From an uncultured Gilliamella sp. (GTDB taxonomy: Bacteria > Pseudomonadota > Gammaproteobacteria > Enterobacterales > Orbaceae): 64,000 nucleotides of DNA. Made by a program: the position numbers and the translations under genes. The stretch covers positions 1-64,000 of the forward strand of contig CAMLMY010000005.1 in assembly GCA_946481345.1 (NCBI GenBank), written 5' to 3'. Positions 1-64,000 of the stretch are shown one piece after another (the stretch's first letter is position 1; every line of letters starts with the position of its first letter). The notes under the pieces are model-generated. The model saw only the letters and a program-made list of their open reading frames with translations. It searched no databases and was not told the origin of the DNA.

Positions 1-133
1 AGAAAATAAAATTATGATCAAGTCAATTATAATTACGTATAATTTTCACATGAAAGAAATGAATGTTTAATTGAATATAAGTGTTTTAAAATTAATGATT
101 ATTTTTTACTTAATGTTAACTTGTTACAAATAA
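1..133 (-). repeat. Copy A of a duplicated upstream region (direct repeat of 789-920)
   Basis: agaaaataaaattatgatcaagtcaattataattacgtataattttcacatgaaa (1-55) matches 789-843 at 49/55 positions; weaker similarity continues to about 133 (tttttacttaa..ttaact). Confidence 0.75.
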
Positions 134-433
134 ATAATTTGTATTGTTTAAGCAAAAGAAGATTGTTATTTGTTATTTATAAATTTTTTGATCTATTGTA
201 TTAAAGCAGATCACAAATAACTTCAATATTTCCCTTTCAAATTTATTGAGATTAAATGGCATGATAATGATAAAAACTTTTACTTTTATCATCGTGGATG
301 ATTCATATTCAATAAAACTAAAATAATTTACTATTTAATTTTATAATTTATCTATTATCAATTTTTCAAAATAAAAATGCTAAATCTCAGCTTAAGGTAT
401 ATATTTCAATTTCCTATATGGTTTTTAACAATA

Positions 434-463
434 AAACGAGAAGCAAATCATCGCTTCCCGTTT
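434..463 (-). terminator. Rho-independent terminator of the microcin-like gene
   Basis: aaacgagaagc / gcttcccgttt stem (one mismatch) just past the stop codon; T-rich tract on the minus strand. Confidence 0.65.
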
Positions 464-473
464 AAGACATTAA

Positions 474-692
474 TTAAGGACGAAGTGTTGGGAAAGGTAA
501 GCCGATAATAGCTTCAACAACTTGACCGATACCTTGGCCTAATAATCGACCTGAATCTTGTCCAGCAGTGCTTACGTTATGATGAGCTGCATCAACAACA
601 GCACCAATACCTGCACCTAAAGCACCGCCTGCATCAGCGATCCAGCCAGCACCAGAAACTTGTTCTACTTCTACTAAATTTAATTCTTTCAT
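474..692 (-). CDS. Class II microcin/bacteriocin-like precursor peptide with double-glycine-type leader
   Basis: 72 aa, MKELNLVEVEQVSGAG leader (pattern M-[KR]-E-L-x-L-x-E-x-x-x-V-S-G-[GA]), Gly/Ala-rich core WIADAGGALGAGIGAVVDAAHH...; RBS-like aaaggaacacattATG. Confidence 0.7.
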   Translation of the reverse strand: MKELNLVEVEQVSGAGWIADAGGALGAGIGAVVDAAHHNVSTAGQDSGRLLGQGIGQVVEAIIGLPFPTLRP

Positions 693-788
693 AATGTGTT
701 CCTTTTTTCCACAATAGTTATTTTCAATATTAGAATCTAAAAAATACCATTAATACATGGTACCGTTTAAACTCATAAACATTTAAAC

Positions 789-920
789 AGAAAATAAAAT
801 TTGGATCAAGTCAATTATGATTACAGTTAATTTTCACATGAAAATAGATAACTCTTTGATTAATTATAAGCATTTCAAGGAGGATAATATTTTTTTACTT
901 AACCTTAACTTTTTTAAATA
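789..920 (-). repeat. Copy B of the duplicated upstream region, about 97 bp upstream of the microcin-like gene
   Basis: Direct repeat of 1-133; lies where promoter/regulatory DNA of the 474-692 gene is expected. Confidence 0.75.
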
Positions 921-1032
921 AAAAAAATATATTTTTTGACAAAAATAGAATTATTTTTTGTATAAATACAAAATTAAACGACAAAATATTTTTTTACTTT
1001 AGCATATACGACTAAATTTCTTAAAAAAATAA

Positions 1033-1060
1033 AATATTGCTGGCAATCACCAGCAATATT
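1033..1060 (-). terminator. Terminator of mukFEB operon
   Basis: aatattgctgg-caatca-ccagcaatatt 11-bp perfect stem followed on the minus strand by TTATTTTTTT. Confidence 0.8.
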
Positions 1061-1061
1061 A

Positions 1062-4000
1062 TTAAGCAAAACCTTTTAATCCAACAACATGAACATGCTC
1101 TTGATTATTAATAACTTTACGAACTAATTTGTATGTAGTCCCTTTTTCTGGGCTGATATTTTCAGGTGCTGCAATAATGAGTTGCATTTCTAATCGTTCA
1201 CATAGCTCAAAAAGTGTTGCAATTGATTTAGCATCTAGACGAGCGGCTTCATCTAAAAATAATAGTCGGCATGGTGAAATATCTTTATTACGCAGACGTT
1301 TAGATTCTTCTTCCCAGCTTTGAATTACCATTAAGAGAATCGACATACCAGTACCAATCGCTTCACCAGTTGATAATGCACCACTTTCGGCACGTAACCA
1401 ACCATCAGCACCACGATTAACTTCAACATCCATCTCTAGATAGTTTCGATAGTCAAGTAACTCCTCACCGATATTCTGCGCAGTGCGTTGTCCCATATCT
1501 ATATGTGGATTTAAGCGTTGATACAGTTTAGCTAAAGCTTCAGAGAAAGTGATTCTATTGTTGCTAAACAGATCTTGATGTTCACTTTTTTCATCAGCTA
1601 GAGCCGCCAATAATGAAGAATGGGCTTCACGAACATTAACGTTTAAACGTACACCATTAACCTGACCAAATGCTACTGCTTGTAAACCTTGATTTAACAT
1701 GCGAATACGATTTTGTTCACGTTGAATAGTTTTACGTATAATATTAGCCACACTTTTGGAACTTATCGCTAATTGCTGCTCACGCGAAGTAAGTTCTTCA
1801 GTTAAGCGAGATAATTCAATTTCCATTTGTTCAATAGCTTCAATTGGATCATCGGTTTTCACGATATCTTGGCGAATTCTTTCACGCAGATGTTTATAAA
1901 CTGCAATATAGAATTGGATTTTACGTTCAGGCCGTTTTGGATCTTCTGATAACCTTAATACATCACGCAGATGCTCATTATCATTTACAGCCAAACGTAG
2001 TGAACCCAATGCCTTATCCGACATAGAACGTAGCTCATCAGCACTTAGATAAGCAAGTTCCCGACGATGTAATCGACGCTCAACACTATTATCTCTGACT
2101 AATCGTAATACTAAACACCATCCTGCTTTAGCTTGTACCACTTGTTCGCGTAATTGCTTATATTCACGCAATGTTTGTGTCAAACGTTTTTGCATTTGTG
2201 TCATTTCGCTTTCACACACAATCAATTGCTTTTCAAGGTAGGTACATTGCTGACGATTATTATTAAGTTTTTGATGAATTTCATCACGTCGTATTCGGGC
2301 ACGCTCTTCGGTAATCGCATCGGCTTTTACACCAATTTGTTCTATCTCATTCTGTAGTTCATTCAGCATATCTCGCTTAGTTTCAAAAGCACTTTTTAAT
2401 GAAGCAAATGTTTGGTTATACTGATTATATTTATCTTGATATAGCTGCATTTGACTACGGGATTCAGTTCTTTGAGCTTCAACCACCTCCAATCGAGAAC
2501 GCAATTTTTCATTTAAATCAGCATTTTCACCTAACATACCAGCCGAGTCTTCATAACTAAAATGAGATCGACGTTGTATCACTTCAGTTAGCGCAAAAAC
2601 TTGTTGTCGAATCGTTTGTTGTTGTGCTCTTACAGTGTTGTATTGCTCGTGTAAAGCTTCATTTTGTTCAGGATCGCTCTGTAAAACAGCAACAATCGGT
2701 TCCAGCTCTGAAACAGTGTTACGGTTCCGACTGACATATTGTACTGCTTCTTGTGCTTCTGCTACCTGTTCACGCAAGTCATCAACTCGATCAGCAAGAT
2801 CGTCATCAGCCAATAAATGCATTTGTGCAACAAGTCGATTAACGGTAGTTAATTGTTCTTTTAAACTTAATACTTGTTGCTGATTTTGTTTATCAATACT
2901 TTCTTGAGATGATAATTGACGTTCAATTTCCGTACGCCTAGTTGCTAACTTCTGTGCTTCAGCTTCAGGATCGATATCAAAAGCTACCGCTAAATATTGA
3001 CCGATAAATTGCCCAACATTTTGCTCAATTCGTTGTAACTTTTGTAAGTCAAATGAGACAGTTGCATAACGTTCATGCAGTTGGTCTCGTTCAACTGATA
3101 ATTTTTCAAGATGAACCTCGCGTGCAGCCCGGCCAAATAATGGAACTTTAGGAAAGCTAGAAAAACGCCACTGACGCTCACCCGTTTTAACCAATACTGC
3201 TTTATCCATTTCTTCACAGTCAAATACGCTATCATCAAATGATGATGGATCACCCTCAATAAAATAGATATCTTCAGGATAATCTTCTTCACTTGCAGTA
3301 AGAGTTTCAAGTTGCGTTTTTACTAAGGATAAATCGGGCACCACAATAGCTTGTCTTGATGGACCATATACCGCTGAAAAGTAAGGGGCATCATCAATAG
3401 TGACATCTTCATAAATTTCAGATAGTAATACACCATTAAATCGTTCTGCCAATGCCGATAATCGTCCATCATCAACCCCACTTGGTTGATTAAGTTGTTC
3501 AATTTGTATATCCAGTTGATTACGTCTAGAATTGATTTGATCACGTTCAGTAACAAGTATGCGTTCCTGTTCAAGCAACTGCTGCATATGTTGCGTGACC
3601 GTTTGGCTATGAGTAAATGTTTGCCCCGTTTGTTCTTGCAAAGAAATTAAAGCATCTTGCGCTTTTAACCATGTAGGTGCTTTTTGTCGATATTCAGTAA
3701 TCTTGGCTTGAATTTGTTCCAGTTCTTGTCTAAATTCAATTCGTTTTTCACTTGATTCATGAGCCAGCTCCGCACTTTCTTCTAATTGTACTTCAAGCTC
3801 TTGTTTTAATTCATCCAGATCATCGTAATTAACTTGACGTCCAATACGTTTACAAAATTGGGTTAATAATGATTCTGCTTCTTTTTGCTCAAAAAAACGT
3901 TGTTCTAATTCATCTAGTTGTAATTGTAAATGTTCAGCTTGATCAGCTTGATAACATTGTGACGGCCATATCCTTAATGCTTCTTTGGCAGCAATAAATG

Positions 4001-5480
4001 CATCACTGCGAACCACATCACCCACTAATTTAACAACAAGTTGATAAGCTCTATCAAATTGATTGATCGCAGCATCAGAAACACTGAGTCTTTGCTCAAG
4101 TTCTAATACTTGTTCAGTTATCTCTTTTTGTTTTTCATCAAACTCTGCAAAATGATTTTCAATATTACTAAGGCCTAATTTAGGTAATTGGCATAAAGAC
4201 TGCGCATTTTTAAGAGCTTGCAGTGCTTGTTGATATTGAATAGCTCGGGTTTGTTGAACATCAAGCGCTTGCTGGTAATCAGCCAGTTGTGTTTTTATTT
4301 CATCAACTTCTTGTTCTGAATGTTCAAATTGGTCTCGATAAGCTTGATATTGTTCATTAGCTTCAAGTACAACTTCATTTTGTTCTTCAAGCTTTACATT
4401 TAAATCATTTAAATCTGCTTGATAGCGATCAATCTTTTCTTGTTGACGCAATGCCGTTTGTGCAAGATTTAGATGATCATTGGCTGCTTGTAAATCAGTT
4501 TCCAAATCGCTTTGTGCTTCTTGATATTCTTTCAACTCTTTCGCCATTTCAACTTGGCGGAATTGATTACTTAAAAGCAGATCTTGTGTTTTAAACATAT
4601 CTCGGCGTAAGCCTAGCACGGATTCAATGTGTACACGACGTTCATTAGCATGACGCATGTAGTCAGCAGCTACATAGTTAGTCGATTCGGTGATAAGATG
4701 TTTAAACAAATCTCGATCAGATTGCGTAACTCTAATAGCTTCTAATGTCATTCGATTTTCACGTAGTGCGGCCTCCATATCTTGGAAAGCTTTACGTACA
4801 CCGCTATTTTCGGGCAATAGATAATCACGTAGTGAGCGGGTAATAGCGCTTGAAATACCACCATAAAGAGAAGCTTCGATCAGGCGATAATATTTACTAC
4901 GATCGGACGATGTACGCAGACGCTTCGGTAATATACCAAAGTCAAACATCACCGAATGATAGTCAGTAATTGAGTTAAATTGTTTAAAAATTACGCCATC
5001 CATTCCTTCAATTTTTTCTTTTAACTCAGGTAATGAAAGGATTCGTGCTTGTTTATCGTTTAAACGTTCAGTGACTAATTCTGTTGGAGTAATATCAACA
5101 GATAAACCTTGTATCAAAAAAGGTTTAATATCGACTTTCTTATCTCGACCAGCTACTTGCTGTAAACGTACTCCACAAATTATACGTTGATTACGAGAAT
5201 TAATTACATCAAGCATAGAATAGCAGACACCAGGTTTTAATTTTCCGTGTAAACCTTTATCTCGTGAACCAGATGTTGCCCCTGCTTCAGTTGTGTTTCT
5301 GAAATGTAATAAAGTTAAATCAGGAATTAAAGCAGTAACAAAAGCTGCCATTGTGGTTGATTTACCCGCACCATTACCACCAGAAAGAGTTGTAACCAAT
5401 TTATCCAAATCAAAGGTTCGAGCAAAAAAACCATTCCAGTTTATCAGTGTCAATGAGTGAAACTTACCATGTCCAATCAT
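1062..5480 (-). CDS. mukB: Chromosome partition protein MukB
   Basis: 1472 aa; N-terminal [14 protein letters not shown] Walker A, long coiled coils, C-terminal [14 protein letters not shown] signature and [11 protein letters not shown] Walker B; follows mukF and mukE. Confidence 0.97.
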
Positions 5481-5482
5481 AA

Positions 5483-6268
5483 TTATTCTATCTCCTCATT
5501 AACATCTTGGTCTTCATTATTATCATCTAAGATAAGTGATGATTCTATCTTGATTGCTTCACCATCACGGATTAAACGCAATTGAGCTTCTTGCACATCA
5601 TCACTACTACGAACTTCTGCACCAAAACGAAAAATTGATTCATTAATGCGAAAACGGCTACTGTCATTACCAACAATGAAGAAAATCATACCAAGTCTAC
5701 GTAATCGATTTAAAGCAGTTTTGACTTTATCAAATAACTTTTGACGATCTAAATCAGATCCTGTAGATCGCTGATTAACTAATTTAAGCAATTTACTTTC
5801 ATCAGCTAATGATATCAGTTCGTCAAACAACTCTTGCAACGTAAAAATCCCTTCATGTGCTAATCGTTCTGGACTTAAATAAAGGTAACAAAGCACTTTG
5901 CCGACTAGCATTTCTAACTCAGATAATACCGAGCGAGGAATTAACGTTGTTGAGCGAGGTCGAAGATAAAAAAAACCTTCTGGCGCTCTTATTAATTCAA
6001 CATTATAACGTTGGTAAAATTGTTCAAGTTCTAGTTGAAAGTCCATTAAAAATGCATGATGATCAAGCTCATCAATGCCAATATGACGCCCAGAACGCAA
6101 AGTACTATCAAGCTCAGGAAAAATTGGGTTTGCAATTGCTTGCGCCAATTTAACTGGCATATATTTATCAATGGATGCTTGTGAACTTGCCGCTATGCGT
6201 CCCATAACTTCATCAAGATGATGTGCTGTTTGTTGTGTTTCAAAATCTTTAGTATCTGTTGATGACAT
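5483..6268 (-). CDS. mukE: Chromosome partition protein MukE
   Basis: Start chosen at MSSTDTKDF (ATG at 6268), which overlaps mukF by 20 nt; ORF track start is further upstream. Position between mukF and mukB. Confidence 0.93.
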
Positions 6269-7571
6269 GTGCTTGTACCTTAGCTCCATAATCGTTAATA
6301 GGTTTCCATTCGTTAGGTATACCGAGCAAATCATCTTCGGCAATACCAAGTCGAATAGCCTGATCGATAAATAACCTTGCTATATCAAAATGTTGTTCGC
6401 GTGGAAATTGTGCTAAATAGCTACAAATTGCAATACCAATATCAAGTGGTTTATTTTCTTGTTTAAAAATCAATAAATTTTGTTCAATATGTTTAATAAT
6501 ATGTTCTTGAATCTCTTCAATCATTTCAAATTCAAGTTCTGACGGTAATTCACCTGTAACTTCTGCTTCGTATAATGCGAGTTCTTCATCACGCATATCA
6601 AGCAAACGATCAGCATTTGCAAACGTAAGAGACCATGGTAAATCAAAGTAACTCTGAATTGATTTACGTAATCGTTGAGAAAATACACGGTTTTTATCTA
6701 AATCAATCGCTGTTCTAATAAATTTATGAACATGTCTATCATAACCTATCCAAAGGTCTATCGCTTTTTGCCCCCAACCAATAATTCGATCTAATTTACT
6801 TTGTAAATCTAATACTACATTATTAATTTTATCAAGTTCAGGATTATCAAGTGTTGCGTCTTGAATTAATAACAAACTGGCTTGTAGTTTATCGCCTGCT
6901 GCAGCTAAAGTATCTTGCAACTCACGAAGTGTTTGTGATGTTTCTGTTAGCAATCCTTCACAACTACTAATTGCTGCTTGCCAATCTTGGCTTAATAATG
7001 CAGATATATTTTGCTTAACATCTGCTTGTTGTTCATCCATAACACGTTGTGTTATATCAATACTATCAAAAATTTCAGCAACTGAATATTTTAAAGGGGC
7101 AAAGACATTTCGATGCCAATGTAAATCATCCCCCCCTTCGAGTGCTGCATCTGCAGCACGTTTCAATTCTTGTGCCACAATAGATAACTGAATGGATAAA
7201 CGGAGTGACGAAAATTCACGCTGTCGAATATAATAATCAGAGATCCCTATTCCAAGGGGAGTTAAACGATAAATCGAATAACCATCAGTCATTTCACTTG
7301 CAAAACGTGTAATTAAACGCTGACGCACTAAATCATTAATAGCATTATTAGCTCTTACAGTAATAGTATCTTCACTTTGTTCAAAAATCTGTGAAACATG
7401 CCGAAAAGCATCAATTAATTCCGACTCAGTCATTTCACCATCGAAACGCTCGCTATTTAATACAGCAATAGCCAATAAAAAAGCTAACCTTTCAACAGGT
7501 AACGTAATTGAAAAATCATTCTTTTTTGCCCAAGAGACCAGTTCAGGTACTGATTGGGAAAAATCCATCAT
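6249..7571 (-). CDS. mukF: Chromosome partition protein MukF (kleisin)
   Basis: 440 aa, MukF-like ([33 protein letters not shown]); first gene of mukFEB. Confidence 0.95.
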
Positions 7572-7815
7572 AGAGGTTTCCTTAGATTAACGTATCGTTT
7601 TATGTAAAAGTACCTTAAAAAGTTTAATAAACACAATATATAGTTTTAAAGACAAAATATTATTGATTATATAACAATTTGTAATAGTTAAAAATAACCA
7701 AACTTAAGATTTATGATTAGATGATTGAATATAAACAGTAAGTAAACATTTATTTATCCAGCCTTATTTTATATTACCTTTATCAAATTTATCCTATCCA
7801 TCACCCATGCTCAGC

Positions 7816-7844
7816 TTGACATTACTAAACATCAAAACAATAAT
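7816..7844 (+). promoter_or_regulatory. Candidate sigma70 promoter of the DUF4198-like gene
   Basis: TTGACA (7816-7821), 17 bp, AATAAT (7839-7844). Confidence 0.5.
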
Positions 7845-7860
7845 GATAATGATTATCATT
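7842..7860 (+). promoter_or_regulatory. Fur box
   Basis: AATGATAAT-G-ATTATCATT, perfect 9-1-9 inverted repeat, near-identical to the Fur consensus GATAATGATAATCATTATC; overlaps the candidate -10. Confidence 0.85.
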
Positions 7861-7884
7861 TATATTTAAAATAAAGGTGGATAT

Positions 7885-8607
7885 ATGCGTAAAATATTTT
7901 TTTTAACTCTAGTAGGATTTGCTACTTACTTTATAACTCTAAAAGTCTCTGCCCATGGTATCTGGATTGCCAATCGAGTTGATCAAAAACAGATTATTTT
8001 AGGTGAAGGCCCATTGGACAACGGTTATAACCCAGATACGGTAAAACAAATTCATGCCTACACAAACGATTGGATGCCATCATCTGTTATAAAAAAAGAA
8101 CACAGTAACTATGTGACCATTGAGCCAGCCGACAAAACATCAGTTGTGACGATTGATTTTGATTATGGATACTGGACACAAAATGCAGATGGAAAATATG
8201 TTAATTTACCCATGAATCAAGTCCAAGGCGCTAATGTTGGTATTCATGCCATAAAATATAGTGTAAATTATTTATCATCTGTTACTAACCCTAAAATCAT
8301 TAAAGATATTCCATTACAAATCGTACCTAAAATTGATCCAACAAAATTGAATCGTGGGGACACATTACCTATTACTGTTTATAAAGATGGTCAACCTCTT
8401 GCAAATGTTCCTGTAATTATTGATGTAGTGAATAATTTAGATCAAACTATAAAAACTAATAATAACGGAGAAGTTGATATTATTGTTCCTAACCAAGGTT
8501 TAAATGTCATTGGTGTTGAAATTGGTTTTCCAATTAAAAATAAAAAGTTAGCTACCCAAGATAAATTCTTCACAACCTTAGTTTTTACTTTGATACCAGA
8601 AGAGTAG
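7885..8607 (+). CDS. Secreted DUF4198-like protein, probably iron-regulated
   Basis: Signal peptide ending VSA before HGIWIANR; DUF4198-like fold pattern with C-terminal carboxypeptidase-regulatory-like segment (GQPLANVPVIIDV..TNNNGEVDI); Fur box upstream. Confidence 0.7.
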   Translation: MRKIFFLTLVGFATYFITLKVSAHGIWIANRVDQKQIILGEGPLDNGYNPDTVKQIHAYTNDWMPSSVIKKEHSNYVTIEPADKTSVVTIDFDYGYWTQNADGKYVNLPMNQVQGANVGIHAIKYSVNYLSSVTNPKIIKDIPLQIVPKIDPTKLNRGDTLPITVYKDGQPLANVPVIIDVVNNLDQTIKTNNNGEVDIIVPNQGLNVIGVEIGFPIKNKKLATQDKFFTTLVFTLIPEE

Positions 8608-8689
8608 AATGTAAATTTTCAAAAAATATTTAATAACAAATAGTGGTAAACCTATAAAGAGACTATTTTTAAATGCATTCAGAATTAAA

Positions 8690-8715
8690 AATCCTAGATA
8701 GTATTATCTAGGATT
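8690..8715. terminator. Bidirectional hairpin between convergent genes
   Basis: aatcctagata-gtat-tatctaggatt 11-bp perfect stem with A/T tracts. Confidence 0.65.
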
Positions 8716-8735
8716 CGCTGAAAGTTTAATATTTT

Positions 8736-10124
8736 TTATAACTCTGCATTAATAGGTCTAGGAATTAGAAAGCTAGAAAGTAAAGCTAAAATGGTAATAA
8801 TTAATCCCAATAACATACCGTTGAAATAACCAGTTAATGTATTTGCATTTACCATTTGTATAGCGGGTAACAATGCAAAACTTAATCCTGCACCTAGATT
8901 AAATGCACCTGCATTCATACCCGGTAAAAAACCTGGATTATTTGATGGCGATAAAACGATACCTAATCCATTTAAGATAATATTAGCCATTCCTGCATAA
9001 AAAATACCTAATGCTATAACGCAAATAGATAAAATTGTTAAGGAATGAATACCATAAAACATGATTACTAAAATACCAATAATACAACCCAATAAACCTA
9101 GTTTTAATACTTTATTATATCCCATCGTTGGAGCTAAACGACCTGAGAATGGACCAATAAACCAACCAATTAACGCATAGGGAGTAAGAAGAATAAGTGA
9201 AGCCCAATCAGGATCAAGTCCAAAACCTATTTCATGATTTTGGGCTATTGACATAACTAAACCATTTACTATCGCAAAAATACCTGTCATGGTTAATGTT
9301 GTGGTTAATAATAAAGCCCACGTTGCTCTTCTTTTTAAATGTTCAATTGTAACCAAAGGTTGTTTATTGCGTTTTTCGGTACGCCAAAATAACATAAAAC
9401 AAACAATAGCAAACAATGTGAGTCCAGTGACATAAAGCCAATTGGCATTGCCAATATTACCAGCCTCATTAAGTGCTAATAGCAAAGCTGCAATAGTAAG
9501 AACAATGAATAGAACACCTATCCAATCCATTTTAGTTCCAGCTGACGGTTTTGATTCTGGAGCAAAGCGATAGACAAAATAGGTAGAAATAGCAGCAACG
9601 ACAGCAATAACCCAAAATACTGAACGGAAACCAAAATATGTAGCAAGTAAGCCACCTGCAATTGCATCAACACCAGCAATGCCACCATTTACGGCTGTAA
9701 TAATTCCCATTAACATACCATATTGTTTGGCATCTTTAACTTCATAACTAAGCATTAATAAACAAAGTGGTACAACAGGACCTGATACACCTTGTATGAT
9801 TCGGGCTGCATACAATACTTCTATATTAGGTGCTAGTGCTGCAAGTATGGTACCTAATGTCATAATAAGCAACATAAAGGTTAATACTTTTTTACGACCT
9901 TTTATATCACTCAAACGAGGTAAGAATAGTGAAAATAAAGCAGCAGCAGTAAAAAAAGAAGTTTGCGATAAACCTACAGCGGCATCATTGGTTCCTAACT
10001 CTTTAGCTATTGTTACTAATACTGGACTTAACATGCTTGCATTAAGTTGAAATGCAACACAAGCTGCAAGTAACGCAACCATTAATGTTATTATATTTTT
10101 CTTTTCTTTACTTTGATCTAACAT
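8736..10124 (-). CDS. MFS transporter
   Basis: 462 aa, 12-14 predicted hydrophobic segments, MFS motif LPRLSDIKGRKKVL. Confidence 0.9.
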   Translation of the reverse strand: MLDQSKEKKNIITLMVALLAACVAFQLNASMLSPVLVTIAKELGTNDAAVGLSQTSFFTAAALFSLFLPRLSDIKGRKKVLTFMLLIMTLGTILAALAPNIEVLYAARIIQGVSGPVVPLCLLMLSYEVKDAKQYGMLMGIITAVNGGIAGVDAIAGGLLATYFGFRSVFWVIAVVAAISTYFVYRFAPESKPSAGTKMDWIGVLFIVLTIAALLLALNEAGNIGNANWLYVTGLTLFAIVCFMLFWRTEKRNKQPLVTIEHLKRRATWALLLTTTLTMTGIFAIVNGLVMSIAQNHEIGFGLDPDWASLILLTPYALIGWFIGPFSGRLAPTMGYNKVLKLGLLGCIIGILVIMFYGIHSLTILSICVIALGIFYAGMANIILNGLGIVLSPSNNPGFLPGMNAGAFNLGAGLSFALLPAIQMVNANTLTGYFNGMLLGLIITILALLSSFLIPRPINAEL

Positions 10125-10387
10125 ACATTTACCTCACAGGAGCGTTCTAAAGAATCAAGAATTAAATCAATTGAATATTTTGAGCCTAATTGTATAGATG
10201 CTTCTGGTCGTACTTGAACATCTAATTCTGAATCACTATTAATATTTAGTGTTCTGTCAACTTTTCTTACACAGGGTTTAACAGCAATTAATTTAATATT
10301 AGGATTACCCTGTGCCAATAAAATCGCGTTAGTATCATGATGACTGGGATCACAATCTAAAATAATTTTTTTCGGCTGATTTGTCAT
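10118..10387 (-). pseudogene. Inosine/uridine-preferring nucleoside hydrolase remnant
   Basis: KKIILDCDPSHHDTNAILLAQGNPNIKLIAV resembles the family N-terminus IILDCDPGHDDAxAILLA; Asp-rich motif degraded, rest truncated to 89 aa. Confidence 0.75.
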
Positions 10388-10439
10388 AAATCGTTTCCTC
10401 TAGTAAATTTATTTATTAGCCATTTTTTGAAGTAAACTT

Positions 10440-11270
10440 TGATGAAACGGCATATTGAGTGCTTCTTAACTATTTATTGTCAAAGAAGCAAAAACAGAAG
10501 CATAACTTGCTGAGTAGTAAAGTGATTCGCCTTTTGCTAGTGAGACACAAAGTGCTCCATTAAAAGTATCTTTCGCACCTGTTATATCTAAAGTTACGGC
10601 TAAAAAGCGTTAATGTATTGATGATCTTTACCATTAAAAATCAGTGAATCTTTACTAACTAAAGTAAAAATAATGGGTTGAATACCTACTGAATATATTT
10701 TTTAAGCAACAAGTTTTGCTGTATCTAAATTAGTCACATTAAACTCGCCTCGGTGCTGTTTTGGGATAATAGTTGAATGATATCTTTAGAGTGTGGAGTA
10801 GGATTAAATACAACTTTTTCTCCTACAGATTTAGGTAATTTCATTGCATTAAAAACAGTATTAATAATATTTTCAAGTTGAACTAATAAAATATCAGATT
10901 TTTTTAAATAAGGTTCTAAGATTACAATTTTTTTATTAGTAATTGTTAAATTCCTCCTAAGATAAATGGCAATCATACTTTCATCTGAAACATAAATAAC
11001 TGCATTACTTATCGATTCTTTCTTAGATTGATATAAATTAAACGTATTAATTTTTGCTAGTATGTGAAGATTATATTCAAATTAAATAAATTAATTTGTT
11101 TCAATTTAGATGACAAAATAAACCTTTTCTTCAACATAACTAGCAACAAAAGACTAATTAGTATGATTACCAGTTTAGTTGGTCATGTTTTTTACTAACA
11201 TTACCTGACGACCTTTTAATGCCTCTAAATATTTGAGCGACGATGCTAACATTAATTGCTTCAAAACACA
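10440..11270 (-). pseudogene. Ribokinase (PfkB family) pseudogene
   Basis: Pieces in different frames: SDILLVQLENIINTVFNAMKLPKSVGEKVVFNPTPHSKD; NLDTAKLVA*KIYSVGIQPIIFTLVSKDS; AVTLDITGAKDTFNGALCVSLAKGESLYYSASYASVFASLTINS*. These match ribokinase segments (LLVQLE, VVLNPAP, TLGSKG, DTTGAGDTFNGAL) with stops and frameshifts. The 5' end (about 11180-11270, INVSIVAQ) is less certain. Confidence 0.8.
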
Positions 11271-11669
11271 CAAGCTGTTATTCACATTTTCTCTTCGTTT
11301 TTTGATTTTCTTCTGAATATCTAATTTGGATTAGATCTCAATTGAATCATTAAAAGAGTATTAATCATCATATCTTATGCAGTAAAACAGAAGCAAACAG
11401 AACCAAACTTAAATACGGTCAATTGCTTTAAAAATAGAAAAATATCTTAAAAAAGCAACAATTTTGACTTAAAAATAAACAATCAGATATTTTATATCTA
11501 CGATTGCTTTTTACTATTTAGCGTATCTATCAAGATAATCACATAATATTATAAAAAATAATAATGTGGACTGAATGATAAAAAATAAATTACTTACTCG
11601 CTCTGACGCTATTTTATGCTAGAATCAAGGTACTATTACCAACTCACTTTAACATAAGGATGAAATGCA

Positions 11670-13202
11670 ATGCATATCGGTATACCCAAAGAACGGTTAG
11701 CCAATGAAGCTAGAGTTGCAGCAACTCCCCAAACAGTTGGACAACTGTTAAAACTTGGATTTACAGTTTCTGTAGAACAAGGTGCAGGACACGCTGCTCA
11801 TTTTGAAGATCAAGCATTTATTGATGCTGGAGCAACAATTCAAAATAATCATGATATTTGGCAAAATGACCTTATTTTAAAATTTCATGCACCAACTGAT
11901 GAAGAAATTTTACTAATGAAAGAGGGATTAACTCTCATTAGCTATATTTATCCAGCCCAACATCAAGAACTTTTAGAAAAGCTTGCAGCTAAAAATATAA
12001 CTGTAATGGCTATGGACTGTGTTCCACGTATCTCACGCGCTCAGTCCCTTGATGCATTAAGCTCAATGTCTAATATTGCAGGTTATCGATCTGTTATTGA
12101 AGCAGCAAATCAATTCGGTCGATTCTTTACTGGTCAAGTAACGGCTGCAGGTAAAGTACCGCCAGCAAAAGTTTTGGTAATTGGCGCAGGTGTTGCAGGC
12201 CTTGCAGCAATTGGCGCAGCAGTTAGTTTAGGTGCGATTGTTCGTGCATTTGATACACGCCCAGAAGTTGCAGAACAAATTAATAGTATGGGTGCTGACT
12301 TCTTAGAGTTAGATTTTGAAGAAGAAGCCGGTTCTGGTGACGGTTATGCAAAACAAATGTCTGCTGCCTTTATTGAAGCTGAAATGGCATTATTTGCTGA
12401 ACAAGCAAAAGACGTAGATATCATTATTACTACAGCATTAATCCCTGGAAAACCAGCACCAAAACTTATTTCGAAAGAAATGGTTGAATCAATGAAACCA
12501 GGTAGCGTTATCGTTGATTTAGCAGCCTTAACGGGAGGCAACTGCGAGTTAACAAAACCAGGTGAAGTATTTGAAACAGACAATAATGTAAAAATTGTTG
12601 GTTATACTGATTTAGCTAATCGTATGCCAGCTCAAGCATCTCAACTTTATGGGACTAACATTGTTAATTTATTAAAACTGCTTACTAAAGAAAAAGATGG
12701 CAGCATTGATATTAACTTTGAAGATGTGGTTATCCGTGGTGTAACTGTAGTCAAAGATAAAGAAATTACTTGGCCTGCACCACCAATTCAAGTATCGGCT
12801 CAGCCTCAGAAAAAAGCAGCTGAACCTATTGCAAAACCAGAACCAAAACCAATGGATCCTCAGAAAAAATATGGGATTTTAACGTTAATCATTATTGCTT
12901 ACTTCTGGTTAGCAAACTCAGTACCTGAAAGCTTTTTAGGACATTTTACTGTATTTGCACTATCTTGCGTTGTTGGTTATTACGTAGTTTGGAATGTTAC
13001 CCATTCTTTGCATACACCACTTATGTCTGTAACCAATGCTATTTCCGGAATTATATTAGTTGGGGCTATATTGCAAGTCGGCGATGATAATGGCTTAACT
13101 ACGGCAATTGCATTTATTGCTATTTTGATTGCTAGTATTAATATTTTTGGTGGATTCTTTGTTACCCAAAGAATGCTAAAAATGTTCCAACGTGGCAAAT
13201 AA
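11670..13202 (+). CDS. pntA: NAD(P) transhydrogenase subunit alpha
   Basis: 510 aa; [23 protein letters not shown]; Rossmann [18 protein letters not shown]-terminal membrane segments; followed by pntB. Confidence 0.97.
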
Positions 13203-13217
13203 AGGAGAGAATCAATA

Positions 13218-14606
13218 ATGTTAAGTAACGGAATTATTCAAGCAGCCTATGTTATTGCTGCATTACTTTTTATATTCAGTTTACGAGGTCTTTCCAATCA
13301 AGAATCAGCTAAATCAGGAAACATCTACGGTATGATCGGTATGGCAATAGCTCTTATCGCAGCAATTGCCAGCATAAATGGCGGATTACACTGGATCATT
13401 ATTGCCATGATTATCGGTGCTGCTATTGGTTTGTATCTAGCGAAAAATGTTGAAATGACACAAATGCCTGAATTGGTTGCTTTGTTACATAGCTTTGTCG
13501 GTATGGCGGCCGTTCTTGTTGGTATAAACAGCTTCTTAGATCCGCACATGGTTGCAGCGAATGAAGTAACAATTCATTTAGTTGAAATTTTTGTAGGTGT
13601 ATTTATCGGTGCAGTTACTTTCTCTGGATCAATTGTAGCCTTTGGAAAGTTAAATGGTAAAATTAGTTCAAAACCATTATCTCTCCCAAATAAACACTAT
13701 CTAAATCTAGCGGCAATAGTTGTATCAGTTATCTTGATGTTTACATTTATCAATGCACAAACTGGTGCAGGCGCCCTAGTTTGTTTACTTATCATGACAA
13801 TTATTGCACTAGTATTCGGTTTCCACCTTGTTGCATCAATTGGTGGTGCGGATATGCCTGTTGTTATCTCAATGCTTAATTCCTATTCTGGTTGGGCGGC
13901 AGCAGCGGCAGGCTTTATGTTACAAAATGATCTTCTAATTGTAACTGGTGCGTTAGTGGGTTCTTCTGGTGCAATTCTCTCTTATATCATGTGTAAAGCA
14001 ATGAATCGTTCATTTATCAGTGTTATCGCTGGTGGATTTGGGAGCGATGGTAATGCAGCGAGTTCATCTGATGAAGAACAAGGTGAGTATCGTGAAATGC
14101 AACCTGCTGAAGTTGCACAAACATTAAAAGAAGCCCGTTCTGTTATCATCGTTCCTGGCTATGGTATGGCTGTAGCTCAAGCACAAGGTGCAGTAAGTAA
14201 TATTACTGAAAAATTGCGTGCAATGGGTATTGAAGTAAGATTTGGTATCCATCCTGTTGCTGGTCGTTTACCGGGTCATATGAATGTATTATTAGCAGAA
14301 GCAAAAGTACCTTATGACATCGTTCTTGAAATGGATGAAATCAATGACGACTTCCCTGATACGGATGTTGTGTGGGTTATTGGTGCAAATGATACTGTTA
14401 ATCCAGCAGCTGAAGAAGATCCTAATAGCCCTATAGCAGGTATGCCTGTTCTTGAAGTTTGGAAAGCAAAAACAGTGATTATTTCTAAACGCTCAATGAA
14501 TACCGGCTATGCTGGCGTGCAAAACCCACTATTCTTTAAAGAAAATAGCTATATGTTATTTGGCGATGCCAAAGATAGTGTTGAAAAAGTGTTACAAAAT
14601 TTATAA
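13218..14606 (+). CDS. pntB: NAD(P) transhydrogenase subunit beta
   Basis: 462 aa; membrane domain plus C-terminal NADP domain ([33 protein letters not shown]). Confidence 0.97.
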
Positions 14607-14624
14607 TAATTAACTATTATAAAC

Positions 14625-14672
14625 ATGCTAAATGAACTGCAGCTTTTGTCGCAGTTCATTTAGCATTAATTT
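14625..14672. terminator. Bidirectional terminator between pntB and the convergent hydrolase gene
   Basis: atgctaaatgaactgc-agcttttgtc-gcagttcatttagcat 16-bp perfect stem then taattttta. Confidence 0.85.
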
Positions 14673-15707
14673 TTATTATTTGAAAATATATCTGACAAAA
14701 AGTTAACTACAAGACGAGTGATTTCACTATGTATTTCACTTCTCTGACGAATTCCTCCATCTTTACAAATAATTCCTTCACCTTGTTTTTCTTGGTTTAA
14801 TATCTCTATTGCATTAGTTTTACACATTTGGATAAAACTAAAATGCATTGCATCTGGAATAGTAATATAAGTGGAAGATGACTTTGCTAAAAATTGTTGA
14901 AGGTAGCCCGATTCAAGTTGAGCATTTGTATCATCTAGATCAACACCTGCACCAATAATAAGAGAAGGTATTTTAATTTCTTGCAAGCTTTCAATTGTAA
15001 ATCCTCTTGTCAAACCGGCATCTAAAGATATGAAAGCTTTTATTCTTGGGTCTAACATACTTTTATTCAGCTCTGAATTTGCTAAACCAAGTTCAGATAG
15101 CAAATGACAACCTTTCAAATAAGAATGTATCTTACAATCCTGATTAAATAAATTAACCGAAAATCTAGCGCCAGAAAGCGCTATTACAGACCAACCACCA
15201 AGAGAATGCCCTATAGCGGCAATCTGATTAAAATTAACAATATTTGAAAATGTTTGATTGCCAATTAAGGCATCAATTGTTTTACTTAAATCTTGTGGAC
15301 GTAACCATAGTTTAGATGATTGTTCAATATTACGATCAAATATTGTTGTTCCTGGATGATTGGGAGCAGCAACAATATAACCTTTTAAAGCAAGTTCATT
15401 AGCAAGCCAACTTAGATTTTGCCAACTTCCACCATAACCATGTGAAAGCAAAGCTAATGGATATTTAGTCGTACTGATTTTCGGTTCAGCATCAGGAGTA
15501 ACTTCATGACCATAAAAAATAGCATTTTCAGCTATAGTAACAGCGCCATGGTTATTGTTAGTAGGATACCAGACGGCAGGCAATATCTATAGGCCTACTA
15601 TCTCGTTTATCATAATGAATTTTCTTAAAACCTATATTTTCTGATGCAGAACAAATAAATGGAAAAAATAAAATAAGAAAATTAAGCAAAAAGTATAGTT
15701 TAACCAT
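14666..15707 (-). pseudogene. Frameshifted alpha/beta hydrolase (platelet-activating-factor acetylhydrolase/dienelactone hydrolase-like lipoprotein or secreted protein)
   Basis: ORF 14666-15583 has lipase motif GHSLGGWS but starts at TTG inside the domain. An upstream signal-peptide frame (MVKLYFLLNFLILFFPFICSASENIGFKKIHYDKRDSRPIDIA, ATG at 15707) is out of frame because of a duplicated TGCC; removing one copy gives RPIDIAVWYPTNNN. Confidence 0.75.
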
Positions 15708-15902
15708 TAAATTAATTCCTATTAAAATATGCAACTATTTTTAACTTTAACAATTACGCTTAATTAACGATATAATAAATTTAACAAATTGTTAATCAAT
15801 AGTTTATTTTATTAGGCTACGCAATGAATAAACAGAATGGTAATTTAATTCTTGTCAAAAAGTTTCAGGTTAACTATACGTTTGAGTATAAAAAACTTGT
15901 AA

Positions 15903-16547
15903 TTAATATTTTCCTTCTTTAATTAATTCTTTGTGATAAAGATAATAGGCACCACGTGAAACCATTCGAAGCTGGAAAATAAGATCTTCGATTAATTTTT
16001 GACGTTGAATGATATCAAAATCAATCGCTTCTGCTCCTGCATTAAAAGCAATGGTTACCATTGCTTCTGCTTGTGCTACGTTATAATGATGAGGCATTTG
16101 GTTAGCATTATCCAAATAGTCAACCAATTCTTCAATAAAATGTTGAATTTCACGCGCAATGGCTGACCGAAAGGCCGATGAAGTCCCTGCTTTTTCACGA
16201 AGTAATAGTAAAAAAACTTTGGGATTTTTATCTATAAACTCAATAAACGTTGTTACTGAAGTACGCAACACGCTACCACCTTTTTCAATACGTTTTCGTG
16301 CTTGGCGCAGCAATTGGCGAAGAGTTAAACCACTTTCATCAACCATTGCTAAACCTAATTCATCCATATCACGGAAATGTCGATAGAATGATGTTGCAGC
16401 AATACCTGCTTCTCGAGCAACTTCACGCAAACTCAAACTGGCAAATCCCTGCTCTGCATTCAATTGATTAAAAGCTGCATCAATTAGTGACCGACGAGTT
16501 CTCTGTTTCTGCTGTGCGCGTACACCATTGGTTTTAATATTTTTCAT
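15903..16547 (-). CDS. fabR: HTH-type transcriptional repressor FabR (TetR family)
   Basis: 214 aa; [64 protein letters not shown] matches FabR. Confidence 0.93.
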
Positions 16548-16549
16548 TT

Positions 16550-17476
16550 TTAATTTGTTGATGTTAATAAACGTTCTTTTTCAGCAAATACTTTTGGCAT
16601 ATGTTCACGAATCGTTTTTGCTATTGTTTCATAACGTGAACGCAAAGGTGAACCAGGTCTATAAATCAAAGCAATACTACGTACTGGAACAGGGTCAGTA
16701 CATGGAATATAGCATATATTATCTCGTATTCTTTCATTTGGCGCTGCTAGCTCAGGAAACAAGGTTATTCCTCGACCAGCAGAAATCATGCTACGCAAGG
16801 TTTCTAAACTGGTTGCTTTAAATTGTTTATCTTCGTCAATACCTACTTGAAAACAATATCCCATAGCATGTTCACGTAAACAGTGCCCATCTTCTAACAT
16901 TAAGAATTTTTCACCTTTTAAATTAGAGAGTTTAACTGTTTGTTTATTTGCTAACTCATTATTTGCTGGAACAGCTAAAAACATTGGCTCATTAAATAAA
17001 GGTAATTCTATAAATTGCGCTGTTTCTTTTACTTGCGCAATTATCGCACAATCCAACTTACCACTTTCAAGTTGAGCGACAATATTAGCAGTCTGTGCTT
17101 CATGTAAATAAAGCTCTAGTTGAGGAAAAGATTCATGTAGTACCGTTATTACATGTGGTAATAAATAAGGGGCAATAGTTGGTATTAAACCGATATGCAT
17201 CGGCCCAGACATCTCTTCACCTTGGCGGCTAGCCATCTCTTTAAGGATTTGAATATTGCGTAATATCTCTTTTGCTTGCTCAACAAGCATCATTCCTGTT
17301 TGAGTAAATAAAACTTTGCGACTAGTACGTTCTAGTAACATTACGCCTAGTTCATCTTCCAATTTTCTGATTTGCCCACTTAAAGTTGGTTGACTCACGT
17401 TGCAAGCATCAGCAGCTTTACGAAAATGACGAAATTCAGCTAACGAAACAAAATATTCCAAATCACGAATATTCAT
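16550..17476 (-). CDS. oxyR: Hydrogen peroxide-inducible genes activator OxyR
   Basis: LysR-type; [44 protein letters not shown]; redox cysteine motif [16 protein letters not shown]. Confidence 0.96.
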
Positions 17477-17946
17477 AATGTCCCCAAAATAAGTTATCAG
17501 TTAATGGTATATACTCAAACGATTTTTATTGACTAATTCTGTTTTGAAAAAATTAACATATTAAAAATATAACTCACATATTTATCATGTTATTTATACA
17601 AACTATTTCTTTCAATAAATTAAAAATCTTTGAATATAGGTTAGTTAATCATAATTAGATAGTAAAATTACACATAAAATACATGTAAATAGATAATGTT
17701 GCTTTCTACAGCAATATTGCTAATTGTACTATATAAAGTGCTATTGTTGATAATTATGTTTAAAAATTTAAATACAATATTAAACTAAAATCATAAAATA
17801 TTTAATTTTACTATAGTTAAAGTTAACAAATGAAGAAAAATGGAAAGTTATAAGTAATTGAGATATAATTTCGCGCAATATCACTTGAGTAAATACACTT
17901 TCAGAGGTGCACTATTTTTAAACATGTCTCTCGCTTTTGCCGTAAA

Positions 17947-19248
17947 ATGTTTCACATTGAAGAACAAAAAAAATCTCGGTATATTTCCATTTCTCGCAAT
18001 GAACATAATATTTCACGTAAAGATATTAGTGAAAATGCATTAAAAGTTCTTTATAGATTAAACAAACAAGGGTATGAAGCTTACTTAGTTGGTGGGTGTA
18101 TTCGTGATCTTTTACTTGGTAAAACACCCAAAGATTTTGATATCGCAACCAATGCGACACCAGAACAAGTGCAAAAAACATTCCGCAATTGCCGTTTAGT
18201 GGGAAAACGGTTTCGTTTGGCACACATTATGTTTGGTAAAGAGATTATTGAAGTAGCAACCTTTCGTGGTGAACACAGCAACCAAGATGAACAAAACAAT
18301 ATCGCCAAACGTTCCCAATCGGGAATGTTACTGCGTGATAATGTATACGGAACAATTGAACAAGATGCCGTTCGTCGTGATTTCACAATGAACGCTTTTT
18401 ATTATAGTATAAAAGATTTTACATTACGTGATTATTGTGGTGGCTTAAAAGATTTACAAAATGGAATCATTCGTTTAATTGGTGATCCAAAAGTTCGTTA
18501 TCGAGAAGATCCAGTTAGGATGTTAAGAACGATTCGTTTTGCCGCTAAACTTGATATGCAAATTGAGCCATCAACCTCTGAGCCAATTAAACATCTTGCA
18601 CCTTTGTTAAAAAATATTCCGTCAGCAAGACTTTTTGATGAATCGCTAAAATTATTACAATCAGGCAATGGTTATAACACTTATTTATTATTAAGAAAAT
18701 ATCATCTTTTTGAGCAGCTATTTCCTGTCATTGAACGGCTATTTACTCAAAATAATAATAGCCATTTAGAAAAAATGATTGAGCAAGTTTTAAAAAATAC
18801 TGATTACCGCATAACTAATAAGCAACGTGTTAATCCAGCATTTTTATTTGCCGCTTTTTTTTGGTATCCAATTATTGAACAGGCACAATTAACTTGCGTT
18901 GAAAGTGGTTTATTATTTCATGATGCATTTTCAATGGCTATTAATGATGTACTAAGTGAACAATGCCGAATTATTGCAATACCTAAAAGATTGACAACAA
19001 TAATGGGAGATATCTGGCGTTTACAATTACGAATGAAAAAACGTGAAGGTAAACGTGCATTTGCAATTTTGGAACATCCTAAATTCCGTGCAGCTTATGA
19101 CTTATTAGAAATGCGTGCATCCATCGAAAAAGGTGAGCTTTTAGCTCTGGCTAAATGGTGGGATGAATTTCAGCATACTTCTGTTGACAAAAGAATAGTA
19201 ATGGTTAAGCAATTGAGTAAAACAAATAAGCGAAGAGCCAAACATTAA
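17947..19248 (+). CDS. pcnB: Poly(A) polymerase I
   Basis: 433 aa; [34 protein letters not shown] nucleotidyltransferase motif; basic C-terminus. Confidence 0.95.
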
Positions 19249-19319
19249 TTTTTCGTTCGCACTTTTGTAAATAATCGTTATAATGTTTAGCATATAATAA
19301 TCATAACTACCTTTAATCA

Positions 19320-21680
19320 TTGATGAAAAAATTAACGCCGTCATTTATTGCAATTACCGTTACCCTTTCATTGTCTAATAGCTGTTACGCTATAGGTTTA
19401 CCTAAAGCTGAAAGTAATAATCCACAATGTCTTGCCAATGTTCCTAAATTTGATCGGCCTTTAGTTAAAGGTGATATTAACACATTACCAGTTAATGCCG
19501 AAGCAAACCAATTTAAAGCTATTTATCCAAATACAGTCATTTATCAAGGTGATGTTTCAATAGAACAAGGAAACCGCACAGTACAAGCGAATAAAGTTAC
19601 AATTGACTCAACGAATAAAAATAATCGTATGGCGATCTTACAAGGTAACATTAATTATCAAGATAATTTGATCAATATAAAAGGCAATAATGCATCAATG
19701 AATCTTAATAATAATGATACTCAAATTAGCCCTGGTGAGTACCATCTTGTCAATCGTCTTGGTCGTGGTGATGCTGATGAGATGAAACTTGAGAAAAATC
19801 GATTGATAATTCTAAAAAATGGCAGTTTTACCTCCTGCCCTGTCGATGACAGTACTTGGAGTATTAAAGGTTCAACGATTATTCACGATAATGAAGAAGA
19901 ATTACTTGAAGTATGGAATGCAGTATTTCGTATTGGTAAAGTTCCCGTGCTCTATTCGCCTTACTTACAATTACCTACAGGTAATAAGCGTCGTTCTGGT
20001 TTATTAATTCCTAATCTAAGTTATGACAGTGTCAGTGGTGTAGATTTTGCTTTACCTATTTATTGGAATATTGCACCTAATTATGATGCCACATTTACTC
20101 CAAGGGTATTGCAACGTCGAGGTCTTCAATTACAAACTGAATTCCGCTATTTAAATGAACTTGGTTTGGGTACACTAGCATTTGATTGGTTACAACATGA
20201 TGCTAAATATAGCGAAGATAGGGATAGATTATTAAATGGTAATAACTATGATGACAATCGTCATCGCTGGTTATTCTATTGGAAAAACGATGAATTAATT
20301 AATTACAATTGGCGTTTTACTGTTGATTCGACCCGTGTAAGTGATAATCAATATCTAGCAGATTTAGATTCTAAATATACATCCCAAACAGCAGGTTATC
20401 TTACACAGTTTTATAAACTGGGCTATAATGATCCTAACTGGGATATTACTTTGGGTTATAGACACTTTCAAGCCTTTCAAGATGGCGTTAAAGATTCTTT
20501 GTATCAAACTCAACCACAATTAAATATTAATTATTATAATTATGATTTTGGACCGCTAAAATTCAAAACATTTTCGCAAGTGTCTCATTTTATAAGCTCA
20601 GGAAAAAATAATCCTAAAGCATGGCGAGCTCATATTGAGCCATCATTTAATTATACTTTAACTAATTCTTGGACAATCTTAACCACTTCAGCCGGTATAA
20701 TGGCAACCCATTATAGTCAAGATAATATTAAAAGAAATATTGATCGATATAAACAGTTAGATAAAAATGTTAACCGCTTTATACCAAAATTTAGTATTGA
20801 TGGTAAAATTATATTTGAACGTGACTTCAATTTCATTGATGGCTATACCCAGACATTAGAACCGCGCGTAAAATATATCTATATTCCATATCGAAATCAG
20901 TCTAATATAGGAACTTATGACTCAACCTTATTACAGTTTGATTATGTAGGTCTATTTAGAGATCAACCATACAGTGGGTTAGATCGAATTGCTTCCGCTA
21001 ATAATATAGCTACAGGGGTAACAACTCGTTTTTACGATGATAATAAAGTTGAAAAGTTTAATTTATCCATAGGGCAGATAACTTATTTTACTAAATCAAA
21101 AACCAGTGAACATAATACTGAGTTAGATAAAAATTCGGATACTGGTAGTATCACTTGGGCATCAGATAATTTTTGGCGGGTTACTAATGATGTAATTTTC
21201 AGAAGTGGTATACAATATGATACTCGAATTGATACCGTATCTTTAGCTAATGCAATATTTGAGTATCGCCCATCAAGTGAAAAATTATTACAACTATCTT
21301 ATCGTTATGCTAACCATAATTATATCAATACGGTTGATTCAAATTCTTTATATAAGAATTATAAACAAGATATATCACAAGCTGGATTTGTTACGGCGTG
21401 GCCATTGTCACAAACGATCAATGCAGTAGGTTCATACTATTACGATGTCGGCTTAGGGCAAACTGTCGATAGCTCAATAGGGTTACATTACAGTGACTGT
21501 TGCTGGGGAATGACCGTACAATATGGACGAAAGTTAACAGATTGGGATTCAATTTCACGTAGTAGTAAATACGAAAATAAACTTTCAGTTAATTTTGAAT
21601 TACAAGGTTTAGGTCGTAACCGTGATGCGAAAGCAAAAATGTTAAACTTTGGTAAACTGCCATACACAACAACATTTTAA
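19320..21680 (+). CDS. lptD: LPS-assembly protein LptD
   Basis: 786 aa; signal peptide, LptA-like N-domain, beta-barrel, conserved cysteines incl. DCCWGMTVQYG; adjacent to surA. Confidence 0.95.
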   Translation: MMKKLTPSFIAITVTLSLSNSCYAIGLPKAESNNPQCLANVPKFDRPLVKGDINTLPVNAEANQFKAIYPNTVIYQGDVSIEQGNRTVQANKVTIDSTNKNNRMAILQGNINYQDNLINIKGNNASMNLNNNDTQISPGEYHLVNRLGRGDADEMKLEKNRLIILKNGSFTSCPVDDSTWSIKGSTIIHDNEEELLEVWNAVFRIGKVPVLYSPYLQLPTGNKRRSGLLIPNLSYDSVSGVDFALPIYWNIAPNYDATFTPRVLQRRGLQLQTEFRYLNELGLGTLAFDWLQHDAKYSEDRDRLLNGNNYDDNRHRWLFYWKNDELINYNWRFTVDSTRVSDNQYLADLDSKYTSQTAGYLTQFYKLGYNDPNWDITLGYRHFQAFQDGVKDSLYQTQPQLNINYYNYDFGPLKFKTFSQVSHFISSGKNNPKAWRAHIEPSFNYTLTNSWTILTTSAGIMATHYSQDNIKRNIDRYKQLDKNVNRFIPKFSIDGKIIFERDFNFIDGYTQTLEPRVKYIYIPYRNQSNIGTYDSTLLQFDYVGLFRDQPYSGLDRIASANNIATGVTTRFYDDNKVEKFNLSIGQITYFTKSKTSEHNTELDKNSDTGSITWASDNFWRVTNDVIFRSGIQYDTRIDTVSLANAIFEYRPSSEKLLQLSYRYANHNYINTVDSNSLYKNYKQDISQAGFVTAWPLSQTINAVGSYYYDVGLGQTVDSSIGLHYSDCCWGMTVQYGRKLTDWDSISRSSKYENKLSVNFELQGLGRNRDAKAKMLNFGKLPYTTTF

Positions 21681-21738
21681 TTTTACTTAATATAACTAAA
21701 TAAATTAATACAGTAATATTTATACTGTAACAAACAAC

Positions 21739-23073
21739 ATGAGTAGCGCAAATATGAAACTATCAAACCTATTGATTACTTTAAATTTAAGTTTAAGTTT
21801 AACCATAGGACTACTTACACCATTATCAACCGTTGCTGCACCTAAGGTTATTGAACGAGTAGCTGCGGTAGTTAATAATAATGTCATTTTGGAAAGTGAT
21901 ATTAACGACATGTTAAAAACAATTAAGGCCAGTACAGATGCGAGCAATCTACCTAATGATAAAGTATTAAGAGAACAAATTCTGGATCGCTTAATTATTG
22001 AAAATTTAATTTTACAAAAAGCCGCGAAAGCCAAAATAACAATTAATGATGATGAAGTCACCAATGCTATTGCTAGAATCGCAGGGCAAAACGGTATGAC
22101 GATTGATGAGCTCAGAAGTAAACTTTCAATAATGGGTATTAGTTACAGCAGTTATCGGGAACGAATCCATAATGACATGTTGATTGAACAGACCAGAATG
22201 AATGAGGTTAGGCCTAGAATTAAAATTTCAGAAAAAGAAGTTGAAACTTTGACTAAAAATCTTGCTGAACAACCAGCCAACAATAAAGATGTCAAAATTA
22301 GTCATATTTTAATATCAGTACCAGAAAAAGCGTCTAAACAACAAATTGATAATGCAATTAACAAAGCAAATGATATCCTTAATCGGGCACAAAAAGGTGA
22401 AAATTTTGCAAAATTAGCAGCGACATATTCAAATGATGATTACGCTTTAAAAGGCGGTAATATGGGTTGGAATAAACTCAACGAGCTACCAACTATCTTT
22501 GAAGAACGGCTCATTAGAGCACCAAAAGGCAGTATTATTGGCCCAATTCGTTCTGGCGTTGGATTACATATTTTGAAAGTAGATGATACCCGCACAGAAG
22601 CTCCCAAAAAATATACTATTGAAGAAATGAATGCTCGCCATATTTTAATTAAAACAAATGTATTGGTGACAGACGAAATAGCTAAACAAAAATTGAATGA
22701 TATTCGCAAATCAATAATCAGTGGTGCAATAAGTTTTGAAGCAGCCGCAAAGGCTAATTCAGAAGATCCTGGCTCAGCCGAAAATGGAGGAAATTTAGGT
22801 TGGAGTCGCCCAGATGTTTATGACAGTGGATTTAGAAATGCCCTAGTTCGGTTAAAAAAAGGTGAAATCAGCCAGCCAGTTAAATCATCTTTCGGTTGGC
22901 ATTTGATTCAATTACTCGATACCAAACAAACTGATGGCACAAATGCAGTTAAACAAGATCGGGCTTACCGATTGATATTTAATCGTAAATTTAGTGAGGA
23001 AGCACAAGTGTGGATTCAAGAATTAAAAGGCGATGCCTACATTAACATTACAGGTGAAGATAAGCATGAATAA
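21739..23073 (+). CDS. surA: Peptidyl-prolyl isomerase/chaperone SurA
   Basis: SurA N domain plus two parvulin repeats ([22 protein letters not shown]); real start may be 21754. Confidence 0.95.
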
Positions 23074-23863
23074 TCGTGTACACCAAGGGCATTTCGCCCG
23101 TAAACGATTCGGACAAAATTTTTTACACGATGACTATATTATTGAAAGCATTGTTGCAGCTATACAGCCTAAAGCAGATCAAGCTCTAGTAGAAATTGGT
23201 CCTGGACTAGCTGCATTAACTGTTCCAGTTAGTAAATACGTTGACCATTTGACGGTTGTAGAAATTGATAGAGATTTAGCCAGTAGATTGATTGATAATC
23301 CTCTATTAAATGATAAATTGACAGTTATTGAACAAGATGCTCTGACATTTGACTTTAATGAATTAAAGCAACAATTAGGTAAACCATTAAGAGTATTTGG
23401 TAACTTACCCTATAATATCTCTACACCGTTGATGTTCCATTTATTTGAATATGCCAATATCATTACTGATATGCATTTTATGTTACAAAAAGAAGTAGTA
23501 ACTCGACTTGTCGCCGCACCTAATAGTAAAGACTATGGTAGATTAAGTGTAATGGCACAATATTTTTGCCAAATTATTCCAGTATTAGAAGTACCTCCAA
23601 CATCATTTAAACCAGCACCAAAAGTTGATTCTGCGGTTGTAAAGTTGATTCCATATAAAGAAAAACCTTATCAAGTAAATGATGTCAAAATACTTTCTCG
23701 TGTAACAACTGAAGCATTTAATCAACGCCGAAAAACGATCCGTAACAGTTTAGGCAATATGTTTACAGCCGAACAATTAGTTGAACTCAATATTGATCCA
23801 AATTTACGCGCTGAAAATCTAACTGTTCAACAATATTGCCAACTTGCAAATGCATGGAAATAA
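23066..23863 (+). CDS. rsmA: 16S rRNA (adenine1518/1519-N6)-dimethyltransferase
   Basis: [28 protein letters not shown] motif; overlaps surA 3' end. Confidence 0.96.
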
Positions 23864-23867
23864 TATT

Positions 23868-24686
23868 ATGGCAAATTTACTCATTGGTGATATTCATGGT
23901 TGTTATGATGAATTCATGCGATTACTTGAAAAAGCAAAATTCTCATCTTCAGATACTTTATGGTTAACAGGGGATCTGGTTGCCCGAGGACCTAAATCAT
24001 TAGATGTTTTACGATTTGTTAAGCAAAATAGTCAGAAAATTCGTATGGTTTTGGGTAATCATGATTTGCACTTATTATCAGTATATGCTGGTGTTACACT
24101 TGTTAAAAAGAAAGATAATTTAGATGAAGTCATCAATGCTCCCGATTATGATGAACTTATGAACTGGCTACGTAAACAGCCATTGGTTCAAATTGATGAA
24201 TCATTAAAATTAATCATGACCCATGCGGGTATTTCACCACAATGGGATCTTGAATTACTAAAAAAATGCGCTCACGATCTGAATGTTATGCTATCTAGTG
24301 ATTCATATCCCTTATTTTTAGATAAAATGTATGGTAACTTTCCTGATGAATGGTCATCAGATTTACAAGGATTGGATCGCCTACGTTATATTGCCAATGC
24401 GCTAACACGTATGCGTTTTTGTTATGAAGATGGCCGGTTAGATTTTTATTTTAAAAAATCACCTGAACAAGCACCAATAAAACTTAAACCTTGGTTTTTA
24501 TTGCCAAGTAAAATACCCGCACAATATAGTATTGCTTTCGGGCATTGGGCTGCATTAAATGGTAAAGGTACACCAGAAAATATTTATGCACTTGATACTG
24601 GATGTTGTTGGGGAGGAAAACTGACATGTTTACGATTTGAAGATAAAAAATATTTCAAAAAACGTAATATTGAAACGAAAAATTAA
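23868..24686 (+). CDS. apaH: Bis(5'-nucleosyl)-tetraphosphatase (symmetrical)
   Basis: [42 protein letters not shown]. Confidence 0.96.
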
Positions 24687-24713
24687 AGTTATTATTAACA
24701 AGGACTTATTATT

Positions 24714-26549
24714 ATGTCTGCATTATCTGTCATAAAATCTATTTGGAAAGTGATTAATGTAATAAGAGAAACGTTTCTTAATTTGATATTCTTAGTTATT
24801 ATTCTGCTTATCTTCGGCGGTATTGGCTTAATAAATGAAGCTCAAAAGCAAGATACAGTTCCTCAATATGGTTCATTGGTTTTAGATCTTGAAGGTGTTA
24901 TTGTTGATAACACGAATTACAATGATGAAATCTATGCACTACAAAATAAAATTTATGGTAAAAAAGTAAATACTTCCCGCGAAAATAGTTTGTTTATATT
25001 AACGCAAAAAATTGCCCAAGCAACCACCGATCCAAATATTAAAAGCATTATTTTAAAATTAGATAATTTTGTTGGTGCCGATCTGAGCTCTTTACAATAT
25101 GTGGGCAAGTATTTAACCAAATTTAAAGAAGCTAAAAAACCAATTTATGCCTTTGGAACAAGTTATAATCAGAGCCAATATTATTTAGCGAGTTATGCTA
25201 ATAAAATCTATCTAACACCTCTTGGCTCAGTCAACGTATATGGATTAGCTGCAAACAACTTATACTATAAAACCCTACTTGATAATTTAAAAGTTAATAC
25301 ACATGTTTTCAGAGTAGGAACGTATAAATCTGCCATTGAGCCATTTATTCGTGATGACATGTCGGAAGATGCGAGAAATAATACAACTCGTTGGTTAACC
25401 CATATGTGGGATAATTACCTTAATGATATCTCAACACAACGAAAAAAAGCCAATTCACAATTAGTGCCTGCACCTGAAACAATGCTATCAGAATTAAGAG
25501 CTGCTAATGGTAATATGGCTCAATATGCTTTATCTAATGGCTTAGTTGATGTTATTGCTTCAAGTCATCAATATGAATTAGAATTCACTGATCAACATGA
25601 AGTTAGTATTTACGATTATCAACTTAAATCAGAAAATGAACAATTAGTTGGTGATAATAATAAGAGTAATACTCCACTTATCGCTGTTGTCTTTGTCAAT
25701 GGTACGATCACCAATGGTGAAAATAGCAATAATGTAGCAGGAAGCGAAGACATTGTTCAGCAACTTAAAGAAATTCGTAAGAACCTAGATAAGCAAAATA
25801 TACAAGCTGTAGTATTACGAGTAAATAGCCCTGGGGGTAGTGTTGATGCATCTGAAGCGATTCGTAGTGAATTAGAAGCTTTACGTAGTTATCAAATTCC
25901 TGTCGTTGTTTCTATGGGCGGAATGGCTGCATCAGGTGGATACTGGATCTCAACTGAATCTGATTATATTGTTGCAAGTCCAAACACAATTACAGGCTCT
26001 ATTGGTATCTTCGGTATTATTTCAACATTTGAAAACTCTTTATCTCATATTGGTGTTTATAGTGATGGAGTAAGTACATCACCATTGGCAGGCAATAATT
26101 TAACTAAAAACTTGCCTGAAGAAACAAACCAATTAATTCAAATGAACATCAACAATGGCTACCAAACATTTATTTCGCTAGTAGCAAAAGCGCGAAAAAT
26201 GACAACGGAACAAGTAGATAAAATTGGACAAGGTCAAGTCTGGTTAGGAGCAGAAGCAGACAAAATAGGGCTTATTGATAAGTTAGGTGATTTTGATGAT
26301 GCCGTTGAAATAGCTGCAACATTAGCAAATTTAACTGATTATAAAATTGACTGGCCAAAATCTGAAGTAAATTGGTTTAATGCATTATATTCAGATATGA
26401 TAGCTATCTTACCGCAATCAACAGCTGAGATATTATTTGAACATCTTCCTGAAGCAAAACAGCTAAAACAACATATCTCTTTATGGAATAATTTTAACGA
26501 CACCCAAAATCGTTATATTTATTGCTTAAATTGTGCTGATGTTCGTTAA
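24714..26549 (+). CDS. sppA: Signal peptide peptidase SppA (protease IV)
   Basis: 611 aa; tandem S49 domains, RVNSPGGSVDASEAI and MGGMAASGGYWIS. Confidence 0.95.
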   Translation: MSALSVIKSIWKVINVIRETFLNLIFLVIILLIFGGIGLINEAQKQDTVPQYGSLVLDLEGVIVDNTNYNDEIYALQNKIYGKKVNTSRENSLFILTQKIAQATTDPNIKSIILKLDNFVGADLSSLQYVGKYLTKFKEAKKPIYAFGTSYNQSQYYLASYANKIYLTPLGSVNVYGLAANNLYYKTLLDNLKVNTHVFRVGTYKSAIEPFIRDDMSEDARNNTTRWLTHMWDNYLNDISTQRKKANSQLVPAPETMLSELRAANGNMAQYALSNGLVDVIASSHQYELEFTDQHEVSIYDYQLKSENEQLVGDNNKSNTPLIAVVFVNGTITNGENSNNVAGSEDIVQQLKEIRKNLDKQNIQAVVLRVNSPGGSVDASEAIRSELEALRSYQIPVVVSMGGMAASGGYWISTESDYIVASPNTITGSIGIFGIISTFENSLSHIGVYSDGVSTSPLAGNNLTKNLPEETNQLIQMNINNGYQTFISLVAKARKMTTEQVDKIGQGQVWLGAEADKIGLIDKLGDFDDAVEIAATLANLTDYKIDWPKSEVNWFNALYSDMIAILPQSTAEILFEHLPEAKQLKQHISLWNNFNDTQNRYIYCLNCADVR

Positions 26550-26558
26550 TTTTTATCA

Positions 26559-26592
26559 CTATCCGCCATGAATATGGCGGATAGAATTTTTC
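26559..26592 (+). terminator. Terminator of sppA
   Basis: ctatccgccat-gaat-atggcggatag 11-bp stem followed by aattttt. Confidence 0.85.
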
Positions 26593-26622
26593 ATTTGTTG
26601 CTAGATATTCCGTTCTAATATG

Positions 26623-28449
26623 TTAATGATTTTTTCTTTGACTGAAAAAATAACTCATATTTTTCATCGCTTCTTGAATATTTTGGTAATTTGGTACCTC
26701 GTTAACCTCACGATTATGTATATCCATATAACGACTAATACCAATTCTATTAACAAAATAGATATTATCTGGTGTTCTAACAGCATAAGAACTGTAGTTA
26801 GACATTAATAACCAATTACGATCAGTTATAGGTTGAAATAAATCATATCCGGTAGAATAATCCTTTATATCATTTTCAACATATAAATAATGCTTCATTA
26901 GGGTTGGGACAACATCTTCATGGTTAGTTAATTTATTACTGTTATTTATCAAATTACCTAACTCTGTCGCACCAACAATAATAAAAGGTACCTTAGTTTG
27001 TGCATCAGTATAATTACCATTATGCCCCCAAAAACCTAGTTTATTATCATTCATTTCTTGACTATGATCACCTGTTATAATTAACAATGTATCATTTAAA
27101 GAGTCTGATTTAATAAGTTCATCATAAATATTTTGTAATAAATAATCATCATAATAGACACTTTGTTTGTAACGATTAAAAATCGGCAAAGGATCTGTAT
27201 CATTGTTCAATGTCATATAGTTAAGATCGCCAATAGGTTTGAACTTAACTGAAAAATCATCTGGGAAATCATACGCATGAGGCGCATCATAAAATAAAAA
27301 AGAAAACGTTGGTCTTGAAATATCTCGCGATTTATACCATGCTAACCAATCATCAGTGATTTGTTTATCCCGTTTAGATGCTGAGCCATCTTTACTACTG
27401 ATTCTTAAGTTTTCAATAGTAACAAACGCAGTTCGATCAAATTCAGGTGCAGTTACTTTAGCTGATGTAAAAATACCAATATTATAATTTTCTTTCTGTA
27501 AAGTTGTAATAAATACGGACGGAATGCTACCACGTAAAAATGAATCCCAGTAAGTACCTGGAATACCATAAAAAAGTCCAAAAATACCGGTACGCGTTGC
27601 ATTACCTGTCGAATAATGATTATTAAAGATCACGCCATTATTATTCTTAACAAACTGAAAAGTATTTGGTGAGATTTCATTACTAAAAGTATCATATCGC
27701 CATGAATCTAAAACAATAAATATTATATTTTTAAGTTTTTTATTTTCTGGGTTAATCACTAACGGATTTTTAGGATAATCGACAGTTGCATTAATATTAT
27801 CTTTATCATAAACAACTTTTCGTGCACCTTCCTTATCAAAAATACTCATGATTTTTTTTGAAGTCAATGGACGATAAAGCGGAATATATTCTTTCACAAC
27901 CATTATTGGAGAATAAGCATAATAAAAACCAACCATATGTCCAAACTGGCTAATAAATAAAGAAGCAATTAATAGCAGTGTGGATAATAAAATTACTTTC
28001 GATTTATTATGAGGTTTAGATACTTGGAAATCAATAATATAGATAATAAGATATTCAACACAAAATGAAACGATAATAAGCGCCAGCATTAACAAATACG
28101 TTGTTATAGAAAAATCAACAACTTGACCTGATAATACCACTGATAAAACAGATTCATTAATATGGAATCGATATTGCTGAAAAACAATTGTATCAACATA
28201 TAATGTTATTTGAATAAAACTAAATAAAATAGCAAGAATGGCATAACATAAATATTTTCTTAACCACAGGGTTGGTATACAGATTAAAAAAAACAATATA
28301 TATAATGAAAAAAAATGTCCAAGTACAGCAAACACTGAAAATGTGCTACCAAGCCAAGAAAACGCTACATCAGGAACCAGAAAGAAACGTACTGCAATAA
28401 GAGATGAAATGAAGATATTTATTAAAACAAAACAGTATAATTTTTTCAT
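26623..28449 (-). CDS. DUF3413/sulfatase-fold inner-membrane protein, YejM/PbgA/LapC-like
   Basis: Five N-terminal TM segments plus periplasmic alkaline phosphatase-like domain; NHYSTGNATRTGIFGLFYGI parallels E. coli YejM RHMSSGNTTDNGIFGLFYGI. Likely start MKKLYCFVL. Confidence 0.85.
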   Translation of the reverse strand: MKKLYCFVLINIFISSLIAVRFFLVPDVAFSWLGSTFSVFAVLGHFFSLYILFFLICIPTLWLRKYLCYAILAILFSFIQITLYVDTIVFQQYRFHINESVLSVVLSGQVVDFSITTYLLMLALIIVSFCVEYLIIYIIDFQVSKPHNKSKVILLSTLLLIASLFISQFGHMVGFYYAYSPIMVVKEYIPLYRPLTSKKIMSIFDKEGARKVVYDKDNINATVDYPKNPLVINPENKKLKNIIFIVLDSWRYDTFSNEISPNTFQFVKNNNGVIFNNHYSTGNATRTGIFGLFYGIPGTYWDSFLRGSIPSVFITTLQKENYNIGIFTSAKVTAPEFDRTAFVTIENLRISSKDGSASKRDKQITDDWLAWYKSRDISRPTFSFLFYDAPHAYDFPDDFSVKFKPIGDLNYMTLNNDTDPLPIFNRYKQSVYYDDYLLQNIYDELIKSDSLNDTLLIITGDHSQEMNDNKLGFWGHNGNYTDAQTKVPFIIVGATELGNLINNSNKLTNHEDVVPTLMKHYLYVENDIKDYSTGYDLFQPITDRNWLLMSNYSSYAVRTPDNIYFVNRIGISRYMDIHNREVNEVPNYQNIQEAMKNMSYFFSQRKNH

Positions 28450-28580
28450 AGTACTCACTAGTAGACCATCCATTCACTTAACATCAAAAGAATCTTACAG
28501 TATTTTATACTGAAACGTAGTGCTTTCCTGAAACTTTTTAACAAGTTAGCATTATCTAGATAAATACTAATAAAATATTA

Positions 28581-28606
28581 ACAAAAAAGGGCTCTAATTG
28601 AGCCCT
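28581..28606 (-). terminator. Terminator of Bax inhibitor-1 family gene or of the downstream-reading region
   Basis: agggctc-taatt-gagccct stem; minus-strand T6 run. Confidence 0.75.
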
Positions 28607-28624
28607 CTTTCTAGATTCAAACCA

Positions 28625-29323
28625 TTATCGTCTATCGGCAAAAATTCTTAATAACATAATAAATAAATTGATAAAATCAAGATAAAGTTGTAATGCACCT
28701 AAAATAACATAACGTCTAAATATATTCTGATCGTCTTGAGGTAAACCGTCACCTAATTCTTTCAATTTTTGAGTATCGTAAGCAGTTAATCCTGCAAAAA
28801 CAAATACACCAATATAGGTAATAGCCCACATCAATGGTTCACTATGCATAAATATATTCACTAATGATGCAATGACTAATCCAATTAATCCCATAAATAA
28901 GAAACGACCGAAACTAGACAAATCTCGCTTAGTAGTATAGCCATAAAAAGCCAAAGCTGCGAACATACCTGCGGTAATAAAAAACACACTTGCTATTGAC
29001 GATGAAGTATAAACTAGAAAATAGATTGAAAAGGTACAACCATTTAAAACCGAATAAAGCATAAATAATGTCGTTGCGGCAGCGCCAGAAAGACGATTAA
29101 TCATGCCAGAAATAACGAAAACTAATGCCAGTTCCGCTATCATCAATACCCACATACCTTTATATAATAATTGTATCAGCGCAAGATTACTTGATGCAAA
29201 CCAAGCAACTAAAGCTGTTAATAATAAACCAACAGTCATCCAACCATATACATGGCTCATATACGTTTGTACACGACTGCCAGCTTGTTCATTAATCAAG
29301 CCATTCGGCGAAAAACTTGCCAT
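28625..29323 (-). CDS. Bax inhibitor-1/YccA family membrane protein (YbhL-like)
   Basis: 232 aa, seven TM segments, FAGLTAYDTQKLKEL. Confidence 0.9.
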   Translation of the reverse strand: MASFSPNGLINEQAGSRVQTYMSHVYGWMTVGLLLTALVAWFASSNLALIQLLYKGMWVLMIAELALVFVISGMINRLSGAAATTLFMLYSVLNGCTFSIYFLVYTSSSIASVFFITAGMFAALAFYGYTTKRDLSSFGRFLFMGLIGLVIASLVNIFMHSEPLMWAITYIGVFVFAGLTAYDTQKLKELGDGLPQDDQNIFRRYVILGALQLYLDFINLFIMLLRIFADRR

Positions 29324-29379
29324 TCCTTATCTCTCCTAAAAATGCCATATAAACTATCGTATTATATATTAAATAGGGA

Positions 29380-29835
29380 TTAATTCCATTTTTTCAATGC
29401 ATCTACGTCAGTTTTTTTTGCTTCAACCCAGCTATCGCCATCAATGGTTCGTTCTTTCTTCCAAAATGGCGCTTCATTTTTTAAAATATCCATAATAAAT
29501 TCAGCAGCCGCAAATGAATCGGCACGATGAGCACTACTTACCCCAACAAATACGATCTGCTCATTAGCATTAATTTCCCCAACTCGATGTATAACCACAA
29601 CTCGACTTAATTGCCATCTTTTTCGAGCATTAGCGATTATATTAGCTAAAACTTTCTCTGTCATTTCTGCATAATGTTCTAAATAAAGGCTCAATGTCTG
29701 TTTTTCAAAACAACGAACCTTACCCATAAAAGTGACAATAGCACCATCTTGGGGTAATTCTGAAAGCCAATTAATTAACTGATTATTATCAATTGACTCT
29801 TCATTTACTTTAATAATATCCATCGTTTTAACCAC
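29380..29835 (-). CDS. moaE: Molybdopterin synthase catalytic subunit
   Basis: 151 aa; GAIVTFMGKVR, LYLEHYAEMTEK, HRVGEI, KNEAPFWKKE. Confidence 0.95.
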   Translation of the reverse strand: MVKTMDIIKVNEESIDNNQLINWLSELPQDGAIVTFMGKVRCFEKQTLSLYLEHYAEMTEKVLANIIANARKRWQLSRVVVIHRVGEINANEQIVFVGVSSAHRADSFAAAEFIMDILKNEAPFWKKERTIDGDSWVEAKKTDVDALKKWN

Positions 29836-30073
29836 CTGTTACAGGAGGGAAAAAGGCAATTTCATCGCCAGCCTGAATAATATAATTAGAATCAACCAAT
29901 ACTTGGTTCACGGCACATAAAATAACTCTCTCTTTGAATGCTAAAGCCCACCTATCGCCACGTTTGCTGAGTTGTTCAAGTAATTCCAAAATAGAAACTT
30001 GATTAGCATCTAAGATAATGCTGTCAATTTCAACTAACTCTCTAATTTGAGCAAAAAAAATAATTTTATTCAT
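29828..30073 (-). CDS. moaD: Molybdopterin synthase sulfur carrier subunit
   Basis: 81 aa, C-terminal FFPPVTGG diglycine. Confidence 0.95.
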
Positions 30074-30557
30074 CTAGTTCCTTGGCAATAAAGTCTCCAG
30101 ACTTACCACCACTCTTATTCAATAATCTTACTTGCGTAATGACCATATCCTTTTGTACAGCCTTACACATATCATAAATAGTTAAAGCAGCAACTGAAGC
30201 TGCTACCATAGCCTCCATTTCAACACCTGTTTGCCCGTTTAATCGACAGTTAGCTTGAATTCGAATACAACTTTTTATTCGATCAGCTTCAATATTAATT
30301 TCAATCTTACTGAGTAAAAGCGGATGGCATAGAGGAATAATATCCCAAGTTTTTTTTGCAGCTTGAATACCAGCAATTCTTGCTGTCGCAAAAACATCCC
30401 CTTTATGATGTTTACCTTCGATAATCATATCAAGTGTTTTGGTATTCATTAAAACTAATGATTCTGCGCTTGCTTGTCGCATTGTTAGCTGTTTATTTGA
30501 AACATCAACCATATGAGCATCACCGCGCTGATTAATATGCGAAAATGACTCGGGCAT
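30066..30557 (-). CDS. moaC: Cyclic pyranopterin monophosphate synthase
   Basis: [55 protein letters not shown]. Confidence 0.96.
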
Positions 30558-30635
30558 ATTTTTGATTCCTTAAAAAATTTATCAACTCTTTAGAATATAT
30601 CCAAGATAGCAAAATTTTACAAGTAGCTACTCAAC

Positions 30636-30650
30636 TGATTAAATTAATCA
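30636..30650. promoter_or_regulatory. 15-bp palindrome in the moaC/priA divergent intergenic region
   Basis: TGATTAA-A-TTAATCA perfect 7-1-7 inverted repeat; binding protein unknown. Confidence 0.3.
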
Positions 30651-30777
30651 TTATCAGAACATATAAAAAATTAGTTTGATTTGACCTTTCAAATCATCTA
30701 TAAATTTGGTATGTTTTTGCGAGTTAAATAAAAACTGCGTACAATATTACTCTCTTTAAATATAGTTGTGATTATCA

Positions 30778-32946
30778 ATGCTTATTGCTCATGTTGCCTT
30801 ACCAGTACCACTTTACCAACTTTATGATTATAACTTAACCAAGCCCGCCCAAATTGGAATGCGGGTGAAAGTTCCATTTGGTACCCGTAATGCCATAGGT
30901 ATTATTGTTAAAATAGATCAACAAACCAATATTGATATTAAAAGTTTAAAAAATATAACTACAATTATTGATAGCGAACCTCTTTTTACCCCAGATATCT
31001 GGCAATTATTAAATTGGGCGGCAAGTTATTATCATTATCCAATTGGTGAAGTGTTATTTCATGCGATGCCTGTTTTATTAAGGCAAGGACGCGAAGCTAA
31101 CAAAGCTCAAATCACACATTGGCAATTAACCGAATTAGGAGAGAATATCGATCTGACTGCATTATCACGGACACCAAAACAAAAATTATTATTATCATCA
31201 TTTAGAGACAATACTGTTAATTCTATCAACGTAAGCACTACTATCTATAATGAATTAGAGAAAAAAAAACTAATAACACGCGTAAATGTCCAAGCAGATA
31301 ATATAATTTGGCAAGCAAATTTTTCTGCAAATCCAAACTTGATTAAATTAAATCAAGAACAATGCTATGCAATAGATACAGTAAATAATCATCGTCATAA
31401 TTTTGCAGTATTTCTTTTAGAGGGTGTCACTGGTTCAGGAAAAACTGAAGTGTATCTCAATATAATATCTAATGTATTAGCTAAAGGTAAACAAGCATTA
31501 GTATTGGTACCTGAAATTAGCCTTACACCACAAACAATTAAACGTTTTAAAGAACGATTTAATGCTCCAATAGATATTCTACATTCTGGATTAACTAATC
31601 AACAGAGACTAGCTGTTTGGTTAAGAAGCAAAAATGGAGAAAATGCCATTGTTGTTGGTACCCGTTCATCACTTTTCACACCATTTAAAAATTTAGGTAT
31701 GATTATCGTTGACGAAGAGCATGATAGTTCTTATAAACAGCAAGAAGGATGGCGTTATAATGCTCGTGATTTAGCAATTATTCGTGCAAAACTTAAAAAT
31801 ATCCCTATTTTATTAGGTTCTGCAACGCCTTCATTAGAAACTTTAAATAATGTTAAAAATCATAGATACCAATTGTTACAATTAACAAAACGTGCAGGCC
31901 ATGCTAAACCTGTAAAGCAATCTATTTTAGATATTCGAGGTTTAACACTTGTAGCTGGCTTATCACAACCCTTAATTGAACAAATAAAAATACATTTACA
32001 CAATAATAATCAAGTCATGTTATTTTTAAATCGGCGTGGTTATTCACCTTTATTAATATGTCATGATTGTGGTTGGATTGCGGAATGTCCTCGTTGTGAT
32101 CGTCCATATACTTTTCACAACCAATCACAAAAACTTAGTTGTCATTACTGTGATACACCAAGAGCAATTCCAAAACAATGTCCAAAATGTGGTTCAACTC
32201 ATTTAGTACCGGTTGGTTTTGGTACTGAGCAATTAGAAAAACAACTTCAGCTTCTTTTTCCTAACACTAAAATAAGTCGTATTGATCGTGATACAGTAGC
32301 TAAGAAAGGAGCATTAGAAAATTATTTACAAAGTATTCAGCAAGGTGGTGCACATATTTTAGTTGGCACACAAATTTTAGCTAAAGGTCATCATTTTCCT
32401 GATATAACATTAGTTGGTATTGTAGATGTCGACGGAGCTTTATTTTCGAGTGATTTTCGAGCCACAGAGCAATTTGCTCAAATCTATACTCAAGTGTCAG
32501 GACGAGCTGGCCGAGAAACAAAAACAGGAGAAGTAATATTACAAACCTATCATCCTGAGCATCCATTATTAAATGTATTATTAAATAATGGATATCAAGA
32601 ATTCGCTAAACAGACCTTAAAAGAACGTCAACAAACGCTATTACCTCCATTCAGTTATCAAGCATTAATTCGTGCGGCTGATCGCAATAATCATCATGCA
32701 CAAAAGTTTTTGCAACTTATTCATGACAGATTAAAAGAGTATGGTGATAATTCCTTATGGCAACTTGGTCCTATGCCAGCAAATCAACCTAAAAAAGCAG
32801 GATATTACCGATGGCAACTTTTGTTACAACACACAAATAGGCAATTATTACAATTAATTTTAGATAACCTTATTATTGATATAGAAAAATGGAATGAAAC
32901 ATCAAAAGTAAGATGGAGTATTGATATTGATCCTATCAATAATTAA
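30778..32946 (+). CDS. priA: Primosomal protein N' (replication restart helicase PriA)
   Basis: GVTGSGKTEVY Walker A, DEEHDSSYKQQ, zinc-binding cysteine cluster CHDCGW..CPRC..CHYC..CPKC. Confidence 0.97.
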   Translation: MLIAHVALPVPLYQLYDYNLTKPAQIGMRVKVPFGTRNAIGIIVKIDQQTNIDIKSLKNITTIIDSEPLFTPDIWQLLNWAASYYHYPIGEVLFHAMPVLLRQGREANKAQITHWQLTELGENIDLTALSRTPKQKLLLSSFRDNTVNSINVSTTIYNELEKKKLITRVNVQADNIIWQANFSANPNLIKLNQEQCYAIDTVNNHRHNFAVFLLEGVTGSGKTEVYLNIISNVLAKGKQALVLVPEISLTPQTIKRFKERFNAPIDILHSGLTNQQRLAVWLRSKNGENAIVVGTRSSLFTPFKNLGMIIVDEEHDSSYKQQEGWRYNARDLAIIRAKLKNIPILLGSATPSLETLNNVKNHRYQLLQLTKRAGHAKPVKQSILDIRGLTLVAGLSQPLIEQIKIHLHNNNQVMLFLNRRGYSPLLICHDCGWIAECPRCDRPYTFHNQSQKLSCHYCDTPRAIPKQCPKCGSTHLVPVGFGTEQLEKQLQLLFPNTKISRIDRDTVAKKGALENYLQSIQQGGAHILVGTQILAKGHHFPDITLVGIVDVDGALFSSDFRATEQFAQIYTQVSGRAGRETKTGEVILQTYHPEHPLLNVLLNNGYQEFAKQTLKERQQTLLPPFSYQALIRAADRNNHHAQKFLQLIHDRLKEYGDNSLWQLGPMPANQPKKAGYYRWQLLLQHTNRQLLQLILDNLIIDIEKWNETSKVRWSIDIDPINN

Positions 32947-32995
32947 TATGTGATAATCGCCGACCGATATTAATAATCGGCGGCTTAAAATAAAA

Positions 32996-33316
32996 TTATA
33001 ACGCTATTTTACCTACATTTTTGTCCAACGTTGCTTGACCTATACCGGAAACTTCTTTCAATTGTTCGATAGATACAAACGCCCCAAATTTTTCACGATA
33101 TTCAACAATTTTTTTGGCTTTACTTATCCCTATACCTGTTAAAACTTTAGCTAACTCTTCTGCTGTAGCTGTATTAATATTAACTTGTATAATTTGTTGC
33201 TGATCTTTTTTAGTTACTTCATTTTTAGTTACTTCATTAGATGAATTATCCGCAAAACTTAATCCAGAAAAAGTGATACTTGATAATAAAATACAAAAAA
33301 TTGAAAATAGTTTCAT
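32996..33316 (-). CDS. ComEA-family helix-hairpin-helix secreted protein (YbaV-like)
   Basis: Signal peptide; VNINTATAEELAKVLTGIGISKAKKIVEYREKFGAF. Confidence 0.88.
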   Translation of the reverse strand: MKLFSIFCILLSSITFSGLSFADNSSNEVTKNEVTKKDQQQIIQVNINTATAEELAKVLTGIGISKAKKIVEYREKFGAFVSIEQLKEVSGIGQATLDKNVGKIAL

Positions 33317-33410
33317 TTGATTAACCTCTTAAAAATAGTTATGCAATTAATATGCTTTTTAACTATCTCATTTAATCAAATATTAAACGTTTATTAATTT
33401 CATAAATGAA

Positions 33411-33432
33411 AAAAGTCACCGAAGTGACTTTT
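33411..33432 (-). terminator. Terminator downstream of ppiD
   Basis: aaaagtcac-cgaa-gtgactttt. Confidence 0.75.
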
Positions 33433-33469
33433 CATTTTTGCTGAATTTTGCATTAATTTATGATTTGGA

Positions 33470-35329
33470 TCACAAATTAGCATCTGGCATAATTTCAATT
33501 TTAGCTTTGGAACGAATATCTTCAGTAAGAGAAGAATAGATATTATTGATATATAATGGTAATAATTCAGACGAAATATCTTTCTGTTCGTTAGGTGTTT
33601 TTACGCCGGTTAATACCACAATAGCAGCACTTTTATCATCTAAGTATTGAACACCAAAAACTCGTTTAGATGTAACTGATGGTACCAAATCAAAAACCAT
33701 ATCAACAATTTTCTTATCCAACACTTTTGAATCCCGAGTAAGTTTATAACTTTGAGCAAAGTTTACATTTGACGAACTACCTGTTTCGTTTAATTGCGCT
33801 AATATATTATCTACAGTCGATGTAAAACGTTCATTAGCAATATTTTGATAGAGTTTTTTATTAATTTCATCTTGGACTTCTTCAAAAGGTGCTATCCCTT
33901 CCTTACGATAATCAACAATTTGAATAACAAAATCAGTCATATCAATACCTTGACCAACAGTTATCATTTCCGAAACGTTACCTGTTGCTTGACCATCAAC
34001 AATCATTTGATCACCAAATGCAACATCCCTAACTTCAGGATATCGTAAGATCGTAGCGATATCATTGTAATAAGACCAATCTGAATTAACTATATGTAAA
34101 TCAGAATCTTTTGCAATCGCTTCTAATGAATTAGGATTTTTGTTTACCGCAGCCTGAATTTTATTTTCTACAGAATAAAATATAGCATTTAGTTTTTCTT
34201 CTTGTAGCTTTGAAGTAATCATATGTTTTGCATAATCAAAATCCATGACTCTAGATTTTTGAACATTATCTAATTTGACGATAACATAACCATCATCAAC
34301 TTTTATCGGCTTAGAAATTTGTCCAACTTTTTTTAAATTAGCATCTTTAAATGCTTGAGGTAAAGAATCATCCATAGTAAACCATCCCAATGAACCATTC
34401 TTTCCATATGGAGAGGTACTAGAGGCCTGATTAACCGTTTTAACAATAGTCTCAAAATTACCACCAGATGATAGATCTTTCATAATATCATCTGCTTGTT
34501 CTTTATCAGTGACATAAATTACACTGTAAGCTTGTCTTTCAGGGAAAGAATAATCTTTTTTATTTTTTTGAAATTGTTTTTGTACTTCTTCATCAGTTAC
34601 ACGAATTTTATCTATATAATTATATTTTTCATTTAAAATATAATTAAATTTAACTCTTTCCTTTCGATAAAATTCGCTCTTATGTTCTTCATAATATTTC
34701 TTTTCATCTTCAATAGTAATTTTAACATCATCCATATTTACCACTTTAGGGCTCAAAGTTGATGTATAAACTGTTCTAGTTTGATCTTTTAAATTCGATA
34801 ACTCTGAATCTATAGGTAATACAAAACTTGAGTTTACTAAAGCATTAATGACTTGTTGTTGTTGCAAATAGGTTTTCAAAGTTTCACCATAACTATCAGG
34901 TGTGTAGCCGTTTTCAGAAATGAGTTGTAAATATTTTTTATTACTAAATTTGCCATTTTCAAAAAACACCTGTTGTTTCTTGATAAATTCTTTGACACTT
35001 TCATTACTAATATTTGCATTTAACTGCTCGGCAAATTTATAAGATAGAAAATTCGTAATTTGTGAATATAATACATTACGGCGAAGTTGTTTGATAAAAG
35101 CAGGGTCACCCGCTGAACTTGAAGTAATTTCCCTTGCTTGAGCTTCAAATTGTGCTCGACTTATTCCTTCTCCATTAACTTTTGCGATGTATTGTTGAGC
35201 ATCACGCGCATTATTACCGCCCCCAAACCCAAAGAAACCTATCCCTGTGAATATAAATGATAAAATAATTATTGCAAAAATAATTTTAACTACAATATGG
35301 TTTGCAGCTGTGCGGATTGTCTCCATCAT
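33470..35329 (-). CDS. ppiD: Peptidyl-prolyl isomerase/periplasmic chaperone PpiD
   Basis: 619 aa; N-terminal TM (ANHIVVKIIFAIIILSFIFTGIG), SurA-like and parvulin domains. Confidence 0.94.
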   Translation of the reverse strand: MMETIRTAANHIVVKIIFAIIILSFIFTGIGFFGFGGGNNARDAQQYIAKVNGEGISRAQFEAQAREITSSSAGDPAFIKQLRRNVLYSQITNFLSYKFAEQLNANISNESVKEFIKKQQVFFENGKFSNKKYLQLISENGYTPDSYGETLKTYLQQQQVINALVNSSFVLPIDSELSNLKDQTRTVYTSTLSPKVVNMDDVKITIEDEKKYYEEHKSEFYRKERVKFNYILNEKYNYIDKIRVTDEEVQKQFQKNKKDYSFPERQAYSVIYVTDKEQADDIMKDLSSGGNFETIVKTVNQASSTSPYGKNGSLGWFTMDDSLPQAFKDANLKKVGQISKPIKVDDGYVIVKLDNVQKSRVMDFDYAKHMITSKLQEEKLNAIFYSVENKIQAAVNKNPNSLEAIAKDSDLHIVNSDWSYYNDIATILRYPEVRDVAFGDQMIVDGQATGNVSEMITVGQGIDMTDFVIQIVDYRKEGIAPFEEVQDEINKKLYQNIANERFTSTVDNILAQLNETGSSSNVNFAQSYKLTRDSKVLDKKIVDMVFDLVPSVTSKRVFGVQYLDDKSAAIVVLTGVKTPNEQKDISSELLPLYINNIYSSLTEDIRSKAKIEIMPDANL

Positions 35330-35418
35330 TTCTTGCGATTCTCCATATATCTAAAGATTAATTCGGCAAGTATAGCATATTTACCTAAATTGGCTATTAT
35401 CGGAACGTTAAGAGATAA

Positions 35419-35447
35419 AAAAAGATCAACACTAAGTTGATCTTTTT
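35419..35447 (-). terminator. Terminator of lon
   Basis: aaaaagatcaac-actaa-gttgatcttttt. Confidence 0.85.
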
Positions 35448-35461
35448 AAAATTAAATACAA

Positions 35462-37897
35462 TTAATTTAATTGTGTCTGAACTGGAATTTTAGATTTTAT
35501 TTGTTTAGTTGCCTTTTTAGCTGCATGTTTTAAACTAATTTTATCTTGTTCAAGTTCTATACCAAACGGATTAGTTTGTAATGCAATTGTTATTACTTCA
35601 TCAATCCATTTTACTGGGCAAATATCAATTTCAGCTTTAACATTATCTGGAATTTCTTCTAGATCTTTCACATTATCCATCGGTATAACAACCGTTTTAA
35701 TTCCACCTCTATGTGCTGCAAGTAATTTTTCTTTAAGACCACCAATAGGTAATACTTCCCCTCTTAAAGTAATTTCCCCAGTCATAGCAACATCAGAACG
35801 AACAGGATTCCCTGTTAACGTTGAAATTAATGATGTACACATAGCGATACCTGCACTTGGACCATCTTTCGGTGTCGCACCATCGGGTACATGGACATGA
35901 ATATCACGTTTTTCGTAAAAATCACCATTAATACCTAACTTTTCAGCACGAGAACGAACCACTGTCAATGCGGTTTGAATAGATTCTTGCATCACATCAC
36001 CCAATGAACCCGTATAAGTTAATTTACCTTTACCCGGTACACTAACTGATTCAATTGTAAGTAAATCACCGCCTACTTCAGTCCAAGCAAGACCAATAAC
36101 TTGCCCAATTCGATTTTCATTATCGGTTTTACCATAATCAAATCGTTGTACTCCTAGGAAATCTTTTAAATTATCCTGAGTTATCGTCACTTTTTTCAAC
36201 TTGCTATTTAAAGCTAATTGTTTTACAACTTTACGGCAAATTTTTGCTATTTCCCTCTCTAAGCTACGAACCCCTGCTTCTCGAGTATAATAGCGAATAA
36301 TTCCAATTATAGCTGAATCATCTATACTAATTTCTTTTGGTTTTAACCCATTATTCTCTATTTGTTTAGTAATAAGATGCTGTTTAGCAATATTTAATTT
36401 TTCATCTTCTGTATAGCCTGAAAGACGAATAACTTCCATTCGATCTAACAATGGTGCTGGAATATTCATCGAATTAGCAGTAGCAACAAACATTACATCA
36501 GATAAATCATAATCAACTTCAAGATAGTGATCACTAAAGGCATTATTTTGTTCCGGATCAAGTACTTCTAACAACGCAGAAGCAGGATCGCCTCGCATAT
36601 CCGATGCCATCTTATCAATTTCATCCAATAAAAATAATGGATTTTTGACACCAACTTTTACCATACGTTGAATCAATTTACCTGGCATAGAGCCGATATA
36701 AGTTCTTCTATGTCCACGAATTTCTGCCTCATCACGAACCCCACCTAATGCCATTCGGACATATTTACGCCCTGTTGCTTTAGCAATAGATTGGCCTAGA
36801 GACGTTTTACCTACACCTGGAGGTCCAACTAGACATAATATAGGTCCTTTGACTTTATTAATTCGACCTTGAACAGCTAAATATTCCAATATACGATCTT
36901 TAACTCTTTCTAAACCATAATGATCTTTATCTAGAATTTTTTGAGCGCCCTCAATATCTTTTTTAACTTTGCTACGTTTATGCCACGGAATTTGTATCAT
37001 CCAATCAATATATCCTCTGACTACAGTTGCTTCAGCAGACATTGCAGGCATCATTTTGAGTTTATTAAGTTCAGCCAAAGCTTTTTCTGTTGCCTCTTGT
37101 GGCATTTTAGCTTTGGTAATTTTATTTTTTAACTCTTCATATTCATCTGGTTTATTATCGATATCACCCAATTCTTTATGAATTGCTTTTATTTGCTCAT
37201 TAAGATAATACTCTTTTTGCGCTTTTTCCATTTGTTGCTTAACACGCTGACGAATATTTTTTTCAACTTGCAATAAATCGATTTCAGATTCCATCAATGA
37301 AATGAGTAACTCAAAACGTTTTTCTAAATTAGCTGTAACCAGTAATTCTTGCTTTTGTTCTACTTTCAAAAATAATGTAGCGGCAATAGAATCAGCCAGT
37401 TGTGAAGGTTCTTTAATCAAACGAATTGAATCAACAACTTCTTGTGTTACCTTTTTATTCAGTTTTGCATAATCATCAAAATTAGAAAGTACAACTCGCA
37501 TTAAAGCTTCATTTAAATCATCATTTTTGTTTTTTTCATGCAATGTTTCGATATTGGCAATAAAAAAGTCGTCTTCTTTTTGTTCTAAAATATCAACAAT
37601 TTTAGCTCTTTCAACACCTTCAACTAAAACTTTTACTGTTCCATCTGGAAGTTGAAGCAGTTGTAAAATATTGGCAACAGTCCCAGTTTCGTATAAATCA
37701 TCAACATCTGGATCATCTTGTGATGGATTTTTTTGAGTAACAAGGAAAACTTGTTTATCCATTTCCATTGCACTCTCAAGACAACGTATCGATTTATTTC
37801 GACCAACAAAGAGAGGAATTACCATATGTGGAAATACCACAACATCACGTAATGGTAAAATAGGCATAATCATTTGTTTAGTTTGTTTTGTTTTCAT
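35462..37897 (-). CDS. lon: Lon protease
   Basis: 811 aa; GPPGVGKTSLG, catalytic DGPSAGIAM, ...GEITLRGEVLPIGGLKEKLLAAHRGG. Confidence 0.97.
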   Translation of the reverse strand: MKTKQTKQMIMPILPLRDVVVFPHMVIPLFVGRNKSIRCLESAMEMDKQVFLVTQKNPSQDDPDVDDLYETGTVANILQLLQLPDGTVKVLVEGVERAKIVDILEQKEDDFFIANIETLHEKNKNDDLNEALMRVVLSNFDDYAKLNKKVTQEVVDSIRLIKEPSQLADSIAATLFLKVEQKQELLVTANLEKRFELLISLMESEIDLLQVEKNIRQRVKQQMEKAQKEYYLNEQIKAIHKELGDIDNKPDEYEELKNKITKAKMPQEATEKALAELNKLKMMPAMSAEATVVRGYIDWMIQIPWHKRSKVKKDIEGAQKILDKDHYGLERVKDRILEYLAVQGRINKVKGPILCLVGPPGVGKTSLGQSIAKATGRKYVRMALGGVRDEAEIRGHRRTYIGSMPGKLIQRMVKVGVKNPLFLLDEIDKMASDMRGDPASALLEVLDPEQNNAFSDHYLEVDYDLSDVMFVATANSMNIPAPLLDRMEVIRLSGYTEDEKLNIAKQHLITKQIENNGLKPKEISIDDSAIIGIIRYYTREAGVRSLEREIAKICRKVVKQLALNSKLKKVTITQDNLKDFLGVQRFDYGKTDNENRIGQVIGLAWTEVGGDLLTIESVSVPGKGKLTYTGSLGDVMQESIQTALTVVRSRAEKLGINGDFYEKRDIHVHVPDGATPKDGPSAGIAMCTSLISTLTGNPVRSDVAMTGEITLRGEVLPIGGLKEKLLAAHRGGIKTVVIPMDNVKDLEEIPDNVKAEIDICPVKWIDEVITIALQTNPFGIELEQDKISLKHAAKKATKQIKSKIPVQTQLN

Positions 37898-38044
37898 TTT
37901 TTTCTCTCTAATAGTACAAACCCATTATGTTGATATTGGGATTGATTTTAGATATTCAAGCCTATTGTTATGAGTCAAATATATACTATTCCTTAAACAT
38001 TTTGACAATATCTACATGTAATTAGATATAATATAAATTAGATC

Positions 38045-38076
38045 ATGCTTGTTAAAGTTTCAACAATAACAAGCAT
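38045..38076 (-). terminator. Possible terminator of clpPX
   Basis: atgcttgtta / taacaagcat 10-bp stem; T-tract weak. Confidence 0.45.
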
Positions 38077-38084
38077 CTTCATAG

Positions 38085-39359
38085 TTAAGCTGACAACTCA
38101 ACATCTTCTCGGTAAATTAAAGCTGGTGCTTGGGCTTTCTCTACTGTTTCTTGTTCAACAATAACTTTTTTAATATTCTTCATAGATGGTAAATCATACA
38201 TTGTATCTAATAAAATATTTTCAACAATAGAACGTAAACCTCGAGCTCCTGTTTTACGATGCAACGCTTTTATTGCAATAGCGTTTAATGAATCTTCAGT
38301 AAACTCTAATTCAACTCCATCTAACCTAAATAATACTTCAAACTGCTTAGTTAAAGCGTTTTTAGGTTCAGTTAAAATACTAATTAAGGCATTTTTGTCT
38401 AATTCTGATAATGTACCGATTACGGGTAATCGACCAATAAATTCAGGAATCAAACCAAATTTTACTAAATCTTCAGCTTCAACTTGAGCGAGTAATTCAG
38501 ACTCCGTTGCCTTATTTTTACTGCTTTTAACATCAGCTCCAAAGCCAATACCAGTATTAACAGATACTCGATTTTCTACTACTTTATTCAAGCCACTAAA
38601 CGCCCCACCACAAATAAACAGAATCTTTGAGGTATCTACCTGTAAAAATTCTTGCTGAGGATGTTTACGTCCGCCTTTGGGTGGCACAGAGGCAATAGTA
38701 CCTTCAATAATTTTTAATAAGGCTTGTTGAACACCTTCTCCAGACACATCTCTTGTGATTGAAGGATTATCTGATTTTCTTGAAATCTTGTCTATTTCAT
38801 CAATGTAAATTATGCCACGTTGTGCTTTTTCAATATCATAATCACAACTCTGTAATAATTTTTGGATGATATTTTCAACATCTTCACCAACATACCCTGC
38901 TTCTGTTAATGTTGTTGCATCTGCCATCGCAAAAGGAACATCTAAAAAGCGAGCTAAAGTTTCAGCTAATAATGTTTTACCACTACCGGTTGGACCAATT
39001 AATAAAATATTACTTTTACCTAATTCGACATCATTATGACTTGCATAATTACGTAAACGTTTATAATGATTATAAACAGCTACAGATAATACTTTTTTTG
39101 CTTTTTCTTGACCAATAACATATTCATCAAGATGGTTTCGAATTTCATGAGGAGTTGGTAATGGTTTACTATTAAATTCTTCATGTGAGAGAAAACTTTT
39201 TGTCTCTTCTTTTAAAATATCATTGCATAGCCCAATACACTCATTACAAATATAAATAGATGATGGTCCTGCAATTAGTTTGCGAACTTCATGTTCACTT
39301 TTACCACAAAAAGTACAATAGAGTAATTTTTCTGAGCTTTCATTATTCACTTTTACCAC
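38085..39359 (-). CDS. clpX: ATP-dependent Clp protease ATP-binding subunit ClpX
   Basis: N-terminal zinc finger [31 protein letters not shown]. Confidence 0.97.
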
Positions 39360-39371
39360 CTAGCTAATTTA

Positions 39372-39974
39372 TTATGAACGTTTACTATATATGGCATCCA
39401 CTAAACCATATTCAACTGCTTTTTCGGCAGACATAAAGTTATCACGATCTGTATCTTTTTCAATTACACTAATATCTTGACCAGTATGCATTGCCAAAAT
39501 ATTATTTAAACGGCTTTTTACTTGTAAGATTTCTTGTGCATGTATTTGAATATCGGAAGCTTGTCCTTGAAAACCGCCTAATGGTTGATGAATCATTACC
39601 CTAGCGTTAGGTAAGCAATATCGTTTACCTTTTGTTCCGGCAGTCAAAAGCAATGATCCCATTGAACATGCTTGTCCCAAACAAATTGTGCTAACATCGG
39701 GTTTTATAAATTGCATAGTATCATAAATGGCCAGTCCGGCTGTAACAACACCACCTGGTGAATTTATATATAAATGGATATCTTTTTCAGGATTTTCAGC
39801 TTCTAGAAATAACATTTGAGCGATAATTAAGTTAGCCATATTATCTTCAACTTGTCCTGTTAAAAAGATGATTCGCTCTTTTAATAACCGTGAATATATA
39901 TCGTAAGCTCTTTCTCCACGAGAGCTTTGCTCAACAACCATTGGAATCACACCCATATATGGTTCTAAAGGCAT
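39372..39974 (-). CDS. clpP: ATP-dependent Clp protease proteolytic subunit
   Basis: [35 protein letters not shown]. Confidence 0.97.
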
Positions 39975-39998
39975 TTTTATCTCCTAATTAAACAAAAT

Positions 39999-40027
39999 AG
40001 CCCAAACAGATAATTCTTATTTGGGCT
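39999..40027 (-). terminator. Terminator or attenuator between tig and clpP
   Basis: agcccaaa / tttgggct stem. Confidence 0.5.
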
Positions 40028-40067
40028 TAAAAGTAATCTTTTTATTTAATGAAGCAGTGTATAGATA

Positions 40068-41369
40068 TTAAGCCACTTGCTGATTCATTAATTCAGAAAA
40101 CGAGTAATTTTTATCGGTTACTTTAGCACTAGCTAATAATAAATCAACTACTTGATCTTCAATCGCTACAGATCGAATGTTATCCATCGCTTTCTTATCT
40201 TTACTGTAATATTCTAAAACTTCTTTAGGATCTTCGTAAGCAGAGGCAATTTCATCAATTAATGATTTAACTTTTGCATCATCAGCTTTAATCTTATTGC
40301 TTTCAATAATTTCGCTAAATAATAAACCAACTGATACACGGCGTTTAGCTTCAGCTTCGAATAATTCTTTCGGAAGGTCGATTGGTTGCTTTATGTTTCC
40401 ACCAAATCGTGATACAGCCTGTTGACGTAGTACATCAATTTCGCGTTCTACTAATGCAGCAGGAACATCAATTTCATTATTCTTAACTAAACCATCAATA
40501 ACTTGTGATTTAATTTTATTACGAATAGTTGCATTAAGTTCGCGCGACATATTTTTTCGTACTTCAATACGTAAGCTTTCAACTGTACCATCTGCGATAC
40601 CAAACCGTTTAATGACATCTTCAGTAAGCTCTGGAAGTTCAAGCTCTTCCACTTTTTTCAATGTTGCAGAAAATACTGCTGGCTTACCTTTTAAATTTTC
40701 GGCATGATAATCTTCTGGGAATGTTACGTTAATATCAAACTGGTCATTAGCTTTATGACCTACAATAGCATCTTCAAACCCAGGAATCATTCTACCTTGA
40801 CCTAATACTAATACAAAATCATTAGCTTTACCGCCTTCGAATTCTTCACCATCAACTTGACCAACAAAATCTAAAGTTACACGATTTTGTTCTTTAGCTG
40901 ACTGTTCAACTTCTTTCCAAGTCCCTTGTTGTTTACGTAATGTTTCAATCATAGTTTCAACATCAGCATCAACAACTTCGGCTACTGGTTTTTCAACTTC
41001 GATCTTATCTAGATCTTTGATTTTAACTTCAGGGTAAACCTCAAATTCAACAGTAAAGGTGTAATCTTCTCCATCTTTATATTCTGTTGGAGTATAAGTT
41101 GGTGCACCTACTGGATTTATTTTTTCTTGAACAATCGCTTCAATGAAATTTTTTTGCATTAAGTCACTTAATGCATCTTGTAAAATCGACGCACCATAGC
41201 GTTGTTCAACAATTTTTAAAGGTACTTTTCCTTTGCGGAAACCATCAATTCGTACTTTTTTTGCAGTATTAATCAGCTCTTTATCAATTGCTTTTTTAAT
41301 ATCTTCTGATTTAATGGTAATGGATAAACGTCTACCTAAACCTTTTGTTGTTTCCACCGAAACTTGCAT
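40068..41369 (-). CDS. tig: Trigger factor
   Basis: [38 protein letters not shown]. Confidence 0.97.
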
Positions 41370-41476
41370 CTTTATACCTCGAAATTATTGAATAATATCT
41401 GCTCATGATTATTTTAAATTGATAATTGAGCCAACAAATTTATAAAATAGGCGAGCATTATACCGACCGTAAACGT

Positions 41477-42505
41477 CTACGTCGAGACATTTAATAGTTT
41501 CTTCTCAAGCGCTTTCAAACGTTTATTCATTTCATCAATATGTAACACTAACGAAGCGGTTTTTCGCCATACTTTATTTTCTTGTAGTGGGATCCCAGAT
41601 GAATATACACCAGGTTCAGTGATAGGACGCATCACCATTCCCATGCCAGTAACGGTTACTTGATCACATATTTCCATATGTCCATTAATAACACTTGCTC
41701 CACCGATTAGACAGTGACGACCAATAGTTAAGCTACCAGCCATAATAACGCCTCCCGCAACTGCGGTATGATCACCAATTATATCGTTATGAGCGATTTG
41801 GCATTGATTGTCAATAATAACACCATTACCTATAACCGTATCATCCAGCGCACCTCTATCTATTGTGGTTGATGCACCTATCTCTACATTATTGCCAATG
41901 ACAACACGTCCTAATTGAGGGATTTTAATCCAGTTTCCTTTATCATTAGCGTAACCAAATCCATCCGCTCCTATTACCGTTCCTGATTGCACTAAGCAAT
42001 TATCGCCAATAATACAGTTGTGATAAACCGTGACATTAGCCCATAATTTTGTATTTGCACCTATTTTTGTATCTTTACCAATAAAGCAACCCGCACCAAT
42101 AACACAATTATCACCTAATGTAACACCACTTTCGATAACAGCATTAGCTCCAATTGAAATATTACTACCTAACTGAGCAGATGAATCAATTACCGCTGAT
42201 GCCGCTATATCTTTAGCTGGTGCAGGTGTTGTATCAAGATACTGAGCTAATTTTGCATAAGTAAAATAAGGATCTTTTACAATTAATGCAGCACCTTGCC
42301 AATACTTAAGACTTTCTTCTGTCATTACTACAGCAGAAGCTTTACATTCTGATAAATTATTCTGCAATTTTTTATCAGACAAAAAGGTAATTTGACCAGA
42401 TACTGCACTTTTCATTGATGCAATACCTGTGATAGTTATATTACCATCACCATGTAACTTTGCATCAAGTTGTTTAGCCAACTGTTCTAAACGGAAAGCA
42501 AACAT
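41477..42505 (-). CDS. lpxD: UDP-3-O-acylglucosamine N-acyltransferase
   Basis: Left-handed beta-helix hexapeptides; [21 protein letters not shown]. Confidence 0.96.
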
Positions 42506-43002
42506 TATTTTTTAACCTTTTCCAATACTTTATTAGTGATATCTACCGCATCCGATGCTGATAATGTAGCTTCTGCTTTTAAAATAAGATCGTATTTTTC
42601 TGTAGTAACAATACTTTTAACAGCTTCTTGGATTTTAGTTAATAGTTTACCCACTTCTTCTGATTCTCGTTTGCGGTAATCTGTTGTAAATGCTTTTGCT
42701 TTATTTTCAAAATCTGAAATTGTTTTATTTAACTTTGTTTTTTCAGACGCTGATAATGTTAAACCATCTTTCTTTAAACGAGCTGCCGCATCGCTAGCTT
42801 TCTTTTCTTCTTCACGCAATGATTTCTCTCTAGCTTCAAATTCTTTATTCAAAGCTTGCCCAACCGCTTCTCGTTGAGGCATATTTTGTAATACAGACAT
42901 TACATCAATAACACCGATTTTAACTTCTGCATTTGCCATACCAGTAAACAGTAATGCAGCACTTATACTAAGAACAGATATAATTTTTTTCACTTTCTTC
43001 AC
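42505..43002 (-). CDS. skp: Periplasmic chaperone Skp/OmpH
   Basis: Signal peptide, coiled coil; between bamA and lpxD; stop overlaps lpxD start. Confidence 0.93.
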
Positions 43003-43032
43003 CTATGTCTATTTATTAATTTTGACATGGAG

Positions 43033-45456
43033 TTACCATGTCGAACCGATATTAAATTGGAATTGTTGAGCTGAATCACCATTATATTTCTTAAGAGGTT
43101 GAGCATAAGAAAAGACTAATGGGCCTAATGGTGACATCCATTGAACAGCCAATCCTGCTGACATTCTTATGTCAGAAGGTGAACTATAATCTGGAATATC
43201 CTTGTTCTTAAAATTCCACTCAGTATCCCATACTGTACCTGCATCAAAAAATACGGAAGTACGAATGCTATCTGTATATTTTTCTCCAGCAAATGGAGTC
43301 GGAACAATCAATTCAGTACTTGCAAATGCTAACGCATTACCGCCAACTGCATCTTTCGATCTTTTACATTTACTTGTATTATCTAAACCACTACAACCAT
43401 TGTCACTATTAAAATAAACCGCTTTAGGACCAACAGTATTGGCTTTAAAACCACGCAGTACAGTTGAACCACCAGCATAGAAGTTCTCATAGAATGGCAA
43501 CTCTTTACCACCAAAACCATCACCATAACCGAAGCGACCTCGAGCTAAGAAAACCCAATGATGTTCAGAATCAAATGGATAATAATAGGAAGCATCGGTG
43601 ACTACTTTGTAGAATCGGTTATCGAATACAGGCGCAGTTACTTTTGCGCTAGCGGTCACTTTTAAACCATCAGTAGGGAAAAATCCTCGATCCAATGAAT
43701 TATACGTCCAATAAGCATTTAGTAGTAAATCATTAGTATCGAAAGAAATAGAACGTCTATTCTTCATCTTTTCGCCCATAGATTCAAAATAACGCCACAT
43801 TCCATATTGAGCTTTCATATCAGACAACTTATGATTGGCATATTCAGTACCAAAGCGAATGAAATTATTTTCGCTAATTGGAAATCCTAAATTTGCTGAT
43901 GCCCCCCATGTTTTACTTGAGTATTCTGACTCTTCATCATCATCATCTGCTTTATAAGTATTATAGTAAACACTACCACCTAAGCTTACGCCATCAACAG
44001 TAAAATAAGGATCAACAATTGAAACAGAGGCAGTTTTATCCGTATCAGTAGTGTTAATATCAAATGATACGCTATTACCGGTACCTAACCAGTTATCTTG
44101 CGAAATACCGGCATTAAAACTAACACCACTATCCGAACCGATACCCACACCAAATTTAATACTACCAGTGTTACGCTCAGAAACTTTATAAATGATATCA
44201 ACTTGATCATCTATTCCTGGCACTCGTTCAGTATTCGCTTCGACAGTATCAAAAAAACCTAATCGATTTAAGCGTTCCTTACCTAACTCAACTAGCCCGT
44301 TACTTAACCATGCGCCTTCCATTTGACGAAGCTCACGGCGGATAACACTTTCACTTGTTACTGTATTACCAACAATCTTAATATTACGAACATAATAACG
44401 CTGTCCGACATCAACCATAACGATAAGTTTTACAGTATGTTTAGAATCATCCATTTCTGGTTGAATAATGACTCTAGGGTAAGCATAACCAAAATTAGCA
44501 AGTAAGCGTTTAACATTATCTTCGATATCGGTTATTTTCTTACCATTATATAAATCACCAACTGATACGCGCTCATTAGCTATTTTAGCGATCGCATCTT
44601 TATGCCCAGCAAATTTTCCTTTGAAATCAAGACCAGACAACTTGTATTGTTCACCTTCATGAATATTAATTGTTACGTAAATTCCTTTTTTATCTGGCGT
44701 TAAACTAACTTGTGTGGAATCAATATTAAAACGAGCATAACCACGATTTAGATAAAAACTTTGTAATTCATCTAAATCATTAGCCAATTTTTGTTTCTGA
44801 TATTTTCGATCACCAAGCATATTCCACCATGGCACTTCATCACGTAGTGAAAAACGTGAAATAAGTTCTTCTGAAGAAAATGCTTTAGCACCAACAATAT
44901 TGATTTGATCAATCAATGCCGATTTACCCTCCGCAATGACCAATTTTAAATCTGCACGATTACGAGATAATGGGGTAACTACAGCTTTAACTTTTGCATT
45001 ATACTTACCAACACTATAGTAGAAATCTTCTAAACCTTTTTCAATTGCCGAAAGCATTGTACGATCTAATGCTTCACCTTCCCGGATACCGGAGCTATCT
45101 AAATTCTTTTTCAACATATCATCTTTTACTGATTTATTACCAGAAAAAGTAATACTTGCAATAGTTGGGCGCTCTTGAACATGAACAATCAATTTATTAC
45201 CATCGCGGGAAACACTGATATTATCAAAATTACCACTAGCATAAAGGGATTTGATAATACGCCCTAAGTCCGCTTCATTAACATAATCGCCAACTTGAAC
45301 GGGCATTTCAAGCAATGCGGCACCAGGAGTAACTCTTTGCAAACCTTCAAATTTAATATCTTTTACTATAAAATCATCAACACAAAATGCGTTGGAACTA
45401 TACATTGCTGTACCACTGAACAGCAAAGATGCTATAAGTAATTTATTTATTTTCAT
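43033..45456 (-). CDS. bamA: Outer membrane protein assembly factor BamA
   Basis: 807 aa; five POTRA repeats and barrel, ends FNIGSTW. Confidence 0.97.
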
Positions 45457-45481
45457 TGTAAATGTTTATAACCTCATCCCA

Positions 45482-46801
45482 TCACAATCGTAAAAAATCG
45501 TTAAATAGTGCAATTCCCATTATTAATATTAATAAAAAAAACCCTATGCGAAATAATCGTTCTTGGGTTTGTTCTGATAAGGCTTTCCCTTTTATCTTTT
45601 CAAGCAATAAAAAGACGAGTTGCCCACCATCTAATATTGGTAATGGTACAAGATTGATAACACCCAAACTTATACTAATAAATGCTAAAAAATATAAGTA
45701 AGGAGTGAAACCATAACTTGCTGTTTGCCCTGCGCTTTTTGCTATTGTTATAGGCCCTGATAAATGTTTAAGGCCAATAACACCTGTTATTAATTGATAT
45801 AGTGAACCTACAGTTACTTTTGTCGTTAATACTGTTTGTTCAATACCTTTACCTAGTCCTTCTAAAAAACCGTATTGCTTAACTACTGCCTCTGAGGAAG
45901 GATATAAACCAGCTACACCTTCACCATTTTTCTGAACTGTTGGTATTAAATCAAGATAAACTTCACTATTACCTCGCTTAATCTTTAATACCATTGCATT
46001 CGCTTTTTTTATTTCAGCAGAAAAATCATTCCAATTTGTATAAAGATGATTATTATAACTGATAATTTCATCACCTACTTGTAACCCAGCTTTTTCTGCA
46101 GCCGATTTTGGTACAATTTTACTTACAATTGGATAAACTTCCAACGTTTTAGGAAGAAAACCAAATGCCGTAATGGATGATTCTTTCTCTATATCAAAAT
46201 TCCAATGGCTAATATCAACACTCTTTGTTACTTCTATCGGATTACCATTATTATCTGTATCAATATAAGATAAAGATACACTATTTTTACCTAATACAGA
46301 TATCAAGGCTAAATTTACATCATTCCAGCTTTTAATATTAATATTATCAATACTTTTTAACTCTGCTCCATAAGGAATATGCAATGTAGAAGCAGGAGTA
46401 TTGGCGATAGTATCTTTTACTTTTACGGGATAAACCATTACTCCATTTAAAAAAATGATCCAATAAATTATCGCAGCTAAAACAAAGTTGGCAAAAGGTC
46501 CTGCGAATATAATTGCCATTTTTTGCCAGATTTTTTTTCTATTAAAAGCAAATTTCTCATCATGGATTGAAGTTTTTTTTGTATCTTCATTGAGCATTCT
46601 AACATAACCACCAAGAGGAATCATAGCAATTACGAATTCAGTTCCGCTTGAAAATTTATGTGACCATATTTTTTTACCAAAACCAATTGAAAAGCATTCA
46701 ACATGAACACCACATAAACGAGCAATAAAAAAATGCCCAAATTCATGTACAGTGACTAAAATACCCATAGTAATGATAAATAACAGCAACGGCCAGAGCA
46801 A
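45482..46801 (-). CDS. rseP: Sigma-E intramembrane protease RseP
   Basis: VHEFGHFFIARLCGV HExxH motif; LPILDGG motif; PDZ. Confidence 0.95.
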   Translation of the reverse strand: MLWPLLLFIITMGILVTVHEFGHFFIARLCGVHVECFSIGFGKKIWSHKFSSGTEFVIAMIPLGGYVRMLNEDTKKTSIHDEKFAFNRKKIWQKMAIIFAGPFANFVLAAIIYWIIFLNGVMVYPVKVKDTIANTPASTLHIPYGAELKSIDNINIKSWNDVNLALISVLGKNSVSLSYIDTDNNGNPIEVTKSVDISHWNFDIEKESSITAFGFLPKTLEVYPIVSKIVPKSAAEKAGLQVGDEIISYNNHLYTNWNDFSAEIKKANAMVLKIKRGNSEVYLDLIPTVQKNGEGVAGLYPSSEAVVKQYGFLEGLGKGIEQTVLTTKVTVGSLYQLITGVIGLKHLSGPITIAKSAGQTASYGFTPYLYFLAFISISLGVINLVPLPILDGGQLVFLLLEKIKGKALSEQTQERLFRIGFFLLILIMGIALFNDFLRL

Positions 46802-46815
46802 AATATATTACCTCT

Positions 46816-47655
46816 CTATGATAAGTATAAAGATAGTACTGTAAAAATTGGAACTGCGGCTGTTAAACTGTCAATTCTATCTAAAATACCGCCATGTCCT
46901 GGTATTAAATTACCACTATCTTTAATGCCTGCCTCGCGTTTAAACATACTTTCAGTTAAATCACCTAATACTGAGACTAAGATGGCAAAAAAAGAACTGA
47001 TAAAAAAAACGTTAAATTTTATATTGAATAGATTTGAACAATAAACAATCAAACTAATTAAAATCGCGACACTAACACCACCAATGAAACCTTCTACAGT
47101 TTTACCTGGGGAAACTTTTGGGGCTAATTTTCGTTTACCAAAAGTTCGTCCAGCAAAGTAAGCTCCAGTATCTGTTGCCCATACTAACACAAATACATAT
47201 AACAACAAGATTGCGCCTGTATAACAATTTGAATGATAGTTAATGGATCTTAACGCTATCATACTAAGGAAAAATGGAACCAACGTAAAAAAGGCAAAAA
47301 TTAATTTTACAGCAACGTTAGACCAATAATGTAAGGTTTTGGGATAATTTATAACTAAGAATAATGCAACTAACCACCAAATAATTGAAAGTGATAATAT
47401 AATATTATACAACTTGGATTTTAGTTCCAAAGAGATTGGCATAAAATATAATAAAGCTAATATAATCGCAATAAAAAAAGCAAACATTAATCTTGAATGC
47501 TTATTAGTAATATGTAAAAACTGAGACCACTCCCATGCAGCTATAGTGACAACAGCAATCATGATACAAGCGAATATCGACAATTGCGTAAAAAAAAGTA
47601 GAATAATCACAAGTGGAATCAGCACAATTGCTGCAAGTAATCGTTGAATTAACAT
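46816..47655 (-). CDS. cdsA: Phosphatidate cytidylyltransferase
   Basis: DTGAYFAGRTFGKRKLAPKVSPGKTVEGFIGG; SMFKREAGIKDSGNLIPGHGGILDRIDSL. Confidence 0.96.
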   Translation of the reverse strand: MLIQRLLAAIVLIPLVIILLFFTQLSIFACIMIAVVTIAAWEWSQFLHITNKHSRLMFAFFIAIILALLYFMPISLELKSKLYNIILSLSIIWWLVALFLVINYPKTLHYWSNVAVKLIFAFFTLVPFFLSMIALRSINYHSNCYTGAILLLYVFVLVWATDTGAYFAGRTFGKRKLAPKVSPGKTVEGFIGGVSVAILISLIVYCSNLFNIKFNVFFISSFFAILVSVLGDLTESMFKREAGIKDSGNLIPGHGGILDRIDSLTAAVPIFTVLSLYLS

Positions 47656-48380
47656 GAATGTTCCTCTATAGGTATACCACCAAAACGTCGCTCTCTGGTA
47701 TTAAAAACATCAATTGCTTTGTCAAATAACGTTTGATTGAAGTCTGGCCATAAAACATCAGTAAAGTAAAGTTCAGAATAAGCGATCTGCCATAATAAAA
47801 AATTACTGATTCGATATTCACCACCAGTGCGAATAACTAAATCCACTTCAGGAAACTCATGCATACTCATTTCCGAGTTAAATCGTTCTTCAGTAATATC
47901 ATCTAACGTTATTTTTCCATCAAAGACTTGTTTAGCCATTTTTTTAGTTGACTGTAAAATGTCCCAACGACCACCATAATTAGCAGCAACATTCAAAACT
48001 AATCCAGAATTATCTTTTGTTAATTGTTCTGCATTAATAATCATATTTTGCAAATCATCATTAAATTGGGAAATATCACCAATAATATTTAATCGAACAT
48101 TATTTTTATGTAAACTTTTCATTTCACGATTCAAAGCATAAATAAACAAAGAAATTAAAGCAGAAACTTCATTCGCTGGGCGTTTCCAATTTTCACTACT
48201 AAAAGCATATAGCGTTAAAACTTTTATACCAAGAGTTGCAGCATAGGTAACAATTTTACGTACGGCTTTTAAACCGGCTCTATGCCCAACTGCGCGTAAT
48301 TGTTTTCGTTGCTGTGCCCAGCGACCATTTCCATCCATAATAATCGCTACATGGTTAGGAATGTATCTTTCTTGAATCAT
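47649..48380 (-). CDS. uppS: Undecaprenyl diphosphate synthase
   Basis: HVAIIMDGNGRWA; RTGGEYRISNFLLWQIAYSELYF. Confidence 0.96.
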   Translation of the reverse strand: MIQERYIPNHVAIIMDGNGRWAQQRKQLRAVGHRAGLKAVRKIVTYAATLGIKVLTLYAFSSENWKRPANEVSALISLFIYALNREMKSLHKNNVRLNIIGDISQFNDDLQNMIINAEQLTKDNSGLVLNVAANYGGRWDILQSTKKMAKQVFDGKITLDDITEERFNSEMSMHEFPEVDLVIRTGGEYRISNFLLWQIAYSELYFTDVLWPDFNQTLFDKAIDVFNTRERRFGGIPIEEHSC

Positions 48381-48441
48381 GAAATATGCCGTGTCATATA
48401 AATCATTTTATCAACTTGTCATTAAATATTTGTTTAATCAC

Positions 48442-49071
48442 TTAGCGTGTTCCGTAAACAACAATAGTTTTACCATGAGCAGAAATTAAATGTTGATCCT
48501 CAAGCATTTTTAAAATTCGACCTACAGTCTCACGAGAACATCCAACAATCTGACCTATTTCCTGACGGGTAATTTTAATTTGCATACCATCAGGATGTGT
48601 CATGGCATCAGGTTGTTTAGCCAGATTTAATAAGGTTTGTGCAATACGACCAGCAACATCAAGAAAAGCTAAATTGCTGACTTTTTCTGATGTTACTTGT
48701 AATCTGCTAGCCATTTGGCTCGCAAGTTTCATTAAAATATCGGGATTGACTTGAACAAGTTGCTTAAATTTTTTGTAAGAGATTTCAGCAACTTCACAAC
48801 TTGTTTTTGCTTTAACCCAAGCGCTTCGCTCTGTTCCTTCTTCAAAAAGACCTAATTCACCTAAAAATTGATTCTGATTTAAATAAGATAATATCATTTC
48901 ATTACCTTCATCATCTTTAATCAATACGGCTACAGAGCCTTTTACAATATAATAGAGAGTTTCTGCTTTCTCACCTTGATGAATAAGGGTACTTTTAGCT
49001 GGATACTTATGAATATGGCAATGAGATAAAAACCACTCTAATGTTGTATCCGTTTGCTGTTTACCAATCAT
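48442..49071 (-). CDS. crp: cAMP-activated global transcriptional regulator CRP
   Basis: [34 protein letters not shown]-terminal [25 protein letters not shown]; start set at MIGKQQ with SD ggaaggaat. Confidence 0.97.
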
Positions 49072-49160
49072 TATTCCTTCCTCTCCATTCAATTTACAAC
49101 TTACACACTATAACAAAGTTGAACAATAAATCATATACTAAGCAATAAGGATTTTAGCCA

Positions 49161-49367
49161 TTATTTAACAAGTCTAATATCAACTGTTTGGTGTAACTCA
49201 GACCAAAAGATTGCCACAGTTCCATCAAGTAACTGAGATTTTACTTGAGTAACCTTTTCTTGGAGGGATTTTTCTTGTAAACCATAATCGGTACCTTCAC
49301 GTAACACAAAGGATTCAATTATGTTATCTAACGTTTGTGGATTAAGATTTTGCCAAGGAATAATCAT
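49161..49367 (-). CDS. yheU: UPF0270 (YheU) family protein
   Basis: [29 protein letters not shown]. Confidence 0.88.
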
Positions 49368-49617
49368 GATAAATTAATATTATTTGGGATTATTAGCATT
49401 CTAAAGCATCCATTTAAAAATAAGAAGAATCATTTCACTTTTTAATTTTATTTGACTAATAATCGTGAGGTTAAATCATATAATAAAGTTATATAAACTA
49501 TCTTAAAAACTAAAAATATAAGTTTTTATCATTCATAACATTATAATGTACCGATTTATTTTCATTCAAATGATTTACATAAACCATACATGAATAAATA
49601 TTTTTTAGTAATAAAGA

Positions 49618-49641
49618 AAAACCACTCATATGAGTGGTTTT
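49618..49641. terminator. Terminator of the inverse-autotransporter/SinI-like operon
   Basis: aaaaccactcatatgagtggtttt perfect palindrome with T-rich flank on minus strand. Confidence 0.75.
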
Positions 49642-49690
49642 AACAATATTTTAAGCAATTATTATTACTTATAAAAATACCAACTTATAT

Positions 49691-50737
49691 TTACTCGTTA
49701 GTTGTAACTTTCAATCTATAACCTTGAGCACCAGCTTTATAGGTTGTGTTATAAATTGAGTTATGATTTGCTGTTTCGCTACCTAAGAAAATAGTATCAC
49801 CATCAGATGTTGTCTTGGTTACACCATTTGTTAAATCTTCATCAACGGCAGCAACTGATTCATATTCACCGTCAAGTTTCCATTTAAATGTGTATGCTGA
49901 AGTTTTAATTAACTCACCATCATCAATACTGCCGTTTTTATCAACATCATTCCATACTACAGCACTGAATTTATCACCATATTTAGGGTTAGTTGCACCA
50001 GCTGCAGCATAATCAACTTTAGTATCTAAGTTACCGTGTTCGTCGTATTTGAAGATACCAACTTTAAAGGTAGAACTAACAATTGGACCTTTACCTGGTG
50101 CTTGATCACCTGGACCTGCTGGTGTTGAAGGTGGTGTAGTTGGTTCTGCCTCTCCTGGATTTGTAACAACTGGATCCGCTGATGACCAAACATCAGAAAC
50201 ATTTAACCAATGGTTTTTGCTAGGTGCACCAAAGTCAGTACGTTCTTGTAATTTAAAACCAATTTGATCTACACCCGCAAATTTATCATCAATTTGAAAT
50301 ATAATATAACCGAGTTGAACACCATCTGTATTTGCTTCAGATTTAGTGGTAATAGATTTAAGATCATTAGTTTTTATCTCTTGCCAATCGCCATAATTGC
50401 CAGAAGCATCTTTAGTTCTTGTAAAAACAGTAAGTGATTCTTGGATACTTTTAGTATCTACATCACCATCTTTGTCGAGCAAACGATATGAAATTTTCAT
50501 CCAGTCACCGACTTTAACATTGTCATTTGCTCCAATTTCAGTGTTACCATCAGAATCAGTAGTAAATGTTACGGTAACAGTTTGAGCGGTAACCTCACCA
50601 TTTAATTTGGAAAGAACAGGTGCACTACCTTGTATATAATCGTTAGTTGTTGCAGTTAATGTTGCAAAAGCGCTACTTGATGCATAACCTGCTAATAACA
50701 AGCCAAATGCAATTTTTTTGATTGTTAAATTTTTCAT
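49691..50737 (-). CDS. SinI-like autotransporter-associated secreted protein
   Basis: Signal peptide (ends SSAFA), follows the inverse autotransporter gene on the same strand, EF-hand loop DVDKNGSIDDGE, Pro-rich linker. Confidence 0.7.
   Translation of the reverse strand: MKNLTIKKIAFGLLLAGYASSSAFATLTATTNDYIQGSAPVLSKLNGEVTAQTVTVTFTTDSDGNTEIGANDNVKVGDWMKISYRLLDKDGDVDTKSIQESLTVFTRTKDASGNYGDWQEIKTNDLKSITTKSEANTDGVQLGYIIFQIDDKFAGVDQIGFKLQERTDFGAPSKNHWLNVSDVWSSADPVVTNPGEAEPTTPPSTPAGPGDQAPGKGPIVSSTFKVGIFKYDEHGNLDTKVDYAAAGATNPKYGDKFSAVVWNDVDKNGSIDDGELIKTSAYTFKWKLDGEYESVAAVDEDLTNGVTKTTSDGDTIFLGSETANHNSIYNTTYKAGAQGYRLKVTTNE
49704..49735 (-). repeat. 3'-end repeat copy 1 (SinI-like gene)
   Basis: gtaactttcaatctataaccttgagcaccagc, 25/32 identical to 50914-50945. 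Confidence 0.6.
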
Positions 50738-50894
50738 GTTTAACTTCCTATTTTTATTTTTAAATTAAATATGTTGTATTGATTTGAATACAACACTTTT
50801 GTTGGTGTTCCCAAATATAGACCACCGAAATCATTCGTTAGCCTAAAACCTATAACTATACTTTTATATCACCTGAACAATACACACTAACTAA

Positions 50895-53594
50895 TTAGTT
50901 ATAATCTGTAATCGTTACTTGCAATTTAAAACCTTGATCCCCCGCACATGCTAATGGTGAAGGTATAACCGATGGTTGTAAATCCAAATGAGCAGGTGCA
51001 TTAGCAACAGCATCAATACCTTTACCTGCTGATGCATAACTCAACGTTTTCTTACTTCTTATCTTGTAATTTGCATTAGGTCCCATAGCAACATTAAACC
51101 AAGGACCATTTGGATTTTGTGCATGACCTGGTAACGGAGAAGTTGCGGCACTGCCAGGACAAGCCTCTTCATTGGATCCAACAAGTGACCAAACAACAAA
51201 CGGATCTTTAAGTTCCTGACCATTAACATCATAACCTTTCACATGATATTTACTATCAACTTTCCATTCTTTAATAGCATTTGGATCAAACTGCAATGAA
51301 TTACCTGTGCTTGTAGCCACTAATACACCACCCTCTTGGTAAACTTTAATGGTATTAGCTTGTCCACCCGTAAAATTAACGGTAGCTTTATTAAAGGAAG
51401 TTCCAAATCTATCAACAGTAATTGCAAAATCAACAGCACCAGCGAGATTAGAAGCAACATCTAAAATGTAGCTATCCCCAACTACTTCAATATTAGCAGC
51501 CGTTGCAGCATTAGAAGATACTTTATGTCCCATCTTAACTTTTTCAAAACCTTTTACAATGACACAAGGTTCCTGTGATGGGCAGGCATCCACATTACCC
51601 GATGTACCGTCAATTAAAGCTACTTTTTTACCATTGCTTGTAGCTGACCACCCTTTTAATACTGATGCAAAATTATCAGGTATGCTATCCATTACTTCTT
51701 CATCACTAAAACCATCTACGTCGTTTTCAGAAGTAATAGAACCGATGTCTACTTTAGGCTTAACTAATGTTGCAAAAATAGTAATTGCGCTTTGGCCATC
51801 CGCAGGTCTGCTAGCCATTGAAGCCTTATTTCCGTTTTCATCTACTACCCAAACCCCAACTTTACGCGTATTTAGATTTGGTAATACTTCAAATGAAATC
51901 GAGTTAGATGTTGCAGATTTACCTTTTTCGTCTGTAACTGTTACGGCTAACGTATATTTACCCTTGGTACTTATAGGACGACGTTGACCATTAGAATCAA
52001 CATAATTAGGTGCGACAATTTTCCAATTGTTAATATTGGCATTAGGCGTTAACCAGTTAGAAGAACCACAGGTTCCTGTTGCAAAACAAAAGAAACCACC
52101 GCCCGCATCAATTTCCATCATATCACCAGACCATGAGACACTGCGTATACCTTTAGCATTATGAACGCCAATGCTGACATCATAAGACTCACCTTCCAAT
52201 AATTGCAGTGATTCAAGTCCCAAATCAACACTCATTTTCTTTTCTTTATATTCAAGAACAATGTAATTATTACGATCGACAAGATCATAACGACTACCTT
52301 TAACTGATCGAGCGGCTTGAACCATATCAGGATCTAATTGGTCTTTTAAAGGCATTCCGATACGGTAGTTCATGGTCAATTCTGCTTTAGTTTCTTTATT
52401 ACTATCTTGACCGCGTTTATGTTCAGCTTTTACCGTAAATAGAGGGACTGGTGTATAATCAATACCCGCAGTTATAGCTCTAGGATCCTTTTGTAAATTA
52501 TCTTTACCAAATAATGCTACTTTATCACCATAGTATTGTTCATACATCAATGAACCACCTAAGTGTGGGTATTGTGGTAAGTATCCTTGGAAACGCACAT
52601 CAAAACCTCTTGCTGCACGTTCTAAATAATCATCAAAATCCCTTGAGTTTTTCCAATCAGATAAAGGGTGATAATAGTTAATGGCAAACTTCATATAGTC
52701 TGTCCAAGCTTCAGCACCAATACCCAAACGGTTATGAGAGCGTTGAAAATCGTGGTCTAAAAATACGTTATAGCCTAATAACCATGTTTTATCAGCTACA
52801 TCCCAACGTTGTCCAATACCGAAGTTACCAATACGTCGATTATGCTCATATTCTTGAAACGATAATTGAGTAAAGATCAAAGTATCTTCGGTGTCGTACC
52901 ATGGGCTAAATAATTTAGCATTGATATTATTAAATGAACCGGTGTCACTTATATCAAACTGTAATTGCGCTGTACCAAATTGCCCTAAAAAATCTTGTGC
53001 AGCACCTTTTAGTGGATCAACAACTTGGTTTCTTACACTATTACGGACATAATTTTCAGCATAATCTTTTGCTTTATTTTTTACATGCCCAGAGATGCCA
53101 CCATTTTCAGAAGAGGTGATTTGTTTCCAATCTTGAGTAGCTAAAGTCTGTAAAGTTGATGCAACTTGACTTGCTAAAGCATCTTTATCAGCTTTAACGT
53201 CATAATTATCATCCGAACCTAATTTAGGTAAATGAGCATATTTATCTTGAGTATCAGAATCTGATTTTTTCAGTGCAGGCAATATTGGAGAATTCTCAGG
53301 GAGCACTAAACGCTCTCCGACTTCTACCATATCTTTTTTGTCATAACGCCCAGCATTCATCTCTCTTAATTCTGAGACAGAGACGCCACTTAAAAGTGCT
53401 ATTTGATATAAGCTACGTTGTTGGTTATTAACCATTTCACGTACTTTGGTACCATCTTTTAACTCGATCACTTTATTACTATCAACAGCTGTTACTGTTT
53501 CAGAAACAGTATCATCGGCTGCCCAACTCATCTGGCAGCCTAAAGCCATGATAATTAGTGTAGAGATAACTTTTAAATTAAGATTATTTCTCAT
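50895..53594 (-). CDS. Inverse autotransporter (intimin/invasin/SinH-like) with LysM and Ig-like passenger
   Basis: 899 aa; signal peptide, LysM-like YQIALLSGVSVSELREMNAG, inverse autotransporter barrel (AENYVRNSVRNQVVDPLKGAAQDFLGQFGTAQLQFD; NRRIGNFGIGQRW), then beta-rich passenger. Confidence 0.88.
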   Translation of the reverse strand: MRNNLNLKVISTLIIMALGCQMSWAADDTVSETVTAVDSNKVIELKDGTKVREMVNNQQRSLYQIALLSGVSVSELREMNAGRYDKKDMVEVGERLVLPENSPILPALKKSDSDTQDKYAHLPKLGSDDNYDVKADKDALASQVASTLQTLATQDWKQITSSENGGISGHVKNKAKDYAENYVRNSVRNQVVDPLKGAAQDFLGQFGTAQLQFDISDTGSFNNINAKLFSPWYDTEDTLIFTQLSFQEYEHNRRIGNFGIGQRWDVADKTWLLGYNVFLDHDFQRSHNRLGIGAEAWTDYMKFAINYYHPLSDWKNSRDFDDYLERAARGFDVRFQGYLPQYPHLGGSLMYEQYYGDKVALFGKDNLQKDPRAITAGIDYTPVPLFTVKAEHKRGQDSNKETKAELTMNYRIGMPLKDQLDPDMVQAARSVKGSRYDLVDRNNYIVLEYKEKKMSVDLGLESLQLLEGESYDVSIGVHNAKGIRSVSWSGDMMEIDAGGGFFCFATGTCGSSNWLTPNANINNWKIVAPNYVDSNGQRRPISTKGKYTLAVTVTDEKGKSATSNSISFEVLPNLNTRKVGVWVVDENGNKASMASRPADGQSAITIFATLVKPKVDIGSITSENDVDGFSDEEVMDSIPDNFASVLKGWSATSNGKKVALIDGTSGNVDACPSQEPCVIVKGFEKVKMGHKVSSNAATAANIEVVGDSYILDVASNLAGAVDFAITVDRFGTSFNKATVNFTGGQANTIKVYQEGGVLVATSTGNSLQFDPNAIKEWKVDSKYHVKGYDVNGQELKDPFVVWSLVGSNEEACPGSAATSPLPGHAQNPNGPWFNVAMGPNANYKIRSKKTLSYASAGKGIDAVANAPAHLDLQPSVIPSPLACAGDQGFKLQVTITDYN
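50914..50945 (-). repeat. 3'-end repeat copy 2 (inverse autotransporter gene)
   Basis: gttacttgcaatttaaaaccttgatcccccgc, 25/32 identical to 49704-49735. Confidence 0.6.
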
Positions 53595-54006
53595 CTTAAT
53601 TATTCCTTATATTTCACCGACACAATGCTACGCAGTAACAAGTTCTTTTTTTATTTGTTAATAAAGCCATCTACCATTAAATTTTTATTGTCAATTTATT
53701 CTGATAAAAAGTGCTTCAAATTTGTTTTCTTTCCATGTTTTCTTTTAAGGATTTTAAAATTATTTTAAACCCTTTATACGGGAGGAATGATATTACAAAA
53801 TTGTCATAAATCAAAATAAATTTACATTAATTTTGTTTTATTTTTGTAAATAAAGATAAATTTATTATTTTTCATTGTGTTAAATGAAAAGAATAATAAT
53901 GTGACTTTAGTAAACTAATTGTTTAACTTAATAAACGTTGTAATAATTAATTCAAAATTACTTTTTTGTTATGATTGGAAGTGTGTGACAAATTGATTGG
54001 ATAATA

Positions 54007-54043
54007 AAAAACAGATAAACCGTCTAATAATTCATCTGTTTTT
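54007..54043 (-). terminator. Terminator of purF
   Basis: aaaaacagat ... atctgttttt 10-bp stem. Confidence 0.6.
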
Positions 54044-54069
54044 AACATTTTTTCATTTTAGATGTTTTT

Positions 54070-55587
54070 TTATTGACCTTCATTATAAATTTCTAGATTT
54101 TCTGATTCTTTAGATATTGTTAACTTAATCTTATCACTTCTGTTTATTTCTAACGAAGACAAATATTCATCGTCAATGTCTTCGGTAATATATTTTCCAT
54201 TAAAAACAGAGCATTCTAAATGGGTTATGTTTGGATTAAGGATTTTAATTGAATCAATTAAATCAGAAAGGTTTTGGAAAATAAGTTTATCAGCACCAAT
54301 ATCTTTAGCTATCTCATCAACGGTTCGATTATATGCAATTAATTCGCTTGCAACAGGCATATCAATACCGTAAACATTAGGATACCTTATTTCTGGTGCG
54401 GCAGAAGCCAAATAAATTTTCTTCGCACCACACGAGCGAACCATTTCAAGAATCTTTTCTGATGTAGTACCTCGTACGATTGAATCATCAACTAAGAGAA
54501 CATTTTTACCTTCAAATTCAATACGATTTGCATTGAGTTTTCTTCTTACGGAAAGTTTACGAGCCGTTTGTCCCGGCATAATAAATGTTCGTCCAACATA
54601 ACGATTTTTAACAAATCCTTGTCGGTAAGGCTTATTTAATATTCTTGCTATTTCAAGCGCTGCATCACACGATGTTTCTGGAATAGGTATGACAACATCA
54701 ATATCAACATTCTTCCATTCCTTTGCTATTTTTTGCCCTAGTTTTTGCCCCATTAAAATGCGAGATTGATAAACAGATACACCATTCATCAATGAATCCG
54801 GTCTTGCAAAATAAACATATTCAAAAATACATGGATAATATTGAGGATTATCTGAACATTGCTGTGAATATAATTGCCCATCTTGAGTGATATAAATCGC
54901 TTCGCCAGGATCAACATCACGCATAAACTCAAAATCAAGAATGTCTAATGCCACACTTTCTGAGGCAACCATATATTCGATTTTTTGATTTTCTAAAACT
55001 CTTCTACCAATAACTAACGGACGGATTCCATAAGGATCTCGAAAAGCAACCAAACCATGTCCTATAATCATTGCTACACAAGCATAGGCACCCTTAATAA
55101 TCGTATGTACATTATGAATTGCGGTAAAAATATTATCTGGGCTAAGAGGGTAAGTTGGAAATTTATCGAGTTCGCTGGCAAAAATGTTAAGTAAAACTTC
55201 TGAATCGGAATTAGTATTGATATGACGCCTAGCTAACTCAAAAACTTTATTACGCAGTTTATCGGTATTAGTTAAATTACCATTATGAGCAAGAGCAATG
55301 CCATACGGTGAATTGACATAAAACGGTTGTGCTTCCGAGGGACTGGAGCTTCCAGCTGTTGGATAACGTATATGGCCTATTCCTAAATTACCTTGTAAAC
55401 GCTGCATATGATGTTCTTGGAATACATCTTTAACTAGACCATTAGCTTTACGCATACGAAAGCGATTTTGATTATCAATTGTAACAATACCTGCAGCATC
55501 TTGTCCCCGATGTTGCAACACAGTCAATGCATCATAAATTGATTGGTTGACTGTACCACTTCCTACAATACCTACAACACCACACAT
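54070..55587 (-). CDS. purF: Amidophosphoribosyltransferase
   Basis: [10 protein letters not shown]-terminal Cys nucleophile; [21 protein letters not shown] motif. Confidence 0.97.
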
Positions 55588-55605
55588 ATAATGACTACCT
55601 CAAAC

Positions 55606-56094
55606 TTAATGAACTAAAAAAGATGATGAATTTTGGATATAATCAAAAAACCAACGAATAATAAAATGAAAATGAGGAATAAGTTGTGACTGGGTCCAAT
55701 AAGGTGATTTTGATAATGGCGTAAAGGTATCAATGAAAAAGAGTAATGCTGCAACAACTAAAATACCACGTAATATTCCAAAACAGATACCTAAAACTCG
55801 GTCAGTACCGGATAAGCCAGTTTTTTGAACTAATTGGCCAATAACATAAGAAACAACAGAGCATACTAATAATGTAGCAAAAAAAAGGATAGTAATTGCT
55901 ACTGCAATACGAATGATGTCGCTATCAAAGTAGGTCAAGTATGGCGTGATGTAAGTATAAAAATGACCCGCTATAAAAAAAGCTAATCCCCAACTAACAA
56001 GAGATAAAGCTTCTCTTATAAAACCCCGAACGATACTAACTGAAGCTGAAAAAGCAATAATACTTATAATTGTAATATCAACCCAATTCATCAT
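55606..56094 (-). CDS. cvpA: Colicin V production family membrane protein CvpA
   Basis: 162 aa, four TM; directly upstream of purF. Confidence 0.93.
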   Translation of the reverse strand: MMNWVDITIISIIAFSASVSIVRGFIREALSLVSWGLAFFIAGHFYTYITPYLTYFDSDIIRIAVAITILFFATLLVCSVVSYVIGQLVQKTGLSGTDRVLGICFGILRGILVVAALLFFIDTFTPLSKSPYWTQSQLIPHFHFIIRWFFDYIQNSSSFLVH

Positions 56095-56212
56095 AATAAT
56101 CCGCTATTTTATGTTTAAAAATATTTTTTACCGCTAATTATCGTAAATAATACTATTTGTAAATTTGTAAAGTTATAAATTAAGAATTATCTTTGATATA
56201 AAAATATAATTC

Positions 56213-56794
56213 TTAATTAGCTACAATAATCCCTTTCAATTTTGTCAAATTATTTAAATTAGTAATAATTTGTTCTGCTTGTTCCTTTTTTGCATATGGA
56301 CCAACTTGTAATTTAATTACTTGATTCGGTTCTGGATTTTTAGGTATGAGCCTCACGTTATAATTATTTAATCTCAATAATGCAACGAGTTCTTCAATTT
56401 TTTGTTTATTTTTTAACGCTGTTAGTTGGATCATAAATGTTTTGGTTTCTTGTCCTGAAACTGAAACTTTCGAATCTGACTCGTCATTTTCGGAAATATC
56501 TTGTAACGTCAATGGGCTTGAATTTTGATCTACACCCGAAATATACGAAGTATTAGGTATATTACTAGTATTGTCAAAATCACCCCCTGATTCATTAGGT
56601 GAATTTATGAGTTGATTTTGTTGATTAACTATTTCTGGTTGTAAAATTGGAGTAGCTAAAGTTCGTTGATTAGATTTATCTATTAGTATCCATGGCGCTA
56701 TTACAGCTAAAATTAACAATAATGTTGCAAAACCAACGAGTTGATTTCTTATTCTATTTTGATTATTGCTGCTACTTTTTTTATTTTTCATCAT
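56213..56794 (-). CDS. dedD: SPOR-domain protein DedD
   Basis: N-terminal TM, C-terminal SPOR repeat; folC-dedD-cvpA-purF order. Confidence 0.9.
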   Translation of the reverse strand: MMKNKKSSSNNQNRIRNQLVGFATLLLILAVIAPWILIDKSNQRTLATPILQPEIVNQQNQLINSPNESGGDFDNTSNIPNTSYISGVDQNSSPLTLQDISENDESDSKVSVSGQETKTFMIQLTALKNKQKIEELVALLRLNNYNVRLIPKNPEPNQVIKLQVGPYAKKEQAEQIITNLNNLTKLKGIIVAN

Positions 56795-56806
56795 GATTAA
56801 TTAAAC

Positions 56807-58078
56807 TTAATCCGCTAAATTAGCTAAAACATCAGATACCGTATGAAACGAACCACATACCACTATAATATCATCTTTTTTAGCATCTTGTAGAGCCATT
56901 TGATAAGCATCTAAAACATTATCGAATGTTGATACATTAAGCTTATTATCCGCTATTAAATATTGTTTCAATACTTCACTACTACATCCACGTTCACCAT
57001 AAAGTGAGGCACAATACCAAACATCCCCTTTCAATATAGACAAAGTATTTTTAATGTCTTTATCTTTAAGCATAGCAATAACAAATCTAACTTTACCTAA
57101 ATATTTTTTTTCTACCCGCAATAATGCTAATTGTTTTGTTAGGTAGTCTGCTGCATGGGGATTATGAGCAACGTCGATTATTACCAGTGGTTCTGTATTT
57201 ATTGTCTGAAGTCGTCCAACCAGACTTGAATTCAATAAACCTTCACTTATTTGTCTTGCTTCAATTTGGATAGATGAATAACTTAAAGCGGCAATTGCTG
57301 TTGCAGCGTTAGCTAAAGGGACTTTAGGAATTGGTAAAGATTGATATTGACATTGACTAGAATAAAAATCCCATTTATCGCTACTTTTTTGCTCATAAAA
57401 CCAATCATGATTAATGCTATGAATAGGACAATTGACGGACTTAGCTACATCTAAAATTGACATAGGAATATCTGGTTCACCCACGATAGCAATACTTTTA
57501 GACTTAAAGATACCTGCCTTTTCTCGACCTATACTTTCACGTGTACTACCTAAATAATCAACATGATCAATACCTATAGTTGTCACAATTGCAACATCAG
57601 CATCGACAATATTAGTTGCATCAAGCCTACCGCCTAATCCGACCTCTAAAATAACAACATCTAATTTAGCTTGTTTGAATTGATACAGAGCAGCGAGAGT
57701 AGCATATTCAAAATAGGTAAGTGAGATCTCACCGCGCGCATCCTCAATTTGTGTAAATGCATTTATCGTTTCTTGCTCTGTTGATTCTTGATTATCAATT
57801 CGCACTCGTTCTGTAAAACGTAATAAATGAGGAGAACTATAAACACCAACATGTAAATTGGCCGCAAGTAATATCATCTCAAGTGTTTTACAAGTTGTTC
57901 CTTTACCATTAGTACCAGCAACCGTAAATATATAAGGCGCTGGTTGCAATAAATTAAGGCGCTGAGCAACAGTTTTGACACGCTCCAAACCGAGATCAAT
58001 TGTCGAGGGATGTAGTTGTTCTAGATAACAAAGCCATGCTGATAGATCAGACAAGGCATTAGGTTTTTCAACTTGCAT
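56807..58078 (-). CDS. folC: Bifunctional folylpolyglutamate/dihydrofolate synthase
   Basis: FTVAGTNGKGTTCKTLE; YSSPHLLRFTERVRI. Confidence 0.96.
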   Translation of the reverse strand: MQVEKPNALSDLSAWLCYLEQLHPSTIDLGLERVKTVAQRLNLLQPAPYIFTVAGTNGKGTTCKTLEMILLAANLHVGVYSSPHLLRFTERVRIDNQESTEQETINAFTQIEDARGEISLTYFEYATLAALYQFKQAKLDVVILEVGLGGRLDATNIVDADVAIVTTIGIDHVDYLGSTRESIGREKAGIFKSKSIAIVGEPDIPMSILDVAKSVNCPIHSINHDWFYEQKSSDKWDFYSSQCQYQSLPIPKVPLANAATAIAALSYSSIQIEARQISEGLLNSSLVGRLQTINTEPLVIIDVAHNPHAADYLTKQLALLRVEKKYLGKVRFVIAMLKDKDIKNTLSILKGDVWYCASLYGERGCSSEVLKQYLIADNKLNVSTFDNVLDAYQMALQDAKKDDIIVVCGSFHTVSDVLANLAD

Positions 58079-58084
58079 GATTAG

Positions 58085-58975
58085 TTACATTGTTTCATTA
58101 TTGGTGGCATCATAAAAAGGGGCTGGAAGTTTCATTAATTTCGCGATCAAACCAGCAATTTTTGGTCGCATATCTTTACGGTGGATAATCATATCAAGTG
58201 CGCCTTTCTCTAGCAGAAACTCACTACGTTGAAAGCCTTCAGGTAACGTTTCTCGAACGGTTTGTTGAATAACCCGAGGACCTGCAAAACCTATTAATGC
58301 TTTTGGTTCAGCGATATTAATATCACCGAGCATCGCTAAACTTGCTGATACACCACCCATTGTAGGGTCAGTCATAACTGAAATATAAGGTAAACCTTCA
58401 TCTTGCATTTTAGCTAAAATAGCACTCGTTTTTGCCATTTGCATTAATGAAAAGAGCGCTTCTTGCATTCGTGCACCACCACTAGTTGAAAAACAGATTA
58501 ATGGACACTTATCAGCAATAGCTTGTTCAGCGGCACGAGTAAATAATGCGCCAACAACTGAGGACATTGAGCCTCCAATAAATGCAAACTCAAAACAAGC
58601 AACCACAACAGGAATACCAAGTAGTGTGCCTTTCATAACCACCATGGCTTCTTTTTCACGGGTATCTTTTTGAGCAGCGGTTAACCGATCTTTATATTTT
58701 TTAGTATCTTTAAATTTTAAGATATCTTTTGGAGCAAGTTCTGCACCGATTTCAACATCCGAACCTTCATCTAAAAATCGGTATAATCTTACTCTTGCAG
58801 CAATATGCATATGGTGATCACATTTCGGACACACCTCTAAATTACGATCTAGTTCAGCTTGATAAATGACTTGTTCACAATTACTACATTTGGTCCAAAC
58901 CCCACCGGGAATATTCGCCTTTTTATGATCTGACGATATATTATTTTTACTTAGAATTTTCTCAATCCAGCTCAT
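58085..58975 (-). CDS. accD: Acetyl-CoA carboxylase carboxyltransferase subunit beta
   Basis: Zinc finger [37 protein letters not shown]. Confidence 0.97.
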
Positions 58976-59295
58976 TATGATTCTCTCATTAGATACTCTT
59001 TAGAAATATTGGGCTATTGTATAATATTTTGTAATAATTCTTAATAGTTGTTTTAATTTTTCTCTTTTTTGTAAAAATATTTGAGGAAGTGCATACGTTT
59101 AAGTATAAAATTAATGACTAAATTCAACAATAATTCCAAATGCCGATAAATAAATCATAAAAAGGCAATTAATTATTGAATTTTCCAACAAAATCTGATG
59201 ATATTTAAAAATATAATTAATATGACCTTAAAAAATTATTAGTATATAATTAGACAAGGTTTATTTTTCAATTTTTTACAATTAAGGGGTTTTAG

Positions 59296-59616
59296 ATGGA
59301 CAAGGAAAAAGCAAGTGCACCATCGTTTCAAGATGTATTAGAATACATTCGCCTATCACGTCGTTTAAATAAATTAAAACGCGAAATTTCAGATAATGAG
59401 AAAAAAATTCGCGATAACCAAAAACGTGTACTCTTACTTGAGAACCTAAGTGAATACATTAAACCAAATATGACGTATGAAGAACTTCAAGCTATTATTG
59501 CTAATATGAAAAGCGATTATGATGATCGAGTTGATGATTATATTATTAAAAATGCTGAAATATCTAAAGAACGTCGCGATATCAGTAAAAAAATGCGCAC
59601 TTATCGTTCAAATTAA
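59296..59616 (+). CDS. tmaR: PTS regulator TmaR (YeeX)
   Basis: [75 protein letters not shown] matches E. coli YeeX. Confidence 0.93.
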
Positions 59617-59628
59617 TTTTTGAATATG

Positions 59629-59658
59629 TAACTCCCATAATTTTATATATGGGAGTTA
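59629..59658. terminator. Bidirectional terminator between tmaR and yciH
   Basis: taactcccata-attttata-tatgggagtta 11-bp stem. Confidence 0.75.
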
Positions 59659-59674
59659 TGTTTTATCAGTTAAA

Positions 59675-59995
59675 TCATCCGCCAGCAAGTTTAACTTTAA
59701 AGCCTTTATCTTCTAACAACGACTTTAGCAAATCTCTTTTATCGCCTTGAATTTCAATCGTTCCATCTTTAATAGAGCCGCCACATCCACAACGTTTTTT
59801 TAGTTCTCCTGCTAATTTAGATAATTGATTATCATCCAAATCAAAACCAGAAATAACACATACGCCTTTCCCTTTACGCCCCGAAGTCTGTCGTTGAATA
59901 CGTATAGTACCATCACCTTTAGGGCGAGATAACTTTGCTTCTATTGGTTTAATTCGTCCTTGATCGGTCGAATAAACAAGAGGATTATCGGACAT
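59675..59995 (-). CDS. yciH: SUI1/eIF1-family translation factor YciH
   Basis: 106 aa; VCVISGFDLDDNQLSKLAGELKKRCGCGGSIKDGTIEIQGDKRD. Confidence 0.95.
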   Translation of the reverse strand: MSDNPLVYSTDQGRIKPIEAKLSRPKGDGTIRIQRQTSGRKGKGVCVISGFDLDDNQLSKLAGELKKRCGCGGSIKDGTIEIQGDKRDLLKSLLEDKGFKVKLAGG

Positions 59996-60002
59996 AATTA
60001 AA

Positions 60003-60707
60003 TTAACTCTTACTTAAATCAAGGGTAGATAAAATAGATTGTAATGCTTTAGCAGGATCTTCTGCTCTCGTAATTGGTCTACCAATGACTAAATAATCGG
60101 AGCCGGCCGCTTGAGCTCGTTGTGGTGTCATGATACGACGCTGATCATCAGGCCCTGAATCTACAGGACGAATACCAGGTGTGACCAATTTAAAATTACT
60201 ACCAAGTCTAGTTCTAAAACTTTGTACTTCTTTAGCTGAGCAAACCACTCCGTCAAGCCCACAATTTTTCGCGAGTATAGCTAATTTGGTTGCTTGTTCT
60301 AAAGGTGAAACATTAATACCAATATCTTTAAGATCTGCCGCTTCCATACTCGTTAATACTGTTACCGCAATTAAAAGTGGTGCATCTTTACCATAAGGAT
60401 AAAGTGCATCTTTTGCAGCCTCCATCATACGAATTCCGCCACTAGCATGAACATTCGTCATCCAAACACCTAAATCAGCCGCCGCTGCTACTGCCTTAGC
60501 CACGGTATTTGGAATATCATGAAATTTAAGATCTAAAAAAATTTCAAAGCCTTTATTCATAATCTGTTTTATAAATTCAGGTCCAGCATGAGTAAACAAT
60601 TCTTTACCAATTTTTAAACAACAATCTTTCGGATCAACCCGATCAATAAAATTCCAAGCTGACTTAACATCAGCAAAATCAACAGCAACAATAATTGGTG
60701 ATGACAT
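60003..60707 (-). CDS. pyrF: Orotidine 5'-phosphate decarboxylase
   Basis: [32 protein letters not shown]. Confidence 0.97.
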
Positions 60708-60741
60708 AACTCATTTATCCCTTTTTTATCTTAAATTTTAT

Positions 60742-61923
60742 CTATCTTTTTTGTACAAATTCATTTAAATCGTTATAAAATATTCGTGCGCTTTCTTTAT
60801 AACCTTTCAAAGTTTGATGAACTAAATCTGGACGAGCTAAACCGCGTTTACGCCATTCTTTAATAGCAAATTTACCGCCCATAGCTCTTTGCCAATCCCA
60901 AAATAATGTTTTTTCAGTTCTAGCTACCTGTTTTTGAATATTCATTATTGCCGAAAATGATTTAGGTATATCTTTTTGATTAACCATTGTATCAGGTGGC
61001 GTCATTATTAAGATAGCGGCATTGGGTAATGATTTACGAATGAGCCGTATATTATTAATTAAATTTTTTCGGTATGCATTGAGATCTAAAGTTTCATCAA
61101 AACTTTCATTGGTTCCATACTCGAGTATAATTAAATCACTTTTTGATAAAGATAGCTCTTTAAACCAACTTGGGCTCCATTTCTGCCATATAGCCTGCCT
61201 TGCCCCATTTGTAGCAATTGCTGAGACAATAACACCAGGTTGCTGGTAACGAGTTAACCAAATGCCCCCAAGTTCAACTGTACTTTGCCCTGTTATTTTT
61301 AGTGGCATTTTAGCAACCACAGATACACTTTGCCAAACATTAGCTTTAGGGACATAGTCAAATTTAATTCTTTTATTATTATTATCATAAAGACCAAATA
61401 AATTAGACGTATTTTTTAATGGTTTAAAAATTAACTGAACCCGCCAATCCGCATTATAATCTGATTTAGGTTGAATCTGTAATACCGCAGAATTTTGGTT
61501 CGGTCTGGCAATAAAGCCACCCATAGGAAAATCTCTATTACTCAAGGTTCTACTACTTAACACATCCCAATTTTTACTTTTCCAAGTCACTGCTGCATGG
61601 CTTTGACCTTTTATGGCTATTGGTGTTATCCAACCAATACCAGCATCACCATATTTTCCTTGCATCAATGTTCTAAATTCACCAGTAAAAAAATCAGCTG
61701 CGGTATGAGAATCACCAAATTGAGTGATATTAACAACATTATTTGCTCTTTTATTGGTCATTAATGATTTCAATCGGGTAGCAAATTGTTTCGCATTTGG
61801 ATCACCAAAATCAATAATTCCAGACCCCGTAACAGCTTCACTTTCAGTCACACCATATCCAAAAGTGAAAGTAACCAAAATAACCGTCAGAAAAGACTTT
61901 AAGAACTTATTCACTATGGACAT
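60742..61923 (-). CDS. Secreted SGNH/GDSL hydrolase (Ape1-like candidate O-acetylesterase)
   Basis: Signal peptide; FGDSHTAADFF, LEYGTNESFDE, RPDLVHQTLKGY. Confidence 0.8.
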   Translation of the reverse strand: MSIVNKFLKSFLTVILVTFTFGYGVTESEAVTGSGIIDFGDPNAKQFATRLKSLMTNKRANNVVNITQFGDSHTAADFFTGEFRTLMQGKYGDAGIGWITPIAIKGQSHAAVTWKSKNWDVLSSRTLSNRDFPMGGFIARPNQNSAVLQIQPKSDYNADWRVQLIFKPLKNTSNLFGLYDNNNKRIKFDYVPKANVWQSVSVVAKMPLKITGQSTVELGGIWLTRYQQPGVIVSAIATNGARQAIWQKWSPSWFKELSLSKSDLIILEYGTNESFDETLDLNAYRKNLINNIRLIRKSLPNAAILIMTPPDTMVNQKDIPKSFSAIMNIQKQVARTEKTLFWDWQRAMGGKFAIKEWRKRGLARPDLVHQTLKGYKESARIFYNDLNEFVQKR

Positions 61924-63409
61924 CCTCTAATTTTTTGAAAATTATTTTTTCCATAATGGCCTTTGCCAGAATTTTTTGACCTGAAGGTGTAAAGTGAACC
62001 CCATCATCAACCCTTACTCTGATTTTCTCTTTATTCTTCTCAACAAAACTATTGAATTTTTCGTATGAACAACCGAGTAACTCATTGGTTGTTAGAAAAT
62101 GTTGTTGAGTTTTTTCAAGCTCTGACTGATATAATTTATTAAGATAAACCATACCATCATTTAGTTTTTTCTTACGCATACAAGGTGGTGCAAGCCAAAG
62201 GACTTGAACACGATGTTTTTGGACATGTTCTAAAATACTGGCAATACGTAAACGATATTGTTTTTCCCATAGTTTAGATTTAAATCTTACATTTGTTGCA
62301 TAACCTTTAACAGGAAAATCCCATGGATCGTTAGCACCTAAAAAAATGACAAGTAATTTAATTGAAGGATCTTCAGATAGTTTATCATTAATCGTTTTTG
62401 GCCAATCAAAAGCTTTAGGATAACTTAGTCCAGTACTACGTTTGCTTAAATCAATGCTTTCAATTCTATATTGTTTGAATAACATTTTTTTAACATATGG
62501 TGCAACTCCTTGCATTAAAGAGTCACCAGCAAAAAAAACTTTATCATTTTGAGTCAATACAATTGGTATTGGTTCATCAACTAATGATGCATCATCAGAC
62601 AAAACCTCTGGTTGTTGATTTTGATCTATCGGAGTTATTTGCGTTTCTATTGTTTTAACTTCCGTAGATGTTTGTTGAACTTTCTCGTCAACTTTATCTT
62701 CAGCTTCAGCTTTAGCTTCAACTTCAGTTTTCTCTTTAACTTCAAGTTTATCTTCAGTATTGTTTATTGTTTCTTGCGTCGTTTGTTTTGTAGTTTCTGA
62801 CTCAGTGTCTGAATCAATAATCTCTAAGTTAGGTGATTCATCTTCCAGTGATTTATCCTCTAGTGATTCATCATCAAGTGATTCATCCCTTGCAAATAAT
62901 CTTAGAATATCTTCTTTTGTTTCAAGTTTATTTTCTTTTGATTCGGATCGATTTTCTTCAATAGCCTCGATAGGTTCAGGCACGTCATCAGTTTGTTCAG
63001 TTTGATCAGATTCATCAGTAACCTCTTTTTCATCAGTATCCACTTTTGCATTGGAGTCTAAATCATCTTGAGGTGCAATAATGCTTTCGCTTGTATCTTT
63101 TTCCAACTCTTCAGGTGGGGGTTCTTCAGTAAGTGTATCAGAATCCAATAGATCTGAATGATAAGTTTGTTGCCAATAAATTAATATTGATTTGTAATAA
63201 ATTGACATCAAAACAACCGCTGTCAAAAGTAAAATTACACAAATATATCGAGCGGATAAAGTACTTCTTACAATTTCAGAAATAACATTATTTTTAACAA
63301 ATTTTCTTGAACGCTTGAAAGCAACTTTATTCAATGTATTAGGAGATTGCCATTTCAGATTCAAATAAGTTTTTTTCTTATTTTTCGTAACCGATTTTTT
63401 AAATTCCAT
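61907..63409 (-). CDS. Membrane-anchored SGNH-domain protein (DUF459-like) with long acidic linker
   Basis: One N-terminal TM, Glu/Asp-rich linker, FAGDSLMQGVAPYV, FLGANDPW, DGVHFTPSGQKILA. Confidence 0.82.
   Translation of the reverse strand: MEFKKSVTKNKKKTYLNLKWQSPNTLNKVAFKRSRKFVKNNVISEIVRSTLSARYICVILLLTAVVLMSIYYKSILIYWQQTYHSDLLDSDTLTEEPPPEELEKDTSESIIAPQDDLDSNAKVDTDEKEVTDESDQTEQTDDVPEPIEAIEENRSESKENKLETKEDILRLFARDESLDDESLEDKSLEDESPNLEIIDSDTESETTKQTTQETINNTEDKLEVKEKTEVEAKAEAEDKVDEKVQQTSTEVKTIETQITPIDQNQQPEVLSDDASLVDEPIPIVLTQNDKVFFAGDSLMQGVAPYVKKMLFKQYRIESIDLSKRSTGLSYPKAFDWPKTINDKLSEDPSIKLLVIFLGANDPWDFPVKGYATNVRFKSKLWEKQYRLRIASILEHVQKHRVQVLWLAPPCMRKKKLNDGMVYLNKLYQSELEKTQQHFLTTNELLGCSYEKFNSFVEKNKEKIRVRVDDGVHFTPSGQKILAKAIMEKIIFKKLEDVHSE
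62832..62891. repeat. In-frame 15-bp tandem repeat, 4 imperfect copies
   Basis: ggtgattcatcttcc / agtgatttatcctct / agtgattcatcatca / agtgattcatccctt; encodes DESLDDESLEDKSLEDESP. Confidence 0.85.
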
Positions 63410-63427
63410 AATAATTTATCATCATAA

Positions 63428-64000
63428 TCAAAAGTTAGCATAAATAAAGTTTGGCACACCAGATGGTGCAATATATATTGTCAACCACAATACTGAAATA
63501 AAAATGATAGGTAAGTAAATCAGATTTATTCTACTTATCAGTAAAGTAAACCAATTTGGAATATTTTTTAATATCGGATAAATAAAAAATACTACGTAGA
63601 TAATTAAAAAAGTTACAATATATTTTGGTTCAATCAAAAAGTTGTGTGTTAATGCGGTTAGATAATCTAATGCATCAGGCAAACTTTCACAATTAAAAAA
63701 TAACCACGAAAAACACACGTAATGCCAAGTGAGAAACCTTGCTAATGTAGGAGAACGTTCAGTTACCCAACCTCGACCAAAATAATGTTCACTAATATTA
63801 AGCGCTATAATACCAACTCCGTGACATGCGCCCCAAATAATAAAATTAATCCCAGCACCATGCCATAAACCCGATATTAACATCGCCAACATCACATTAA
63901 TTTGCGTGCGAATAAGCCCTTTTCGATTACCACCAAGAGGAATATAGATATAATCACGAATCCAGTGCGATAAACTAATATGCCAACGGCTCCAAAATTC
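63428..64000 (-). CDS. MBOAT family O-acyltransferase, 5' end outside window
   Basis: Reading frame is open to the edge: ...EFWSRWHISLSHWIRDYIYIPLGGNRKGLIRTQINVMLAMLISGLWHGAGINFIIWGACHG; MBOAT His in SGLWHG. Confidence 0.93.
   Translation of the reverse strand, partial: EFWSRWHISLSHWIRDYIYIPLGGNRKGLIRTQINVMLAMLISGLWHGAGINFIIWGACHGVGIIALNISEHYFGRGWVTERSPTLARFLTWHYVCFSWLFFNCESLPDALDYLTALTHNFLIEPKYIVTFLIIYVVFFIYPILKNIPNWFTLLISRINLIYLPIIFISVLWLTIYIAPSGVPNFIYANF

Follow-up and report, generated by a model that had tools for sequence, protein, structure and literature searches.

A double-glycine-leader peptide gene in a putative class II microcin-like cassette of Gilliamella

What is the role of a small double-glycine-leader peptide whose gene stands at the edge of a contig, with neither export genes nor a recognizable immunity gene beside it? 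The question is posed by pep1, a GA-type precursor peptide gene (positions 474..692, minus strand) in a 64,000-nucleotide stretch of DNA from an uncultured Gilliamella sp., here called the window. In our judgment, pep1 probably comes first among the peptide genes of an accessory class II microcin-type type I secretion cassette; its product would be exported and would use a glycine-zipper core to permeabilize the inner membrane of competitors. Beyond the original prediction of a microcin-like peptide, the analysis brings out (i) a second peptide gene, (ii) an internally repeated glycine zipper, and (iii) an accessory insertion beside mukB. As a microcin candidate, the locus is compact and testable, and it belongs to a genetically tractable gut community, as genome-engineering methods exist for that of the bee (PMC11389375); the peptide architecture recalls glycine-zipper toxins such as Cdz. 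It also gives good reason to ask whether a dedicated immunity protein is indispensable to every microcin producer.

The pep1 gene and its precursor peptide

The pep1 reading frame starts with ATG, encodes a product of 72 aa (MKELNLVEVEQVSGAGWIADAGGALGAGIGAVVDAAHHNVSTAGQDSGRLLGQGIGQVVEAIIGLPFPTLRP), and is kept in five Gilliamella relatives. As originally predicted, it has its own ribosome-binding site and terminator: an AAGGAA sequence at 699..704 (minus strand), which aligns in paralogues and orthologues, and an intrinsic terminator with a 13-pair stem at 434..463 (minus strand), recovered by a terminator scan. The pep1 region holds two terminator-like sites versus 0.5 expected, and a hairpin like that of pep1 is also found 3′ of the second peptide gene, pep2, and of the peptide gene of a divergent relative (G018). 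Farther upstream, alignment delineates a conserved block, TGTGAAAATTA..GTAA..ATAATTGACTTGAT...ATTTTATTTTCTGTTTAAAT (781..842, minus strand), that recurs 5′ of nine peptide genes, with its downstream half retained even in G018. Judged from conservation alone, this block would be promoter-like (or operator-like); a sigma-70 consensus scan calls no promoter at 781..842. At the level of sequence, pep1 is a real gene under purifying selection, because its pN/pS between genomes is ~0.13-0.4, with synonymous differences exceeding non-synonymous ones. An Rfam search of window positions 1-6000 gives no match, no viral contigs are found, and a plasmid tblastn search with the Gilliamella and Commensalibacter peptides likewise gives no match.

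The precursor begins with a predicted 15-aa leader, MKELNLVEVEQVSGA (648..692, minus strand), which is nearly invariant among the Gilliamella homologues and is of the GG/GA type that characterizes class II microcins. The double-glycine leader of the original prediction is therefore real, but the cleavage site is better placed after GA (15/57 aa) than after GAG (16/56 aa). Leaders of class II microcins follow a -4/-7/-12 register (PMC11494933), and the division into leader (15 aa) and core (57 aa) is adopted because this register fits cleavage after GA, with V12, V9, and L4 at the respective positions. The Pfam MccV family (PF17508) matches pep1 only over residues 1-33, the leader region, with an E-value of 0.0085 and 17.1 bits, which is below the cut-off of 27. 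Scanned against Pfam and NCBIfam, the peptide gives sub-threshold matches only, with no bacteriocin family above the cut-off.

The predicted core peptide (477..647, minus strand) comprises 57 aa, with a mass of 5530 Da, a pI of 5.3, and a slightly acidic net charge of about -2. It consists of two repeats of the pattern D-x-G-x-x-L-G-x-G-I-G-x-V-V-x-A, DAGGALGAGIGAVVDA and DSGRLLGQGIGQVVEA, with an internal-repeat score of 48 that is matched by 0/1000 shuffles; the internal repeat of pep2 is weaker (20/1000 shuffles). GxxxGxxxG motifs are located at pep1 residues 22, 44, and 48, such that each half of the core has a zipper, and three such motifs are reached by 59/5000 shuffles. AlphaFold2 predicts helices at residues 17-36 and 43-62, with a pLDDT of ~94 over most of both, and the six-residue loop together with the repeat suggests that the modelled helices pack as a hairpin. 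Foldseek retrieves nothing significant from the PDB; its weak best matches include alpha-pore toxins with E-values of at least 2.7 and are not counted as evidence. The pep1 homologue of G032 (L036 8359-8580) ends in NCPSACRP, and its two cysteines, which the other members lack, might close a small disulfide loop at the C-terminus.

The export cassette and its chromosomal site

When 44 genomes of the family (the window's own and 43 others) are searched, the peptide turns up, besides the own genome, in five further Gilliamella (G036, G015, G003, G032, and G018) with 69-100% identity, and an identical peptide is present in the uncultured Gilliamella MAG CAMLPV010000004.1. The locus order in the relatives is mukB, pep1, pep2, MFP (430 aa), PCAT (714 aa), and a lepA-like gene, with a single peptide gene in the G018 cassette. 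The PCAT and HlyD-like adaptor that had been anticipated to the left of the window are found in all five peptide-bearing relatives, the PCAT lying within ~3 kb of the peptide in each. The second peptide gene, pep2, is a tandem paralogue of pep1 with 57-62% identity, and the duplication spans ~600 bp, including the upstream region and the terminator, at 76.7% identity.

The PCATs of the five relatives have a C39 domain with the catalytic Cys, His, and Asp, and the Gilliamella PCAT aligns over its full length with PCAT1 (4RY2, E 1.8e-83) and ComA. The MFP, encoded 5′ of the PCAT, matches the HlyD type I adaptor family, and the window's genome encodes TolC (TIGR01844 above the cut-off at G000:C51). 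Peptide export via the cassette is well supported by genomics, through the leader, the genes for the exporter and its adaptor, TolC, and the conservation of the locus.

In the window's own assembly (2.2 Mb, 97 contigs, 75% complete), there is no C39 domain, no MFP, and no cassette DNA besides the cut end. The window and contig G000:C5 start at the same base, and positions 1..157 (minus strand) correspond to the duplicated sequence upstream of pep2, the next gene, cut by the contig end, with 78.5% identity to the pep1 upstream region of locus L033. In G036, the counterpart of 1..157 runs on into pep2. Because G036 matches to the very edge of the contig (98.7% identity over 9.1 kb) and carries the entire cassette, an assembly gap is the simplest reading of the missing exporter genes, without being proven for the own strain. 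The original prediction of a peptide without local export genes thus describes the contig correctly, but as an edge effect, since the contig stops in pep2's duplicated upstream region. A C39 transporter is literally absent from the assembly, yet the leader is conserved in relatives, and, with the assembly 75% complete and cut exactly at the locus, the absence says little.

The upstream border of the cassette is chromosomal and not part of the system. It is formed by a 1472-aa ORF (1062..5480, minus strand) that we take to be mukB by sequence recognition and that is the same neighbor in all relatives. A terminator-like hairpin from the terminator scan (1033..1060, minus strand) lies 3′ of mukB, between it and the cassette. 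The gene beyond the cassette (L033 13907-15718; L036 of G032, 13731-14401) encodes a GTPase of the LepA type; in G032, this cassette-flanking copy is truncated and frame-broken. The cassette is an accessory insertion, because in cassette-free Gilliamella (G017, G023, G035, and G016, with G023 inspected directly) the end of mukB and the lepA-like gene are only ~90-105 bp apart. In the two other species examined (G027 and G006), other genes adjoin mukB. The downstream gene was rejected as the universal lepA, as the own genome has another LepA-type gene, 49% identical (G000:C7:12771-14558); for the same reason, absence of the lepA-like gene is not usable as proof of a gap.

Related cassettes extend to another class. 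Commensalibacter intestini and C. papalotli, which are alphaproteobacterial insect symbionts, each encode, immediately ahead of an MFP and a PCAT, a single peptide that shares the twofold motif, the C. intestini PCAT being 43% identical to that of Gilliamella. AlphaFold2 models the Commensalibacter peptide as helical with low confidence (pLDDT 61). A study of Commensalibacter reports a bacteriocin exporter gene (COG2274) in all of its genomes, with no peptide mentioned (PMC10149009).

Proposed function, self-protection, and alternative readings

In the proposed mechanism, the PCAT would cut the precursor after GA, and the 57-aa core would leave the cell through MFP-TolC. The core may then adopt a two-helix hairpin with one glycine zipper per helix, oligomerize via the zippers, and permeabilize the inner membrane of competing gut bacteria; killing, its target, and immunity are the parts of this scheme that we infer. 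The mature peptide might be diffusible or, alternatively, surface-held like Caulobacter Cdz, and pep1 and pep2 might be two related toxins or act together. The pair is not obligatory, because G018 and both Commensalibacter loci have one peptide. With no conventional neighboring immunity gene recognized, self-protection could be unlinked, afforded by a very short protein, or a matter of producer insensitivity. An accessory cassette, absent from its site in other Gilliamella species, is as expected of a weapon.

The class II microcins (MccV type; CvaA/CvaB/TolC) share with this locus the GA/GG leader register, a C39 PCAT and MFP in one cassette with TolC elsewhere, and a small Gly/Ala-rich core. 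The main differences here are (i) no recognizable linked immunity gene, (ii) a core unrelated above the cut-off to MccV or other curated families, with a weak leader-region match only, (iii) peptides that are paralogues in tandem and have an upstream block and a terminator apiece, and (iv) a host from the Orbaceae, with a homologue in an alphaproteobacterium. Few class II microcins are characterized, with ten verified (PMC9746304), and one review counts 15 microcins, all from Enterobacteriaceae (PMC10233263). The main texts of two class II microcin surveys (PMC9746304 and PMC11494933) do not mention Gilliamella or Orbaceae, and the literature found on bee-gut antagonism concerns type VI secretion or modified peptides, with no Gilliamella microcin cassette described. 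The locus is most likely an undescribed class II microcin-like family.

Immunity proteins of verified class II microcins are 51-216 aa long, usually have transmembrane helices, and are encoded near the microcin (PMC9746304). Immunity genes were originally expected to the left of the window or elsewhere, which the loci do not bear out: when all intergenic ORFs of at least 20 aa are compared among the five Gilliamella loci, none of immunity-like size is conserved across all five. Three loci share a conserved 42-aa ORF on the downstream side of the PCAT, with a pS of 0.078 and a pN of 0.020, data too few for a coding call. ORFs rejected as immunity candidates because their frames are not conserved are that of 49 aa in the pep1-pep2 interval of G036 and, in antisense orientation close to the MFP and PCAT, those of 57 and 65 aa. 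The Commensalibacter loci have no obvious immunity ORF; a repressor-like protein gene precedes the peptide, and the gene after the PCAT is oppositely oriented. Because a linked immunity protein was not found, the locus is filed as microcin-like and not as a proven class II microcin. Some microcins possibly function without a specific immunity protein (PMC9746304).

A broader reading, which we hold to be less likely than not, is that the glycine-zipper hairpin peptides form a family shared by gamma- and alphaproteobacterial insect-gut symbionts and exported by a complete microcin-type machinery with no dedicated immunity gene. The peptides would then either be immunity-free microcins, whose producers owe their protection to an insensitive target or to the exporter, or assemble on the surface in a new role.

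The best experimental precedent for type I-exported zipper peptides is Caulobacter Cdz, in which two small glycine-zipper proteins, exported by a type I system, kill in a contact-dependent manner and CdzI confers immunity (PMC5380434). CdzC and CdzD have GxxxGxxxG spans and consist to 75% of glycine and small hydrophobic residues, and most Cdz-like loci have one peptide, while 14% have two (PMC5380434). A Cdz-like system here, whose exported zipper peptides would stay as surface aggregates and kill touching neighbors with no diffusion, is unlikely. The Gilliamella cassettes resemble Cdz in having small glycine-zipper peptides in ones or twos, extended GxxxGxxxG motifs, and type I export genes. 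However, G, A, V, and I account for 46-63% of the residues in the cores of these peptides, fewer small hydrophobics than the 75% of CdzC/D when set against Cdz by description, and the cores have a twofold internal repeat. Cdz also has CdzI and divergent operons, whereas no CdzI-like neighbor is present in the Gilliamella loci.

The class IIb two-peptide bacteriocins of Gram-positive bacteria likewise have paired peptides, GxxxG motifs, and GG leaders. The locus differs from them in its Gram-negative MFP export, in that the peptides are mutual paralogues and one relative is single-peptide, and in that no shared immunity gene is found.

It is improbable that pep1 encodes a secreted signaling peptide, i.e., a density signal with a dedicated PCAT as in the GG pheromones of Gram-positive bacteria. 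A glycine-zipper core of 57 aa far exceeds typical pheromones in size, and no sensor kinase or receptor gene is seen in the Gilliamella cassette. Such a role would nevertheless suit the missing linked immunity gene, and PCATs with GG peptides are described as serving cell-to-cell communication too (PMC7018657).

Likewise improbable is a structural or host-directed secreted peptide that acts in a surface coat, adhesion, or biofilm without killing. The missing immunity gene, the possible self-assembly of glycine zippers, and the related peptides in insect-associated bacteria of two classes would agree with it, but the patchy accessory distribution (5/43 other family genomes) and the divergence of the paralogues (57-62% identity) fit antagonism better. 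A decayed or chance ORF, to which the absence of the exporter from the own assembly might point, is ruled out for practical purposes by purifying selection, a frame intact in five relatives, the upstream block, the ribosome-binding site, and the terminator.

Other peptide loci in the order and family

In a search of the order (395 genomes), weaker matches to the peptide fall mostly on the leader, with one longer match that includes a GKGIGSIVE motif (G360). Limnobaculum allomyrinae (L064 10001-10526) has two tandem GG-leader peptides that would need an exporter elsewhere, because no PCAT lies within ~10 kb of them in the 20-kb locus. Two other Gilliamella loci, L067 (G025) and L070 (G021), have a different PCAT/MFP cassette with radical-SAM-like and protease-like proteins, to which G025 adds a small GG-leader peptide; this cassette is apparently a separate modified-peptide system. 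Another Orbaceae genus (G041) has two PCAT/MFP loci, L069 and L066, which encode one GG-leader-type peptide apiece (of 86 and 78 aa, respectively), unlike pep1, and have no obvious small immunity gene alongside. In G002, also from an Orbaceae genus other than Gilliamella, the PCAT/MFP locus L068 includes a 132-aa GG-leader peptide (8759-9157) built from repeated Gly/Asn/Trp/Cys units (CCGCGSGGWGNGGNWGNGG...).
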